DNA of 64,000 nt from Streptococcus tangpeifui. GTDB lineage: Bacteria > Bacillota > Bacilli > Lactobacillales > Streptococcaceae. The position numbers were made by a program, and so were the translations under genes. Below the pieces are notes generated by a model that was not told where the DNA came from, did no database searches, and saw nothing but the letters and a program-made list of their open reading frames with translations. Positions 1 to 64,000 of this stretch are shown here, piece after piece. Position 1 is the first letter of the stretch. Every line of letters starts with the position of its first letter. Where the stretch lies: positions 186,001 to 250,000 of the forward strand of contig NZ_JAAKDU010000003.1 of assembly GCF_011038795.1 (NCBI RefSeq), read 5' to 3'.

Positions 1-90
1 GGTAAGCTTTATGTCAATGGTGGCAACCACTATTATGCCAAGCAAGTGCAATTCAACCTTTTCTTGATTCGATTGGTTGACAGGTTATAG
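1..90 (+). CDS. C-terminal end of a protein cut by the window edge, possibly glucan/cell-wall-binding repeat
   Basis: An open frame runs from base 1 to a TAG at 88-90, only two bases before the ATG of the next gene. The visible 29 residues include GKLYVNGGNHYYAK, an aromatic/glycine pattern reminiscent of the repeats at the C-terminus of streptococcal glucosyltransferases and glucan-binding proteins. The last dozen residues (hydrophobic, then LVDRL) do not look like such a repeat, so the end may be altered by a frameshift. Identity is a guess from a very short stretch; the tight spacing to the ABC gene is seen directly. Confidence 0.35.
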   Translation, partial: GKLYVNGGNHYYAKQVQFNLFLIRLVDRL

Positions 91-92
91 AA

Positions 93-1814
93 ATGAAAGA
101 CTTATTGAAATATTTCCGAGGTTACATTAAGGAAACTATCCTCGGTCCCCTTTTTAAACTTTTGGAAGCAAGCTTTGAGTTGCTAGTCCCCATCATCATA
201 GCTAGGATAGTCGACAGGACCATTCCTCATAAAGATACCACTCACCTCTTTATGATGATTGGTCTTTTGGTCTGTCTGGCAGTCTTCGGCGTTTTGGTAG
301 CTATCACTGCTCAGTATTATTCCTCAAAAGCCGCAGTAGGCTATACTAGGCAGTTGACCAAGGATCTCTATAAAAAAATAATGAGGTTGCCAAAGGAAAG
401 CAGGGACCAATTGACAACGTCCAGTTTGGTCACCAGACTATCCAGTGATACTTACCAAATTCAGACAGGCATCAACCAATTTTTGCGCCTCTTTTTGCGG
501 GCACCGATTATTGTTTTTGGGTCAGTTATCATGGCTTTCCTCATCAGTCCTAAAATCACCTTCTGGTTCGTTCTCATGGTTGTTCTCCTGTTTCTCTTGA
601 TTTACATCATGTCGCGTCTGGTTAATCCTCTCTATTTGGCAATCAGAAAATTGACTGACAGTCTGGTCAGCCGAACACGTGAACAGCTGGAAGGTATGCA
701 GGTTATCCGTGCTTTCGGCCAGATCAAAAGGGTCAAGCAGGAGTTTGCCAGCCTCAATCAGTCTTATACCAAGGCACAGCTAAAAGCGGGGTTACTTTCT
801 AGTCTGGTTAGCCCCTTGACTTATTGGATTGTCAATGCCACTTTAGTTATCGTTATCTGGCAAGGTAACCTAGCTATTGGTGATAATCTCTTGACTCAAG
901 GGTCATTGATTGCCCTTGTCAACTATCTGTTAAATATTCTGGCTGAGTTGCTCAAATTAGCTATGATGGTAACCAACCTCAATCAGAGTTTCATTAGTGC
1001 TGGACGGATTACAGAGGTCTTCGGTCAAGAAGAAGAGAATCTCTATGATAGTATTGAACAACTAAATACTGACAAAGGAGAAATCCTGTCGATCTCTGAT
1101 ATGACATTTACCTACCCAACAGCCGCCCGTCCTTCTTTGACAGAACTTTCCTTAAGTTTGGAGCAAGGCCAAACCTTAGGGGTTATCGGCGGTACTGGAT
1201 CTGGTAAATCGACCCTTGTCCAGCTTATCATGGGACTTTACCAAGCTCAGAAAGGGCAGCTGAGAATTTTTAATGATGGGCAAAGTCCAGCTAATTTGGC
1301 TCAATGGCGCAACTGGGTCGGCTTAGTTCCGCAGAAAGCTGAACTTTTCTTGGGAACTATTCGTTCCAATTTGACCCTTGGTATGGATACTGGTAACGTA
1401 TCGGATGAACGGCTCTGGTGGGCCTTAGATATCGCTCAAGCCAGTGATTTTGTTAAGGAGAAGGAGGAAGGGCTAGATTCTGAGGTTAAAGAATTCGGCC
1501 GTAACTTCTCGGGCGGCCAGCGCCAACGTTTGACCATTGCCCGTGCCCTTCTTAAGCAGTCTCCTATCTTAATCTTGGACGATTCCACTTCGGCTCTCGA
1601 TTATCTGACCGAAAGTAGACTCCTCAAAGCTATTAAGACTGAACTCAAAACAAGTCTAATAATAATCTCCCAGCGAACCAATAGCCTTAAGTCAGCCGAT
1701 AAAATTCTCGTTTTAGATAAGGGCAGCCAAGTCGGCTTAGGCAGCCACGAAAGCTTGCTGGCTAACTGTCCGACTTACCAAGCCATTCATTATTCGCAGC
1801 ACAAGGAGGAGTAA
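93..1814 (+). CDS. ABC exporter half-transporter, degenerate-site subunit of a heterodimer
   Basis: 573-residue fused membrane/ATPase subunit. An N-terminal six-helix ABC exporter domain (about residues 10-310) is followed by a nucleotide-binding domain with Walker A GGTGSGKST, signature FSGGQRQR and Walker B ILILDDSTSALD. The catalytic glutamate after Walker B is Asp, and the H-loop reads SQRTNS with no histidine. Both are hallmarks of the non-hydrolysing site of BmrCD/PatAB-type heterodimeric multidrug or peptide exporters. The next gene starts two bases after the stop and supplies the complementary half. The start is the ATG at 93, with only a weak AGG upstream. Substrate cannot be read from sequence. 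Confidence 0.88.
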   Translation: MKDLLKYFRGYIKETILGPLFKLLEASFELLVPIIIARIVDRTIPHKDTTHLFMMIGLLVCLAVFGVLVAITAQYYSSKAAVGYTRQLTKDLYKKIMRLPKESRDQLTTSSLVTRLSSDTYQIQTGINQFLRLFLRAPIIVFGSVIMAFLISPKITFWFVLMVVLLFLLIYIMSRLVNPLYLAIRKLTDSLVSRTREQLEGMQVIRAFGQIKRVKQEFASLNQSYTKAQLKAGLLSSLVSPLTYWIVNATLVIVIWQGNLAIGDNLLTQGSLIALVNYLLNILAELLKLAMMVTNLNQSFISAGRITEVFGQEEENLYDSIEQLNTDKGEILSISDMTFTYPTAARPSLTELSLSLEQGQTLGVIGGTGSGKSTLVQLIMGLYQAQKGQLRIFNDGQSPANLAQWRNWVGLVPQKAELFLGTIRSNLTLGMDTGNVSDERLWWALDIAQASDFVKEKEEGLDSEVKEFGRNFSGGQRQRLTIARALLKQSPILILDDSTSALDYLTESRLLKAIKTELKTSLIIISQRTNSLKSADKILVLDKGSQVGLGSHESLLANCPTYQAIHYSQHKEE

Positions 1815-1816
1815 AC

Positions 1817-3541
1817 ATGAGACCATCACCCTTAAAACGTTTGGTCCGTGATTTTGCCAAACAAAAAGTTTTGTTAGGGCTAGCTTTGGTGGGAATTTGT
1901 CTGCAAGTGGCTTTGACTATTTATCTGCCAATTTTAATTGGGAATGCTGTTGATGCCGTCTTGGTTCCAGATAATCATCTGCTAATTGGGGGAATCATCG
2001 CCAAAATGCTGATGGTTATTGCGAGCAACACCTTAATTCAGTACCTCAATCCTCTGATTTACAATAAATTAGTTTTTAGCTTTAGCCAAGATTTGCGGCA
2101 AAGGGTTATTGATAAGGTTCATGAACTGCCAATCGCATCTCTAGGACAATCTGTTGGTGATATGGTGAGCCGGGTAACGACCGATGTCGAACAGCTTAAC
2201 AATGGCCTGCTCATGGTTTTCAATCAGTTCTTCGTTGGGCTTTTGACTATCCTGGTTCTCCTTGTCACCATGGCTAAGATTGATTGGCTCATGATGCTCC
2301 TAGTCTTGCTCTTGACCCCCTTATCCCTCTTTTTGGCTCGTTTCATTGCGCGTAAATCATTTAGCCTCTTCCAAAAGCAGACCCAATCTCGCGGTCGGCA
2401 AACTCAGCTGATTGAAGAAAGTCTCAATCAGGAAAGCTTAATCCACAGTTTCAATGCCCAGGATGAATTCGTTGAGCGTTTCATTGCTGTAAATGAGACC
2501 TATGCAGATTACTCGCAGGGGGCAATTTTCTACTCATCTACGGTTAATCCTGCAACCCGTTTTATCAATGCATTAATCTATGCCCTCTTAGCCGCAGTAG
2601 GAGCTATTCGCATTATGAACGGCGCCTTCTCCATCGGCCAACTGACCACCTTCCTCAACTATGTCACCCAGTATACTAAGCCCTTCAATGACATTTCCTC
2701 TGTCTTAGCAGAATTACAAGGGGCTCTAGCCTGTGCCCAAAGGCTCTATCAAGTTCTGGATCAAGATAGTCTGGAAGAAACAGGACAAGATATCCTGACC
2801 AGCGATCAGGTTCAAGGGCGTTTAACTTTTAAGCATGTTAATTTTGGTTACACCCCTCACAGAACGCTTATAAAGGATCTTAGTATTGACATACCAGCTG
2901 CCAGCCGAGTGGCTATTGTTGGTCCAACAGGAGCGGGAAAGTCTACGCTGATTAACCTCCTTATGCGCTTCTACGAGGTCAATTCTGGCCAAATCCTTTT
3001 AGATGGTGTCCCGACTAGGTCCTATACTCGTGAGAGTCTGCGCAAGCAAATTGGCATGGTCCTTCAGGACACCTGGCTGCAGGAAGCAACCGTTCACGAT
3101 AATATAGCTTTTGGCCACCCAAATGCTACCCGAGAATTAGTTGTAGAAGCTGCCAAGGCTGCTAATGCAGACTTCTTCATCAAACAGCTGCCAGCTGGCT
3201 ATGATACCTACTTGGCCGATGCCGGCGCTTCGCTTTCGCAAGGACAGCGGCAGCTCCTGACTATCGCTCGAATTTTTGTTGCTGTTCCCAAGATTTTGAT
3301 TTTGGATGAAGCCACCTCCTCCATTGATACCAGAACCGAAAGTCTCATCCAAGATTCCTTTGAAAAACTGATGGAAGGACGAACCAGTTTTATCATTGCC
3401 CATCGCCTGTCAACCATCCAAAATGCTGATATCATCCTCGTTATGGTTGATGGCAATATCGTTGAACATGGTAACCATCAAGAACTTATGGAGACTCATG
3501 GAGTTTATTACAGGATGCAAACCGCTCAGAGCCAAGCCTAA
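1817..3541 (+). CDS. ABC exporter half-transporter, catalytic subunit of the heterodimer
   Basis: 574 residues with the same architecture as the upstream gene: six transmembrane helices, then an ATPase domain. Here Walker A is GPTGAGKST, Walker B is ILILDEATSSID with the catalytic Glu, and the H-loop IIAHRLST is intact. The signature is instead degenerate (LSQGQRQ rather than LSGGQ). In a heterodimer the altered signature pairs with the altered Walker B/H-loop of the first subunit, so one composite site is consensus and the other is dead. An AAGGAGGAG Shine-Dalgarno lies in the end of the previous gene, and the start is two bases after its stop, indicating translational coupling. Multidrug or peptide export is inferred from the family. 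Confidence 0.9.
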   Translation: MRPSPLKRLVRDFAKQKVLLGLALVGICLQVALTIYLPILIGNAVDAVLVPDNHLLIGGIIAKMLMVIASNTLIQYLNPLIYNKLVFSFSQDLRQRVIDKVHELPIASLGQSVGDMVSRVTTDVEQLNNGLLMVFNQFFVGLLTILVLLVTMAKIDWLMMLLVLLLTPLSLFLARFIARKSFSLFQKQTQSRGRQTQLIEESLNQESLIHSFNAQDEFVERFIAVNETYADYSQGAIFYSSTVNPATRFINALIYALLAAVGAIRIMNGAFSIGQLTTFLNYVTQYTKPFNDISSVLAELQGALACAQRLYQVLDQDSLEETGQDILTSDQVQGRLTFKHVNFGYTPHRTLIKDLSIDIPAASRVAIVGPTGAGKSTLINLLMRFYEVNSGQILLDGVPTRSYTRESLRKQIGMVLQDTWLQEATVHDNIAFGHPNATRELVVEAAKAANADFFIKQLPAGYDTYLADAGASLSQGQRQLLTIARIFVAVPKILILDEATSSIDTRTESLIQDSFEKLMEGRTSFIIAHRLSTIQNADIILVMVDGNIVEHGNHQELMETHGVYYRMQTAQSQA

Positions 3542-3554
3542 AAAGGAGATATTT

Positions 3555-3956
3555 ATGAATTTAACAACCATTCACCATGTTGCTATTATCGTTTCTGATT
3601 ATGAAAAATCTCGAGATTTTTATGTCAATAAACTAGGTTTTGAAGTCATCTGCGAGAATCATCGACCGGAACGGCACGATTATAAGCTGGATCTGCGCTG
3701 CGGGAATGCAGAACTAGAGATTTTTGGAAACAAGACTACAGACTCTGCCTATCAGGCCCCGCCCAAGCGCCTATCCTTCCCAGAAGCCTGCGGCCTAAGA
3801 CATTTGGCTTTTCGGGTAGAAAATATCGGAGCAGTGGTAGCTGAATTAACCAGTCTAGGCATCGAATCCCTCCCTATTCGGACAGATGATTTCACCGGGG
3901 AAAAAATGACCTTTTTCTTCGATCCTGATGGCCTTCCCTTAGAACTGCATGAATAA
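3555..3956 (+). CDS. VOC-fold (glyoxalase/dioxygenase superfamily) protein
   Basis: 133-residue single-domain protein starting MNLTTIHHVAIIVSDYEKS, the typical first beta strand of the vicinal-oxygen-chelate fold. A later strand/turn ends in FFFDPDGLPLELHE, with candidate metal ligands His8 and the terminal Glu. The ATG at 3555 follows AAAAGGAGAT; a longer in-frame extension upstream lies inside the ABC gene and is rejected. It lies 13 bases after the ABC pair and probably shares its transcript, ending at the hairpin at 4017-4044. Members act as lactoylglutathione lyases, dioxygenases or antibiotic-binding proteins; the specific reaction is not determinable here. Confidence 0.8.
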   Translation: MNLTTIHHVAIIVSDYEKSRDFYVNKLGFEVICENHRPERHDYKLDLRCGNAELEIFGNKTTDSAYQAPPKRLSFPEACGLRHLAFRVENIGAVVAELTSLGIESLPIRTDDFTGEKMTFFFDPDGLPLELHE

Positions 3957-4016
3957 TAAATAGCACACGTCATACTAATAATGCAAATCTACCTATCATA
4001 TACTCCAGACTGTTCT

Positions 4017-4044
4017 AAGCCGCTCTAAAGAGAAGCGGCTTTTT
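4017..4044 (+). terminator. Rho-independent terminator after the ABC/VOC operon
   Basis: AAGCCGCT pairs with AGCGGCTT around a short loop and is followed by a T run. It closes the first operon and separates it from licT. Confidence 0.8.
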
Positions 4045-4088
4045 AGTATGAAACTATCATTAATCTAACCTGAAAATTTTTCCGGCTA

Positions 4089-4117
4089 TTACTAATTTAG
4101 TATTTTTCTGTTAAAAT
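4089..4117 (+). promoter_or_regulatory. Possible licT promoter
   Basis: TTACTA and TAAAAT separated by 17 bases lie 33 bases upstream of the licT start, in an AT-rich stretch just after the terminator. The match to consensus is weak, so position is tentative. Confidence 0.4.
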
Positions 4118-4149
4118 AAAATTATCGAATAATTTTTAAGGGGTTTGGC

Positions 4150-4986
4150 ATGAAAATCGAGCGTGTTTATAATAATAATGTCGTTCAGGTCACCGACAAG
4201 CAGCACGAAGAAATCATCATGGGAAAAGGGCTGGGTTTTCAAAAGAAACCAGGAGATGAGGTTGATTTAAATAAAATTGAAAAGCGCTTTATCCTGCAGG
4301 AAAGCGACCAAGATATGATCGGCGAGTTATCCCGTGTCTATCAAGATTTAACGAGTCAGGAACTCAATCTTGTTTTGACCATTATCGAGCGAGGCCAAGA
4401 GGTCTTAAAGCAGACTTTTGAGATTTCCCTGTATATTGCTTTAGCCGATCACTTGCAGTATGCTATTCAAAGAACACGAGACGGAATTAGTTTGCAAAAT
4501 CCTCTAGCATGGGAAATCCGTAAATTTTACCCGAAAGAATACGAACTAGGTCAAGAAAGCCTTAAATTAATTGAAAGTCATATCGGCTTGAGCATGGAAG
4601 CCTCTGAAGCAGCCTCTATCGCCTTACATTTCATCAATGCCCAGAAAGACGGCAGTTTGATTGAGGCTAGCCAGCAAGTCAGCCAAATTGTTATCAACTG
4701 CTTGGAAATTGTCCGTCTGCATTTCGGCCATCTAGCAGCAGAGGATTCTGTCAGTTACAACCGTTTTGTCACCCACCTCCAATACTTTGCCCAGCGGGTA
4801 GTTTCTGGCAGTGTTCAGGGCAATAATGACGATTTTCTCTATGACCAAGTTAAGGCTAATTATCAAGAGGCTTTTGCCTGCACACAAAAAATTAAGGACT
4901 ATATCGAAGGCCATTTTGCTTTTCAAATGAGTAAGGATGAGCAGGTCTACCTCACTATTCATATCCAAAGGCAAAATGAGAGTTAA
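4150..4986 (+). CDS. licT: BglG/LicT-family transcription antiterminator
   Basis: 278 residues: an N-terminal RNA-binding CAT domain (about 1-55, beginning MKIERVYNNNVVQV) followed by two PTS regulation domains (about 65-170 and 175-278). These contain the conserved histidine regions IALADHLQYA and IESHIGL in PRD1, and LHFGHL in PRD2. The family binds a ribonucleic antiterminator hairpin and blocks an overlapping terminator when beta-glucoside PTS substrate is present; its activity is set by PTS phosphorylation of the PRD histidines. The start has AAGGGG upstream. A matching target and terminator lie 115 bases downstream, before bglP, which strongly supports the assignment. The gene has its own terminator, so bglP is transcribed from a separate promoter. 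Confidence 0.95.
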   Translation: MKIERVYNNNVVQVTDKQHEEIIMGKGLGFQKKPGDEVDLNKIEKRFILQESDQDMIGELSRVYQDLTSQELNLVLTIIERGQEVLKQTFEISLYIALADHLQYAIQRTRDGISLQNPLAWEIRKFYPKEYELGQESLKLIESHIGLSMEASEAASIALHFINAQKDGSLIEASQQVSQIVINCLEIVRLHFGHLAAEDSVSYNRFVTHLQYFAQRVVSGSVQGNNDDFLYDQVKANYQEAFACTQKIKDYIEGHFAFQMSKDEQVYLTIHIQRQNES

Positions 4987-4990
4987 CCTT

Positions 4991-5017
4991 CTCCTCCAAA
5001 ATTTTGGGGGAGTTTTT
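4991..5017 (+). terminator. licT terminator
   Basis: CTCCTCCAAAATTTTGGGGGAG folds into a stem and is followed by TTTTT five bases after the licT stop. Confidence 0.8.
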
Positions 5018-5061
5018 AATGACGAAATTTTTAAATTAGCTAAATTATTTCATGAAAGCCC

Positions 5062-5090
5062 TTGCAAAACCAAAATTATTCTGTTATGAT
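5062..5090 (+). promoter_or_regulatory. bglP promoter
   Basis: TTGCAA at 5062-5067 and TATGAT at 5085-5090 with a 17-base spacer, ending ten bases before the antiterminator site. The overlapping TGAAAGCCCTTGCA at 5052-5065 resembles a cre site but carries CC in place of the core CG, so catabolite control here is only a possibility. Confidence 0.75.
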
Positions 5091-5100
5091 AATAACATCA

Positions 5101-5135
5101 AAAGGATTGTTACTGGTAAGCAGGCAAAACCTAAA
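5101..5135 (+). promoter_or_regulatory. LicT ribonucleic antiterminator (RAT) target
   Basis: The segment beginning AAAGGATTGTTACTGG and continuing through CAGGCAAAACCTAAA closely matches the RAT sequences known upstream of bglP in Bacillus and streptococci. Its 3' part overlaps the 5' arm of the terminator at 5126-5198, so RAT and terminator cannot form together: the classic LicT switch. Confidence 0.92.
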
Positions 5136-5198
5136 TAAATACAAAATGGTTTGCACTAAGAGTGCAGATAGCTGTTTGGTATTTGTTTAGGTTTTTTG
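5126..5198 (+). terminator. Conditional terminator controlled by LicT
   Basis: AAAACCTAAATAAATAC (5126-5142) pairs with GTATTTGTTTAGGTTTT (5179-5195) with one G-U pair, followed by T residues. The loop holds a small extra hairpin, TGCACT-AAG-AGTGCA. The 5' arm is shared with the RAT. Readthrough needs LicT bound to the RAT. Confidence 0.9.
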
Positions 5199-5283
5199 TT
5201 TGCCACGACCGGCGACTTTCCTAAAAATATTATGCTAGGACTAGCCTTAGCTGGGTTTGATTAGGCAAACGAGCTGTTATAGT

Positions 5284-7427
<2,144 letters not shown>

Positions 7428-7433
7428 TGATAG

Positions 7434-7470
7434 ATATGATGTTGGGGAGTTCCCCTGGCATCATATTTTT
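7434..7470 (+). terminator. bglP terminator
   Basis: ATATGATG and CATCATAT form the outer stem and GGGGA/TCCCC the inner stem, followed by TTTTT. It separates bglP from the esterase gene. Confidence 0.8.
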
Positions 7471-7479
7471 GAAGCAACA

Positions 7480-7493
7480 TGTAAGCGCTGACA
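7480..7493 (+). promoter_or_regulatory. Catabolite-responsive element (cre)
   Basis: TGTAAGCGCTGACA fits the CcpA consensus TGWAANCGNTNWCA at every fixed position. It lies between the bglP terminator and the esterase start, so the esterase is predicted to be carbon-catabolite controlled. No clear -35/-10 pair could be placed around it. Confidence 0.8.
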
Positions 7494-7552
7494 AAAGTGA
7501 GAGATTCAGGTTTTAAAAGAAATGAGTTGATGAATTAACGGAGGAAACTACT

Positions 7553-9229
7553 ATGAAGAAATATTTTAAATACATTATGATTGGACTGGCTTTAGTAACA
7601 CTAGCTGCCTGCCAATCGATTAACAGTAGCAAGAATAATTTTGACAATACAGTTGAAAAGACTGTTGCTTCTGGAAAATTAAAGGGGCATAAAGATGCCA
7701 AAAACAAGGCCATCGAATGGTTGGGGATTCCTTACGCCAAGGCTCCCGTTAAAAAATTGCGCTGGAAAGCTCCGCAAAAGGTTGAGGATTGGAAGGGAAC
7801 CAGAGATGCGACCAAGGCCGGTAAACAAAGTATCCAATTTTCAAATGGTCAGGTTACAGGTTCGGAAAATGCCCTAAATTTGGATGTCGTACGGCCAGAC
7901 AATAATAAGAAGAAGCTTCCAGTCATTGTTTTTCTTCACGGCGGCAATAATCAAACCGGCTCTGCTCAAGAAATAAAAGGAAATAGCTTCGTTAAGGATA
8001 TTAATGCTGTCTATATCTCTGTCAACTATCGGCTTGGAGTGCTTGGTTTCAATCCTCTTCAAGCTTTAAAAACTGGTAGTGCCCAGGAAAATTCTGGCAA
8101 CTATAGCTTACTGGATATTGCAGCAGCCTTGGACTGGGTCAAGGAAAATGTTGAAACTTTTGGCGGCGATAAAAACAACATCACTCTGGCGGGCTTTTCT
8201 GCTGGTGGCCGCGATGTCATGGCAACTCTTATTTCCCCTCTCTTTAAGGACAAGTATGATAAGGCTATTTCCTTCAGTGGCGGTATGACTTTGGCAGATA
8301 CTGCTCCAAGTCAAGAAACTTTTGCCAAAGCTCTCGCTCCTTTAGTGGTTGAAGATAAGGTGAAAGCCAGCGTAGAAGAGGCACAGGCCTGGCTTCAGAC
8401 TGATGGAAAAGATGTCAGAGATTACCTCTATAAAGTTGATGCCAAACGCTTAGCCAAATTGATGGGAAATGCCGGTATTCGAATGTCTGTTTTCCCTCAT
8501 CTTTATAAGGATGGCACTGTTATCCCTAAGGAAGGATTTGATACTAAAACTTACAATGACGTGCCATTGATGTTGATAACCGGTACAGATGAGTTCTCGA
8601 TGTTTGCAGCCAATGATCCTTACTTCCAAGAAGATTTTAAGAGTGGGGACCTTTTTAAAAATCCTGAAAAAACAGCCGAATTTACTTATGCTAAAAAGTA
8701 TGGCGGCCAGCTCTATCGTATGTCCAATACCATTGATAGTACACGACAAATGAAGGGTAAGTATCAGTCAAATATTTATGTCGGTCAGATCTATTATGGT
8801 GATAATGCTGAAGTAACACCAGACTTAACTAAGACACTGGGTTCCTTCCATGGTATCTTTGAGCCCATGCTGCAAAGCCCGTCCAATTATAAGGACTACA
8901 TAGGTGACTACTTCCAAACTCAAGGCGGCAAGGATATGTCTCAAGCTTTCAAGACCTACCTCAAAGCTTTCTTAGCTGATGGAAATCCTAACCAACAAGG
9001 ACTGGTTTCATGGAAACCATGGACTTCGGATGGAGAAGTTCTTACCATTGATGCAACAAAAGATAAGGATGATATCAAGGCGACAAAAGATACCCAAACT
9101 GCCCAAGACGTGCTGAATCAAATGGATGCTGATACTAGTATTTCGCAAGAGTCAAAAGATAATCTTAACCAAAATGTCCTCAATGGTCGCTGGTTCAGTC
9201 AACCGATTGATGAGCAATATGGCCAATAA
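7553..9229 (+). CDS. Lipoprotein type-B carboxylesterase
   Basis: 558 residues. The N-terminus MKKYFKYIMIGLALV is followed by the lipobox LAAC at about residue 19, so the enzyme should be lipid-anchored on the outer face of the membrane. The mature part is a carboxylesterase/cholinesterase-fold hydrolase: oxyanion-hole HGGNN, nucleophile Ser in GFSAGGRD, acidic residue region GTDEFSMF, and catalytic His in LGSFHGIFEP. The start has GGAGG seven bases upstream. It sits inside the beta-glucoside regulon, after its own cre site and before bglA. An attractive but untested inference is that it removes acyl groups from substituted plant beta-glucosides outside the cell so BglP can import them. Substrate is unknown. 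Confidence 0.88.
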   Translation: MKKYFKYIMIGLALVTLAACQSINSSKNNFDNTVEKTVASGKLKGHKDAKNKAIEWLGIPYAKAPVKKLRWKAPQKVEDWKGTRDATKAGKQSIQFSNGQVTGSENALNLDVVRPDNNKKKLPVIVFLHGGNNQTGSAQEIKGNSFVKDINAVYISVNYRLGVLGFNPLQALKTGSAQENSGNYSLLDIAAALDWVKENVETFGGDKNNITLAGFSAGGRDVMATLISPLFKDKYDKAISFSGGMTLADTAPSQETFAKALAPLVVEDKVKASVEEAQAWLQTDGKDVRDYLYKVDAKRLAKLMGNAGIRMSVFPHLYKDGTVIPKEGFDTKTYNDVPLMLITGTDEFSMFAANDPYFQEDFKSGDLFKNPEKTAEFTYAKKYGGQLYRMSNTIDSTRQMKGKYQSNIYVGQIYYGDNAEVTPDLTKTLGSFHGIFEPMLQSPSNYKDYIGDYFQTQGGKDMSQAFKTYLKAFLADGNPNQQGLVSWKPWTSDGEVLTIDATKDKDDIKATKDTQTAQDVLNQMDADTSISQESKDNLNQNVLNGRWFSQPIDEQYGQ

Positions 9230-9236
9230 GTCTAGT

Positions 9237-9265
9237 AAAAAAGCCCAGTAGAATATTAGCTGGGC
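9237..9265 (-). terminator. Terminator between convergent esterase and AraC genes
   Basis: GCCCAG (9243) pairs with CTGGGC (9260). The T run lies on the minus-strand side, so it mainly serves the AraC gene, but the esterase message may also end here. Confidence 0.7.
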
Positions 9266-9274
9266 ATCTTACTA

Positions 9275-10276
9275 TCAACTGGGATTGACTAAAACCGTGC
9301 CGCTCTTAGCTTGCTTTTCTTTGCGGCGGTATTGGCTGGGAGTTAGCTGATAGTAACGCTTGAACTGGCGGTTGAAATTGGATAGGTTATTAAAGCCGAC
9401 GTTAGTTGCGATCTCCAAAATTGAAGCACTCGTATTAATCAGCTTTTCACAGGCCTTACTTAGGCGGACTTGTATAATGAATTCCGTGCAGGAGGTTCCA
9501 GTCTGTTTCTTAAATACTGTCATAAAATGTGTTTTACTGTACCCCATCTTCTTGGCTAAAACCTCGATAGAGAGGGCTTGATCGTAGTGCTGATTGATAT
9601 AGTCAATCAGCTGGCGAATTTTCTCATTTTTCCGATAAGCATCATCGGTAGTCTTGCGGATAACACAACGGTAGTAAAAAAGTAAATAGATGAATTCATT
9701 GAGCTTAGCTTTGAAAAGGAGTTCAAAATGCCGCCCTTTCTCCTTAAGCAGCTTAAAAATTTCAAAGAGACAATCTTTAATTTCGGTATAACCCACCATG
9801 TCGGGTTTGATGACCGGGATAAATTTATAAATGCTATTTTGCAAAGGCTGAAGATAGCGAAGGCTGACTGTATCAAGATAGGAGTGGCCAATTAAATCGA
9901 GATGAAACTGCAGCGTATCGCTAATCTGGCGCTCATATCCCTTAGGATGGATGGAGTGCATACCATTAGGACGAATAAGAATAATATCACCAGCCTGACT
10001 GTCAAAATAATCGTAGTCAATGTGAAACTGGGCGGTTCCTTCATAGATATAGCTAACTTCCAGCTCAGGATGCCAGTGAAAAAGGACATCAGGACGCCCA
10101 TCCTTAACCTCAGTATGGTAGAAGTTGTAAGGCAGAGTCTGACGAGTAACATCTAGGTCTTCCCTATAATCTTGTTGTAAATTTTTTTCAACCATGCTTT
10201 TCTTATTTCCAGTCTTAGAATAATTTTTTGCTTGAACTGTGCCAAAATCATAAGTCTCTAAACTAAAGCCAAACAT
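9275..10276 (-). CDS. AraC-family regulator of the beta-glucoside locus
   Basis: 333 residues: an N-terminal cupin-type sensing domain (about residues 50-160, with FHWHPELEVSYIYEG) and a C-terminal double helix-turn-helix (about 225-320, ending in FKRYYQLTPSQYRRK). The ATG at 10276 has GAGGTG upstream. It is divergent from bglA and convergent with the esterase. S. mutans carries a regulator called BglC in its bglP-bglB-bglC/bglA region; this protein occupies a comparable place, but orthology is not proven from sequence alone. It likely controls bglA and perhaps the esterase in response to a sugar or sugar phosphate. Confidence 0.85.
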   Translation of the reverse strand: MFGFSLETYDFGTVQAKNYSKTGNKKSMVEKNLQQDYREDLDVTRQTLPYNFYHTEVKDGRPDVLFHWHPELEVSYIYEGTAQFHIDYDYFDSQAGDIILIRPNGMHSIHPKGYERQISDTLQFHLDLIGHSYLDTVSLRYLQPLQNSIYKFIPVIKPDMVGYTEIKDCLFEIFKLLKEKGRHFELLFKAKLNEFIYLLFYYRCVIRKTTDDAYRKNEKIRQLIDYINQHYDQALSIEVLAKKMGYSKTHFMTVFKKQTGTSCTEFIIQVRLSKACEKLINTSASILEIATNVGFNNLSNFNRQFKRYYQLTPSQYRRKEKQAKSGTVLVNPS

Positions 10277-10351
10277 TCAAGCACCTCATTAAATCTAGTT
10301 TACCATAGATTCATAGGATAGTATCATATTTTCCGATGATAATGCCAGAGA

Positions 10352-10379
10352 TTTCCTAAAAAACCATTTATACTATAAT
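10352..10379 (+). promoter_or_regulatory. Likely bglA promoter
   Basis: TTTCCT and a perfect TATAAT separated by 16 bases, 26 bases upstream of the bglA start, in the 129-base divergent region shared with the AraC gene. Confidence 0.5.
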
Positions 10380-10402
10380 TATCAAGAAAGTAGGAGTGTT
10401 AG

Positions 10403-11845
<1,443 letters not shown>

Positions 11846-11852
11846 AGCAGGG

Positions 11853-11890
11853 AAAAGCAGTATGGCAGGATAAGGCCTGCTGCTTTTTTT
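11853..11890 (+). terminator. bglA terminator
   Basis: AAAAGCAG pairs with CTGCTTTT and inner GCAGG with CCTGC, followed by a T7 run. Confidence 0.75.
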
Positions 11891-11905
11891 GGAAAGAAAG
11901 GTATT

Positions 11906-11992
11906 ATGAGTATTCGACTAATTGCGGCAGTATATCTGTTTTTTAGTATTCTTGTGTCAACATTAAGTTTGAAGAGACGTGATATAATCTAA
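11906..11992 (+). CDS. Small hydrophobic 28-residue ORF
   Basis: ATG at 11906 has GAAAGAAAGG upstream. The peptide starts MSIRLIAAVYLFFSILVS and ends KRRDII: one membrane-spanning stretch and a basic tail. It ends 28 bases before the next membrane gene. It could be a small membrane protein, a leader peptide or the stump of a decayed gene. Nothing identifies it by family. Confidence 0.3.
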   Translation: MSIRLIAAVYLFFSILVSTLSLKRRDII

Positions 11993-12020
11993 GCTATTTT
12001 AGCGATTGGAATTTAAAATT

Positions 12021-12470
12021 ATGACGATTATTTTTAAAAGAGTACTATTCCAAGTCCTTATTTTTATAATAGCTAGCTATCTAGCTATTTTTATAAGACC
12101 AGAGTTTATTCTTCTTTGGAACATACTTTTTGCAGTTAATTGGGTCGAAAAGGATTTCAACATAAAAGTTAGGGGATGGAAGAAATCTATAAAATTGGGA
12201 GTTTTACTAACTTTGATTAGTAATTCACTCGCCATTCCTTTGTATCTGCTATCCATTAGCAGAGGGCATTACTGCTTAAAAATTAACTTTTTATATACAA
12301 ATACCGTATTAATCTGGATTTCAGCACTGCTATCAGTAGCCTTTTTAGCGAATTATCTAGTGTTATCAAAATATTTTAAAGGAGAGAAATTATTTTACAT
12401 TTGGTCTCTCATAAATTCTGGGATATGCCTACTGATTTTTATAATTTTAGGAAATCCTGTAGAATTTTGA
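12021..12470 (+). CDS. Hypothetical integral membrane protein
   Basis: About 149 residues from ATG 12021, or 154 from an in-frame TTG at 12006; neither has a strong Shine-Dalgarno. Four to five hydrophobic helices are visible (around residues 8-25, 45-65 after the charged NWVEKDF segment, 85-105 and 120-140). No recognised motif. The base composition is more AT-rich than the bgl genes. It lies in a region with a decayed neighbour, so it may be a remnant of an accessory segment. Confidence 0.5.
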   Translation: MTIIFKRVLFQVLIFIIASYLAIFIRPEFILLWNILFAVNWVEKDFNIKVRGWKKSIKLGVLLTLISNSLAIPLYLLSISRGHYCLKINFLYTNTVLIWISALLSVAFLANYLVLSKYFKGEKLFYIWSLINSGICLLIFIILGNPVEF

Positions 12471-12513
12471 TCTAGATTGGATTGGTCAGCGAGAGAGTTT
12501 TGCGATCAAGTGA

Positions 12514-12664
12514 GGACATATCGCTCTTTATGATAGAGATTTAGAAAGAGCAAGAAAATTTTTAAAACTTACTTACCGCCAAGGGGTATGAGTACCGATA
12601 CTGGAACAGACCTTTCATCCTATTTTTAACCTTGCAAGGAGAAAAATATAGGAATTATAAACTG
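12514..12664 (+). pseudogene. Possible remnant of a VOC/glyoxalase-type gene
   Basis: Reading from 12514 gives GHIALYDRDLERARKFLK, which resembles the first strand and helix of VOC proteins (compare HVAIIVSDYEKSRDF at 3555). It stops at 12589, and a different frame then gives YEYRYWNRPFILF and LQGEKYRNYKLQGNYLVD. No start codon or Shine-Dalgarno is present. I read it as a decayed gene; chance is possible. The rest of 12471-12942 shows no supportable gene. Confidence 0.25.
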
Positions 12665-12942
12665 CAGGGAAATTATCTAGTTGACTGATGTTATAAGAAG
12701 AATTGAGGTCTCATAGCAGGGGATTTCAGTTCTTTTTAGTTAGTCTGGCTTTCTTGTTGTTTGGATAGTTGAGTCCGTGCGCCATTCCATTAATCATTAT
12801 CTTATTCACTGCAAGATTGCCTCTTAGATTAACTAATAGTGAGTTTCCCCGCCCATCCGAGTTTTTCTGGACTTGGCGGTCTTAATTTCGTTAGATTTAA
12901 TAGCTGAGATTACTTTAAATATTTGTTAAGTTTACGATTTGT

Positions 12943-12988
12943 TGCTACAATGGACACTGCCTACAGTGACAGTCTTGACATTGTAGCA
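12943..12988 (+). promoter_or_regulatory. Large nested palindrome upstream of the secreted beta-helix protein
   Basis: TGCTACAATG (12943-12952) is perfectly inverted as CATTGTAGCA (12979-12988), and CACTG (12955) is inverted as CAGTG (12964) inside it. It lies 48 bases before the start of the 13037 gene with no T run after it, so it looks more like an operator or RNA hairpin than a terminator. The TACAAT in the left arm could be a -10. Confidence 0.5.
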
Positions 12989-13036
12989 TTTAGACGACGT
13001 TCAACTTTTCAATATTTAGGAGGTTTATGAATCAGT

Positions 13037-14839
13037 ATGAACAAAAAATATTTATTTAACCGTCAGAATTTTGCAAACGCTAAGGGGCACGGGATTAAAC
13101 GCCGTTCCTCTAAAGGTCTCTTAGCAGGGATTATCTTGGCAGGAACGCTGGTCATATTGGGAGCTGGGCAGACTGTCTCAGCCGATGATCATGCCACTGC
13201 ACCAGAAGATAAGGTCACAGAAACAGCTACTCCAGATGGTCTTTCACAAACGGTAGAGAATCAACAAACAGCAGCTGCAGACCGTGCTTCTTCTGGTGAT
13301 TCTGGCCAAACAGAAGAGCAGCCAGTCAATGAAACAAAGGACCAGACCGAAAAACAAGAAGCCCTGCTTAATGGTAAACAAACCGTGTCCGATGAAGATG
13401 AGCCAGAAGATGACGAATCAGAAGAAGATGAAGAAGAAAGTGATGAAAGCTTTAAGACAGAGTCATCTGAAACTGCTGTGGCCTACGATCAGGAGGACGA
13501 CGATGACGATGAGGATAAATCAACTATTATCTTCAGCGATGCTGGAGCACAGTCTTCATCATCACGTGTCACTATTGATGGCCAAAATGTCACCATTTCG
13601 ACTGCCGGTACCTATACCTTAACAGGTTCTGCCAATGGCTACCATATTGCTGTTGCCGACGGTGTAAAGGGTAAGGTTAAGCTGAAACTTAAAGCTGTCA
13701 ATCTAACGGATTCCAGTATTTCATCTGTAAAAGATTTGAGCATTAAGGTTTCCTCAGACAGTTCTTTATCATCATCTAAAGCTACGATTGAAGCAGGTGG
13801 AGCACTCTTTATCACTGGTAAGAAAAAAAGTACCCTGACGCTGACTAGTACAGGTTCGCATGCGATCAAGGCGAAGAGCCTAAAAGCTGAGGACATTAAT
13901 CTGAACCTTCATTCAGCAACTAAAGATGGGATTAATGCCCAAACAGAGGTAAGTATCAAAAATTCCAACCTTACCATTACCGCTGGTGATGATGGAATCC
14001 AAGTCAGCGATAGTACTGATGTCAATGCCGGTGATCTCAAAATCAAAGATTCAACCATAAATATCACAGCCGCAAGTAAAGGCATTACAGTAAACGACGA
14101 GGTAACCGTTAAAGGCTCTACGACCATAATCATCAAGTCTGATTCCGAAGGGATTGAAGGCCGCCATGTTGAGCTGAAAAAAGGAACTGTCACCATTGAT
14201 TCCGGTGATGATGTGATTAATGCTACTGAGTGGACTGCCAAAGACGATGCCGACCTCTCTCAGTTGACCAACAGCCCAGCTGATATTAAAAACAGCGTTG
14301 CTATCATTCTCTCTGATGCCGATGTTAATGGTATTGGCTATGATGATGGTATCGACTCCAATGGTAATTTAACTGTTACTGGCGGTAATCTTAAGATTCA
14401 GTCTAAGACCGATTACAGCTCAGCCATTGACTACGATGGTATCGGTCTGGCTTCTGGCGGCACTATCTGGGGAATTGGACACATGGGATTTGCCCAAGGC
14501 TTCTCAACAGGAACCAAGCAGGCCTATATTATTGGTATTGCCTCAGGATTAGCCGGTGATACCATTACCGTTACAGATGAAAACGGCGAAGTGGTGGCCG
14601 AAACCAAGGCTGAGGTTGATTTTGATAATGTTGTCTACTCGAGTAAAGACCTCAAGGAAGGAAAGACTTACACCATTACAACAGCTGATGGTCATCCGGC
14701 AAAGGTAAGGGCAACCAAAGAAACAACTCCTCATCCAGAAATTCGCCGTGATATTCCTAAAGATACGATTCCTCTCTTACCCAACGGCCATCATCCGGCC
14801 TTCCCTGGAAGCGGAACACCGCCAGAGGATAATCATTAA
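13037..14839 (+). CDS. Secreted carbohydrate-binding beta-helix protein (Cthe_2159-like)
   Basis: 600 residues. Residues 1-50 form a long signal peptide: a basic stretch, then GLLAGIILAGTLVILGAG, with likely cleavage after TVSA. Residues about 50-160 are low-complexity and very acidic (runs of D and E). Residues 170-560 contain repeated short beta strands with patterns such as DGINAQTEVSIKNSNLTI, GDDGIQVSDS and SEGIEGRHVELKKGTVTI, typical of the calcium-binding Cthe_2159/DUF4353 carbohydrate-binding beta-helix family. There is no LPXTG anchor; the C-terminus is Pro/Gly/His-rich. Shine-Dalgarno AGGAGG is 13 bases from this ATG, rather far. Probably a cell-surface or matrix polysaccharide binder; ligand unknown. 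Confidence 0.75.
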   Translation: MNKKYLFNRQNFANAKGHGIKRRSSKGLLAGIILAGTLVILGAGQTVSADDHATAPEDKVTETATPDGLSQTVENQQTAAADRASSGDSGQTEEQPVNETKDQTEKQEALLNGKQTVSDEDEPEDDESEEDEEESDESFKTESSETAVAYDQEDDDDDEDKSTIIFSDAGAQSSSSRVTIDGQNVTISTAGTYTLTGSANGYHIAVADGVKGKVKLKLKAVNLTDSSISSVKDLSIKVSSDSSLSSSKATIEAGGALFITGKKKSTLTLTSTGSHAIKAKSLKAEDINLNLHSATKDGINAQTEVSIKNSNLTITAGDDGIQVSDSTDVNAGDLKIKDSTINITAASKGITVNDEVTVKGSTTIIIKSDSEGIEGRHVELKKGTVTIDSGDDVINATEWTAKDDADLSQLTNSPADIKNSVAIILSDADVNGIGYDDGIDSNGNLTVTGGNLKIQSKTDYSSAIDYDGIGLASGGTIWGIGHMGFAQGFSTGTKQAYIIGIASGLAGDTITVTDENGEVVAETKAEVDFDNVVYSSKDLKEGKTYTITTADGHPAKVRATKETTPHPEIRRDIPKDTIPLLPNGHHPAFPGSGTPPEDNH

Positions 14840-14908
14840 TGTTTTTATACGGGAATCAAAAACACTGGTATTTTATAATATCAGTCAACTAAGGTACTAA
14901 AGTAAAAG

Positions 14909-14957
14909 AAACTATTCCAAAGTGTTGATTTTTCGACATAAAATGGAATAGTTTTTT
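14909..14957 (+). terminator. Terminator of the secreted protein gene
   Basis: AACTATTCCA (14910) pairs with TGGAATAGTT (14944), followed by T residues, 70 bases after the stop. Confidence 0.7.
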
Positions 14958-15226
14958 AGCTTGGGCTATTTTTGAGCGCACTAAAGAAAGGTTTTTATCC
15001 TTCAATTATGGTACCCTATAAGTAAAACTAACCGTTTTTTGGACCTTTTATTTTTCTCGAAAATGTTCGAGCGCATCGGCTAATGGATAAATTGTTTTCA
15101 GTTGCAGGGAAGGTAAAGCAGAGCTGAACAGAGATGCTGTGAGTAAAAGATTGTAACAGTTTGTGTGAGAGCGCTACAGAGTGGGGATAACAGCACAAAT
15201 ATTTTGAACTTATGTGGGGGTGTGAG
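14958..15226. other. Non-coding stretch before the GNAT gene
   Basis: No ORF with a Shine-Dalgarno and no convincing family resemblance was seen. It is AT-rich upstream and carries short G-rich motifs immediately before 15227 that probably serve as the ribosome-binding site. Confidence 0.4.
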
Positions 15227-15682
15227 ATGACTATCAGATTTGAAGAAGGGATAAATAAAGACCATGCTTTGCTGTTATGTGAGTGGTCTAATAAAGAGGG
15301 AAAGGACTTCCAAGAGCAATGGATGGGACCGCAGATTTCTTATCCATTGAATGATGACAAGATAAAAGAATTAGCAAATATATTTTCAATCTTCAATGAT
15401 GATGAATTTATAGGTGTGATACAAAAAGTGGAGGTTAAGAGCAATAATATACACATAGGGAGATTCGTATTAGACCCCCAAAAAACAGGAATGGGGCTTG
15501 GAAAAGAAGCACTGAACGGATTTGTAAATTTAATTTTTGAGGATGACCATATAAAAAGCATCACCTTAACTGTTTTTGATTTCAATCAAAATGCCAAGAA
15601 GCTTTATGATAAACTTGGATTCAGAATCGATGAAGTATTCGAAACGCCAAAGCTCAAATATATTATGAGAAGATACAGATAA
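15227..15682 (+). CDS. GNAT-family N-acetyltransferase
   Basis: 151 residues from ATG 15227, which is preceded by GTGGGGGTGTGAG; an ATG five codons earlier lacks a ribosome-binding site. The acetyl-CoA-binding signature reads FVLDPQKTGMGLGKEAL (about residue 80), followed by ITLTVFDFNQNAKKLYDKLGF, the classical motif B of GNAT enzymes. The N-terminal half (EWSNKEGKDFQEQW) is typical of the RimI/RimJ-like branch. Acceptor substrate unknown. A monocistronic gene with no clear terminator. Confidence 0.85.
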   Translation: MTIRFEEGINKDHALLLCEWSNKEGKDFQEQWMGPQISYPLNDDKIKELANIFSIFNDDEFIGVIQKVEVKSNNIHIGRFVLDPQKTGMGLGKEALNGFVNLIFEDDHIKSITLTVFDFNQNAKKLYDKLGFRIDEVFETPKLKYIMRRYR

Positions 15683-16028
15683 ATCCAGTTATATCGTAAG
15701 GTGGTAGGGTGCATCAGCAAATAAGGCTAAAGAATATATAGCTACTCAATAAGTCTCCACACAAAAAACGACTGTCTTCTCAGACATACCAAAGTATTGA
15801 TCAAAGATCAGTAGTCAGCTGATGGGGGAGGAGGTATGGACCTAGCCCCCGCGATTGGTTTCCCTAGTAGAGCGATTTCATTTGGGTTAAATTATTGTAT
15901 AATAGATTTGTTTGGGAACCGAAACTGGTAGATTAAACTCATGAAAACCGCATACGAAAAGCCCTAAAACATTTAAAATGGTTAAGCTAACAACATGTGG
16001 GTATAACTAATGATTTAAGGAGAGCTAT
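15683..16028. other. Intergenic region before the two-component system
   Basis: No gene is supported. A TATAAT at 15897-15902 with TTTCAT 16 bases upstream is a plausible promoter for the downstream regulator, giving a leader of about 120 bases. TGATCAAAGATCA near 15798 is a short palindrome with no assigned role. Confidence 0.45.
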
Positions 16029-16715
16029 ATGGTGTTTAAAATAGGAATGATCGAAGATGATTCAGATTTGGCAACAAGTATCAAAGAACACCTGATTAGG
16101 TATGATTTTGAAGTATCTATTTGTAAAGACTTTAAGCATGTTGATCAATTTATTAAGGAATATGTCCCGCATCTGGTTTTGCTGGACATTAACATTCCTT
16201 ATTACGATGGCTTTTATTGGTGTAATGAGATTAGAAAAATAACCAAAGCTCCTATCATTTTTATGTCCGCAAGATCAGAAGATACTGACCAAGTCAGAGC
16301 TATTATGAGCGGAGGGGATGATTATCTAATCAAGCCTTTTTCACATGACCTACTGCTCGCCAAGGTCAACTCACAGCTACGACGGACCTATGGTGAATAT
16401 GCTCATAATGAGACTGAAGTAATCTGCGGGGATTGCACCTTTAACAAACTCAGATTTACCTTGATGTGCCAAGAACATCAAGTGGATTTATCTAAAAATG
16501 AAGCTACTTTAATAGAGCTTTTGTTTGACAGTTATCCAAACGTGATTAGCCGTGAAAAGTTGCTATCTGGCATCTGGGATAACGAGCTTTTCGTAGAAGA
16601 AAATACGCTAAATGTAACGATTAGCAGGGTTAGAAAAAAGTTGGCTGACTTAAACTCGCAATTAAAAGTCACAACCGTGAGAGGCATGGGCTATAAGGTG
16701 GAATATGAAGCGTAA
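16029..16715 (+). CDS. Response regulator of a Bce-type two-component system
   Basis: 228 residues. The receiver domain (1-115) carries the acidic pair EDD near residue 10, phospho-acceptor Asp in LVLLDINIPYYDGF (about residue 53) and Lys in DDYLIKPFSHD (about 102). The OmpR-type winged helix (about 130-225) ends in TVRGMGYKVEYE. The start has AAGGAGAG. The sensor kinase gene begins inside its last codons (11-base overlap), so they are translationally coupled. With the intramembrane kinase and the ABC pair downstream it forms a cell-envelope peptide-stress module like BceRS-BceAB. Confidence 0.92.
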   Translation: MVFKIGMIEDDSDLATSIKEHLIRYDFEVSICKDFKHVDQFIKEYVPHLVLLDINIPYYDGFYWCNEIRKITKAPIIFMSARSEDTDQVRAIMSGGDDYLIKPFSHDLLLAKVNSQLRRTYGEYAHNETEVICGDCTFNKLRFTLMCQEHQVDLSKNEATLIELLFDSYPNVISREKLLSGIWDNELFVEENTLNVTISRVRKKLADLNSQLKVTTVRGMGYKVEYEA

Positions 16716-17694
16716 AAGTGTCCTAAAATTATTCATTGCAGACTGTGCTCCTTTATTTTTCATGAGTTTTTTAACTCAAGTTGTTTTCTTTGGACTGTTG
16801 TTTTATCTTAAAGGAATCTGGCTTGAAGAGATTTTCTATTTCAGCTTTTTAGTCTTTGTGATCTTACTCATTTTATTTATCATTAGATTTTATAAAAGAG
16901 GGCGGGTATATGAAAAATTATTACTGAAAAGCGATAGTTTAAGTGACTATTTAATTCAAAAGCCTAGAAGCTCATTTGAAGAAAGTTTTAATTTGATGGT
17001 AGATAACTTGATTATGAACAATAATCTAAGGGAAATAGAGCAGAAGCAAGATAAAAAGTTACAAAAGGTAATGATCTACCGATTTGTACACCAAATAAAA
17101 ACTCCGCTGTCGGTATTAAGACTGACTAGTGAAAATCTGCATGATACAGTGCATTATCAAAAAATACGCAGAAACATCAGTACGATTGAGTATGACTTAA
17201 ATCAGATGTTAGACATCTATCGGCTAGATGACTTTAAGAATGATTTTGTCTCCGAAAAGGTATTCTTAAAAGAACTCTGCCGGGATACGATCAATGGATT
17301 GAAAGATTATTTTATCGCATCGCAGATTTATCCTAAACTAGACATTGATGATACTATTTATGTTTATTCCGATTCCAAATGGCTGAAATTGGTTATCCAC
17401 CAACTTCTGACAAATGCCATAAAGTACAGTCATAAAGGGCAAACAGTGACAATTAGAGCAAAAAGAGAAGAAGATAAGGTTCTCTTGTCCATTATGGATG
17501 ATGGCACAGGAATAGAAAGGGCTGACTTAAAAAATATTTTTGACTTATTTTACGTAGGAAAAAATGGAAGAAATACAGCTGATTCCAGTGGCATTGGTCT
17601 CTATATTGTCAAAAGAGTTGTCGAGCATTTGGGACATGATGTAGAGGTAGATTCCAAAGTAGATGAAGGAACCACAATAACAGTGAGATTTTAG
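16705..17694 (+). CDS. Intramembrane-sensing histidine kinase (BceS-type)
   Basis: 329 residues with only two N-terminal transmembrane helices (about 13-35 and 40-60) and almost no extracellular loop, characteristic of kinases that sense through a partner BceAB transporter. The phospho-acceptor His is in FVHQIKTPLSVLRL (about residue 130); the ATPase boxes are NAIKYS (N), DDGTGI (G1) and SSGIGLYIVKR (G2). It overlaps the response regulator. It likely phosphorylates that regulator when the ABC permease encounters bacitracin, lantibiotic or a similar peptide. Confidence 0.92.
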   Translation: MKRKSVLKLFIADCAPLFFMSFLTQVVFFGLLFYLKGIWLEEIFYFSFLVFVILLILFIIRFYKRGRVYEKLLLKSDSLSDYLIQKPRSSFEESFNLMVDNLIMNNNLREIEQKQDKKLQKVMIYRFVHQIKTPLSVLRLTSENLHDTVHYQKIRRNISTIEYDLNQMLDIYRLDDFKNDFVSEKVFLKELCRDTINGLKDYFIASQIYPKLDIDDTIYVYSDSKWLKLVIHQLLTNAIKYSHKGQTVTIRAKREEDKVLLSIMDDGTGIERADLKNIFDLFYVGKNGRNTADSSGIGLYIVKRVVEHLGHDVEVDSKVDEGTTITVRF

Positions 17695-17840
17695 GGATCC
17701 TATCCGATAACGTGACAAAACTGTAAGGTTCTGTCATGTTACCGGATTTTTGTTTGGGTTCATACTTGGTAAACTATACTTGTAAAAGATGAATAAGAGT
17801 GTGACAGGAATCAATAATTCAAAGAATTTGATTTCGTTGT

Positions 17841-18028
17841 CTCACCTCCGCACAGTTGATTAGGTTGGCTGCTATCACTTGCGTGGTAGTTAAACAGTCC
17901 AGTGGACTGTTTAAGGGGGCGCCTGAAAATAGGAGTGCGCCCCGAGATAAGGACCACCAGTCAACCACTGCGCCTTGCATCTAAAATTGCCAAAATAAAT
18001 AAGGCCGAGAACTTTTGTCTCAACCTCG
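17841..18028 (+). repeat. Dispersed intergenic repeat, copy 1
   Basis: Starts CACCTCCGCACAGTTGATTA and runs through CTATCACTTGC, the hairpin AAACAGTCC-AGT-GGACTGTTT, a CCTGAAAAT.. segment, GATAAGGACCACC, CCACTGCG and AAATAAATAAGGC, ending in a GAGAACTTTTGTCTCAACCTC hairpin-like end. Copy 2 (20701-20940) is the same in reverse, and copy 3 (53126-53478) is the same with insertions. The copy separates the kinase gene from the ABC genes. Confidence 0.8.
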
Positions 18029-18057
18029 TTTAAAATCATTTTGAAAGGAAGCACAAC

Positions 18058-18813
18058 ATGATACTAACAGTTTCAAATTTAGAAAAAACATACAAGGGAA
18101 AGGTCTCTTTCAAAGCCTTAAACGACATCAATATGGAGGTGGCAGAAGGAGAGTTTATCGCCATCATGGGTCCCAGCGGAAGCGGGAAAAGTACCTTTTT
18201 AAATGCCATATCAACCATTGATAAACCCACGGGAGGTTCTGTTTTCATTGCTGGACGCAATCCTTATGACATGAATGATGAACAGCTATCAACTTTCAGA
18301 AGAAAAGAGTTGGGTTTTGTTTTTCAGCAGTTTAACCTTATCAACACTTTGACAGTGGGAGAAAATATTATTCTGCCACTGACCTTGGATAATGTGCCCT
18401 TGGATAGCATGAGTACAAAGCTTAAACACATCAGCGAATTTTTAGGCATTTCCCATTTGCTCAATAAAAGGACTTATGAAATTTCAGGAGGACAGGCGCA
18501 GCGGGTTGCTATCGCCAGAGCAGTCATAAACAATCCATCAATTTTACTGGCAGATGAACCTACCGGAAATTTAGATTCGAAATCAGCACGAGATGTGATG
18601 AAGCTTTTTAAAAAGTTAAATGAGTCCATGAAGGTAACGATTATCATGGTAACTCATGACCCCAATATTGCAGCTTACTGTGATAAGACTTATATCATAA
18701 AAGATGGCAATATTTATATGGAAATCATTAACAGAAATAACGATGACATCTATAGAAAAGAAATTTTGAATACGATGAGCCTGCTTGGAGGTGATGACAG
18801 TGACGCTATTTGA
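18058..18813 (+). CDS. BceA-type ABC transporter ATPase
   Basis: 251 residues of the MacB/LolD-like export ATPase class: Walker A GPSGSGKST (about residue 40), Q-loop GFVFQQFNL, signature ISGGQAQR, Walker B ILLADEPTGNLDSK and H-loop VTHDPN. The start has GAAAGGAAG nine bases upstream. Its last codons overlap the permease start. Together with the permease it would remove bacitracin-, nisin- or mersacidin-like peptides from the membrane and signal to the kinase. A 363-base gap holding repeat copy 1 separates it from the kinase gene, so it probably has its own promoter controlled by the regulator. Confidence 0.93.
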   Translation: MILTVSNLEKTYKGKVSFKALNDINMEVAEGEFIAIMGPSGSGKSTFLNAISTIDKPTGGSVFIAGRNPYDMNDEQLSTFRRKELGFVFQQFNLINTLTVGENIILPLTLDNVPLDSMSTKLKHISEFLGISHLLNKRTYEISGGQAQRVAIARAVINNPSILLADEPTGNLDSKSARDVMKLFKKLNESMKVTIIMVTHDPNIAAYCDKTYIIKDGNIYMEIINRNNDDIYRKEILNTMSLLGGDDSDAI

Positions 18814-20686
18814 TTTTGCACTAAATAATATAAAAAGGGACTTTAGAACCTATTTATACCATTTCCTAAGTTGTACTTTTTCTGTCTTTATCTTCTTTCT
18901 CTTCACAACCTTGGCCCAGCATCCAGCCTTAGCCATTGTGGATTCAAGGGGTACGATTGGGCTCGTCTTATTTCTAACGCGTATCGTCTCCGTAGCTTTT
19001 GCCTTTGTTCTGATTCTGTATTCAGTAGGCAATTTTTTGAAAATCCGAAGCAAGCAATTTGCCATCTTAAATATTATCGGAACCAGCAAGAAACAATTTA
19101 GTAAGCTGATTTTCCTTGAAAATATGATCCTGTCAACGTCAGCCATGTTTTCAGGGATTGTCATGGGAATTATTTTTTCTAAGCTCTTCTTGATGCTAGC
19201 GCAACAAATGATAGGCAGATTAGACCTTCACTTTTATTTTCCACTGGTGGCAGTCTTACTAACCTTAGTGCTCATGGGAAGCTTATTCTTAGTTATAGCC
19301 CTGCTTGCTCCAGTCATTCTGAGAAAGAAAAAAATCATCGATCTTCTAAAAAAAGAAGAAGTGACGGAAAAAAATCATTTTATCCTGTCCTTGCTAGCCG
19401 TTATATTAGTTGTTCCTCTAACGGTATACTTGCATTTAATCTCTGGTGACACACCGTCAATTTTTATCTATGTATTAGATTTATTATCTTATATGAGTAG
19501 CACCTACTTTATCTGCTATCTTATCTTTACCGTCTATGCCTCTGTCATGAAAAAGAGCGGACGGCTGTACAACAAGCAGAACTTGGTGATGGTGAGTGAT
19601 TTTAAATACAAAATCAATACGAATATCAAAACGATGACCGGCGTTATGATTTTATTTAGTATCGTCTTAACTTCTCTCGTTTATATCGTTGGAGCGCCTA
19701 GAAATATTGCGCAGGACACAAAAAAAGTAGTCCCGTACTCTTATATGTACGCTAATTGGGAAAATCAAGCAGAGGGCGCTAAAAAGGCAGATACCCTTTC
19801 TAAAAAATTAGCAGAAACGGATGATTTTAAGCAGCTGACTATTGACTATGCCCAGCTAAAAAGTAATCTTAGAACAACCAGACATATTATCTTATCGAAT
19901 ACTATGTACAATGACATCGCTAACTTTTTGCATAGAGAGAAGCTTAACCTTACAGACGACAGCTATTTTCTGGTCGGAGTTGATGGTAAAGCAGAGCCAG
20001 TTTTAACAGATAATGTTAAAGAAAAATTATCAAGCTATCACATCACAAAGAAAAGTGGCTTAGATAAGAGAGTGATTGCCTTATCAGGCTATTTTACAAG
20101 TGTTACCGTTATCTCCGATAAAAAATACGAAGAGCTGTCCCAGAAATTAAACAAAGACACCATCTATGCCTTTGACCAAGTCCACTATCAAGAGGATAAG
20201 GCAGGAAAAATGGCAGAGCTGGAGAAAGCGATCGGATTTAAAAAAGGAAAAGAGACCTTGATATCGTATTATATGTATTATGACAATGAAAGTTTAACCA
20301 GAAAGTTAGTCTCTTATGTCGGCAGTATTTTATGCGTCTCCTTTTTAATCGGAATGGCCAGCATTATCTACTCAAGACTCTATTCTGCTCTAGAGGAAGA
20401 AAGTAAGAAGTACAGCATCATGATGAAGATTGGCCTAAGCCAATCACGTTTAAAAGCTGTTACAGCAAGTACGCTTAGGTGGCTGTTTCTAGCGCCATTT
20501 GCAATCGCCCTCGGAATATCTTGGCTCTTTGTTATCATTATCAATCGGGTCACCCTAACGTCTTATACTGAACTGTCTCTTATCTGCTATGGTGTGTGTA
20601 CCATCATAGAAATTATCTTATATCTTATCGTCAAGAACAAATACCAAAAGCAACTATTTAATAGTATCTATGAGATAAAAGGTTAG
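18800..20686 (+). CDS. BceB-type ABC permease
   Basis: About 628 residues with ten predicted membrane helices and a large extracellular domain of roughly 200 residues (about 300-510) between helices 7 and 8, the defining feature of BceB permeases. FtsX-like segments occur near residues 55-180 and 515-620. I chose GTG 18800, eight bases after GGAGG; ATG 18794 is too close to it and TTG 18785 precedes it. It overlaps the ATPase gene by 14 bases. The extracellular domain recognises the peptide or its lipid target; specificity is not readable. Confidence 0.92.
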   Translation: MTLFDFALNNIKRDFRTYLYHFLSCTFSVFIFFLFTTLAQHPALAIVDSRGTIGLVLFLTRIVSVAFAFVLILYSVGNFLKIRSKQFAILNIIGTSKKQFSKLIFLENMILSTSAMFSGIVMGIIFSKLFLMLAQQMIGRLDLHFYFPLVAVLLTLVLMGSLFLVIALLAPVILRKKKIIDLLKKEEVTEKNHFILSLLAVILVVPLTVYLHLISGDTPSIFIYVLDLLSYMSSTYFICYLIFTVYASVMKKSGRLYNKQNLVMVSDFKYKINTNIKTMTGVMILFSIVLTSLVYIVGAPRNIAQDTKKVVPYSYMYANWENQAEGAKKADTLSKKLAETDDFKQLTIDYAQLKSNLRTTRHIILSNTMYNDIANFLHREKLNLTDDSYFLVGVDGKAEPVLTDNVKEKLSSYHITKKSGLDKRVIALSGYFTSVTVISDKKYEELSQKLNKDTIYAFDQVHYQEDKAGKMAELEKAIGFKKGKETLISYYMYYDNESLTRKLVSYVGSILCVSFLIGMASIIYSRLYSALEEESKKYSIMMKIGLSQSRLKAVTASTLRWLFLAPFAIALGISWLFVIIINRVTLTSYTELSLICYGVCTIIEIILYLIVKNKYQKQLFNSIYEIKG

Positions 20687-20700
20687 TTTGTAAAACTTAT

Positions 20701-20940
20701 CAAGAGGCTGGGACAAAAGTCCTGCCTCATTTAATTTATTTAAGATATAGCAGTTTGCCGCAGTGGTTGATTGGAGGTCCTTATCTTGGGTCGCATTCTC
20801 ATTTTCAGGCGACCCCTTAAACAGTCCACTGGACTGTTTAACTACCATGCAAGTGACAGCTCCAACAGTTTGGGAAACTGTTGGAGGAATTCCATGAACG
20901 TCAGTTCATGTCAATAGTAATCAACTATGCGGAGGTGGGA
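20701..20940 (-). repeat. Dispersed intergenic repeat, copy 2 (inverted)
   Basis: Reverse complement of copy 1 with an additional hairpin block. From the right it reads CCACCTCCGCATAGTTGATTA, then the CATGAAC-GTCA-GTTCATG and CCAACAGTTT-GGG-AAACTGTTGG hairpins absent from copy 1, then CACTTGCATGGTAGTT, AAACAGTCC/GGACTGTTT, GATAAGGACCTCCAATC, CCACTGCGG, ending in GAGGCAGGACTTTTGTCCCAGCCTC. The last part lies 17 bases after the permease stop and may act as its terminator. Copies 1 and 2 bracket the ABC genes in inverted orientation. Confidence 0.8.
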
Positions 20941-20942
20941 GT

Positions 20943-21055
20943 GAAACGGTCTGGGAGACCGTTTCAGGTCGAACACCTAAAAATACGAGAGTGGAGAGAA
21001 ATCGAAATCGTAATGTCATTACGATTTACCGATTTTTGTCCCCACTCTTTTTTTA
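20943..21055 (+). terminator. Nested hairpins ending in a terminator
   Basis: GAAACGGTCT-GGG-AGACCGTTTC (20943-20965) is followed by a long outer stem, GAGAGTGG (20987) with CCACTC (21041), that encloses the inner hairpin AAATCGTAAT-GTC-ATTACGATTT (21005-21027) and ends in a T run. This is a frequent streptococcal terminator style with a variable inner hairpin. Confidence 0.65.
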
Positions 21056-21179
21056 AGTTACTCTTTGATAGAGTTGAGTTTAGTGAGCTGACTCGCTTAA
21101 ATAAGCTTTTTTTGATATACTTAAGCTATATTTTTTAGAAAGATTTGAGCTAGGAATCCCTAGCAAAGAGGTATTAGTT

Positions 21180-22511
21180 TTGTCTCAATCTTACATCAAT
21201 GTTATCGGAGCGGGCTTGGCAGGTTCAGAAGCAGCTTATCAAATTGCCAAATGTGGCATCCCTGTTAAATTATATGAAATGCGTGGTGTTAAGCCAACAC
21301 CCCAGCATAAGACAAGCAATTTTGCTGAGCTGGTTTGTTCTAATTCCTTCCGTGGAGATAGCTTGACCAATGCGGTCGGCCTGCTCAAAGAAGAAATGCG
21401 CCGCTTGGATTCCATTATTATGCGTAATGGCGAAGCCCACCGTGTACCAGCTGGAGGCGCTATGGCAGTGGACCGCGAGGGCTATGCAGAAAGTGTTACT
21501 GCTGAACTGGAAAATCATCCTCTGATTGAAGTCATTCGTGGAGAAATCACAGATATTCCTGATGATGCGATCACCGTAGTTGCAACAGGTCCTTTGACCT
21601 CAGATGCACTGGCTGAGAAAATCCATGCCTTCAATGGTGGAGAAGGCTTTTATTTCTATGATGCAGCAGCCCCAATTGTTGATATCAGTACAGTTGATAT
21701 GAGCAAGGTCTATCTCAAGTCTCGCTATGACAAGGGTGAGGCTGCCTATCTCAACTGTCCGATGACCAAGCAAGAGTTCATGGATTTCTATGAGGCTTTG
21801 GTCAATGCTGAAGAAGCGCCTCTCAATGAGTTTGAAAAAGAAAAATACTTTGAGGGCTGTATGCCGATTGAGGTTATGGCAAAAAGAGGCATTAAAACCA
21901 TGCTCTATGGACCGATGAAACCAGTAGGTCTAGAGTATCCAGACGACTATCAGGGACCACGCGATGGTGACTTCAAGACACCTTATGCTGTTGTTCAGCT
22001 CCGTCAGGACAATGCAGCGGGCAGTCTCTACAATATCGTTGGTTTCCAGACCCATCTCAAATGGGGTGAACAAAAACGTGTATTCCAGATGATTCCAGGA
22101 CTGGAAAATGCTGAGTTTGTTCGCTACGGAGTTATGCACCGCAATTCTTACATGGATTCACCTAACTTTTTAACTCAAACCTTCCAGTCCCGCAAAAATC
22201 CTAATCTCTTCTTTGCTGGTCAGATGACAGGAGTCGAAGGTTATGTCGAGTCAGCAGCTTCTGGATTAGTGGCTGGGGTCAATGCGGCTCGTCTACTTAG
22301 GGGAGAAGAACCTCTGATCTTCCCGGAGACGACGGCTATTGGAAGCCTTCCGCACTATGTGACTCACACCGATAGCAAGCATTTCCAGCCTATGAATGTC
22401 AATTTCGGTATCATCAAGGAACTTGATGGACCGCGGATTCGTGATAAGAAGGAGCGTTATGAAGCTATTGCGGAGCGCGCTTTAGAAGATCTATCCAAGT
22501 TGTCTCTCTAA
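21180..22511 (+). CDS. trmFO: Folate-dependent tRNA (uracil-54-C5)-methyltransferase TrmFO
   Basis: 443 residues, the usual length. The N-terminal FAD-binding motif is [14 protein letters not shown], followed by the family block [15 protein letters not shown] and, later, [19 protein letters not shown]. It methylates U54 of tRNA to ribothymidine using methylenetetrahydrofolate and FADH2. The start is a TTG at 21180 with AAAGAGG eight bases upstream; the protein would otherwise lack its FAD motif, so the rare start codon is well supported. No partner gene nearby. Confidence 0.96.
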
Positions 22512-22628
22512 GAAAAAAACTTTATTTATTTCAAATCAATTCTATTGTTAACAAGACAAAACAATCACTAGCACAAGAGTTCAGCCTATCGAGGCTGACT
22601 TTTTTTACGGCTAGATTATAAGGTCTGC

Positions 22629-22657
22629 TTGAGCTCACTAACTTTTTGAGCTATAAT
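22629..22657 (+). promoter_or_regulatory. Promoter giving a possibly leaderless AI-2E transporter transcript
   Basis: TTGAGC and TATAAT separated by 17 bases. The start codon at 22665 is only seven bases after the -10 box and has no Shine-Dalgarno, so transcription would begin at or next to the ATG. Confidence 0.55.
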
Positions 22658-22664
22658 AAGACCT

Positions 22665-23798
22665 ATGAAATTAACCAAGAGACATTTTGGCTATCTCTTT
22701 CTTGTGATAGCATTAATCTATGCCACCATTACTTATTGGTCGCTGGGGCAGAGAATCCTCCTGACGATTTATCGAGCCAGCCTCCCCTTTTTAGCCGGTG
22801 CCGGAATGGCCTATATCATCAACATTGTCATGTCAGGCTATGAGCATCTGTTGAAGAAAATTCTGGGCCGTGATATTCCAGGAAAAAGAGCCATCAGTTT
22901 AATCCTGTCCTATTTAACGTTTGTCATTGCCATTTTCCTGATTTTCTCAATTGTCTTACCAGATCTCATCACTAGTTTAAAAGCGCTGCTAACAATCGAT
23001 TTTGAAGGCTTAGGTAAATTTTTCAATCATGTCCAGAAGGATTCCAATGTTCAGCGACTGATGCACTATTTCCATATTGATTTGAATAAAAGTGCTTCAA
23101 GCTTGCTAAATAAGTACAATAAACAGATTTCAACAACTGTGATTGGGATTCTTAGCGGTCTCCTGACATCAGCAACGAGTCTAGCTTCAGGCCTCATTTC
23201 CCTCTTTATTAGCCTCGTCTTTTCAATCTATGTTTTGGCAGGTAAAGAAAAATTGGGCCGTCAGGGAAACATGCTGGTCCATGCCTATTTGCCCAAGTAC
23301 GAAGAAAAGTTCCACTATGTCAGACGGATTACCCATGAGAGTTTCCATGGTTTCTTCGTCGGCCAAACTTTAGAAGCTATGATTTTGGGAAGTCTCTGTG
23401 CCTTGGGCATGCTAATTTTCAAAATTCCATACGCTGGAACGGTTGGTATTTTAGTCGGTTTTACGGCCCTTATCCCCGTCGTCGGAGCCTATATCGGTCT
23501 CTCAATCGGTGCTATCTTGATTATGACCCTATCCATTCCTAAAGCAATCTTCTTTGTTGTTTTCCTTGTTATCCTGCAACAGTTTGAAGGCAACTTGATT
23601 TATCCCCGTGTTGTTGGCCATTCAATCGGTCTGCCACCCATGTGGGTTATCTTGGTCATTACCATCGGCGCCTCTCTCTGGGGCATCCTAGGTATGCTGA
23701 TTGCTGTCCCAACAGCTGCAACAATCTATAAGCTGATTAGAAATCACGTGTATCATAAGCAAGCCAAAGAGGAGCAGAAGGCCAGTCAATCTCTGTAA
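22665..23798 (+). CDS. AI-2E family (UPF0118) transporter
   Basis: 377 residues with about eight membrane helices: two at the N-terminus, a soluble segment around 95-150, a pair near 165-190 and a C-terminal bundle with the family block GFTALIPVVGAYIG and QFEGNLIYPRVVGHSIGLPP. Members (YdbI, YtvI, TqsA) are permeases linked to quorum-signal or ion export; S. mutans has several and their substrates are mostly undefined. The protein ends in a charged tail. The following small gene begins 66 bases later and may be separately transcribed. Confidence 0.88.
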   Translation: MKLTKRHFGYLFLVIALIYATITYWSLGQRILLTIYRASLPFLAGAGMAYIINIVMSGYEHLLKKILGRDIPGKRAISLILSYLTFVIAIFLIFSIVLPDLITSLKALLTIDFEGLGKFFNHVQKDSNVQRLMHYFHIDLNKSASSLLNKYNKQISTTVIGILSGLLTSATSLASGLISLFISLVFSIYVLAGKEKLGRQGNMLVHAYLPKYEEKFHYVRRITHESFHGFFVGQTLEAMILGSLCALGMLIFKIPYAGTVGILVGFTALIPVVGAYIGLSIGAILIMTLSIPKAIFFVVFLVILQQFEGNLIYPRVVGHSIGLPPMWVILVITIGASLWGILGMLIAVPTAATIYKLIRNHVYHKQAKEEQKASQSL

Positions 23799-23864
23799 CC
23801 CCTTTCCTAATAGGCTTAATCGTGTTATAATGATAGAAGATTTTCTAAGAAAGTTGGACAGATT

Positions 23865-24467
23865 ATGTCAAATCGTACGAAAAATATTTTACAGCGAATA
23901 CTCGTTATCTTAGCTTTGTTAGTTTCTCTAGCTTTATTTGTTTGGTTGATTATTGAAGCTTGGCATATTCAGGAATTGGCAACCCAGATTGGGGTCCACT
24001 TTACCAATAAAACAGGTAAGTTAGCATCGCTTGATAGCCCAGTGCAAAAACTTATCTTTATCTTTGCAATTTGGTTAGTACTACAAATCGTTTTCTTCCT
24101 AGGACTTTTGATCCATTTCTTCAAAGCGACAAAGAACAATCAGGAAGAAAGCGGGCGCAGAGTAAATAACAGCTCCAATCATAGACGCCATCGCCATGAA
24201 GAAGATGAGGAAGAAGCACCTCGCCATCGGAGTTCGGAACGGGAAGAAAAAGAAGCTAGTCGACCTAGACGTCGTCACGTTTCAACTGAATTGAGACATG
24301 AGCATGACGAAGAAGGTGACTCTGGTAAAGATAGTACAGCAGTTGATACTGAATTAGAAGATCTTCCTAGAAGAAGAGGTGACAAGGTTACTGAAACAAG
24401 TGACGATGACGACTATCTAGAAGTACCAAAACCAGTCGGACGTCGTTCTCGTAAAGATCGTCGCTAG
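23865..24467 (+). CDS. Hypothetical two-helix membrane protein with charged tail
   Basis: 200 residues. Two hydrophobic helices (about 10-30 and 62-84) are followed by a 110-residue hydrophilic tail rich in R, E, D, H and S (for example RRHRHEEDEEEAPRHR), likely disordered and cytoplasmic. The start at ATG 23865 has only weak GGACAG upstream. A TTATAA-rich promoter-like region lies near 23825. A strong terminator follows eight bases after the stop. I recognise no domain; similar small membrane proteins are common in streptococci, but no function can be assigned. Confidence 0.6.
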   Translation: MSNRTKNILQRILVILALLVSLALFVWLIIEAWHIQELATQIGVHFTNKTGKLASLDSPVQKLIFIFAIWLVLQIVFFLGLLIHFFKATKNNQEESGRRVNNSSNHRRHRHEEDEEEAPRHRSSEREEKEASRPRRRHVSTELRHEHDEEGDSGKDSTAVDTELEDLPRRRGDKVTETSDDDDYLEVPKPVGRRSRKDRR

Positions 24468-24474
24468 GAATAAG

Positions 24475-24504
24475 AAAAAAGTCGGACGAAAGTCTGACTT
24501 TTTT
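24475..24504 (+). terminator. Terminator after the two-helix protein
   Basis: AAAAAAGTCGGAC pairs with GTCTGACTTTTTT around a GAAA tetraloop. It is symmetrical and may work in both directions. Confidence 0.85.
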
Positions 24505-24590
24505 ACGCATCAACATTGGAATTGCTGGGTAAACTTGTATCAAAATGCTTACCTCATTCAACTCATGCACGAGAGAGTCATAAGAAAAAC

Positions 24591-24619
24591 TTGAATTAAA
24601 ACTGACAACATGCTAAGAT
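24591..24619 (+). promoter_or_regulatory. Promoter of the queuosine operon
   Basis: TTGAAT and TAAGAT with a 17-base spacer, 17 bases upstream of the preQ1 aptamer. Confidence 0.65.
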
Positions 24620-24635
24620 AAAGAAGCATAAATAC

Positions 24636-24720
24636 TGATGTTTGGGAAAAGCCATCACTAAAAAAAACCTAACAAAGCGTTATTTTAGTGGCTTTTACCG
24701 TTTGGTAAGGGCTTTTTCTT
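24636..24720 (+). promoter_or_regulatory. preQ1-I riboswitch with antiterminator and terminator
   Basis: TGATG (24636) pairs with CATCA (24653) as P1. The loop sequence TTGGG (24642-24646) pairs with CCTAA (24668-24672) in the A-rich tail as the pseudoknot P2, the architecture of class I preQ1 aptamers. An alternative antiterminator pairs AAAAGCCATCACTAAAA (24647) with TTTTAGTGGCTTTT (24683). The 3' arm of that competes with the terminator GCTTTTACC-GTTT-GGTAAGGGC plus T run (24691-24720). PreQ1 would stabilise P1/P2, break the antiterminator and stop queC transcription. The downstream genes make preQ1, so the logic is feedback repression. Confidence 0.85.
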
Positions 24721-24748
24721 TTGCAGCCATACACTTGGAGGAAAAAAT

Positions 24749-25402
24749 ATGAAACGTAAATCCGCCCTAGTCGTCTTTTCTGGCGGTCAGGATTCCACCA
24801 CTTGTCTTTTTTGGGCGCTCAAGCACTATGACCATGTTGAAGCCGTAACCTTTGCCTACGGTCAACGTCACAGTCAAGAAGTTGAAGTCGCTAAGGGAAT
24901 TGCTAAAGACTTAAAAATCAGCCATCACATTCTTGACATGTCTCTTTTGGGCCAGATAACCAATAACGCCTTGACATCTGATATAGAAATCGAAGCCTCA
25001 GAAGGAGAAGTCCCTAATACTTTTGTTGATGGCCGCAACCACCTTTTTCTCTCTTTTGCGGCTGTCCTTGCAAAACAAAAGGACATTACCGATATTGTGA
25101 CGGGCGTCTGCGAAACCGACTTTTCAGGCTACCCTGATTGCCGCGATGCTTTTGTCAAATCCCTTAATGTCACTCTCAATTTAGCCATGGATTATGATTT
25201 TGTAATTCAAACACCTTTGATGTGGTTAGATAAGGCAGAAACCTGGGCATTGGCTGATCAGTTAGGCGCTTTTGACTACGTAAAAGACAAAACCCTAACA
25301 TGCTACAATGGAGTTATGGGGGCCGGCTGCGGAGAGTGTCCTGCCTGCAAACTCCGTCAGCACGGCTTAGATACCTATTTGGCAAGAAGAGGTGAAGACT
25401 AA
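24749..25402 (+). CDS. queC: 7-cyano-7-deazaguanine synthase
   Basis: 217 residues. PP-loop ATP pyrophosphatase motif [11 protein letters not shown] at residues 8-18; C-terminal zinc-binding cluster [17 protein letters not shown] (four cysteines around 190-205). It converts 7-carboxy-7-deazaguanine plus ammonia and ATP to preQ0 in queuosine biosynthesis. It is first in the operon, 29 bases after the riboswitch terminator, with GGAGG upstream of the ATG. Its stop overlaps the queD start by one base. Confidence 0.97.
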
Positions 25403-25848
25403 TGTTTTTTGCTCCTAAAGAAATCAAGAAGGAAATCCCCAATAAATCTCTAATCTACACCCCGAAAAGAGTACTGGTTTCCAAAGAATTTACCTTCGAT
25501 GCTGCCCACCATCTCTTTCAGTATGAAGGCAAGTGTAAATCCCTCCACGGTCACACCTACCGTTTACAAATCGCTGTCAGTGGAATGCTAGACGAGCGGG
25601 GCATGGTCTATGATTTCGGTGACCTCAAGGCTATCTACAAGGAGCATTTAGAACCTCAACTGGATCACCGCTATCTCAACGAAAGCCTGCCTTATATGAA
25701 TACGACGGCAGAAAATATGGTCTATTGGATTTATAAGACAGTAGAAACTCACCTCCCTGACCAGCGTGGCCTCCAGATAGAATCCGTTCGGCTCTATGAA
25801 ACCCCTAGCTCTTATGCTGAGTTTAGAAAGGAATGGGACCTAGCATGA
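25402..25848 (+). CDS. queD: 6-carboxy-5,6,7,8-tetrahydropterin synthase
   Basis: 148 residues of the PTPS/QueD family. Zinc ligands: His in FDAAHHLF and the LHGHTYRL pair. Active-site Cys precedes the latter in GKCKSLHGH. Conserved acid region MVYDFGDLK and YLNE. It converts dihydroneopterin triphosphate to carboxytetrahydropterin, the second step of deazaguanine synthesis. The ATG overlaps the queC stop (TAATG), a coupled start, and the gene overlaps queE by four bases. Confidence 0.96.
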   Translation: MFFAPKEIKKEIPNKSLIYTPKRVLVSKEFTFDAAHHLFQYEGKCKSLHGHTYRLQIAVSGMLDERGMVYDFGDLKAIYKEHLEPQLDHRYLNESLPYMNTTAENMVYWIYKTVETHLPDQRGLQIESVRLYETPSSYAEFRKEWDLA

Positions 25849-26567
25849 GCATGAGAAAAAAACGCGATCTCAAGCTCCCCATCTTAGAAATTTTTGGCCC
25901 AACCTTCCAAGGAGAAGGACGTGCTATTGGCCAAAAGACCATGTTTATTCGGACAGGCGGCTGTGACTACCATTGTGATTGGTGTGATTCTGCCTTTACC
26001 TGGGATGGTTCAGAGAAGCCTACCCGTATGACCAGCGACCAAGTCATCGCCGAGCTAGACAAGCTGGGAACCTATGACTATGTCACCCTTTCGGGAGGCA
26101 ATCCCTGCCTTCAGGCAGCTAATATGGCCGAATTAGTTACTAAGCTCAAAGATCGCGGTGTCACCCTAGCTGTTGAAACTCAAGGATCTCGCTGGCAGGA
26201 TTGGCTCCTAGATATCGACCAAGTTACCCTTAGTCCCAAACCACCTTCCAGCAAGATGGACGTTAATATGGAAACCTTGGACTTTATTGTGGGAAGGCTG
26301 GATCCTGCAAAAGTAACTTACAAAATTCCCATCTTTAACGATGAAGATTTAGCTTTCGCCAAAAAAATCCAAGTCCGCTACCAGCCTGATGTCCTTTATC
26401 TATCAGTTGGCAATCCTGAACCCAAGGCCGAGGGAGATATTGTCCGCCATCAATTGGATCGCCTGCACGCTCTTTGGGACAAGGTTGCCAAGGATGATAG
26501 TTGGGGAAACGTCCGAGTTCTGCCCCAACTCCACACCTTAGTCTATGACAACCAAAGAGGGGTTTAG
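25845..26567 (+). CDS. queE: 7-carboxy-7-deazaguanine synthase (radical SAM)
   Basis: About 240 residues. The radical-SAM cluster is CDYHCDWCD, with CX3CX2C spacing, at about residues 35-45. The substrate-side motifs GPTFQGEGRAIGQ (N-terminus) and LSGGNPCLQ are typical of QueE. It rearranges carboxytetrahydropterin to 7-carboxy-7-deazaguanine. The start at 25845 overlaps the queD stop (ATGA); ATG 25833 is four codons upstream and ATG 25851 is two codons downstream, so the exact start is uncertain by a few residues. Confidence 0.95.
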   Translation: MSMRKKRDLKLPILEIFGPTFQGEGRAIGQKTMFIRTGGCDYHCDWCDSAFTWDGSEKPTRMTSDQVIAELDKLGTYDYVTLSGGNPCLQAANMAELVTKLKDRGVTLAVETQGSRWQDWLLDIDQVTLSPKPPSSKMDVNMETLDFIVGRLDPAKVTYKIPIFNDEDLAFAKKIQVRYQPDVLYLSVGNPEPKAEGDIVRHQLDRLHALWDKVAKDDSWGNVRVLPQLHTLVYDNQRGV

Positions 26568-26673
26568 AAGCTCTTGGAGTTTGCCTTTCAAACCAGCCTA
26601 ATAGCTGAGAAGTAGAACGGCCAAGTACCATCATCATTAATTAACAAAATATCAAACAGAAAGAAGCAGCAGC

Positions 26674-27168
26674 ATGACAAAGAAATCCGAAGAAACCAAA
26701 GACCTAACTCTGCTGGGCAATCAGCAGATTCCTTATGTTTTTGATTATGACCCAAGTATTCTGGAATCCTTCCAAAATCGTCATCAAGAAAATGACTACT
26801 TTATCAAGTTTAACTGCCCAGAGTTCACTTCACTTTGTCCCATTACTGGGCAGCCTGATTTTGCAACTATTTATCTGTCTTACATTCCAGATGAACTCTG
26901 TGTAGAGTCTAAATCACTGAAACTCTACCTATTTTCTTATCGCAATCATGGTGACTTCCATGAAAATTGTATCAATACTATTGGTAAAGACTTGATTAAT
27001 CTCCTCAAACCGCGTTATCTTGAAGTTTGGGGGAAATTCACCCCGCGCGGTGGTATTTCCATTGACCCATATTTTAATTATGGGCGGCCAGATACCAAGT
27101 ATGAAGAAATGGCGAATTACCGTCTCATGAATCACGATCTGTATCCAGAAACAATTGATAATCGCTAA
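26674..27168 (+). CDS. queF: NADPH-dependent preQ0 reductase
   Basis: 164 residues of the short (YkvM-type) QueF. Catalytic Cys is in [14 protein letters not shown] (about residue 55), and the QueF signature [20 protein letters not shown] lies at 76-95. It reduces the preQ0 nitrile to preQ1, the ligand of the upstream riboswitch, so the operon encodes the whole path from carboxytetrahydropterin onwards. It sits 106 bases after queE with AAGAAGCAGC upstream and ends at a strong hairpin. Confidence 0.97.
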
Positions 27169-27182
27169 CCAAGATACATAGA

Positions 27183-27220
27183 AATAGCCAGCTAGAGCAA
27201 GGATTCTCTAGCTGGCTATT
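27183..27220 (+). terminator. Terminator-like hairpin after queF
   Basis: AATAGCCAGCTAGAG pairs perfectly with CTCTAGCTGGCTATT around eight bases. The T run is weak, so it may act with the convergent tcyP end. Confidence 0.65.
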
Positions 27221-27285
27221 GATTAATAGGCTTCATTTCTAAGTCAATTAAATGAAAAATCACCTTATTCCTGTGTGGCCGAAAG

Positions 27286-28677
27286 TTATAAAGCACTGGA
27301 GACAGTAATATTAATGTCTCTTAGCAGAGTTTCATTCAGTTGATCTGTACGTTTGGCTGTGATGACACCTGCCAAGATACTGTCATTGACATTTACTAGA
27401 GTGCGACCCATATCAACAATTGGATCAATGGCAATCAAAATACCTAAAGTTGCTACCGGTAAGTTTAAGGTTCCAAGAACAATCAAGGTTGTAAACAAAG
27501 CTCCGCCGCCGACCCCTGCGACACCAAAGGAAGCAATCACATCGATTAAAATAAGAGTCAGGATAAACTGCCATGAAAAAACATTGATTCCAATAGCTGG
27601 TGCGATAATCGTCGCCACCATCGAAGGATAAACACCAGCACAACCATTTTGACCGATGGTTAATCCGAAACTAGCAGCGAAGTTTGCGATGGTCGAGTCA
27701 ACTCCGAGAGACTCTGTTTGGATTTTAACATTTAAAGGAAGTGTACCTGCACTGGTTCGCGAGCTAAAGGCAAATATTAAAGCAGGCCAAGCTTTTTTGT
27801 AATACACAATAGGGTTAACACCATGGACTAGCAATAAAATGGTATGAACCAAGAGTACGACAACTAAAGCGACGTAGACTGCAACGATAAAGATACCTAG
27901 CCGTCCAATCGTTTTTATAGAATTAACTGCACTTGCATTTGTAATAAGTGCAAAAATACCATACGGTGTTAGCGAAAGGACTAGCTTAACGATACGATTA
28001 ATGATCAATTGCAGACTTTTGATGAGTTTAGCAAAAACCTCAGCACTCTCTGGATCTGATTTTCTGACAGCTAGATAGGCGACACCTACAAAAATAGCAA
28101 AGATAACAACAGCAATAGTACTTGTTGCACGTGTTTCCGAAAAATCAGCAAAGATATTGCTTGGTAGGAAATTTACAATTTGCTGAGGCAGTGTCAGGCC
28201 TGTGAGTTCATCTTGATGTTCCTGAATATTGGCCAAAGCCGCTTTATCAGCAACCCCTGAAAAATTAGCCCCCTGTAACCTAAATGAGATGGTCGAAAGG
28301 TAGCCAATCAAAGAGGCAACAGCAGTCGTCCCTAACAAAACAGTTAAGGTTGTTCCCGCAATTTTTTTAATATTTTGCGCGATTTCTAATTGGGTAAAAG
28401 CGCTGACGAGAGAGATGAAAACCAAAGGGATAATCAGCATCTTTAGGAGACTGACATAACCATTGCCCACGATACCTAACCAATCGAGTGCTGTTGAAAG
28501 GGCCGGATGATCAGAACCTAGACTTAGCTGCAGCAGTAGTCCAAAAATTGTTCCGGCAATCAAGGCAGTGAAAACAAGTGCTGTAAATCCTGTCTTTCTA
28601 CGATGCAAATAAGCCAAGACGGTTAAAATGATGACACCAAGCCCCACGATCAACCCTGCTAAAGCATTTTCTGTCAT
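27286..28677 (-). CDS. L-cystine symporter of the DAACS family (TcyP-like)
   Basis: 463 residues, the usual length of TcyP. About eight membrane helices plus re-entrant loops are visible; family blocks include SSRTSAGTLPLNVK (substrate-binding hairpin), GQNGCAGVYPSMVATI and PIVDMGRTLVNVNDS. This branch of dicarboxylate/amino acid:cation symporters imports cystine, giving cysteine and redox buffering. The start ATG has GGAGG upstream. Monocistronic, on the strand opposite to the que operon. A dicarboxylate or other amino-acid substrate cannot be excluded. Confidence 0.8.
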   Translation of the reverse strand: MTENALAGLIVGLGVIILTVLAYLHRRKTGFTALVFTALIAGTIFGLLLQLSLGSDHPALSTALDWLGIVGNGYVSLLKMLIIPLVFISLVSAFTQLEIAQNIKKIAGTTLTVLLGTTAVASLIGYLSTISFRLQGANFSGVADKAALANIQEHQDELTGLTLPQQIVNFLPSNIFADFSETRATSTIAVVIFAIFVGVAYLAVRKSDPESAEVFAKLIKSLQLIINRIVKLVLSLTPYGIFALITNASAVNSIKTIGRLGIFIVAVYVALVVVLLVHTILLLVHGVNPIVYYKKAWPALIFAFSSRTSAGTLPLNVKIQTESLGVDSTIANFAASFGLTIGQNGCAGVYPSMVATIIAPAIGINVFSWQFILTLILIDVIASFGVAGVGGGALFTTLIVLGTLNLPVATLGILIAIDPIVDMGRTLVNVNDSILAGVITAKRTDQLNETLLRDINITVSSAL

Positions 28678-28879
28678 AGAGTGACCTCCTTTATAATAAT
28701 AGGTAAAGTCATTGCTAAACAGCTTTTAACAATGACATAGATGTTTTCAATGAATGAGTAAATTATAGTTCGCCTATCTTATAAATTCAACAGATTCGGT
28801 TATTCTAATTTTCAATCTCTGCGATAAAGAATTTCTATCACTGAACACATGCTTAGTTTTCTAGTTAATCAGAAAGACA

Positions 28880-28915
28880 TAAAAACCTCACCCTCTTAGT
28901 AAATTATAGGTGAGG
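28880..28915 (-). terminator. xerS terminator
   Basis: On the minus strand CCTCACC and GGTGAGG pair and are followed by TTTTT, 58 bases after the xerS stop. Confidence 0.75.
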
Positions 28916-28972
28916 TAAATTAGGTGCTTGGTTAAATTCTATTATTTTTACATAATTAATAATACGTAAGTT

Positions 28973-30043
28973 TTATAGATTATCTAGAGCATTTTTTTGC
29001 TCGTCATTGACGATATGGGTGTAAAGGTCGGTAACCTGAGTCGAAGCATGACCGAGTTGGTGACTGACGAGTACTTGGGATTTGGTGGCATCATAGAGGC
29101 GGGTTGCTAGCGTGTGACGGAGCTTGTGGGGAGTCACACGAACTTTGAAATCTTCGGAATACTTAGCCACCATCTTTTCGATACTGGAGGCATCGATACG
29201 GTTAGGAACCCCGCGATATTCAGAAAGAAAGAGGGCAACATCTTGTTTTTCGGCCTTGTAACGATTTTTTCGGATTCTTAGATAATCCTCTAAATAAGAT
29301 TTGGCAAAGCCAGCAACATTGACGGAATCTCGCTTACCACCCTTACGAGTGACTTCAATAACCATCATATTGAGGTTGATATCTTTCAGATCAAGATTGA
29401 CAGCTTCTGACAAACGCACACCAGAAGCCAGCAGCAGGGCGATAATAGCTAGATCACGTTCCTTATTTTTTCGGAAAGATGATTTGGCCCGATTGGAAAG
29501 CTTGCCTTCATAATCTTTGTCGACATAATCCAAAAATTCCATGGTTTCATCACCTAAGAAGAGCTTCTGTTTGATATTTTCCGCCCTGGCAGCAAGTGTT
29601 TCTTTTTTCTTTTTAGTGGAGACTTTTTTCATAACATTACGGTAGAAATAAGGCTCACCCTGATCATTTTCAACCTCCTCAGTCAGATATTTATAGAGAC
29701 TGGAGAGGGCCGATAAAGTACGGTTGATAGTGGTCTGTGACACCCCGTTTTTGGTCGAATAGGTATTGAGTGACGGACGTTCGCGCAAGTAAAGGATAAA
29801 GGATTCCATATCTTTTTTAGTTAATTTCTCTAGAATCTCTAGCGGAATGTCAGCAAGCTTATCAGTCTGAACAATGTCAGCATCTATCAGCCATTCAAAA
29901 AAACGACGGTATTCCTTGAGATATTCATATAAAGTCGTCAGACTGTAAGGAACAGCTAATTTGGATTGATAGTATTCCAGAACATACCATGGCATAAGAG
30001 CCTTTAATTCTTCGATTTTTTCTAATAAGCGTTGACGTTTCAT
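28973..30043 (-). CDS. xerS: Tyrosine recombinase XerS
   Basis: 356 residues, exactly the length of streptococcal XerS. The N-terminal SAM-like DNA-binding region (1-120) is followed by the catalytic domain: Arg in [10 protein letters not shown] (about 209), [12 protein letters not shown] (HxxR, about 305), [12 protein letters not shown] with the nucleophile Tyr (about 341). It acts alone at difSL to resolve chromosome dimers at division, replacing the XerC/XerD pair. The candidate difSL site lies 66 bases upstream of its start, as in other streptococci. The gene therefore marks the replication terminus. Confidence 0.97.
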
Positions 30044-30108
30044 AAAGTTCGTTTTCCTTTGTTTTTTAATCGTTTTTATCCAGATAGTAGTATATCACGC
30101 CTGTATAT

Positions 30109-30139
30109 GTTTTTCAAGAAAATTACAGTTTTTCGGAAA
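30109..30139 (-). other. difSL-like chromosome dimer resolution site
   Basis: On the minus strand the segment reads TTTCCGAAAAACTGTAATTT followed by TCTTGAAAAA, closely resembling the 31-base difSL recombination site of streptococci, including the two imperfectly inverted arms around a short centre. Its position directly upstream of xerS is the expected one. The boundaries are approximate. Confidence 0.85.
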
Positions 30140-30194
30140 GAAGTTATAACAAATACTCGAAACGATTAATACCCAAACTTTTCGAGTCATGACT

Positions 30195-30236
30195 AAAACC
30201 AGCCACATAAATTTCTTTTATGTGGCTGGTTTTTAT
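30195..30236 (-). terminator. Strong bidirectional terminator before the ABC operon end
   Basis: AAAACCAGCCACATAAA pairs perfectly with TTTATGTGGCTGGTTTT; T runs flank it on both strands. It terminates the 30249-34619 export genes and insulates them from the difSL region. Confidence 0.85.
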
Positions 30237-30248
30237 CAAGGACTGGTC

Positions 30249-30971
30249 TTATATTCCTAATTTTTTCGCTTCGTGTTCAATATTCAGTAGGAAATCTTCT
30301 GTTTCCTCCTTTATGATTTCAGAAATGATCTGGCCGTCTTTCATGAACAGGCAGCGTTTTCCATAGGAGGCTACATGGCTGTCATGGGTGATGAGGATGA
30401 TGGTCCTTCCTTCTTGGTTTAGTTTTTGGAAAATACTCATAACTTCTAGGCTCATTTGGGAATTGAGTGCTCCTGTTGGTTCGTCCGCAAATATGATGTC
30501 AGGCTGATTAATAAGCGCCCGACAGATACTGGCACGCTGGAGCTGACCGCCCGATACTTGGCGGATATCCATATCTGCCAAATCTGCTATTGCCATCGTT
30601 TCGAGTAAGTCATAGGCATGTTGGTAAATCTCTTTTTTGGCTTCTTTTTTTAGCTGGAGAGCTGGCAAAACGATATTGTCAATAAGGGAGAGATTGCTGA
30701 GAAATTGATTTTTCTGAAAAACAAACCCCATGTTTTCTAAACGCAATTGACTTAACTGGTTGTCAGATAACTGGCTGAGTGACTGATTATTAAGGGAAAC
30801 ATCTCCGTGCTCGATTCTGTCTAAACCACTGATTTGGTAAAGAAAGGTCGTTTTTCCGCAGCCTGACGGCCCCATGATGGTCACAAAATCACCTTTATGA
30901 ACGGTTACATTGATATCGGTTAAAACTTGGTTCTTTCCGAAAAATTTAGATAAATGTTGAATGCTTAACAT
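30249..30971 (-). CDS. ABC transporter ATPase, MacB-like export cluster
   Basis: 240 residues: Walker A GPSGCGKTT, Q-loop FVFQKNQFL, signature VSGGQLQR, Walker B IIFADEPTGALNS and H-loop ITHDSH. This is the MacB/LolD class that pairs with FtsX-type permeases, here the gene just upstream. The start lies 31 bases after the permease stop, with GAAAAAGG upstream. Together with the upstream MFS and TetR genes it forms one unit. Export of a peptide or a toxic compound is the family expectation; the substrate is unknown. Confidence 0.88.
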   Translation of the reverse strand: MLSIQHLSKFFGKNQVLTDINVTVHKGDFVTIMGPSGCGKTTFLYQISGLDRIEHGDVSLNNQSLSQLSDNQLSQLRLENMGFVFQKNQFLSNLSLIDNIVLPALQLKKEAKKEIYQHAYDLLETMAIADLADMDIRQVSGGQLQRASICRALINQPDIIFADEPTGALNSQMSLEVMSIFQKLNQEGRTIILITHDSHVASYGKRCLFMKDGQIISEIIKEETEDFLLNIEHEAKKLGI

Positions 30972-31002
30972 GGTATGACCTTTTTCCTTTCTGATGATCG
31001 AG

Positions 31003-33354
31003 TTATTCGTTTCTGTAGGCTAAGAATGACTGCTTTTTAACAGGAATGAGTGCCATATAAGTGAGGATGGCAATAATAAGGATTAAGACGCAAAAATAAA
31101 CGGCGAGTTCGGTCCAGCTCATGGCGACAAATGATAATTGCTGAATACCAGAATTTAACAGACCAAACAGACTGCTAATAAAAGGTTCTCCTAGATACTG
31201 TACCAATAATATTCCGCTGAAAGCACCAAGCAAAGAACTGATGGCTAACGGATAAAGTTCCTGTAAATAGACAGAGCTAAAGGATAATCCCAACGTACGC
31301 TTAAATATGAATTCTTTGAGATTGCGGTTGACATGTAAACTTAAAAATAAGAAGAGAAGGCTGCCAAAAATCAGCAAACTCACTCCTAAAGTGGTATTTG
31401 AAGCCTTTTGCAGCTCTTGAATCATTCCGCCTAGGGTTTGCTGAACAATTCCTTTGGCATCGTTAATGCGGTAGCCTTTCTTACCAAGCTTCGATGTTAA
31501 TAGTTGCAGTATTTTTTTCTTCTGATGGTGGTTGGTCAGCCGGAGGTAGAAAATGTATTTTTGCGAATGTGCCTGACTGAACTCACTGGGTAATTTCGCT
31601 GTTTTTCCACCATTTGTAATATCCTGATAGAGTCCGACGATTTTTGGAGAAATGGATTGCCCATTCACTGTAAGAGTGAGTTTATCTCCTAGACCCTTCC
31701 CTAATTCCTCGGCTGCTAAAAGAGACAGAGCAATTTCCTGATTATTTCTAGCTGCATGCCCTTGGGTATAATGCAGTTCTTTTCCTGAATCCTGCCCCAT
31801 ATCTACTGGGAGACTGACTGTATCTCCTTGTGATGAGGCGGCCTGCACTTGTGTTCTTCTGATTTCAGAGAGAGATACAGAGTGGCTCTGTGAAATCTTT
31901 TGTAGGGTCTGCCTCGCAGTTTTTGCTCTTGCGTCGACTCCTTCTCCTTCTGTTACTTCCAAAGAAATATCGTATTTGGCGCTTCCCATGTAGGTAATGA
32001 ATTCTGGCGCATTCATGGTATGAATAAGGCGAGAAGGCAGGAGGATAGTTAGACTTATAAAAAGACAGAGCCAAAACGGAAAAGCATAACCGTTTTTGAG
32101 CTTTCTTCTTGTTATTAAGAGGTTGGCAGACAGATGGCGGACAGGAGGAAATTTCCTTTTTTTCCTACGCAAGACAAAGCCATTTCCCTGAACAAGGAGA
32201 TCCACAACACTTGCTTTTTTAATACGATTCAAAATTATCCAAGAATAGAAAGTGATGACGAAGAAAAGCAAGACTACAATCATAAAACCTAGCATACCAT
32301 CGACTAATGAGAGACCTGTCTGGCCAAAGGTTTCCCTGATTCTTTGCGTCGTTACAGGTAGAAAAACAAGAGCCAGAGAGTAGCCTATTAAACTACCTAA
32401 GCCAGTCGTCAAGACTATCTTTTGCAGATAGAGCTGTTTGATGGTCCTGTTGGGCAGACCAATAGCCTTTAAAAGTCCGATCTCGCCGCTTTCAGCCTCA
32501 ATCTCTGCCAGTAAGATAAAGCGAAGGCAAATCAGTGTAATAACAAGCAGCAAACCTCCCGCTAGAAAGTAGATGGCTGCAGTGGCCAAATCTGTTAAAG
32601 CACTGAGAAAAAAGAGTATGCGATAAGTCAAGGATGGCCCGTTTTGTGGTAAACTTGCTTTCTTATAGGCCGATTGATAGCTGTCTGCTTGACCTGTATC
32701 GTTAAAGTAAGTTTCGATGATGACTTCTTTTTGAGAAAGATTTTTTGTTAACTCTGCAAAGTCAGCATCGCTCACTAAAAATCGTGTAGAGGAAGCCAAG
32801 GTTGAATTCATCTGTGCATCGTGAGCAACCTCTGTAATAGTAAAGGTTTTGCTAAATGCGCCTTCTTGAATACGAAGCCGATCACCGATTTTCATAGAAA
32901 ATTGATCCCGCAAAAGTTTTGGAACGGCTACTTCTCCCGATTTTAACGCTATTTTTTCATGCTGTGCATTTAAGAGCAGATCGTAGGTTTTATTCTGTTT
33001 GACAAAGCTAATATCCAGCTGTGAATCCGCTAAGGCATCGCGCTTTTTGTTTTGGTGATAAACGGTCAGCTGCTTTCCTTCGACATTTAATAGCTGCACA
33101 GTCTGCCAAGCTTTGACACCTGAGTATGATTGATTAAATTGATCAATCTCTTCTTGGTTTAGCTGACCGCGATGCATTTGGATGAAATGAGGCGGCTGGG
33201 CTACTTGGTACATGTCAGAAATGCTGGATACCGTCTGTTTTATGAGAAAGAAAACGCTACAAACGATAAAGAGAGACAGGCTAGTCAGACCAATTAACAA
33301 CAAATTTTTGATAGGATGCCGCTTGAGGTCGCTTTTTAGGAGTTTGTAGAACAT
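31003..33354 (-). CDS. FtsX-family ABC permease
   Basis: 783 residues. One N-terminal helix (about 18-40) is followed by a large extracytoplasmic domain, three helices (about 250-370), a second extracytoplasmic domain and four C-terminal helices (640-775): a double FtsX-domain layout. The start ATG has GGAGGTG and lies 11 bases after the stop of the MFS gene. It pairs with the ATPase downstream. The protein resembles MacB-like or BceB-like exporters but has the two-domain architecture, not the single BceB loop. Confidence 0.85.
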   Translation of the reverse strand: MFYKLLKSDLKRHPIKNLLLIGLTSLSLFIVCSVFFLIKQTVSSISDMYQVAQPPHFIQMHRGQLNQEEIDQFNQSYSGVKAWQTVQLLNVEGKQLTVYHQNKKRDALADSQLDISFVKQNKTYDLLLNAQHEKIALKSGEVAVPKLLRDQFSMKIGDRLRIQEGAFSKTFTITEVAHDAQMNSTLASSTRFLVSDADFAELTKNLSQKEVIIETYFNDTGQADSYQSAYKKASLPQNGPSLTYRILFFLSALTDLATAAIYFLAGGLLLVITLICLRFILLAEIEAESGEIGLLKAIGLPNRTIKQLYLQKIVLTTGLGSLIGYSLALVFLPVTTQRIRETFGQTGLSLVDGMLGFMIVVLLFFVITFYSWIILNRIKKASVVDLLVQGNGFVLRRKKRKFPPVRHLSANLLITRRKLKNGYAFPFWLCLFISLTILLPSRLIHTMNAPEFITYMGSAKYDISLEVTEGEGVDARAKTARQTLQKISQSHSVSLSEIRRTQVQAASSQGDTVSLPVDMGQDSGKELHYTQGHAARNNQEIALSLLAAEELGKGLGDKLTLTVNGQSISPKIVGLYQDITNGGKTAKLPSEFSQAHSQKYIFYLRLTNHHQKKKILQLLTSKLGKKGYRINDAKGIVQQTLGGMIQELQKASNTTLGVSLLIFGSLLFLFLSLHVNRNLKEFIFKRTLGLSFSSVYLQELYPLAISSLLGAFSGILLVQYLGEPFISSLFGLLNSGIQQLSFVAMSWTELAVYFCVLILIIAILTYMALIPVKKQSFLAYRNE

Positions 33355-33365
33355 GTGACACCTCC

Positions 33366-34619
33366 TTACTCTACTTTCATTTGCTTGATTGAGCGATTGC
33401 TGCCGATCAACAGTGAACTAAGGATCAGGCCAATTCCTGAAATAATCAACATAAGCCCGATTCCCCTGCCTGCTCCGCTTCCAATCAATTGTCCAATAAT
33501 AGTTCCTGCTAAGGCACCTTGTTTGGCCATCAGGGGTTCAAATAGACGGTCTGCCAGAAAACCTGCACACAGATAGGCAATAATGGTACCGAATTGGGTG
33601 ATAAAACTAATCATTCCCCAGATTCTGCCCTGTAATTCATTAGGAATGGTTACTCTGACCAGCACATCGGCACAGGTATTGACAAAGGCCAAAGTCATAA
33701 AAAAGAGGAAAATTGTGATACCGACCCACCATATATTCATGACAAAACCGCACAATCCAATGAAGAGACCTGCTAGCAATCCAGCCTGGGCTAGAATCGC
33801 TGCATGCTGCCGATGAATGCCTTTGACCCCAATCCAGAGACTGCCGACTAAGAGCCCTACTGTGCAAAGGGCTTCCATGATTCCAACAGTTTGCGTATCA
33901 GCCATGTTCAGTACCAGAGGTTCGACTAAAATTTGAACTAGTCCGATAAAGAAGCAAACCAAGGTCATCATAGCAATTAAGGATTGCAAACCCTTATAGC
34001 TCCGGCTAAGCTTCCAAGTTTCTCCAAACGAAATCCTCTCTTTGTCTTTTTGTTTTGAAATCTTGATTCCTTTTTTAACACAGAAAATCAAGAGGACAGC
34101 TACTAGGAAAGATAGGATATCCAGACAAAGAATAAAGCGAATATCAAAGTAGGCTAGAAAGAATCCGGCTAAGGCAGGAGAAATTAAATAACGTGAACTA
34201 GCTGCCAGTTGAACCATGCCGCTTGCCTTGGCATACTCATCTTTGGTCAATAAATCGCTCACTGTTGCACGATAGGCTGGCTCAACCAGTGACGAAAAGA
34301 CAGCACTAATGGTTACACCGATATAGATGGGACTTAAATTGGTTGAGCCGATATTCAAGTTCAGTACGATATAAAGCAAGCCTAGGACTGAGAAGCTGTC
34401 ACCAATCATCATCAAGGCTCTCCGATCATAGCGATCGGCTAAAAAACCGCCAAATGGAGCTAACAGAACAGTTGGCAAAAATGCCAGTAGGGTTATAAGA
34501 GAAACTGCGGTTACACTATTTGTAACCTTCAAAGCGTAAATAGTCATAGCAAAGGCAGACATCCCTCCGCCAATACTGGAAATCAATTCCCCAAACCATA
34601 GGGTTAAAAATTTTTTCAA
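33366..34619 (-). CDS. Major facilitator superfamily drug efflux permease
   Basis: 417 residues with twelve predicted membrane helices. The motif-A-like loop GGFLADRYDRRALMMIGD lies between helices 2 and 3. The class is similar to macrolide/enterobactin-type exporters (MefA/EntS branch). The start has AAAGGAG upstream. It follows the TetR regulator after 99 bases that hold a candidate TetR operator, and it is followed within 11 bases by the ABC permease. Two unrelated exporters in one TetR-controlled unit suggest a multi-compound defence operon. Confidence 0.85.
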   Translation of the reverse strand: MKKFLTLWFGELISSIGGGMSAFAMTIYALKVTNSVTAVSLITLLAFLPTVLLAPFGGFLADRYDRRALMMIGDSFSVLGLLYIVLNLNIGSTNLSPIYIGVTISAVFSSLVEPAYRATVSDLLTKDEYAKASGMVQLAASSRYLISPALAGFFLAYFDIRFILCLDILSFLVAVLLIFCVKKGIKISKQKDKERISFGETWKLSRSYKGLQSLIAMMTLVCFFIGLVQILVEPLVLNMADTQTVGIMEALCTVGLLVGSLWIGVKGIHRQHAAILAQAGLLAGLFIGLCGFVMNIWWVGITIFLFFMTLAFVNTCADVLVRVTIPNELQGRIWGMISFITQFGTIIAYLCAGFLADRLFEPLMAKQGALAGTIIGQLIGSGAGRGIGLMLIISGIGLILSSLLIGSNRSIKQMKVE

Positions 34620-34652
34620 TTTTGCTCTCCTTTAAATAATATCTTTATATGT

Positions 34653-34665
34653 CGACCAACGGTCG
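34653..34665 (-). promoter_or_regulatory. Candidate TetR operator 1
   Basis: CGACC-AAC-GGTCG, a perfect inverted repeat with a three-base centre, 33 bases upstream of the MFS start. The same half-sites recur at 35331-35343 upstream of the TetR gene. Confidence 0.75.
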
Positions 34666-34718
34666 GTTGCGGTCAAAAATAAAATTGCAGCAAGGGCAAT
34701 TTTATCTTAGTGAATAAC

Positions 34719-35309
34719 TCAATTCTCAATACCAAGTTGCTTGAAGAGGAAGAATTGAAAAGCCTCAAGCAATTGCTGCTGCTCCTTCTTATCCAGCTGA
34801 AAAATTCCGTCATCAAAGAGTGTTGCTACAGCAGCAAGTACGATTTGCACCAGTTGTTTAGGATAGGGACAGTCAAATTGGCCAGCTTGCACCCCTTCTT
34901 CAATAATGCCTGTTAGCAGAGGCGTCACTTCGTGCAGGATAGCTTGTAAGGATTTCTGATGGAGGAGAGCATTTTTGGGTTTGTGCATATCTTCCAGCAG
35001 CTTTCCGCCATAGATATCTGTAATATTCATACTTTGGAAAGCCTCTGCCAGCTTGTCCTTTGGATCCTTGTTTGGCTTATTGATAACGGCTGCTACTCTT
35101 GATTTTAGAACGGCAGTCGCTTCATCTACAACAGCTTCCAGTACTTCTTCCTTAGATTTAAAATAGTAATAAAATGTCCCCTTGGCAATCCCAACGACCT
35201 TCAAAATATCGTTGACACTGGCTTTTTCAAAGCCTTTTTCTTGAAAGAGCTGGGTAGCAGCTGCAAGAATCTCAGCCCGGCGCTCATCGTACCCTTTGAC
35301 AATTCTCAT
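34719..35309 (-). CDS. TetR/AcrR-family regulator of the export cluster
   Basis: 196 residues. The N-terminal helix-turn-helix (about 8-55) ends in VVGIAKGTFYYYFKSKEEV, the hallmark TetR recognition segment. The C-terminal all-helical ligand domain is otherwise unremarkable. The start has GGAGGAAG upstream. It is first in the minus-strand unit with the MFS and ABC genes; identical half-site palindromes lie upstream of this gene and of the MFS gene, so it likely represses both itself and the exporters and is released by an exported compound. Confidence 0.88.
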   Translation of the reverse strand: MRIVKGYDERRAEILAAATQLFQEKGFEKASVNDILKVVGIAKGTFYYYFKSKEEVLEAVVDEATAVLKSRVAAVINKPNKDPKDKLAEAFQSMNITDIYGGKLLEDMHKPKNALLHQKSLQAILHEVTPLLTGIIEEGVQAGQFDCPYPKQLVQIVLAAVATLFDDGIFQLDKKEQQQLLEAFQFFLFKQLGIEN

Positions 35310-35330
35310 GCTTCCTCCTTCGTCACCAAC

Positions 35331-35343
35331 CGACCAATGGTCG
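35331..35343 (-). promoter_or_regulatory. Candidate TetR operator 2
   Basis: CGACC-AAT-GGTCG, the same inverted half-sites as operator 1, 22 bases upstream of the TetR start. AACCGACC/GGTCG context is shared with operator 1 on the opposite strand. Confidence 0.75.
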
Positions 35344-35470
35344 ATTCCTCAAATACAGCATAACATAACCCTTGTATTTCTGTCAAATCTAAATATAGCC
35401 TGCTATCAAGAAAATACGTTCTGCAGCCCTATAGGATCGATCAACTAAGGTAGTAATGCGAGTAACTGAC

Positions 35471-35497
35471 CAAAAAATCCCTGCGCAGGCAGAGATT
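35471..35497 (-). terminator. Terminator of the second ABC operon
   Basis: On the minus strand AATCTCTGC pairs with GCAGGGATT around CTGC, then a T run, 41 bases after the permease stop. Confidence 0.7.
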
Positions 35498-35537
35498 CTT
35501 CAGGGAATTGGAATTGTTCTTGTAATATTTTATCTTA

Positions 35538-38159
35538 TCAGTCAACGCTTTTGAGTGCTTCTAACATGTCAACGGCTTTTAGTCTATGGTTAACTAGCCA
35601 GCCTAGGGCGCTCAGAATGATGATAATAGCTAGCACTGGAATGAGATAAACCGACCAGGTTAACGAGTAACTAAAGTTGAAATCATCTCCGCCCATCCGA
35701 CTGATCAAAAGCCTGTGGAGTCCAAAACCACCGGCAAGGCCTACCAGAATACCAATTAGCGACAAGGTGATGGTTTCGCGGTAGATATACATGGTGACTT
35801 CTTTGCTGTGAAATCCAAGCACCTTGATAGTTGAGAGTTCACGAATACGTTCGGCAACATTGATAGTGGTGAGATTATAGAGAATCACGAGGGCCAGTAA
35901 AATTGAGACGATAATCAAAATCAGCATGACGCTGTTGAGAGAGTCCACTACTTTGTTTAAGGAATTAACCATAGCAATATTCTGTGAGACAGCCTCTACC
36001 CCTTTTAAGTCCAGAAAATCCGTCGAAAGTTTTTTAACCTTGCTGTCTGAATCATCTTTGGCCTGTAAGAGATAGGCGTTGGTTGATAGATCAGTTTTAA
36101 AGGCTTTTTGGTAGTAATTCTGGGTCATAAAGATAAAATGGCCTGTATAGATCTGAGCAATGCCAGATACTTTCAAAGAGACCTTATGGCCATCCTTATC
36201 AATATAGTCAAAGTGATCACCGGCCTTTACCTGATAGAGCTGGGCGAGTTTTTCAGATAGAATAACCCCATCATCTGAAAGTTTGAGTTTTTGACCTTTG
36301 GACGAGGATAGATTAATCATGCCAGAAAAATCTTTATCTGGTGTTACCAGACATGTTACAGTTTGAGCCTCTGTAACGTATTTAATGGTCTGTTCACTCT
36401 TTTCATAATAAATATTTAACGACTTATCAAAGTCTTTGGAAGCAATAGCCTTCTTGACAGCTGCTTTCTCCTGCGATGAGGCTTGCTTGTTGCGAACGGC
36501 AATCATATCATAAGAGAAAATCTGTCCGAACTGCTTGTCGGTCACTCCGGAAATGGACGACTGGATTCCCAATCCAGCAAATAATAAAGCAACTGAGCCA
36601 GCCACACCAAAGATGGTCATCAGCATGCGCTGTTTATAACGAAAGATATTGCGTGCGGTTACCTTGTGGGTGAAGCTGAGACGATTCCAAAGAAAAGTCA
36701 GTCGCTCCAAAAGAATTTTAGAACCCGCTGCTGGCGGTTTGGGCAGCAAGAGCTGGGCTGGTTTATCGCGCAGTTCACGATAAGCGATCCAGAAAGCCGG
36801 CAGAATACTGGAAAGAATCGCTAAGCCAAATGCTAAAAGGATATAAGAGGCATAAGGTAACAATTTCATTTTATCCAATGTCAGATCACCCATGGTGATA
36901 TTGCCGATATTGACAGGAAGATAATAAGTACCCGCTGTAACCCCTAGGGCGGTCCCAAGTATACCAGCCATAAAGCCATAAATGACAAATTTACGGATAA
37001 CATCCTGATTCGAATAGCCGAGGGCCTTGAAGAGCCCTGAATTTTGCCGCTCCTCATCAACAAAGCGTGTCATGGTCGTAAAGGTGACCATGGCAGCAAC
37101 TAGATACAAAACAATGGGGAAAAGATCGGCTACAATGGCAATACTCGTGGCTGTTGCGGCAAAAGCCATATAGCCATCGCCACCTGGAAGTGTAGAACGT
37201 GTGTAGCTAGTATAGGCTGGTTTGGTTAAGTTGTCTTTCTCTTTTTGGGCAGCAGCAATTTTTGCTTGCGCCTGACTTATTTGCTTGCTGATCTCTGCTG
37301 CTTGCTGAGGTGGTAATTGAGCTTGAGCCCCTGCTTGTGCTAATTGCTCCTTGACCTTAGTTACCTGCGCTTGCTTTTTATCAATTTTTTCTTGAGCATC
37401 ATCTTTGAGGTCAGCCAAACGCTTGGCACCATTATCCTTTAGCAAGTCATTCAGGTCTTTTTGGTGATCTGCTAATCTTTCCTTATAGGTATTTTGAAAG
37501 GGATTAAGTCCAGCGAGATCATTATAACGAATGCGAGCAATACTATAGACATCACTGTCGAAGGCTTCTGGTAAAGTAACAGCATACCCTGATAGGCTGC
37601 CATCACCAGCTGTTGAGCTGCCCAAGCTTGTTTTAGAGAGGATCTCTGTTGAGTTGATAAAGCCCGTGATCGTGTAGGTATCATACTTCAATGAGGTTTT
37701 ATTGCCCCTTTTAAAAGTAATGTGGTCTCCAATTTTATAATCCTTACGGTAAGCCTTGGATAGGGCAATTTCCTTGGTCTTTTTAGGAAACCTTCCTGAT
37801 GTGAGTTCATAGCGAGAGATATTATTAACGGCATTATCGTAGGAGAAAATGCGGACAGCATCTGTATGATCTTTGATTGTGACATCATCTAGGTAGCCGT
37901 ACTCTACCTTTGCCTCTTTGATAGCAGACAGTTCCTTTTGGTCGTCCTTACTCAGTCCATAATCGGCCATAACGCTCAGGTCCATCGTGTGATACTTGGA
38001 TAAGTAGTCACTGGCAGTTGTTTGTATATCAGGTGTGGTCGATTTAAGACCGACCAAGGCAAAGGATCCCAACATCAATAAGAGTACAATCGAAATAAAA
38101 CGTCCCTTGGATACTGTAATAGCCTTGCGCACATCTTTCCAATAGATTTTTTTAGACAT
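35538..38159 (-). CDS. Large FtsX-family ABC permease
   Basis: 873 residues. N-terminal helix (about 17-37), an extracytoplasmic domain whose residues about 225-320 form an A/Q/K-rich coiled coil, three helices with an FtsX domain (about 340-470), a second extracytoplasmic domain (about 520-720) and a C-terminal FtsX block (about 725-860). The start has GGAGGAAG upstream and lies nine bases after the ATPase stop. The coiled-coil arm is typical of large Gram-positive FtsX permeases such as those near YknZ/SalY-type exporters. Substrate unknown. Confidence 0.88.
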   Translation of the reverse strand: MSKKIYWKDVRKAITVSKGRFISIVLLLMLGSFALVGLKSTTPDIQTTASDYLSKYHTMDLSVMADYGLSKDDQKELSAIKEAKVEYGYLDDVTIKDHTDAVRIFSYDNAVNNISRYELTSGRFPKKTKEIALSKAYRKDYKIGDHITFKRGNKTSLKYDTYTITGFINSTEILSKTSLGSSTAGDGSLSGYAVTLPEAFDSDVYSIARIRYNDLAGLNPFQNTYKERLADHQKDLNDLLKDNGAKRLADLKDDAQEKIDKKQAQVTKVKEQLAQAGAQAQLPPQQAAEISKQISQAQAKIAAAQKEKDNLTKPAYTSYTRSTLPGGDGYMAFAATATSIAIVADLFPIVLYLVAAMVTFTTMTRFVDEERQNSGLFKALGYSNQDVIRKFVIYGFMAGILGTALGVTAGTYYLPVNIGNITMGDLTLDKMKLLPYASYILLAFGLAILSSILPAFWIAYRELRDKPAQLLLPKPPAAGSKILLERLTFLWNRLSFTHKVTARNIFRYKQRMLMTIFGVAGSVALLFAGLGIQSSISGVTDKQFGQIFSYDMIAVRNKQASSQEKAAVKKAIASKDFDKSLNIYYEKSEQTIKYVTEAQTVTCLVTPDKDFSGMINLSSSKGQKLKLSDDGVILSEKLAQLYQVKAGDHFDYIDKDGHKVSLKVSGIAQIYTGHFIFMTQNYYQKAFKTDLSTNAYLLQAKDDSDSKVKKLSTDFLDLKGVEAVSQNIAMVNSLNKVVDSLNSVMLILIIVSILLALVILYNLTTINVAERIRELSTIKVLGFHSKEVTMYIYRETITLSLIGILVGLAGGFGLHRLLISRMGGDDFNFSYSLTWSVYLIPVLAIIIILSALGWLVNHRLKAVDMLEALKSVD

Positions 38160-38168
38160 AACTTCCTC

Positions 38169-38870
38169 CTAGTACTCTAGGCTTGCAATATCTTGCGGAT
38201 GATCATTGGTTTTGATAGATTTTACAGTGGCATCCCGCATATGAATGACACGATCTGCAATGGGTGCTAGAGCTGAATTATGGGTTACGATGATGACTGT
38301 TGCGCCTTGCTGACGAGACATGTCCTGCAGGATTTGCAGCACCTGTTTACCGGTTTGGTAATCAAGGGCACCGGTCGGTTCATCACACAGCAGAATCTTT
38401 GGCCTTTTAGCCACGGCGCGTGCAATGGAAACACGCTGCTGCTCCCCGCCAGATAGTTGCGCTGGAAAATTATTGATCCGATTTTCAAGTCCGACTTCTT
38501 TTAGAATCGTTACAGGATCCATAGCATCTTTGACAATTTCTGAGGCTAATTCAACATTTTCCTTAGCTGTCAGATTGGCGACCAGATTGTAGAATTGAAA
38601 CACAAAGCCCACATCATCACGGCGGTAATTGGTCCGCTGGTGCGAATTGAGCTGAGCAATATCTGTGCCATCAATAATGACCTGCCCTTCATCATTGGTA
38701 TCCATTCCTCCCAGAATATTGAGCAGGGTTGATTTCCCTGCTCCTGATGATCCCAGAATAATCACGAGCTCTCCTTTTTCAATCTCGAAATTGACATCAT
38801 CATTAGCTGAGATAGTGGTATCCCCCATATGATAACGCTTAGTAGAATGTTTAACTTCGATATAAGCCAT
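38169..38870 (-). CDS. ABC transporter ATPase paired with the large permease
   Basis: 233 residues from the ATG at 38870, which has GGAGGAAAGC; an in-frame extension of 27 residues upstream has no ribosome-binding site and crosses the regulatory repeats, so it is rejected. Walker [10 protein letters not shown], signature LSGGEQQR, Walker [16 protein letters not shown]-loop VTHNSA. Divergent from the TetR gene at 38984; the 113-base shared region holds three TGTTGATTT repeats. Confidence 0.9.
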
Positions 38871-38894
38871 CGCTTTCCTCCTTAATTGGACACA

Positions 38895-38973
38895 TTGTTG
38901 ATTTATAACAGGAAATATTATATAATCAGCCTGTTGATTTAACAAGAACAAAAATAAACAAAGTGTTGATTTA
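38895..38973. promoter_or_regulatory. Three direct repeats TGTTGATTT(A) in the divergent control region
   Basis: TGTTGATTTA at 38896 and 38964 and TGTTGATTTA at 38932 (spacing 36 and 32 bases); the first two are followed by partly inverted TAACA/AACAAG, giving imperfect palindromes. A TATATTATATAATC segment between repeats 1 and 2 supplies -10-like sequence in both directions. They are the likely operators of the adjacent TetR protein. Confidence 0.65.
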
Positions 38974-38983
38974 AGGAAAGCAT

Positions 38984-39535
38984 ATGGCTCAAAAACGACA
39001 GACTGAAACCAAAAACTATCTCAAGAAGGCTCTAATCCGCCTACTATCGGAAAAGGATTTTGAAACGATTACTATCTCGGACTTGACCAAGACAGCGGGG
39101 ATTAATCGCGGAACTTTCTATCTTCATTACTTGGATAAATATGATATGGTCAATCAGATGAAAGAGGAAATGCTGACTCAGCTCTTTAATATCTTACTGC
39201 AGGAAGATTTAGATGAGGATCCTAGACCTGTGATAAAAGAGGTGCTTGACTATCTTGTCAGGGATTTTGACTTTGTCTCTGTGATTGCAAAAACTTCTTA
39301 TGTTAATTTCTCCCAAATCATCAAAGATTTTGTTTTTCAGCTTATTATCAGCTACCCTAACTGGAAAAAGACTATCGCCCAGCATTACGATATTCCGGAA
39401 GACTATGCCTTAGAAGTTTACCTAGCCAGTAGTGAAAGCCTCATTACCTATTGGATCAATCAAGGAGCCGACAAAAGTACAGCTGATATGGCTGATATCA
39501 TCGTAAAAGTACTATTTGTAGATGAACCTATTTAA
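38984..39535 (+). CDS. TetR-family regulator of the second ABC exporter
   Basis: 183 residues. N-terminal helix-turn-helix (about 8-52) with ITISDLTKTAGINRGTFYLH; the C-terminal domain is of the short TetR_C type found in Gram-positive regulators. The start has AAGGAAAG upstream and follows repeat 3 by eleven bases. Divergent from the ATPase gene, so it should control both directions through the repeats. A terminator follows the stop. Confidence 0.88.
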   Translation: MAQKRQTETKNYLKKALIRLLSEKDFETITISDLTKTAGINRGTFYLHYLDKYDMVNQMKEEMLTQLFNILLQEDLDEDPRPVIKEVLDYLVRDFDFVSVIAKTSYVNFSQIIKDFVFQLIISYPNWKKTIAQHYDIPEDYALEVYLASSESLITYWINQGADKSTADMADIIVKVLFVDEPI

Positions 39536-39538
39536 AAA

Positions 39539-39567
39539 CAGCTCACATTGAAGTGAACTGCTTTTTT
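39539..39567 (+). terminator. TetR gene terminator
   Basis: CAGCTCAC pairs with GTGAACTG (one mismatch), followed by a T run, immediately after the stop. It may also stop satE transcription from the other side. Confidence 0.65.
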
Positions 39568-39635
39568 AGAGATACCAATTGAAATAAAGATACGCTAGTC
39601 TTTTTATATGGAATTGAAATGCATTAACTAAACTA

Positions 39636-40367
39636 TCACACTAATAAGATACCATAGACTAGCAAAACACTGATGATGCTGAATAGGGACCCAATCAGGT
39701 AATATTCTGCAAAAGCTTGGTTTTTCGAAATCCTATCGTAACGAGCAATAGATTTAGCCGTAAATACCAGACCTATGGCTGCAAATTGCCCAAACAATAA
39801 GAAAATCCCCATAATAAGACGCTCCAACAAACCAATAAGAGCACCAGCACCAGCTACAGTTGGTTCGTGGGGTTCCTCAGAAACTTGATACTTGCTGAAA
39901 AAGAGTTTAAACACAATATTAATCGGCTTAGTAATCAAAGTCAAAAATAAGCCCAAACGAATCAGTTCACTATTCTGGCTGATAAGCAATATGGTATCAG
40001 GTTTAAAGCAAATATAGGCAGAAAAGATAGCCAAATAATGCAAAATCTGGTCACCAACAAAAATCACTTGCTGCCAGGATTGGCTGTGCATATTTGGTAC
40101 AAAATAAAACTTAGCACTATCGATAACGACATGGCTAAGCCAAACAACCAAAAGATAGATTCCGGCTGCAGGATTCAAAACAAAACAGACTAACAGAGGT
40201 AAGGCGACAATAATAAGGTGCTGCGATAGCACTCGTATACTGTAAGATTTCTGATCAGCCATTCTTTGGCTTTGCCATTGAAAATCTGCTAGAAAATGGG
40301 CCAATAAGGTCAAGGTTAGCAAAGGGTTCTCTATGAGGTAGTCCGAGAAAGTTAAAATTTCAAGCAT
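39636..40367 (-). CDS. satE: SatE, DUF3307 membrane protein
   Basis: 243 residues from the ATG at 40367, which has GAGGAGGA and overlaps the satD stop by eight bases; a longer in-frame start inside satD is rejected. The N-terminal DUF3307 block is visible: AHFLADFQWQ (about residue 20), ending near VVIDSAKFYF (about 100), with paired His/Asp. Several membrane helices continue to the C-terminus. SatE belongs to the ylxM-ffh-satCDE operon of S. mutans, where disruption was linked to acid tolerance. Molecular function is unknown. Coupling to SatD through overlap suggests they act as a pair. Confidence 0.85.
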   Translation of the reverse strand: MLEILTFSDYLIENPLLTLTLLAHFLADFQWQSQRMADQKSYSIRVLSQHLIIVALPLLVCFVLNPAAGIYLLVVWLSHVVIDSAKFYFVPNMHSQSWQQVIFVGDQILHYLAIFSAYICFKPDTILLISQNSELIRLGLFLTLITKPINIVFKLFFSKYQVSEEPHEPTVAGAGALIGLLERLIMGIFLLFGQFAAIGLVFTAKSIARYDRISKNQAFAEYYLIGSLFSIISVLLVYGILLV

Positions 40368-41058
40368 GGTTCTCCTCCTCGCTACTTTTTTGTTGATCAT
40401 TGCTTCTACTTGCTGCAATAATCAAATGCGCTGCTGCCTTGCGGCTGCGTAAATAATGCTTTAAACCGCTGGCTTTCAGCCGTTTGCTAAAGCCACTGGG
40501 TTTAATTCCTAAAGCATCTGCAATCATTTGATGTTCAAATTGTTCTTGATAGCTCTGCTGTTCCAGCAGGGCTTTTAAAATAGCCAGTTGATTTGCAGTC
40601 CATTTAGACTTAATAAAATCTCCAGAGGCCAGCAGGCTATTAACACTTTCTTGAATCAGCTGATTATCACAAGACAGTGCGATACGCGCAACCCCATAAT
40701 CAGTCTTATCATGAACATGGTTGATAGCTTCACGAGCCCGCCAAAAGGCTGGCCCATCCGAACCGATACTTTGTTTCTCATTAATCGGAGTCAGCATCTC
40801 CCCTAATCCTAATCCAAAACGAATCTGAGTAGGAAACAGCTCCATCTGTATGCTATCAATAATCTGGAAAATATTATCATTAGGTCGTAACAAAGCCTGA
40901 AATTCATCACCCGTTGTTACTGTAAAGGGTGAGACGATTACAGAAGCATAGTCCTTATTAATGACCTGCATCAAATTCAGCAGCTCCTCCTGCACCCGAG
41001 CGCGATCTTTGAGTCCTTTAGAATTGATAATATCGCCAATAAGAGCAAGGTAGGTCAT
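40360..41058 (-). CDS. satD: SatD
   Basis: 232 residues of the SatD family. Residues 1-130 form an alpha/beta domain with blocks MTYLALIGDIINSKGL, VTTGDEFQALL and FGLGLGE, reminiscent of a nucleotide-cyclase-like fold (inference). The C-terminus (about 170-215) contains a helix-turn-helix-like segment, MIADALGIKPSGFSKRLKAS. A strong AAAAGGAG ribosome-binding site precedes the ATG. Its own promoter lies within two palindromes at 41078-41127, so the C-terminal helix-turn-helix could make it an autoregulator. Transcription may also continue from ffh-satC. Function is not established. Confidence 0.85.
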   Translation of the reverse strand: MTYLALIGDIINSKGLKDRARVQEELLNLMQVINKDYASVIVSPFTVTTGDEFQALLRPNDNIFQIIDSIQMELFPTQIRFGLGLGEMLTPINEKQSIGSDGPAFWRAREAINHVHDKTDYGVARIALSCDNQLIQESVNSLLASGDFIKSKWTANQLAILKALLEQQSYQEQFEHQMIADALGIKPSGFSKRLKASGLKHYLRSRKAAAHLIIAASRSNDQQKSSEEENHA

Positions 41059-41077
41059 GGTCTTCTCCTTTTATTTT

Positions 41078-41127
41078 TGTCTATTGTAGCAGACAAAAAC
41101 AAAAATGTCTATCAAAATAGACATTTT
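41078..41127 (-). promoter_or_regulatory. satD promoter embedded in two palindromes
   Basis: On the minus strand TAGACA (41111-41106) and TACAAT (41088-41083), spaced by 17 bases, with TG before the -10. The -10 lies inside TGTCT-attgtagc-AGACA (41078-41095) and the -35 inside AAAATGTCTAT-CAAA-ATAGACATTTT (41102-41127). Both palindromes share the half-site TGTCTA, as expected for one dimeric regulator covering the promoter. Confidence 0.7.
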
Positions 41128-41158
41128 ATGGATTTTCCCTTATCAACCTATATCTTAT

Positions 41159-43027
41159 TTATCGCTCAGTTGCAGCTGAATTCCATTCAGGGTGATAAAT
41201 CACTAGGCCGTCTTTTCGGAAGATAAGAATTCCTCTGTCAGCTAGTCCGTAGGCAATAGCATAAAGAATAATAGACAGACAACTGATCACTGAAGCTGCC
41301 CAAGCTACGCGAGCCAACTGAGTATAATGGTAGGTTATCTTGATCTCATGAGTTCCCTCGGGAAAATGAATGGTCGTAGCGCCAGCTTTACTAAGGGTTG
41401 TCGGAACTTCTTGACCATCAACGGTGACGACCTGTCCCTTATAGCGATAAAAAGGAAGTTCAATCCGCTGTTCACTGCCCGTATCATTAGTGATAACCCC
41501 AGTCGCATAGCTATCCCTAAAACGAAATTTGGATTCTAAAAGAACATCACTGTCTTTAACTATAACCTGATGTCCTAGCTTCTTACCAGTATCAGCTACT
41601 TCATTTTTTTCTCTAGTCGACCTATTGGCATAGTCTCTGAGTGATATAGCGTTAAGAACCCTTTTTTGTTTATTACGATGAGATAGTTCGCTAAAAATGA
41701 TCGGTTTATGACTGGACAACGTCTTAAATATAGTTACTGAACTGCTGATATTAATAGCAGACAAAGCAACCAGAACTGCTATAGTCTCAACATAGAAAAG
41801 TCGCCGTCTACCTACCGATGGATTTCTAAGAAGAAAAAGTTTGGATGCTAAAAACGTAGCAAAGAGGGTGAGAAAACTATTAACTCGCCAAGCAAACTGA
41901 ATAACACTGACACTACTATTAGGACTATCAGGCCATTTGATAACCTTGCTCTCCAATAAAATAAGCAACACTATCCAGCCTATGAGATAGTAGTCTTCAA
42001 TTCTTAATTTTCGAAATTGAAGTAAAATCAGAAGGAGACAGACAATGACAAGAATTCCAGGCACTAACTCCTTAATGGCATTATTAAGGCTAAAGTGAAA
42101 AATATCACCGAGCGTTCTGGTAGAATCGTTTAGTGATATCCCCCCAGGATTATCAATACGACTGTAGCGAAACTGCTCTAACATGGTAAAAAACTGAAAA
42201 GCACTCAAAGCTAAACTAGCCATCACGGCAATAAAGAAATTCCAACAGCGCTGAAGCCTATTTTGCTGAAAAGCAATTGTTGTGATAAAGATTAGACCAA
42301 CTACAGCTGAAGCCATAAAAGCCGTTAAAATATGGCTATAAATAAGCAAAGCCATGCCAAAAGTCAGAGGATACCATTTATGATAATTGCCTCTAACGAT
42401 ATTATAAAGCCCATAAAAAGCTAGGGGAAGAAAGCTCATCGCGATAACCTCGCCAGTTGCAAAGCGAATCACAATATTGCCAAGGCGATAGGCCGAAAAT
42501 ACGTAAAATATGGCAAAAATATGTGAACTAAAAGGGTTATGGGTAATTCCTTTGCCTGAATAGTAAGAAATTAGGTATGTTACCGCTGTTAAGCCATAAA
42601 TATAAAGTATCCAACCACTGTAAAGACTGCCAGTCAACCTATAAAGCAAATAATAAGGATAATAGGTTAAGTAAGGATAGAAAAAATTAACCCCTTGTCC
42701 GACCTTATAAAAAGCTTTGAAATTGACTGGAGTTTCATGGATGCTGGCCAGACTGAGGACACGGTTAAGATGAAAGTGCAAATCATCACCATACAAGGCA
42801 CCGTTGCTCATCATCAAAGGAATGATATAAATCAAACTGATTAATAGAGCTACTAAAAACACCTTTAGCGGATCAGAAGCACGGACTTTAAGATACTTGA
42901 TTAGCATCTGGCAGGTCTCTTTTAAGATAAGCCATAATTTCCTTAGGATATCTAAAACATTATCCAATTGCTTTCGATTAGAACTGTGATTATTTGGCTG
43001 GGGTTGTTGCATTGTATTATTCGTCAT
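41159..43027 (-). CDS. satC: SatC, polytopic membrane protein
   Basis: 622 residues. A Gln/Asn/Ser-rich N-terminus (1-55) is followed by about 12 hydrophobic helices between residues 58 and 415. A C-terminal extracytoplasmic domain (about 430-585), rich in beta strands, and a final helix near 590 complete it. This resembles YfhO-like or glycosyltransferase-C-like membrane proteins (inference). Its position between ffh and satD matches satC of S. mutans. AGGAAAAC precedes the ATG. A hairpin lies between it and ffh. Function unknown; an envelope modification linked to acid tolerance is plausible. Confidence 0.8.
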   Translation of the reverse strand: MTNNTMQQPQPNNHSSNRKQLDNVLDILRKLWLILKETCQMLIKYLKVRASDPLKVFLVALLISLIYIIPLMMSNGALYGDDLHFHLNRVLSLASIHETPVNFKAFYKVGQGVNFFYPYLTYYPYYLLYRLTGSLYSGWILYIYGLTAVTYLISYYSGKGITHNPFSSHIFAIFYVFSAYRLGNIVIRFATGEVIAMSFLPLAFYGLYNIVRGNYHKWYPLTFGMALLIYSHILTAFMASAVVGLIFITTIAFQQNRLQRCWNFFIAVMASLALSAFQFFTMLEQFRYSRIDNPGGISLNDSTRTLGDIFHFSLNNAIKELVPGILVIVCLLLILLQFRKLRIEDYYLIGWIVLLILLESKVIKWPDSPNSSVSVIQFAWRVNSFLTLFATFLASKLFLLRNPSVGRRRLFYVETIAVLVALSAINISSSVTIFKTLSSHKPIIFSELSHRNKQKRVLNAISLRDYANRSTREKNEVADTGKKLGHQVIVKDSDVLLESKFRFRDSYATGVITNDTGSEQRIELPFYRYKGQVVTVDGQEVPTTLSKAGATTIHFPEGTHEIKITYHYTQLARVAWAASVISCLSIILYAIAYGLADRGILIFRKDGLVIYHPEWNSAATER

Positions 43028-43049
43028 TGTTTTCCTGTTATGAGGTGTT

Positions 43050-43079
43050 ATGAGGCTGGGACACCTAGCCCAGCCTCAT
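43050..43079 (-). terminator. Hairpin between ffh and satC
   Basis: ATGAGGCTGGG pairs with CCCAGCCTCAT. On the minus strand no T run follows, so it may attenuate or protect the mRNA rather than end ffh transcription fully. Confidence 0.5.
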
Positions 43080-43142
43080 GTATTTTTATAGTTTTAATTG
43101 CAAGAATAGCGTTTTTTCTGACTGTAAACAAATTACCGGTTA

Positions 43143-44717
43143 CTACTTCTTCTTGCCGCGTTTTTTCTTGGCTTTTTTAAGTTTATTGGCCTGACGTTTC
43201 ATAGCTTGATTAACAGCGAACTGACCAATTTTCCCCTTCAAGCCACCGCCAAGCATTTGACTCATATCGGGCATACCATTAGTACCAGCCAAGGCTGACA
43301 TATCAGGCATACCTCCTTGTCCCATCATACCCTCAAGGGCTGACATGTCCATACCAGAACCATTTTTAGGCAATTGATTAGGATCCAAGCCCATTTGTTT
43401 CATAGCCTTGTTCATATCACCGCTCATAACGCCCTGCATCATAGACTTAGCCTGATTAAAATCCTTGATAAATTTATTGACATCAACAAAGCTATTTCCG
43501 GACCCTGCTGCGATTCGGCGGCGACGGCTTGGGTTGAGCAAATCAGGATTCTCACGTTCTTCTGGTGTCATCGATGAGACAATCGCACGCTTGCGAGCAA
43601 TCGCACGCTCATCTACTTTAAGATTGCTAAGTGCAGGATTTCCAGCCATGCCAGGAAGCATTTTCAGAAGATCTTCCATCGGTCCCATACTTTGCATTTG
43701 ATCCAGCTGCTCAATAAAATCATTAAAATCGAAAGTATTTTCGCGCATTTTTTCAGCAATTTCTGCTGAGCGCTTTTCATCGTATTCTTGACTGGCCTTT
43801 TCAATCAGTGTCAGTAGGTCTCCCATACCCAAAATACGGCTAGACATCCGATCTGGGTGGAAGGTTTCGATGTCAGTAATCTTTTCACCAGTACCGGTAA
43901 ATTTAATCGGACGGCCAGTAATTTGGCGAACAGACAAGGCTGCACCACCGCGTGTATCACCATCAATCTTGGTGAGGACGACACCTGTGATATCCAGTTT
44001 CTGGTTGAACTCACGGGCAACGTTGGCTGCTTCTTGACCAATCATAGAATCAACAACCAAGAGAATTTCATTGGGCTGGGCCAAGTCTTTGACATCCCGC
44101 AGTTCCTGCATCAGGGTCTCATCAATCTGCAGACGACCAGCCGTATCGATCAAGACATAGTCATTATGATTTTCCCGAGCTTGAGCCAGACCACTTTTAA
44201 CGATTTCAGTCGCAGGGACATCAGTTCCCATATCAAAAACTGGCACGCTAATTTGCTGACCTAAGGTTTTCAGCTGATCGATAGCCGCTGGACGGTAAAT
44301 ATCAGCTGCAATCATCAAAGGACGGGCATTTTCTTCTTTGACTAATTTATTAGCCAATTTACCAGCAAAAGTTGTTTTACCCGCCCCTTGAAGACCAATC
44401 ATCATAATAATGGTTGGAATCTTAGGAGATTTTTCAATTTCCGCCGTTTCAGAACCCAGAATTGCTGTCAATTCTTCATTGACAATCTTGATAATTTGTT
44501 GAGTTGGATCCAAGGTGTCAATAATTTCATGGCCAACAGCCCGTTCGCGTACCCGTTTGATAAAATCTTTAACAACTGGTAATGCGACATCAGCTTCTAG
44601 CAGAGCCAGACGAATTTCCTTAGTAACCTCTTGGACATCTTTGTCAGAGAGCTTCTTCTTGCCGCGAATATTTTTGAAAACGCCTTGTAAACGTTCAGTT
44701 AAACTTTCAAAAGCCAT
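43143..44717 (-). CDS. ffh: Signal recognition particle protein Ffh
   Basis: 524 residues. N domain (1-85) with ALLEADVALPVVKDF; G domain with P-loop GLQGAGKTTF (about 107-116), DTAGR, TKIDGDTRGGAAL; C-terminal M domain (about 310-524), Met-rich (for example MLPGMAG, the MQSMGPMEDLLKM helix and MGLDPNQLPKNGSGMDMS) with a lysine-rich end. It binds signal sequences and 4.5S RNA and delivers ribosomes to FtsY. The gene follows ylxM by 28 bases and is transcribed with it. Confidence 0.98.
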   Translation of the reverse strand: MAFESLTERLQGVFKNIRGKKKLSDKDVQEVTKEIRLALLEADVALPVVKDFIKRVRERAVGHEIIDTLDPTQQIIKIVNEELTAILGSETAEIEKSPKIPTIIMMIGLQGAGKTTFAGKLANKLVKEENARPLMIAADIYRPAAIDQLKTLGQQISVPVFDMGTDVPATEIVKSGLAQARENHNDYVLIDTAGRLQIDETLMQELRDVKDLAQPNEILLVVDSMIGQEAANVAREFNQKLDITGVVLTKIDGDTRGGAALSVRQITGRPIKFTGTGEKITDIETFHPDRMSSRILGMGDLLTLIEKASQEYDEKRSAEIAEKMRENTFDFNDFIEQLDQMQSMGPMEDLLKMLPGMAGNPALSNLKVDERAIARKRAIVSSMTPEERENPDLLNPSRRRRIAAGSGNSFVDVNKFIKDFNQAKSMMQGVMSGDMNKAMKQMGLDPNQLPKNGSGMDMSALEGMMGQGGMPDMSALAGTNGMPDMSQMLGGGLKGKIGQFAVNQAMKRQANKLKKAKKKRGKKK

Positions 44718-44745
44718 TGTAATTCCTATTCCTTTATTTTACTAA

Positions 44746-45078
44746 TTAATCTCGATTATCAATACTGGTTAAGAGAGAAATATTTTCCTGCAGATACGCA
44801 TCATTAGGATAGTTCTCTAAAATACTGTCGAAAATCTGGCTACGAACAATATAATCGGAATACATGTGGAGCTTTCGCTCATAGTCTTCCAAAATTTTCT
44901 CAGTTCGCTTGATATTATCATAAACCGCCTGACGGCTGACGCCAAACTCATCAGCAATCTCAGCTAAGCTATAATCATCTGCATAGTAGAGCTCAATATA
45001 GTTCATCTGCTTGTCCGTCAGGAGTGGAGCATAAAACTCGAAAAGCGCATTCATGCGATTGGTTTTTTCAATTTCCAT
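44746..45078 (-). CDS. ylxM: YlxM, SRP-associated regulator
   Basis: 110 residues from the ATG at 45078 ([13 protein letters not shown]), which is the conserved YlxM start; an in-frame extension of ten residues is rejected because it crosses the promoter. The helix-turn-helix is in [23 protein letters not shown]. YlxM binds the Ffh-RNA particle and modulates its GTPase. A TGCTATAAT extended -10 ends only seven bases before the ATG, so the message would be almost leaderless. Confidence 0.95.
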
Positions 45079-45085
45079 AAGCCTT

Positions 45086-45094
45086 ATTATAGCA
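45086..45094 (-). promoter_or_regulatory. Extended -10 promoter of the ylxM-ffh operon
   Basis: TGCTATAAT on the minus strand with no good -35 box 17 bases upstream. It ends seven bases before the ylxM start codon. Confidence 0.6.
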
Positions 45095-45195
45095 AAAATT
45101 TCACACATTTTATAGCCGTTTAGATTTGTCCATACTAGATATTTTCTCTATAATAGCTTTGACTGATTAAAAATCCAATAGGAGGCATCCGCAAA

Positions 45196-45957
45196 ATGAT
45201 TGAGTATCATGATTCTTATTTTCCAGCTGTTGGTAAGTGGCGAAAATTGCATATTTACCTGCCTGACGATTACTATAATAGTCAGGATACCTATCCTGTT
45301 ATGTATTTCTTTGATGGACAGAACCTTTTCTTTGACCAGATGGCAACTTATGGCAAATCTTGGGGACTTTACGATTTCCTAGAAAACTGGCCGAAGAAGA
45401 TGATTGTTGTTGGGCTTGAATGCGGTCACGAAGGCAATGAACGCTTATCAGAATACAGTCCTTATGATATTGACTCAGATTTTTTTGGCGGTCATATTAA
45501 TGGCCTAGGCCAAGAAACTATGGATTGGCTGGTTAACGATATCAAGCCCTATGTTGACAAAACTTATCGCACCTATGTCTTTCGTGAAGCTACAGCTATT
45601 GCTGGCTCCTCAATGGGAGGCTTGATGGCCATTTATGCTCTGGCTAAATATAATCATATTTTCTCAAAGGCGGCCTGCCTCTCCTCTGCCATCTTGGGCG
45701 ACTTGCAAGCCGATGTTGCAGCAAGCAACCTTGATTCTAATAGCCGAATCTATCTGTCTTGGGGACGCCTTGAGGCTGGTCATACTCATGGTGACCCTTT
45801 GGACAGTCCGACAGCTAAGGCAAATCTAGCCATTGAAGCAGCTTTTCAAAGTTACGGTGCTGCTACTTATATTTACTGTCAAGAAGGCGGTCGCCACCGT
45901 GAAGCGGATTGGCAGAAGCAAGTTCCCATCTTTATGGATTTCCTCTGGATGCGATGA
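45196..45957 (+). CDS. Esterase-D-like alpha/beta hydrolase
   Basis: 253 residues of the putative esterase family (PF00756-like). Beta strand YPVMYFFDGQNLF (about residue 33), nucleophile Ser in GSSMGGLMAIY (about 137), and catalytic His near the C-terminus in GGRHREADWQ (about 238). It has no signal peptide and so is cytoplasmic. GGAGGCATCCG precedes the ATG. It is divergent from ylxM. Such enzymes hydrolyse small acyl esters or siderophore esters; substrate unknown. Confidence 0.85.
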   Translation: MIEYHDSYFPAVGKWRKLHIYLPDDYYNSQDTYPVMYFFDGQNLFFDQMATYGKSWGLYDFLENWPKKMIVVGLECGHEGNERLSEYSPYDIDSDFFGGHINGLGQETMDWLVNDIKPYVDKTYRTYVFREATAIAGSSMGGLMAIYALAKYNHIFSKAACLSSAILGDLQADVAASNLDSNSRIYLSWGRLEAGHTHGDPLDSPTAKANLAIEAAFQSYGAATYIYCQEGGRHREADWQKQVPIFMDFLWMR

Positions 45958-46040
45958 CAGTCATTTCCCCTTGTTTTCCAGAGCGACAGAAATAATACAT
46001 ATATATATAATTATGTAAATATTGTATTCCCATAACACTT

Positions 46041-46071
46041 AAAAGAGCCGATTAATTAAGTCGGCTCTTTT
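46041..46071. terminator. Shared terminator between convergent esterase and GntR genes
   Basis: AAAAGAGCCGA pairs with TCGGCTCTTTT around nine bases; T/A runs on both sides allow it to serve both genes. It overlaps the GntR stop codon. Confidence 0.8.
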
Positions 46072-46768
46072 AGTGGTTTTCTAAATAAAATTCAAAACGT
46101 CCAGCTACATATTGACTGCGGACAAATTCAAAAGCTGTGCCATCATCTAGGTAGGAGGTCTGCGTTAAGGACAAAATAGCATGTCCCTGTTCAACAGCTA
46201 GCTCTTTGGTCAGTTGAGGATCAACAATGTCAGCAGAAATAGTTTGTTGACTCTTCCCAATAATATAACCATGGTCTGTCAATGTCTGAAAAAAATGATT
46301 GGTAACTTCGTTTCTCTTAAAGTTGCGAATTAGCCGTTCAGGAATACTGGTTACCTCATAAACGACAGGGATATTATCGGCATAGCGAACCCGTTCCATC
46401 CGAATAATATAAGATTTAGGTGTGACACCCAGATGACGGATTTCTTGTTCATTTGGATAAGTTCTTTCATAAGAAATCAATTTGCTCGATGGCTCTTTGC
46501 CCTGAGCTTTGATGATCTCTGTGAAACTGGTTGTTCCGCGGATTTTTTCTTGGACTCGTTGGCTGGCCACATAAGTGCCACTGCCTATCCGTCTTTCTAA
46601 GATGCCTTCATCAACCAAGAGTGTAACGGCCTGTCGCAAGGTCATCCGACTGACTTCAAACTGATCAGATAAATCCCTTTCACTGGGCAGACGGCTGCCA
46701 ATTTTCCAAACCCCCTGATCTATTTCATTCTTGATGGCATCATGAATCCGAATATAAGCTGGTAACAT
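46070..46768 (-). CDS. GntR/HutC-family regulator, NagR-like
   Basis: 232 residues. Winged helix with RLPSERDLSDQFEVSRMTLRQAVTLL (quoted in two parts: RLPSERDLSDQFEVS and RMTLRQAVTLL), then a UTRA effector domain (about 90-230) with the ERVRYADNIPVVYEVTSIP block and the C-terminal TSYLDDGTAFEFVRSQY segment. These are typical of YvoA/NagR, which responds to glucosamine-6-phosphate or related sugar phosphates. GGAGGAAG precedes the start, and a TGGTATAGA-like site lies just upstream. The effector is inferred, not shown. Confidence 0.82.
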   Translation of the reverse strand: MLPAYIRIHDAIKNEIDQGVWKIGSRLPSERDLSDQFEVSRMTLRQAVTLLVDEGILERRIGSGTYVASQRVQEKIRGTTSFTEIIKAQGKEPSSKLISYERTYPNEQEIRHLGVTPKSYIIRMERVRYADNIPVVYEVTSIPERLIRNFKRNEVTNHFFQTLTDHGYIIGKSQQTISADIVDPQLTKELAVEQGHAILSLTQTSYLDDGTAFEFVRSQYVAGRFEFYLENH

Positions 46769-46779
46769 AGCTTCCTCCT

Positions 46780-46800
46780 GCTTAATCTATACCAATATTG
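46780..46800 (-). promoter_or_regulatory. Candidate GntR/NagR operator
   Basis: The minus strand reads CAATATTGGTATAGATTAAG, containing TTGGTATAGA, a typical half-to-full operator for NagR-type regulators, 12-30 bases upstream of the regulator's own start. Autoregulation is inferred. Confidence 0.55.
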
Positions 46801-46812
46801 TAGCACAAAAAA

Positions 46813-46867
46813 GCAGAAGAGCTCTGGCTTTTTTCTAATTCGAGAAAAGCACACACAGAGCTTCTGC
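46813..46867 (-). terminator. Complex hairpin between GntR and the beta-helix protein
   Basis: GCAGAAG(AG)CTCTG pairs with CAGAGCTTCTGC and encloses a second hairpin, GCTTTTTTCT with AGAAAAGC. T-rich segments suggest termination of the beta-helix gene on the minus strand. Confidence 0.5.
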
Positions 46868-46932
46868 CCAAGCAAATCTCATATTCAAATACGAAAATAA
46901 TCTACAACTCCCACTGTCGCTCAACTCCCCAA

Positions 46933-48468
46933 CTAATTAGTTGTGTTGCCATAGACAGACATTGATGAACTTGGTGTAAAATGAATAGGTTTAAACATCC
47001 AGTTATTATCTTGATGGAAACGGCTGGTTAAAGTATCAGTAAGCGTGTTTCCAGATACCGTGACATTATTAACATCTCCAGAATGCTGACCGATGCTAGC
47101 ACCGTAAGCAATAATTTTTCCTGACCCATCCTTATAAGGGATAAAGGAATTATTAGTTACACTGATGTTGCTAGTAACTGCTTTTGTTTGATTGAAATTA
47201 CCATAATTAGGGTCGATATTTTTCAAGAAATTGCCATCCCATTCTCCCCTATTGTCGGAAGTATCAAACTGAATAGCCTCAGCGTAAATATCATGATCTT
47301 TGCTGACTTCCGATAAATCAGTTTTATCAGTCAGCTCTGGTGCATAGCCCTCGAAGGTATTGCCATCAAAACTGGAGTTTTGCAAGCCGCCTAAGTCAAA
47401 AATATGACTCCCCATTTTATGAACCATGATAAAGGTATTATTGTCAACAGTCCAGTCGCTACCATGATTAACCATAATCATAAATTGGTTTCCTTTTTTT
47501 AAATCTTTGGCTTTGACAGTGATATCTCTCATAGTAAAGTTTTGTACGCCATCTGTTGCACCAGGCCCTGTCGCAAAACCGAACCAATATTGAGCACCAT
47601 CAACAATGAGATTGGTATTATCACCGCGAATCTGTGTATCTGATGCTAAAGTAATATAGTCTGTTTCAGGAGTCTGTGTTCCGATGGTGAAATCTCCACT
47701 TGGAAGACCAAGGATTGTTCCAGGATTCTCTTTGGCGTAATTAAAGGCGTCTTTTAATACCTGATTATTATCTGCTGCAGAATTTTCTTCTTTTAGAGGG
47801 ACGTGGTAAATATCGTTGACACTGGCTTCTGCGATATTAGAAATATCTGTGCCATCATCCAGCTTAACATCATACTTATAACCGCCGCCAGATGTATAAT
47901 TGTAGCTAACCTTTTCGACCTTTGCTGCGTCTCCCTGATAATTGCTTAAATCATAACCATCCAAGTCAGATTCTGCTGAATGACTAATCTGGATGGTCGC
48001 ATCCTTTTTAAATTTAGCATCTGGTGCTTTGGTCAAATCAGATTCCTTAACACCGTTTAGACTATCGCCATTTTCAAATGTAATGGAATAGGTCATGACC
48101 GATTTACCATTTTTGGTATCAACCTGATTTTCAGATTTGACCTTACCGATCCAATTGTGATAGTCAGTCAAATCCTTACCGCCGATGGATTGCTTGGCTT
48201 TGTCTGAAAGTTGTACGCTTTCATCAGCTTGATATTTCGCTTTTAGATTTTCAGAGCCAATTTGCAGATGGTTGGTAATACTTCGAACATCCCTTTTGAG
48301 CACACCAAAACTATGAGTAACAGCTAAAAGGATAATAACAGAAATGACAAGAACTCCTAAAGCGATCAGTTCTTGAGGCCGAAAGAGCCCCTTATGATTT
48401 TTCTCCCTGAGAAGAGATTCCTTACGACTTTCTTTTCTTCTTTGTGTGGGTGGCATTTCTTTACGCAT
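46933..48468 (-). CDS. Membrane-anchored parallel beta-helix protein
   Basis: 511 residues. A basic 28-residue cytoplasmic start is followed by one helix (about 33-53) and no cleavage site, so it is a single-pass protein with an outside domain. Residues about 85-240 are two SH3-like or Lys/Asp-rich repeats (compare VKSENQVDTKNGKSVMTYSI and VEKVSYNYTSGGGYKYDVKL). Residues about 245-510 form a right-handed beta-helix with pectate-lyase-like blocks (NFTMRDITVKA, NTFIMVHKMGSHIFD, NISVTNNSFIPY, NNVTVSGNTLTD). Likely binds or cleaves a polysaccharide at the cell surface; no catalytic residues can be fixed. It is transcribed towards the GntR gene and divergent from guaA. Confidence 0.75.
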   Translation of the reverse strand: MRKEMPPTQRRKESRKESLLREKNHKGLFRPQELIALGVLVISVIILLAVTHSFGVLKRDVRSITNHLQIGSENLKAKYQADESVQLSDKAKQSIGGKDLTDYHNWIGKVKSENQVDTKNGKSVMTYSITFENGDSLNGVKESDLTKAPDAKFKKDATIQISHSAESDLDGYDLSNYQGDAAKVEKVSYNYTSGGGYKYDVKLDDGTDISNIAEASVNDIYHVPLKEENSAADNNQVLKDAFNYAKENPGTILGLPSGDFTIGTQTPETDYITLASDTQIRGDNTNLIVDGAQYWFGFATGPGATDGVQNFTMRDITVKAKDLKKGNQFMIMVNHGSDWTVDNNTFIMVHKMGSHIFDLGGLQNSSFDGNTFEGYAPELTDKTDLSEVSKDHDIYAEAIQFDTSDNRGEWDGNFLKNIDPNYGNFNQTKAVTSNISVTNNSFIPYKDGSGKIIAYGASIGQHSGDVNNVTVSGNTLTDTLTSRFHQDNNWMFKPIHFTPSSSMSVYGNTTN

Positions 48469-48616
48469 AGGTCATATTATAACATAGATTAATCAGCTAG
48501 AATAGGGATATGGCAGGAATTTTCACCCTGAATTTCTGGTGCACTTCCACTCAAAGTGTGTTACAATGGATTCAATAATCTGTCGACTTAATCGACAAAA
48601 TTGGAAAGGCTTATTG

Positions 48617-50170
48617 ATGACTGAATTTAACAATCTTGAAAAGATCATCGTTTTGGACTACGGTAGTCAATACAATCAATTGATTGCTCGTCGAATTCGT
48701 GAAATCGGTGTTTTTTCTGAACTCAAAAGCCATAAGATTACTGCCCAGGAAGTTAGAGAAATAAATCCAATTGGTATCATCCTCTCTGGTGGTCCTAACT
48801 CTGTCTATGCAGAAAATTCTTTTGGTATTGATGAAGAAATCTTCCAGCTTGGTATTCCAATACTGGGTATTTGTTACGGCATGCAGCTCCTTACTGACCA
48901 ACTAGGTGGTAAGGTAGTACCAGCTGGTCAAACTGGAAGCAGCGAGTATGGTCAATCCACCTTGCATCTACGTCAGGACTCTGAACTCTTTACTGATACA
49001 CCTAAGGAACAAGTTGTTCTCATGAGCCATGGCGATGCCGTCACCGAAATTCCTCAGGGCTTCCATCTCGTTGGTGACTCAGCTGATTGTCCCTATGCAG
49101 CCATTGAAAATTCCAATCGAAAGATCTATGGCATTCAGTTTCACCCCGAGGTTCGTCATTCAGTCTATGGTAATGATATTTTGAGGAACTTCGCCCTAAA
49201 TATCTGTGAGGCCAAGGGTGATTGGTCTATGGATAATTTTATCGAAATGGAAATCACTAAGATTCGCCAAACAGTTGGTGAGCGGAAGGTTCTCCTCGGT
49301 CTATCAGGCGGTGTCGATTCGTCTGTTGTTGGTGTCCTTTTACAAAAGGCCATCGGCGACCAATTGACCTGCATTTTTGTTGACCATGGCTTACTTCGGA
49401 AAAACGAAGGTGATCAAGTTATGAATATGCTAGGAGGAAAGTTTGGGCTCAATATCATCCGTGTAGATGCTTCAGAGCGCTTTCTTAACCTTCTAGCTGG
49501 CGTTGACGACCCTGAAAAAAAACGCAAGATTATTGGAAATGAATTCGTCTATGTCTTTGATGACGAAGCCAGCAAACTCAAAGGGGTTGACTTCTTGGCG
49601 CAGGGTACGCTCTACACAGACATCATTGAGTCCGGAACCGAAACAGCCCAGACTATCAAATCCCATCATAATGTCGGTGGTCTGCCAGAAGATATGCAGT
49701 TTCAATTAATTGAACCCCTTAACACCCTCTTTAAAGATGAAGTTAGGGCTCTAGGTACTGCACTAGGTATGCCTGATGATATTGTCTGGCGACAACCCTT
49801 CCCTGGTCCCGGTCTAGCTATCCGTGTCATGGGAGATGTCACAGCTGAAAAATTGAAAACGGTTCGGGAATCCGATGCTATTCTTCGAGAAGAAATCGCC
49901 AAAGCCGGTCTTCAACGTGATGTTTGGCAATACTTTACGGTTAATACTGGTGTACGATCTGTCGGTGTCATGGGCGACGGTCGAACTTATGACTACACCA
50001 TTGCCATTCGTGCCATCACTTCCATCGACGGTATGACTGCAGATTTTGCCAAACTCCCTTGGGATGTGCTACAAAAAATCTCAACCCGCATTGTCAATGA
50101 AGTTGACCACGTTAACCGCATCGTTTACGACATTACCAGCAAGCCACCAGCAACTGTAGAGTGGGAATAA
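48617..50170 (+). CDS. guaA: GMP synthase (glutamine-hydrolysing)
   Basis: 517 residues. N-terminal class-I glutamine amidotransferase with catalytic Cys in GICYGMQLL (about residue 85) and the His/Glu pair in GIQFHPEV (about 175). ATP pyrophosphatase PP-loop is GLSGGVDSS (about 225). The C-terminal dimerisation domain ends in [12 protein letters not shown]. It makes GMP from XMP. The start at 48617 follows GGAAAGGC; the longer in-frame start upstream is unsupported. The gene ends GTGGGAATAA, the recurrent attachment sequence for mobile elements in streptococci and other Firmicutes. No purine riboswitch was seen upstream, only TTACAAT. Confidence 0.97.
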
Positions 50171-50351
50171 CAGAAGCAAGTATGTTACTGTTATAAAATC
50201 ATTGAAAACAGTGGGCTTTATCTATATGTGGAAGAAAAAACTCTTGAGTGATACTATTTTGATACTAAAAGCTAAAAAAGCAGGTTCAAAAGGGAGTTGC
50301 TGAATTGAAACCTTCCATCGTTTTGGTGGGATGTTTTTGTGGAAATTATAA

Positions 50352-51008
50352 ATGGTAAATTGGTATGAGCGTATGGACAATAAATATATCAAATTAAATA
50401 TCTTTCCCATTATTACTGAGGTATTATTTGTATTAGTATGTTTGCTGTTTCAAGGATATTATATATACATCAATTTTTTGTTTTATATAGTATTGGCAAT
50501 TTGTTTTTGGTTAAGAGAAGATTTTTCCATTCAAGAATGGTTGGATTCCTTTAAAGGAGGAAAAAATTTTTGGAAGCAGGTAGCGTTGACGATATTGTTC
50601 TTTTGTCTTGCTTTCGTATTTACAAATATCTTAGAAAATATGTTCCCATATCTTAATACGGGAATGATTAAATTAAAAGCGGATAACTGGTTAAAGCTTA
50701 TTCTGTTTACAGGTTCTACAATAATATTGCCACCAATCGTAGAAGAAGTGTTTTATAGAAAAAATCTTACATCTTTTAAAAATGGGAAAACTTTAATTTT
50801 GACAACGCTATTCAGTATGTTTGCATATGCTTTAGAGCATGCATTTACAATTTGGGGAATTTTCTTATGCATGATATGGGCTTTACCGTTGAGCATTTCC
50901 TATATCAAAACCAAAAACATATATGTTGCAATGACAGCACATTTTATATGTAATTTTGTTATAAACGGAATTGCTGTTGTAGAAGTATGTGGTTTCCTAT
51001 TGCATTGA
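50352..51008 (+). CDS. CPBP-family intramembrane protease (bacteriocin-immunity type)
   Basis: About 211-218 residues (start 50352 or 50373; neither has a good ribosome-binding site). Multiple membrane helices surround the CPBP motifs: EEVFYRK (EExxxR, about residue 135) and the C-terminal HFICNFV (HxxxN, about residue 197). Family members process prenylated proteins, protect against self-made bacteriocins, or control competence/bacteriocin loci. The gene is more AT-rich than its surroundings and lies just behind guaA, consistent with horizontal acquisition. Confidence 0.8.
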   Translation: MVNWYERMDNKYIKLNIFPIITEVLFVLVCLLFQGYYIYINFLFYIVLAICFWLREDFSIQEWLDSFKGGKNFWKQVALTILFFCLAFVFTNILENMFPYLNTGMIKLKADNWLKLILFTGSTIILPPIVEEVFYRKNLTSFKNGKTLILTTLFSMFAYALEHAFTIWGIFLCMIWALPLSISYIKTKNIYVAMTAHFICNFVINGIAVVEVCGFLLH

Positions 51009-51040
51009 TTATCTGTACAAAAATAATATTGATATTGTTA

Positions 51041-51088
51041 AAGCACATAACTTTAAGATCTAAAAATCTTTCAGCTATGTGCTTTTTC
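51041..51088 (+). terminator. CPBP gene terminator
   Basis: AAAGCACATA pairs with TATGTGCTTT across a 25-base loop and ends in a T run, 33 bases after the stop. Confidence 0.65.
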
Positions 51089-51119
51089 TGTGTTTATTTT
51101 ATATCCGGTGGAATCTTAG

Positions 51120-51285
51120 CGGATATGTTCATATGTTTTTTCTAGACGAGGTTCTGATTATTATAAGATTACTGGAGATAGTGAAAAACCTCTCAAGTAT
51201 GTATATATTGAGAACGGAAAAGAAATTTTATGTTTTGAGATTCTCCATTATAAAAGGGAGTTCATATTACATAGAGCCTCTTTTT
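51120..51285 (+). pseudogene. Possible remnant ORF in the guaA-linked AT-rich region
   Basis: A frame open from 51120 without a start codon encodes RGSDYYKITGDSEKPLKY followed by VYIENGKEILCFEILHYKRE, a natural-looking composition. It then runs out into the antisense of the next gene. It could be a gene fragment, but no family is recognised. Confidence 0.25.
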
Positions 51286-51660
51286 CTACTCTTCTTCCTT
51301 CTCCAAGTCTAAAACAGAGAGGAAGTCATAGATAGCTTTGTCTCGTTGTTTGCTGCTCATGAAGTCTGACCAGTTGGTAATGAGGCAATCGTGTTGATAA
51401 TTTTCTAGGTTCTTCTCATCATTAAAAACAAAATGGCGCATAAAGTAGAAATGATTCCAGCGCTCGTGCTCGAGAGCTGTTAAGAAATTCATAACGGCAT
51501 TAGCTTCAATGATGTCCACCTGTTCTGCTACTGGTTTGCCTTCTAAATTTTCTCGCCAATCTTTGAGCAAATCTGCCTTAGAATCTACTTGATCAGGTAG
51601 TTCGGTAATTTTATCTAGCAACATCTTCTTAATAGGTTGGTGGAAAGCTTGATAGTCCAA
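51286..51660 (-). CDS. Small RyR-domain-like protein, possibly 5'-truncated
   Basis: 124 residues. The stretch LTALEHERWNHFYF followed by HDCLITNWSDF and KQRDKAIYDFL matches the order of signatures in bacterial RyR domains (EHxRW, then HxCL..W, then a Dk-rich helix). The start is a TTG with only weak GGAACGA upstream, and coding character seems to continue upstream in frame (PYGTID) until a stop, so the gene may be the tail of a longer protein lost by recombination. Bacterial RyR domains are associated with second-messenger and defence loci, but the role here is unknown. Confidence 0.45.
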   Translation of the reverse strand: MDYQAFHQPIKKMLLDKITELPDQVDSKADLLKDWRENLEGKPVAEQVDIIEANAVMNFLTALEHERWNHFYFMRHFVFNDEKNLENYQHDCLITNWSDFMSSKQRDKAIYDFLSVLDLEKEEE

Positions 51661-51682
51661 ATCAATCGTTCCATAAGGCTAT

Positions 51683-52174
51683 TTAAGCCAGCGGGACTTT
51701 TGCCAAGCCTAAATCAATATGGCAATAGCCATTTGGATTCTTTTTCAAGTAATCCTGATGGTACTCTTCAGCATCAATAAAGTGACGAAGCGGTTCTAGC
51801 TCAACTGCTAGAGGACGACCGCCATGCTCTTGGCTGACCTTTTGCATGATAGCTTCCGCGATAGCCCTATCTGCCTCATCTTCATAATAGATGCCGGTAC
51901 GGTACTGCCTGCCAATATCGTTTCCTTGACGATTAATCGAAAATGGATCGATGATACGGAAGTAATGGGCTAGAATCTCTAACAAACTCACACGCTCAGG
52001 ATCATAGGTCACAGCCACTGTCTCAGCGTGATCAGTCGCATCGACAAGTTCGTAAGAGGTAACCTCAGACTGACCATTGGCATATCCGACACGGGTAGCT
52101 GTAACGCCATCGATCAAGTCAAAGTATCCTTCAACACCCCAAAAACAGCCACCAGCTAGATAAATTTTTTTCAT
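51683..52174 (-). CDS. msrA: Peptide methionine-S-sulfoxide reductase
   Basis: 163 residues. Catalytic Cys in [12 protein letters not shown] (about residue 10). The start at 52174 (MKKIYLAGG) has AGGAGTG eight bases upstream; an upstream in-frame extension is rejected. It reduces the S epimer of methionine sulfoxide in proteins. It follows msrB by 22 bases, forming one operon under the structured leader. Confidence 0.97.
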
Positions 52175-52196
52175 AAGTAGCACTCCTTCTTTTATT

Positions 52197-52637
52197 TTAA
52201 TCATCAAAGAGCTTCAAGTAGTCTGCGTAACCTTCTGTTGCCATATTCTCATAGGGGACAAATCTAAGGGCTGCAGAATTGATACAGTAGCGTAAACCTC
52301 CCTTATCAATCGGGCCATCATTGAAGACATGCCCAAGGTGAGAATCTGCTTCTTGACTACGAACTTCAATACGTCTCATCCCGTACGATAAGTCCTTGTG
52401 GTTGGTCACCTTCTGCTCTTCAATCGGCTTAGTAAAAGCCGGCCAGCCACAACCTGAATCATACTTGTCTGTCGATGAAAACAGAGGCTGTCCACTAACG
52501 ATATCTACATAGATCCCTTTTTCAAAGTGCTCATCGTACTCTCCTGTAAAGGCACGCTCAGTAGCAGCGTTCTGTGTCACCTCATAAGCTAGATCTCCGA
52601 TACGCTGGCGTAACTCTTGTTCATTTTCTTTTGCCAT
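52197..52637 (-). CDS. msrB: Peptide methionine-R-sulfoxide reductase
   Basis: 146 residues from MAKENEQ (52637), which follows GGGAGGAC; in-frame upstream starts are not supported. The MsrB core has [33 protein letters not shown] and catalytic Cys in [12 protein letters not shown]. It repairs the R epimer. Upstream lie a terminator-like hairpin and a diverged copy of the bglP leader element. Confidence 0.96.
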
Positions 52638-52649
52638 AGAAAGTCCTCC

Positions 52650-52890
52650 CTCTTTCATAAGATACAAAAGGCGTCTGTGGACATTGCTAAGTCTCTCCCA
52701 CTAACGCCGTTTGGTCAGCAAGATCAACTAACCAACGTTATACCACTAAGCCATTAAGCGACTCAAAGAAATTTAGGAAGCCTGACAAGGAATCGCTAAA
52801 GATTCTAGGAAGACGTACCTAATTTCACAAAGTCCGTAGGCGTGTTCAATCAACAAGATACCAAGCCGTGAAGCGATGCCCCAGCTTGTA
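52650..52890 (-). repeat. Diverged copy of the bglP-type structured leader upstream of msrB
   Basis: On the minus strand it reads GGCTTGGTATCTTG, AATTGAACACGCCTACGG-like text, then CCTAAATTTCTTTGAGTCGC and GGCTTAGTGGTAT, and finally GTATCTTATGAAAG directly before the msrB Shine-Dalgarno. The order of landmarks matches the bglP leader (ATCTTG, CGCCTACG, GTCTTC, TTTGAGTCG, GGCTTAG). GAAATT(T)AGG stem partners are conserved. The last unit holds GGCGTTAGTGG with CCACAGACGCC (52670-52708), followed by TTTT, a possible attenuator. Function unknown. Confidence 0.55.
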
Positions 52891-53039
52891 CTTAGGTTGA
52901 TCTTGTGGAATCAGTTTAACTCAATCGGTTTTGGATTTCAAGAATTCGGCTCAGAAATTTTTATGAGAAGCTATGGGAGAGTGATACGGAAATTAATCAT
53001 TCGGAGAATGTGATTGTCCTCGCTTCCTTATTTTAAAAC

Positions 53040-53125
53040 TCAGGTAGAAATCCTTCAGTGAAGGATTTTGACACTTGCTTTGCAAGCTTTATTTCCCAAT
53101 TAAAAAGGTCTACTAGACCTTTTTA
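53040..53125 (+). repeat. Train of perfect hairpins upstream of repeat copy 3
   Basis: AAATCCTTC-AGT-GAAGGATTT (53048-53068), CTTGCTTTGCAAG and AAAAAGGTCTA-C-TAGACCTTTTT (53102-53124) lie in succession. They share form (7-11 bp stem and a loop of 1-3 bases) but not sequence. They resemble the hairpins near 20861-21027. Confidence 0.7.
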
Positions 53126-53478
53126 ACCCACCTCCGAACAGCTCAAAATGCCCGGGAGACCTTTTAAGGTTGGAAATAAGATGAACAAGGTTCATGGTAT
53201 TAGATAACTTCTGAATAGTTTCCCAAACTGTTGAGGCTATCACTTGTATGATCCTTAAACAGTCCAGTGAACTGTTTAAGGGGGTGGCTGAAAATGGGAC
53301 TGCACCCCACCAAGATAAGGAATTCCAATCAGTAGTGGTTCATTGGTGCTGAAGCACCTCATGAACTGTGCAGGGGTAAGACTTCTCGGTAGAGCCAACA
53401 AGTCTTGCCCCTAACCACTGCGCCTAGCAAATAAAATTGACCAAATAAATAAGGCTGAGAACTTTTATCTCAGCCTCT
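53126..53478 (+). repeat. Dispersed intergenic repeat, copy 3 with insertions
   Basis: It opens with CCCACCTCCGAACAGC and closes with CTGAGAACTTTTATCTCAGCC, as in copy 1, and shares CTATCACTTG, AAACAGTCC..ACTGTTT, GATAAGGAATTCC and ACCACTGCGCC. Insertions include GAACAAGGTTC, GGTGCTGAAGCACC and GGGGTAAGACTT paired with AAGTCTTGCCCC. It sits 14 bases before the HAD gene, in the 3' side of msrB/HAD intergenic sequence, and may double as a HAD terminator on the minus strand. Confidence 0.75.
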
Positions 53479-53492
53479 AACCATTTATCATC

Positions 53493-54179
53493 TTAATCAA
53501 GAATTTCCAGTAGTCCCTGATAAGTAGCTACGATGTAGGTCGGCTGAGCCTGACTGGTATTCTCCTTACCATTTGGATTGTACCAAACCGTATCAATCTC
53601 AGCATTGTTGCCGCCTTGAATATCACTGAGAAGTCCATCACCAATCATCAGTGCTTGCTTTTTATCAAAGCCGTTAATTTGATGAGCAATGCTATCATAG
53701 TATTCCCTCTGGGGTTTTTGATGCCCCAGATCATCCGAGATAAACACCTGCTCGAAATAATCTCTGATTCCAGAGCGATCTAAACGGCCGTTTTGGATAA
53801 AGGTCACCCCATTGGTCGCAGCAAAAAGACGATAACCACGCGCCCCAAGGATTCCCAGAAGTTCTTTAGCCCCCTCTAAAACCTGTCCCTGCTGGCTGAG
53901 GAAGTGCTGATAACGCTGGGCATAATAGCGGCCATCCACATCTTGATTAAAGTGGGCAAATAGTCGGGCAAAACGTGTATCGATCAATTCTTGCTTGCTG
54001 ATCTGGCCCAAGCTCAAATCATCCCAAAGTCCACGATTCATGGGAACATAGTAGTCCATATAAGCTGCAATATCCGACACTTGCGCCTCAAGCAAAAGCT
54101 GGTGCAACGCAAGGCTTTCCGCCGCATCAAAATCTAACAAAGTATGATCAAGATCGAAAAGAAGGTATTTGTAGGGCAT
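53493..54179 (-). CDS. YjjG-family HAD phosphatase (nucleotidase)
   Basis: 228 residues. HAD motif I FDLDHTLLDF (Asp10/Asp12), motif II Thr/Ser in FAATNGVT, motif III Lys in GHQKPQREY and motif IV GDGLLSDIQGG. The cap and the overall pattern fit YjjG/YfnB, pyrimidine nucleotidases that remove abnormal nucleotides. Start has weak AAAGGACC. Monocistronic. Confidence 0.85.
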   Translation of the reverse strand: MPYKYLLFDLDHTLLDFDAAESLALHQLLLEAQVSDIAAYMDYYVPMNRGLWDDLSLGQISKQELIDTRFARLFAHFNQDVDGRYYAQRYQHFLSQQGQVLEGAKELLGILGARGYRLFAATNGVTFIQNGRLDRSGIRDYFEQVFISDDLGHQKPQREYYDSIAHQINGFDKKQALMIGDGLLSDIQGGNNAEIDTVWYNPNGKENTSQAQPTYIVATYQGLLEILD

Positions 54180-54248
54180 GATGGTCCTTTCAAAAGTTTT
54201 TAATACGCTTATTATAGCAAAAACTTCAATCGCGGTCTTGACTGTTAA

Positions 54249-55754
<1,506 letters not shown>

Positions 55755-56692
55755 TTAAAACAATTGTTGCATGACTAATTGTGCTATAAGATAAATTACT
55801 GGTATTGATATAATACAAGTCACAATCGAGAGACCAATTTCAATAATTGAAAACTCAGGATTTCCTTTGGCTTGGATTATAAATAAAGTAACTAAAGACC
55901 CGATTGGACAAGCGAATAAAATGACATTTGCAAAATAGTCTATTCCTTTTATTCCCAGAAGTGCAAATATCAATACTCCAATAACTGGCATCAATAGATT
56001 ACGGTAAAACACTGTTACAATCATCCAAGGTTTGACAACTTTTCTATCCATCGCTATATTTGCCAAACTATTCCCTATCAAAAACATTGATAAAGGAGTA
56101 TTGGCACCCGCCAGATATCCCAGACCTTGATTAAGGGGAGTTGGAAGTCTTACACCTGAGAAAAACAGCACCAGACCTACACCTATTGCTATGGTGTTAG
56201 GATTTTTAAACATCTTTAGAAGCTTCTCTTTTGAACTTCCGTCACCATTCTCAAAAAGAGTCATTCCGTGTGTCCAGACAAAAGTATTGTAAACCATAAT
56301 ACCAATGGCTGAATAAAACACTCCTCTGTCACCAAATAAAGCACTTGCAATCGGTATTCCAACAAAGCCAATATTAGAATATACTGTTCCCATAATTGCA
56401 CTACGTTCATGTCTAAAGAGTGTAAATGTGAAAAGCTCGCATTAGATAGCAAAATAGCTATAAAATAGAGAATCACCAGAGCAATAACAACAAGGGCAAT
56501 TATTTTTAAACTATAGGAACTCCGATCTTGCTGCATTGACTTTAGTATAAGCGCTGGACTTATGACATATAGCAAAATATTGGTTAAATCAGAACCTGTC
56601 TCTTTATGAAGAAATTGAATTTTATTTAGTATAAACCCAATTCCAACCAATACAAACATCAAAAATACTTGATTAAGAATATTAGTAAACAT
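55755..56692 (-). pseudogene. AEC-family transporter with a frameshift
   Basis: Two overlapping minus-strand frames together make one auxin-efflux-carrier/malate-permease-type protein. 56692-56261 encodes MFTNILNQVFLMFVLVGIGF and the first helices, then loses similarity after ILLSNASF. 56393-55755 encodes the rest, starting MGTVYSNIGFVGIPIASALFG. The usual loop FTFTLFRHERSAIMGT is present in the second frame near 56400-56440, so a one-base insertion or deletion occurred there. It is flanked by the PTS and GH1 genes, suggesting an exporter of a sugar-derived acid or aglycone that is now inactive, unless recoded or an assembly error. Confidence 0.75.
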
Positions 56693-56715
56693 TCTTCCTC
56701 ATCTCTAATCCAAGA

Positions 56716-56742
56716 AAGAGTCTGAGATATTTCCAGACTCTT
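56716..56742 (-). terminator. Hairpin between the EIIBCA and AEC genes
   Basis: AAGAGTCTG pairs with CAGACTCTT; on the minus strand TTTCTT follows. Partial readthrough to the downstream genes is likely. Confidence 0.55.
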
Positions 56743-56752
56743 ATTTTCTTAG

Positions 56753-58663
<1,911 letters not shown>

Positions 58664-58732
58664 TTAGGCTCCCTTCTGTGTTTTTTATACTTTTATTATA
58701 GATAAGCACGCACTTGTGTACAATGTCAAAAA

Positions 58733-58766
58733 GATAGTTGATTACTATCAAAAAGTAAGATAATAT
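58733..58766 (+). promoter_or_regulatory. AraC-gene promoter overlapping a palindrome
   Basis: TTGATT (58738) and TAATAT (58761), 17-base spacing. GATAGT-TGATT-ACTATC (58733-58749) overlaps the -35 box, a likely operator. The ATG at 58773 is six bases after the -10, so the message would be leaderless. Confidence 0.6.
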
Positions 58767-58772
58767 AGGGGT

Positions 58773-59777
58773 ATGAATTTTGAACAAGATATAAACTCTT
58801 TGGAAAAGCATTTATTTGCCTATACAGAAAATGAAAATTACTATCTTTCCAATCCTAATAGCCTTTCCAAGCGTTATAACAATGGCAGTACTCCCCAGCG
58901 AATATTGAATGGAAAAGAAATTTTTGAGATTAACGATTACAAGTTAAGAGTATCACCTCTCCATATTCGTAAAGATTCTCGTTTCACCCCCATGCCCCCT
59001 CATATTTATTCCAACATTAATCTTAATTTCATCTACTCTGGCAAATGCACCTATGTTATAAATAATAAGGAGGTAACACTGGAGGCTGGAGACATTTGTT
59101 TCTTTGATACACAGGTTATACGTGAAAAAAAGAAACCAAATTATGATGATATTATTATTAATATAGTGATGAAAAATAGTTATCTTAAATCATTACTAAC
59201 AGTAGATACTTCTAATTTATTGTCTACTTTTATTAGTAAGACTTTATACTCAAATACTAGCCACAATAACTATATTATTTTTAAAACAAAGGACAGTAAC
59301 AAAATAAGACGGCTATTTCAAGACCTTCTCCTTGAACACTATAGTGATAGAGACTATAAGCACCAAGCTATCCAGTATTATTTTTCGCTAATTTTCCTTG
59401 AGTTGCTGCATATTGGGGAACATCAGAATCAAACAGAAATTCATTTCTCAGATGCATTATCCAATAATATTTTTAATATCGTCAATTACATTGAAAATAA
59501 TTATAAAGAGATTAATCTTAAAAAGCTTGCCAAGCTATATGGTTACCACGAAAAGTATCTCTCGAGTCTTTTGAAAAACTCATACGGTAAATCTTTTAAA
59601 GAAATACAGATGACTAAACGAATAGCCGAGGTAGAAAATTATCTTGTCAACTCCACATATACTATCTCTGAAATCGCTGAAAAAGCAGGCTTCTCTAACC
59701 AAAATCAACTCTATCAGAAATTTAAAGATAGGTATGGTATGCTACCAAATGAATATAGAAAATTAAACCAAAGATAA
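58773..59777 (+). CDS. AraC-family regulator of the second beta-glucoside locus
   Basis: 334 residues. N-terminal cupin-like sensing half (about 70-160, with NLNFIYSGKCTYVINNKEV) and C-terminal AraC helix-turn-helix pair (about 235-330, with LAKLYGYHEKYLSSLLKNSY and FSNQNQLYQKFKDRYGMLP). Divergent from the EIIBCA gene. It is not closely similar to the regulator at 9275. It likely activates the PTS operon on a sugar signal and may autoregulate through the palindrome at 58733. Confidence 0.88.
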   Translation: MNFEQDINSLEKHLFAYTENENYYLSNPNSLSKRYNNGSTPQRILNGKEIFEINDYKLRVSPLHIRKDSRFTPMPPHIYSNINLNFIYSGKCTYVINNKEVTLEAGDICFFDTQVIREKKKPNYDDIIINIVMKNSYLKSLLTVDTSNLLSTFISKTLYSNTSHNNYIIFKTKDSNKIRRLFQDLLLEHYSDRDYKHQAIQYYFSLIFLELLHIGEHQNQTEIHFSDALSNNIFNIVNYIENNYKEINLKKLAKLYGYHEKYLSSLLKNSYGKSFKEIQMTKRIAEVENYLVNSTYTISEIAEKAGFSNQNQLYQKFKDRYGMLPNEYRKLNQR

Positions 59778-60149
59778 AGAAATGCCTAACGTTTTCGTCA
59801 GGACGAAATTATACACTTATTTGAAAAAATACTGAGTATAGTACAATAAAGCAGAAAAGGAGCTGGACGGCGATCCAACTCCAATGTAGAACTGTTAAAA
59901 AATGGCAGCTTGTTTTACAGAATAATTCCGTCCAACTAGCCAAAAGTGGGGGCGGATTTATTTTTTGTCTCTATCTTTGAAGATTTTATAGCACAAGCTA
60001 ATCAAAGCAATAGTAAGCTACCAAAACCAAGAGTCGTTTCTACGACTTCAAGCTGCCTATTTGGTGGTTATTTAGTTTCAATTCCCCCAGAGAGTATAAG
60101 GTTGAGAGGATTTAAAAATAATATATTAGTCAATTATTTAAATCTCCTA
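59778..60149. other. Convergent intergenic region
   Basis: The only clear structure is GGAGCTGGA-CGGCGA-TCCAACTCC (about 59859-59882), a possible terminator without a good T run. An 81-codon frame at 59946 lacks a ribosome-binding site and looks random. No gene supported. Confidence 0.5.
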
Positions 60150-62819
60150 TTAGAACTCTACATACAATGTCACAAATTTATTATACCCTAAATGCCCCAA
60201 TAAAACTTTATCACTAACAAGATCTAGACTTTCTTTTGTTTCTTCTTTCAGATTTACAAGTTCTGCAACTGAAGGCTGTTTGTTAAAAGTAATTTCTGGC
60301 GAAACCTCTTCATCGTATTGTCCATTATAAAGACGTAAAATATAACCTGAACGCTCTTCTGCTTTTTTAACAACACTGAGAATTCCATCTGAATTTAACT
60401 TGAATAACTCGTTCTTAACATCTAGTGTTTTTTCAACTTCAAATTGTGTAAAACGAAGACGCGTATTTAGATAATCTGAATATTGATAAATCTGAACACC
60501 TTTAAGATAATCACTCACCACATTTGCCAAATGATAATTATTCATATCTCCTTGATAGTAGATAGCAGAAAATTGATAACTCATGACCTTATGGCACTGA
60601 GCATCTGGTGTTTCAATGACTGTTTCACCTGAAGCACGTCCTGGTCTATATAACAAGTTTTCTCGACCCATGTGACCATAGGTTCTAAATAGTGTTAAAC
60701 GAATGGTATCAAAATTGTCTCCTACTATTTCGTATTCACGAACACCTTTAGGAATAACAGCAACACCTCGTTCATCATCATCTAAGGTGACAAATGACTG
60801 ACAGGTTTCAATCGCAATTGGAACTTCATTCCATTTCTCCGGCTCTTTTTCCCACAATGCCATGTTATCAGTAATTACTGGACGTTTGATAGCACCGAAT
60901 TGGTGGTCTGCTTTAGAGAATTTAGAAGCAATTTCACTATTGAATAACACGCACATGCGATGACTATCTACAAAACGATTATCTACCTCAAAGTTAAACT
61001 CGATAATTGGTGACTTATCTTTTAGAGTAATATCCAATTTGACTGGCAGATCTGTTGTTTTAAGACCTTTTGCACGCTCTTCAAGATTTCTTGGAACCTT
61101 GAAATCATAACTTAAACTCATTGTACTGATTAACTTAGAAACTTTTGTTGAAGCAGCTGGTACAAACTCATTAGAGTTAATGACTAAATCTTCACGTGGT
61201 GGAGAATAGTTAAATGAATCTCCACCATCTCCATTTTCTTGTAAAACTGCCTGGTTGCAGTAAAGTTTACCAGATATTTTATCTAAAATATTAACTGTAT
61301 TTTCAGCATTCAAAGTAATGCTATAATACTGATTTTCAATAGTTGTTGATTGAGAAATTGCTTGTTCCTGATGAGTATCTGCATTCAAATCAAGATAGAA
61401 GGACTTATAACCAAAAGATGGTAAATTCTCAAACTTGATAGCAATTTTAACCTTAAAGACTTTTGATGGTTTATAAGTCTCTTTAGTAGAATCTAGAACA
61501 TTTCCTTGCCCTAGGATGTAGTCCGTTTGGTCTTCGGAAGAAGTAATCGTGTACTCATAACTATTTCCTTCAGCATCTTTAATAGCAAAATGATGCTGAG
61601 GTACATAGAATGTTGTCTCGAAAACGCCCGATTTTTCTCTACCTGATAGATTAAACACCGTAGCCGTAATATCTCGGTCAGCATCGATCCTCATGACAAT
61701 TTCACGCATCTTCAATTCTGCAAGATTTTCAGCTAAATCACGCGCTTTCTTATATCTCAGATAGACATCTTCATTTGTAGTATCGGAAACACAGGAACCA
61801 ATTGAATCATGAGCTGCATTTTCAAACATCAACTTCCAAATCTCTTTGACTACTTCTACTGGATATTCAAAACCTAAAGATTGAGAAAATGATAATAATG
61901 GTTCAAGAACGTTTACGAGGTAGTTTTGTACCTGAGTATTCAATTTTTTTAAGTCAGAGCGAGATGAAAAGATTGACTTATGAATACGCATCAACTTGCC
62001 ATTTAGTAACTCACCAGCAGCTTCTTCTAACTCAGGATGCTGTTCTTTAATAGCTTGGATATAGTCAGTGTAAGTTGAAATTTTAAATTCAAATTCTCCT
62101 TCATAAAATTTCTTCATACGCTCAACTAATTCAACGAGATTTTCCCTAGCCGGCGCTTGATCAAATCCGTTTGGAAAAACAACCTGATCCGTGCTACTTC
62201 TTGCCCAAATTCTGCTATAGGGCTCTTTATGTAGGTATTCTTTTAAGCGCTTATCATCTTCTGGAATATCTCCACCGATGTAATAACCTGCTTGAATTTG
62301 ATAAGCATTAACGGTTGTTCCGTCTTCACCACGCCACTTGAACTCTGATTGCTTGACATCATCATCACTGACACCACGCCAAAACAGAGTGTCTTCAATA
62401 CCAAATTCTTTATAAATTTGTGGCATTGCTGCTGATTGACCAAAAGAATCTGGGACATAGCCAACATTCATGTAATTACCAAACTCTTTGGAAATATTCA
62501 TGCCATAGAGCATATTTCTGACAATACTTTCCCCTGAAATAACCATTTGGTCAGTCTGTGTATACCATGGACCAATAATTAACTTACCTTCTTGGACTAA
62601 TTCTTTAATAACTTCCCTATCTTCAGGACACCAAGCTAGATAATCATCCAATAAAGAAGCCTGCCCATCCAGAGTATAAGTATCATAACCATTTTCTTCT
62701 TTTAATAAGGAAATAACTTTCTTTAAATTATTCATCAAATAGATTTTTGAACGACTTGTAGTAAAATACCACTCTCTATCCCAATGAGAGTGAGGAACAA
62801 TGTGTATAGTTTTTTTCAT
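60150..62819 (-). CDS. Alpha-mannosidase, glycoside hydrolase family 38
   Basis: 889 residues. N-terminal GH38 signature HIVPHSHWDREWYFTT gives metal-binding His and Asp; the nucleophile Asp is in YVPDSFGQSAAMPQIY (about 113), and later HDSIGSC contributes a metal His (about 340). The large C-terminal beta domains complete the family pattern. Start has AGGAAGG seven bases upstream. It lies 60 bases downstream of a fructose-family PTS EIIC, an arrangement like mngA-mngB, in which the enzyme cleaves imported mannosyl-glycerate phosphate; streptococcal relatives instead cleave host mannose glycans. Either is possible. Confidence 0.92.
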   Translation of the reverse strand: MKKTIHIVPHSHWDREWYFTTSRSKIYLMNNLKKVISLLKEENGYDTYTLDGQASLLDDYLAWCPEDREVIKELVQEGKLIIGPWYTQTDQMVISGESIVRNMLYGMNISKEFGNYMNVGYVPDSFGQSAAMPQIYKEFGIEDTLFWRGVSDDDVKQSEFKWRGEDGTTVNAYQIQAGYYIGGDIPEDDKRLKEYLHKEPYSRIWARSSTDQVVFPNGFDQAPARENLVELVERMKKFYEGEFEFKISTYTDYIQAIKEQHPELEEAAGELLNGKLMRIHKSIFSSRSDLKKLNTQVQNYLVNVLEPLLSFSQSLGFEYPVEVVKEIWKLMFENAAHDSIGSCVSDTTNEDVYLRYKKARDLAENLAELKMREIVMRIDADRDITATVFNLSGREKSGVFETTFYVPQHHFAIKDAEGNSYEYTITSSEDQTDYILGQGNVLDSTKETYKPSKVFKVKIAIKFENLPSFGYKSFYLDLNADTHQEQAISQSTTIENQYYSITLNAENTVNILDKISGKLYCNQAVLQENGDGGDSFNYSPPREDLVINSNEFVPAASTKVSKLISTMSLSYDFKVPRNLEERAKGLKTTDLPVKLDITLKDKSPIIEFNFEVDNRFVDSHRMCVLFNSEIASKFSKADHQFGAIKRPVITDNMALWEKEPEKWNEVPIAIETCQSFVTLDDDERGVAVIPKGVREYEIVGDNFDTIRLTLFRTYGHMGRENLLYRPGRASGETVIETPDAQCHKVMSYQFSAIYYQGDMNNYHLANVVSDYLKGVQIYQYSDYLNTRLRFTQFEVEKTLDVKNELFKLNSDGILSVVKKAEERSGYILRLYNGQYDEEVSPEITFNKQPSVAELVNLKEETKESLDLVSDKVLLGHLGYNKFVTLYVEF

Positions 62820-62836
62820 GATTAAACCTTCCTATT

Positions 62837-62867
62837 AAAAAAGCACATACCTCTTATGATATGTGCT
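62837..62867 (-). terminator. Terminator-like hairpin between EIIC and the mannosidase
   Basis: On the minus strand AGCACATA pairs with TATGTGCT and is followed by TTTTTT. It should reduce the mannosidase level relative to the PTS genes. Confidence 0.7.
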
Positions 62868-62879
62868 AATAATACGTAT

Positions 62880-63974
62880 TTACTCGAAACTAATCTCGAT
62901 ATCATCAACACTAATGTCTTCTGTTGAAGTACTTTCTTTAAAGTTGACAAATATTGGGGCTACCAATCCGATAAATGCTGCTCCAGCAAATAGACCGATG
63001 AGATAAGCCCATCCATTGCCTACTGTAAAGAAACCATACACACCACCAACTGGAGGCATTTTAGCATACATGCCAAGAGCAATACCGATAGCTGACGCAA
63101 GAGCACCGCCAATCATATTAACTGGAACCAACTTAAGTGGGTTTACCAGTGTAAATGGGATGGCACCTTCCGTGATACCAATGAACCCCATCACATAGTT
63201 ATTGCGACTTGCATCCAACAATTCATCACTCATTTTATTTTTGTGGAAAAGTGAGGCAAAAGCATACCCCATTGGGACGGCACAGATGGCAACATTTACG
63301 ATAATTGCTGGAAGATAAATACCTTCCGCTAGCAAAACATTACCAGCCATCCAAGATGCTTTGTTGATTGGACCACCCAGATCAGAACCAATCATAGCTC
63401 CCATAATAAGGGCCAGAACAACTTTATTGACATCATTTTCAATCATGCCTTTAATCCATGCGACAAGTCCCGTATTAATCGCGCCAAGTGGATCTGCAAG
63501 TAGAACTCCCATAACCAAAGCAACGGACATTGTTCCAAAGAGCGGAAAAACAATCAAAGGTAAAATGCCATTATATTTTTCTGGTACTTTGATATGATTT
63601 TTACACCAGACAACAACATAACCGGCTACAAAACCTGCAATCATAGCTCCTAAGAAGCCGGCATTTGTTTTTGAGGCAATCGCACCACCGATAAAACCTG
63701 CTCCAAGGGCTGCTTTGTCCGCAATTGAGTAAGCAATAAACCCCGCAAGAACTGTATTAATCAGGCCAATACCAGCCCAACCAACCTGTTCAATTTGATA
63801 TAAATAATGCGTGAATCCTGACGTTTCAGCATAGGGATCTAAGCTTGTAATTCCCATTACAAGAGCAATCATTTTAGGAATTGCTACAACTAATGACGCT
63901 CCAATAATCATAGGGAGAGCATAACTAATCCCTGTCATTAAATGACCTTTGGCCGTGTTAAGAAATTTTTTCAT
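62880..63974 (-). CDS. PTS fructose-family EIIC permease
   Basis: 364 residues from the ATG at 63974, which lies at a proper distance from AAAGGAG; GTG 63983 is in that Shine-Dalgarno and is less likely. About nine membrane helices; family blocks include ALPMIIGASLV, MGFIGITEGAIPF and DLGGPINKASWMAGN. No EIIA or EIIB part is fused, so those should be encoded just beyond the window edge, upstream on this strand. Together with the GH38 enzyme it suggests phosphorylative import of a mannoside (for example mannosyl-glycerate). Confidence 0.88.
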   Translation of the reverse strand: MKKFLNTAKGHLMTGISYALPMIIGASLVVAIPKMIALVMGITSLDPYAETSGFTHYLYQIEQVGWAGIGLINTVLAGFIAYSIADKAALGAGFIGGAIASKTNAGFLGAMIAGFVAGYVVVWCKNHIKVPEKYNGILPLIVFPLFGTMSVALVMGVLLADPLGAINTGLVAWIKGMIENDVNKVVLALIMGAMIGSDLGGPINKASWMAGNVLLAEGIYLPAIIVNVAICAVPMGYAFASLFHKNKMSDELLDASRNNYVMGFIGITEGAIPFTLVNPLKLVPVNMIGGALASAIGIALGMYAKMPPVGGVYGFFTVGNGWAYLIGLFAGAAFIGLVAPIFVNFKESTSTEDISVDDIEISFE

Positions 63975-64000
63975 CCCAATCACTCCTTTATTTATTCGAC

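Follow-up and report, generated by a model that had tools for sequence, protein, structure and literature searches.

What lies between satC and satD in Streptococcus tangpeifui? The window, by which we mean the whole 64,000-nucleotide stretch of DNA analysed here, carries on its minus strand the genes ffh, satC, satD and satE in this order, the presumptive names ffh and satC following the first-pass annotation. The satC-satD gap measures 100 bp (41,059-41,158, minus strand) and holds two palindromes. The features, in minus-strand order, are as follows:

41159..43027, minus strand: satC, the sat operon gene that precedes satDE in this lineage; the other loci mostly lack satC beside satDE
41106..41123, minus strand: operator copy 2, TGTCTATTTTGATAGACA, an 18-bp palindrome with the -35 box TAGACA as its 3' arm
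41106..41111, minus strand: -35 hexamer TAGACA, with a 17-bp spacer to the -10 hexamer
41078..41095, minus strand: operator copy 3, promoter-proximal, TGTCTGCTACAATAGACA, an 18-bp palindrome with the -10 box TACAAT at its centre
41083..41088, minus strand: -10 hexamer TACAAT with extended TG, from the promoter match
41065..41072, minus strand: ribosome-binding site AAAAGGAG, read off the sequence
40360..41058, minus strand: satD, 232 aa, matching PF16264 (E 6e-89), with predicted palm domain and helix-turn-helix
40609..41058, minus strand: SatD residues 1-150, predicted palm domain of the nucleotidyl cyclase/mCpol/GGDEF type (model and fold matches)
40441..40551, minus strand: SatD residues 170-206, helix-turn-helix, then a long C-terminal helix (profile and model)
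39636..40367, minus strand: satE, 243 aa, DUF3307 (E 2e-23), its start overlapping the end of satD

The first-pass annotation had placed the TAGACA and TACAAT boxes each within a matching palindrome, and this is borne out: copy 2 ends in the -35 box, and the -10 box lies in the middle of copy 3. Counted from start to start, the two copies are 28 bp apart. Together with its flanks, copy 2 forms a palindrome with perfect 11-bp arms (41,102-41,127), and copy 3 has 14-nt arms with 93% complementarity; no third operator copy is recognisable in the window.

Taken by itself, the promoter match is at chance level, with 20 promoter-like sites in the 6-kb region versus 16.0 +/- 3.7 in shuffles. The palindrome pair, in contrast, is above chance. 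The exact motif TGTCT-N8-AGACA occurs at four places in the 2.25-Mb genome, two of them in the gap, and when the genus consensus is allowed up to two mismatches, the two gap sites are its only matches in the whole genome. As a 28-bp pair, the sites score 35.3 with a matrix that includes the window locus itself (1 of 90 loci), compared with at most 20.2 in shuffles of the gap, none of 5,000 reaching the observed value. Plain chance as the origin of the pair is thus ruled out by the genome-wide scan and the gap shuffles, along with the genus-wide array described below.

A promoter at this position is reportedly already published for S. mutans, whose sat operon has the same gene set and order as that of the window: Kremer et al. 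reportedly mapped it directly upstream of satD in 2001 and called it constitutive. The abstract on that operon is not known to speak of operators, array geometry, SatD autoregulation or a palm domain. Among the titles, abstract openings and passages searched, we found no paper that deals with operators of SatD, its binding to DNA or a cyclase-like domain in it, and PMC4440532 gave no match for the satD terms used.

Operator arrays and their classes

We found satD in 70 of 147 Streptococcus genomes. Two or more palindrome copies, with the consensus TGTCCGTTATAATGGACA, precede it in 66/68 upstream regions and three or more in 56/68; the count covers 68 of the 70 loci, L037 being missed by the start-codon pattern used in the extraction, although the gene looks intact, and L057 as it comes without a start region. 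Fifty-five of the 68 regions have a three-copy array, the window representing the two-copy form, and the gap between copies is exactly 28 bp in 117/123 cases. In dinucleotide shuffles of the same regions, one site appeared in 13/680 and two or more in none (0/680), so that the half-sites, whose absence upstream of other satD genes had been named as the refuting outcome, prove to be retained before most satD genes of the genus. Over 66 genus loci, blastp sorts the genes upstream of satD into 11 clusters, of which one or more (L036) were probably split off another neighbourhood; these genes were named by likeness to the ffh of the window, topA and trmFO being presumptive names. As the upstream gene differs between loci while the array persists, the array travels with satDE. 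The earlier view of satDE as a separately switched unit inside the sat operon fits the lineage of the window, but elsewhere in the genus the pair sits behind topA, ffh and other genes. The analysis met satDE in many genera belonging to the phylum of the window, and a haloarchaeal plasmid, too, carries a SatD-DUF3307 gene pair.

Beyond the genus Streptococcus, the operators have entirely different letters and keep the tandem layout of 28 or 29 bp. For this comparison 151 of 242 upstream regions were retained after removal of near-duplicates, odd lengths and N runs, and four main helix-turn-helix classes, into which the SatD sequences split, cover 124 of them. Each class has its own operator:

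Class A: TGTCC..GGACA; at least two sites in 85/90 loci; spacing 28 in 148/156 gaps
Class B: ATTC..GAAT, fuller AGATTC..GAATCT; at least two sites in 14/16 loci; spacing 29 in 20/20 gaps
Class C: TCAAGGTTATAACCTTGA; at least two sites in 3/4 loci; spacing 29 in 3/5 gaps
Class D: TCAACC..GGTTGA; at least two sites in 13/14 loci; spacing 28 in 15/19 gaps

With matrices built without the genus of the tested locus, the helix-turn-helix class predicted the operator class in 43 of the 45 loci with an assigned class (47 loci outside Streptococcus were tested), in a comparison in which class and taxon are partly confounded. By class, the predictions were correct in 11/12 (A), 15/16 (B), 3/3 (C) and 14/14 (D), class C being thin at 3-4 loci and its matrices derived from few sites. 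Mean operator scores were 17-22 for the own class and -7 to 5 off-class; in shuffled regions, scored with full-class rather than own-genus-left-out matrices, the 99th percentile did not exceed 7.7 and the highest score was 12.5. Three loci (L104, L106, L126) are without a convincing array, and six (L103, L117, L118, L119, L122, L123) have weak arrays with pair scores of 12.0-16.4. Family f4 has members of type A and of type B, and the operator there is that of the helix-turn-helix and not of the taxon, and in genus g32 of family f6 the operator matches the helix-turn-helix in each of one A locus (L103, weak) and three B loci (L108, L110, L112). Outside the four classes falls the helix-turn-helix of the SatD of L166, where three near-identical tandem copies holding CCATTAAATAGGAAT lie in the 130 bases upstream of satD; of the class matrices, that of class B suits this array best, at a spacing of 29 bp.

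The position of the promoter in the array depends on the class. Of the 90 class A loci, some of which lie outside Streptococcus, 87 were scored, and in 77 of these the -10 box is at +7 of the proximal site; in class D it is at +16 (13/14). Since the promoter phase varies by class and the spacing stays constant, the spacing is probably set by the protein, and the distance of 28 or 29 bp probably reflects contact between neighbouring SatD dimers.

Strict sites also occur away from satD. Among 63 places in the 147 genomes, 42 are upstream of satD and 21 are not: two are scars between genes we take to be topA and trmFO, ten belong to five lipoprotein-gene loci (G030, G093, G108, G133, G027) and nine lie elsewhere. 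The scars are seen in G137 and G085, where topA and trmFO have no satDE between them but still enclose two operator copies (L255:3349-3394; L256:3440-3485). Pairs of sites 28 bp apart precede a lipoprotein gene of about 120 codons at L251:3438-3483, L252:2613-2658, L253:2899-2944 and L254:3208-3253, L252 having an additional pair at 3938-3983, and a single site precedes a small lipoprotein gene at L258:3500-3517; in two of the genomes with such pairs (loci L253 and L254; genomes G108, 83% complete, and G133), satD was not found. The small lipoprotein matched no family above cut-off. One of the nine other places, in G131, has a weaker second copy at a distance of 28 bp, and this operator-like pair (L260:3480-3525) lies before a gene that resembles ribonuclease III. 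Judging by the sites away from satD, SatD may regulate genes beyond satDE, or may have done so once, or the site is read by another protein; the lipoprotein array is possibly a second SatD target or an orphan array, and where satD is missing there are orphan sites or another binder.

Which factor, then, would read the palindromes? The only linked DNA-binding candidate is SatD, as the other linked candidate, SatE, is a membrane protein. An unlinked regulator could instead control satDE through these operators, with the helix-turn-helix of SatD working elsewhere, and the arrays before the small lipoprotein gene, including those of the two genomes in which satD was not found, speak for such a factor. 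Yet the operator class tracks the helix-turn-helix of the satD next to it, both between genera and inside a single family and, weakly, a single genus, and the genome of the window has no further site at up to two mismatches; we hold an unlinked regulator to be distinctly unlikely. This same change of operator class with helix-turn-helix class favours SatD over another repressor, so that SatD is likely the repressor reading the palindromes, as judged from sequence comparison. As operator and satD adjoin and move together, the co-variation speaks for a cis-linked pair rather than for binding as such. The palindromes might, alternatively, act as an RNA hairpin, either a terminator after satC or an attenuator, given that the perfect palindrome of copy 2 is followed by a T-rich stretch on the minus strand and that some class A arm pairs match up to 0.11, and one class B pair 0.19, above the expectation for independent arms. 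They are absent, however, from the terminator matches, other arm pairs match below expectation, and among 155 unique class A sites pair 2 is Watson-Crick in 52% and fails to pair in 48%; moreover, the array overlaps the promoter at a fixed place and persists behind differing upstream genes. Despite the slight excess at some pairs, we set the hairpin aside as highly improbable on the grounds of the pair 2 mismatches and the promoter overlap.

A predicted SatD palm domain and SatE

SatD matches PF16264 over its full length (E 6.3e-89, residues 3-213), and its AlphaFold2 model has a mean pLDDT of 96.9. The helix-turn-helix-like C-terminus noted in the first-pass annotation is supported by this confident model, with helices at 176-183 and 187-197, and by a DeoR profile match (E 0.001). 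As in helix-turn-helix autorepressors, an inverted-repeat operator lies over the gene's own promoter. For residues 1-150, Foldseek returned nucleotidyl cyclases, GGDEF enzymes, Cas10/mCpol and GTP cyclohydrolase III at E 3e-4 to 1e-2; the top row, 9f80, was disregarded for its poor superposition (rmsd 14.2). VIA gave 2qv6_C with Z 9.6 (rmsd 2.7 over 117 residues) and cyclases and GGDEF domains at Z 8-9. OptS of the Panoptes system (9pd0) is also among the fold matches, and sequence identity to the palm-fold matches is about 8-19%. As middling VIA scores are common, unmatched models typically reaching Z 7-8, the assignment leans jointly on the Z of 9.6, the Foldseek E-values, the topology and the aspartates. 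The model thus portrays the N-terminus as a palm of the nucleotidyl-cyclase/mCpol/GGDEF type. D9 ends strand 1 and D51 lies in the turn between strands 2 and 3, so that both would be placed like the metal-binding aspartates of palm enzymes, as judged by topology rather than by residue-level superposition.

SatE has DUF3307 (PF11750) as its sole Pfam match, at 83 bits against a cut-off of 23. Its model (95.2) consists of helices only, as a membrane protein without a separate nucleotide-binding domain, and across 59 sequences D28, Q107, H110, E182, R183, K205, R209 and others are invariant polar residues. Searches for a solved relative found none, with a best E of 1.5 in Foldseek, a best Z of 5.5 in VIA (rmsd 6.2, 109 residues) and a best E of 0.62 by sequence profile. 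Phage records gave no match for SatD or SatE, PADLOC none for satDE, and NCBIfam a single row (E 0.054) far under its cut-off.

The decay of the two genes looks one-sided. Among the 70 Streptococcus loci, 12 have an intact satD with satE broken or absent, four have a damaged satD (G008, G138, G037, G095) and in all four satE is damaged too; a damaged satD beside an intact satE was not seen (Fisher 0.002, with relatedness of the genomes ignored). G037 and G095 are borderline, as by the coverage test satD is full in G037, and both genes are in G095; we counted them as damaged since SatD lacks its first 11 residues and a stop lies within satE of G095. In the 77 genomes without satD, the sole trace of satE is a weak broken relic in G034.

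The palm site follows a related pattern. D9, G50, D51 and E52 are unchanged in 97/97 distinct Streptococcus satD sequences with intact satE, in three of which A104V occurs among the 19 signature positions. Of the eight Streptococcus records without satE, six (L012, L014, L019, L020, L027, L213) show changed palm signature residues, including D9N, D9K, E52K, R80K and R109Q; these apparently form one group, the named members being S. suis. Changes occur in none of seven records with broken satE. Rows outside Streptococcus that scored as broken satE reflect divergence from the Streptococcus-based profile and enter none of the counts. The signature count covers 114 of 162 Streptococcus records after removal of exact duplicates, with L037, L057, L060 and L073 outside the input. 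As the residues are constant with intact satE and altered in six of eight records without it, the palm site seems to be maintained for the sake of satE. Two loci differ in what stands beside satD: at the satE position of L098 (2175-2831; family f4, genus g20) there is a 219-aa protein that has no Pfam match and resembles the SatE profile of Streptococcus in part at best, and the SatD of L270, on the Agrobacterium plasmid pAt, has no annotated DUF3307 neighbour and lies near an annotated antitoxin and a nucleotidyltransferase/HEPN gene.

A proposed switch and its relation to known systems

Our analysis suggests a scenario in which satD and satE form a self-regulated two-gene module, here behind ffh and satC. 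A SatD dimer would bind the tandem 18-bp palindromes at 28-bp spacing through its C-terminal helix-turn-helix, and adjacent dimers would touch on the DNA and so bind cooperatively. As the operators overlap the core promoter, their occupation should block RNA polymerase; SatD covering the -35 and -10 boxes would thus turn off its own promoter. The palm domain most likely binds or converts a nucleotide, which either tunes DNA binding by SatD or acts on SatE. That satDE is such an autoregulatory, probably cooperative switch we regard, on sequence grounds, as well supported and probable. SatD and DUF3307 have so far been families of unknown function; SatD would gain a testable job as repressor of its own promoter, with the exact DNA at hand for tests and specificity swaps open among the four operator classes that occur naturally; its fold predicts nucleotide chemistry coupled to a membrane partner. 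If this is true, SatD adds a family of one-component regulators carrying a cyclase-type domain, which may help to explain why satD scored essential in some S. pyogenes strains and missing from others, as passages of PMC11323703 indicate.

Published observations, each taken from passages of the source, touch on satD in several ways. In one S. gallolyticus strain satD falls about twofold under lysozyme, with nothing reported in these passages for the other strain (PMC5786311); a change of this size in one strain says little on a strong switch. The SatCDE-Ffh cluster of S. mutans rises two- to threefold with fructose (PMC12077213), the small RNA rss03 binds S. suis satD mRNA (PMC12005413), and a Fusobacterium SatD appears as an annotation only (PMC10326533).

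What might the palm domain do? It could be a dead enzyme that senses a nucleotide, making SatD a repressor of the usual kind that acts on the gene of a membrane protein under the control of a ligand, a reading that a fused helix-turn-helix and an autoregulated layout, both typical of one-component repressors, would suit. The identity of D9, G50, D51 and E52 in all 97 sequences suits metal-dependent chemistry, although ligand binding could demand the same, and we regard a dead sensor as a serious contender that stays somewhat short of probable. In a toxin-antitoxin or defence module like Panoptes, a nucleotide made by the palm would restrain the membrane protein SatE and the helix-turn-helix would autoregulate. 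Reportedly, non-polar mutants of all five sat genes of S. mutans, satD included, were viable in the same 2001 study, which weighs against a simple antitoxin role there. As a fold match to SatD, the mCpol OptS is equalled or surpassed by class III cyclases and GTP cyclohydrolase III, SatE has no separate nucleotide-binding domain, and PADLOC gave no match. Speaking for such a module are the presence of OptS among the fold matches, its two active-site aspartates (Asp6 and Asp57 in passages of PMC12657218) resembling D9 and D51 of SatD, the one-sided decay and the palm residues altered in records without satE. In addition, passages of PMC11323703 describe satD as essential in transposon studies of emm1, emm28 and emm49 S. 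pyogenes and yet accessory, being present in 178/249 genomes. We consider the toxin-antitoxin or defence reading doubtful, and unlikely, too, the broader proposal that satDE is a widespread, so far unrecognised nucleotide-signalling module in which SatD is both a second-messenger synthase restraining SatE, as a membrane effector of a new kind, and a transcriptional switch, the whole being a Panoptes-like guard whose own repressor is arrayed on operators at 28/29-bp spacing.

In one-component helix-turn-helix repressors the operator overlaps the promoter, as it does at satD. The deoxyribonucleoside regulator DeoR (7bhy) is a repressor of this kind, to whose profile the helix-turn-helix of SatD matches at E 0.001; its partner domain is sugar-binding, whereas that of SatD is modelled as a nucleotidyl-cyclase-type palm. 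Class III nucleotidyl cyclases, GGDEF enzymes and GTP cyclohydrolase III resemble SatD 1-150 in fold, but the modelled palm of SatD is fused to a helix-turn-helix. In Panoptes, as described in passages of PMC12657218 and PMC12657230, the gene of the palm-fold synthase OptS adjoins the membrane-protein gene optE, the two aspartates are at places matching those of SatD by topology, and an antitoxin-like logic is possible for both. OptS chains, however, have 119-120 residues compared with the 232 aa of SatD, which carries a helix-turn-helix, a term absent from PMC12657218. OptE combines two transmembrane helices with a beta-rich domain, and SatE, as an all-helical DUF3307 protein, differs from effectors of this type with their beta-rich, CARF or SAVED domain.
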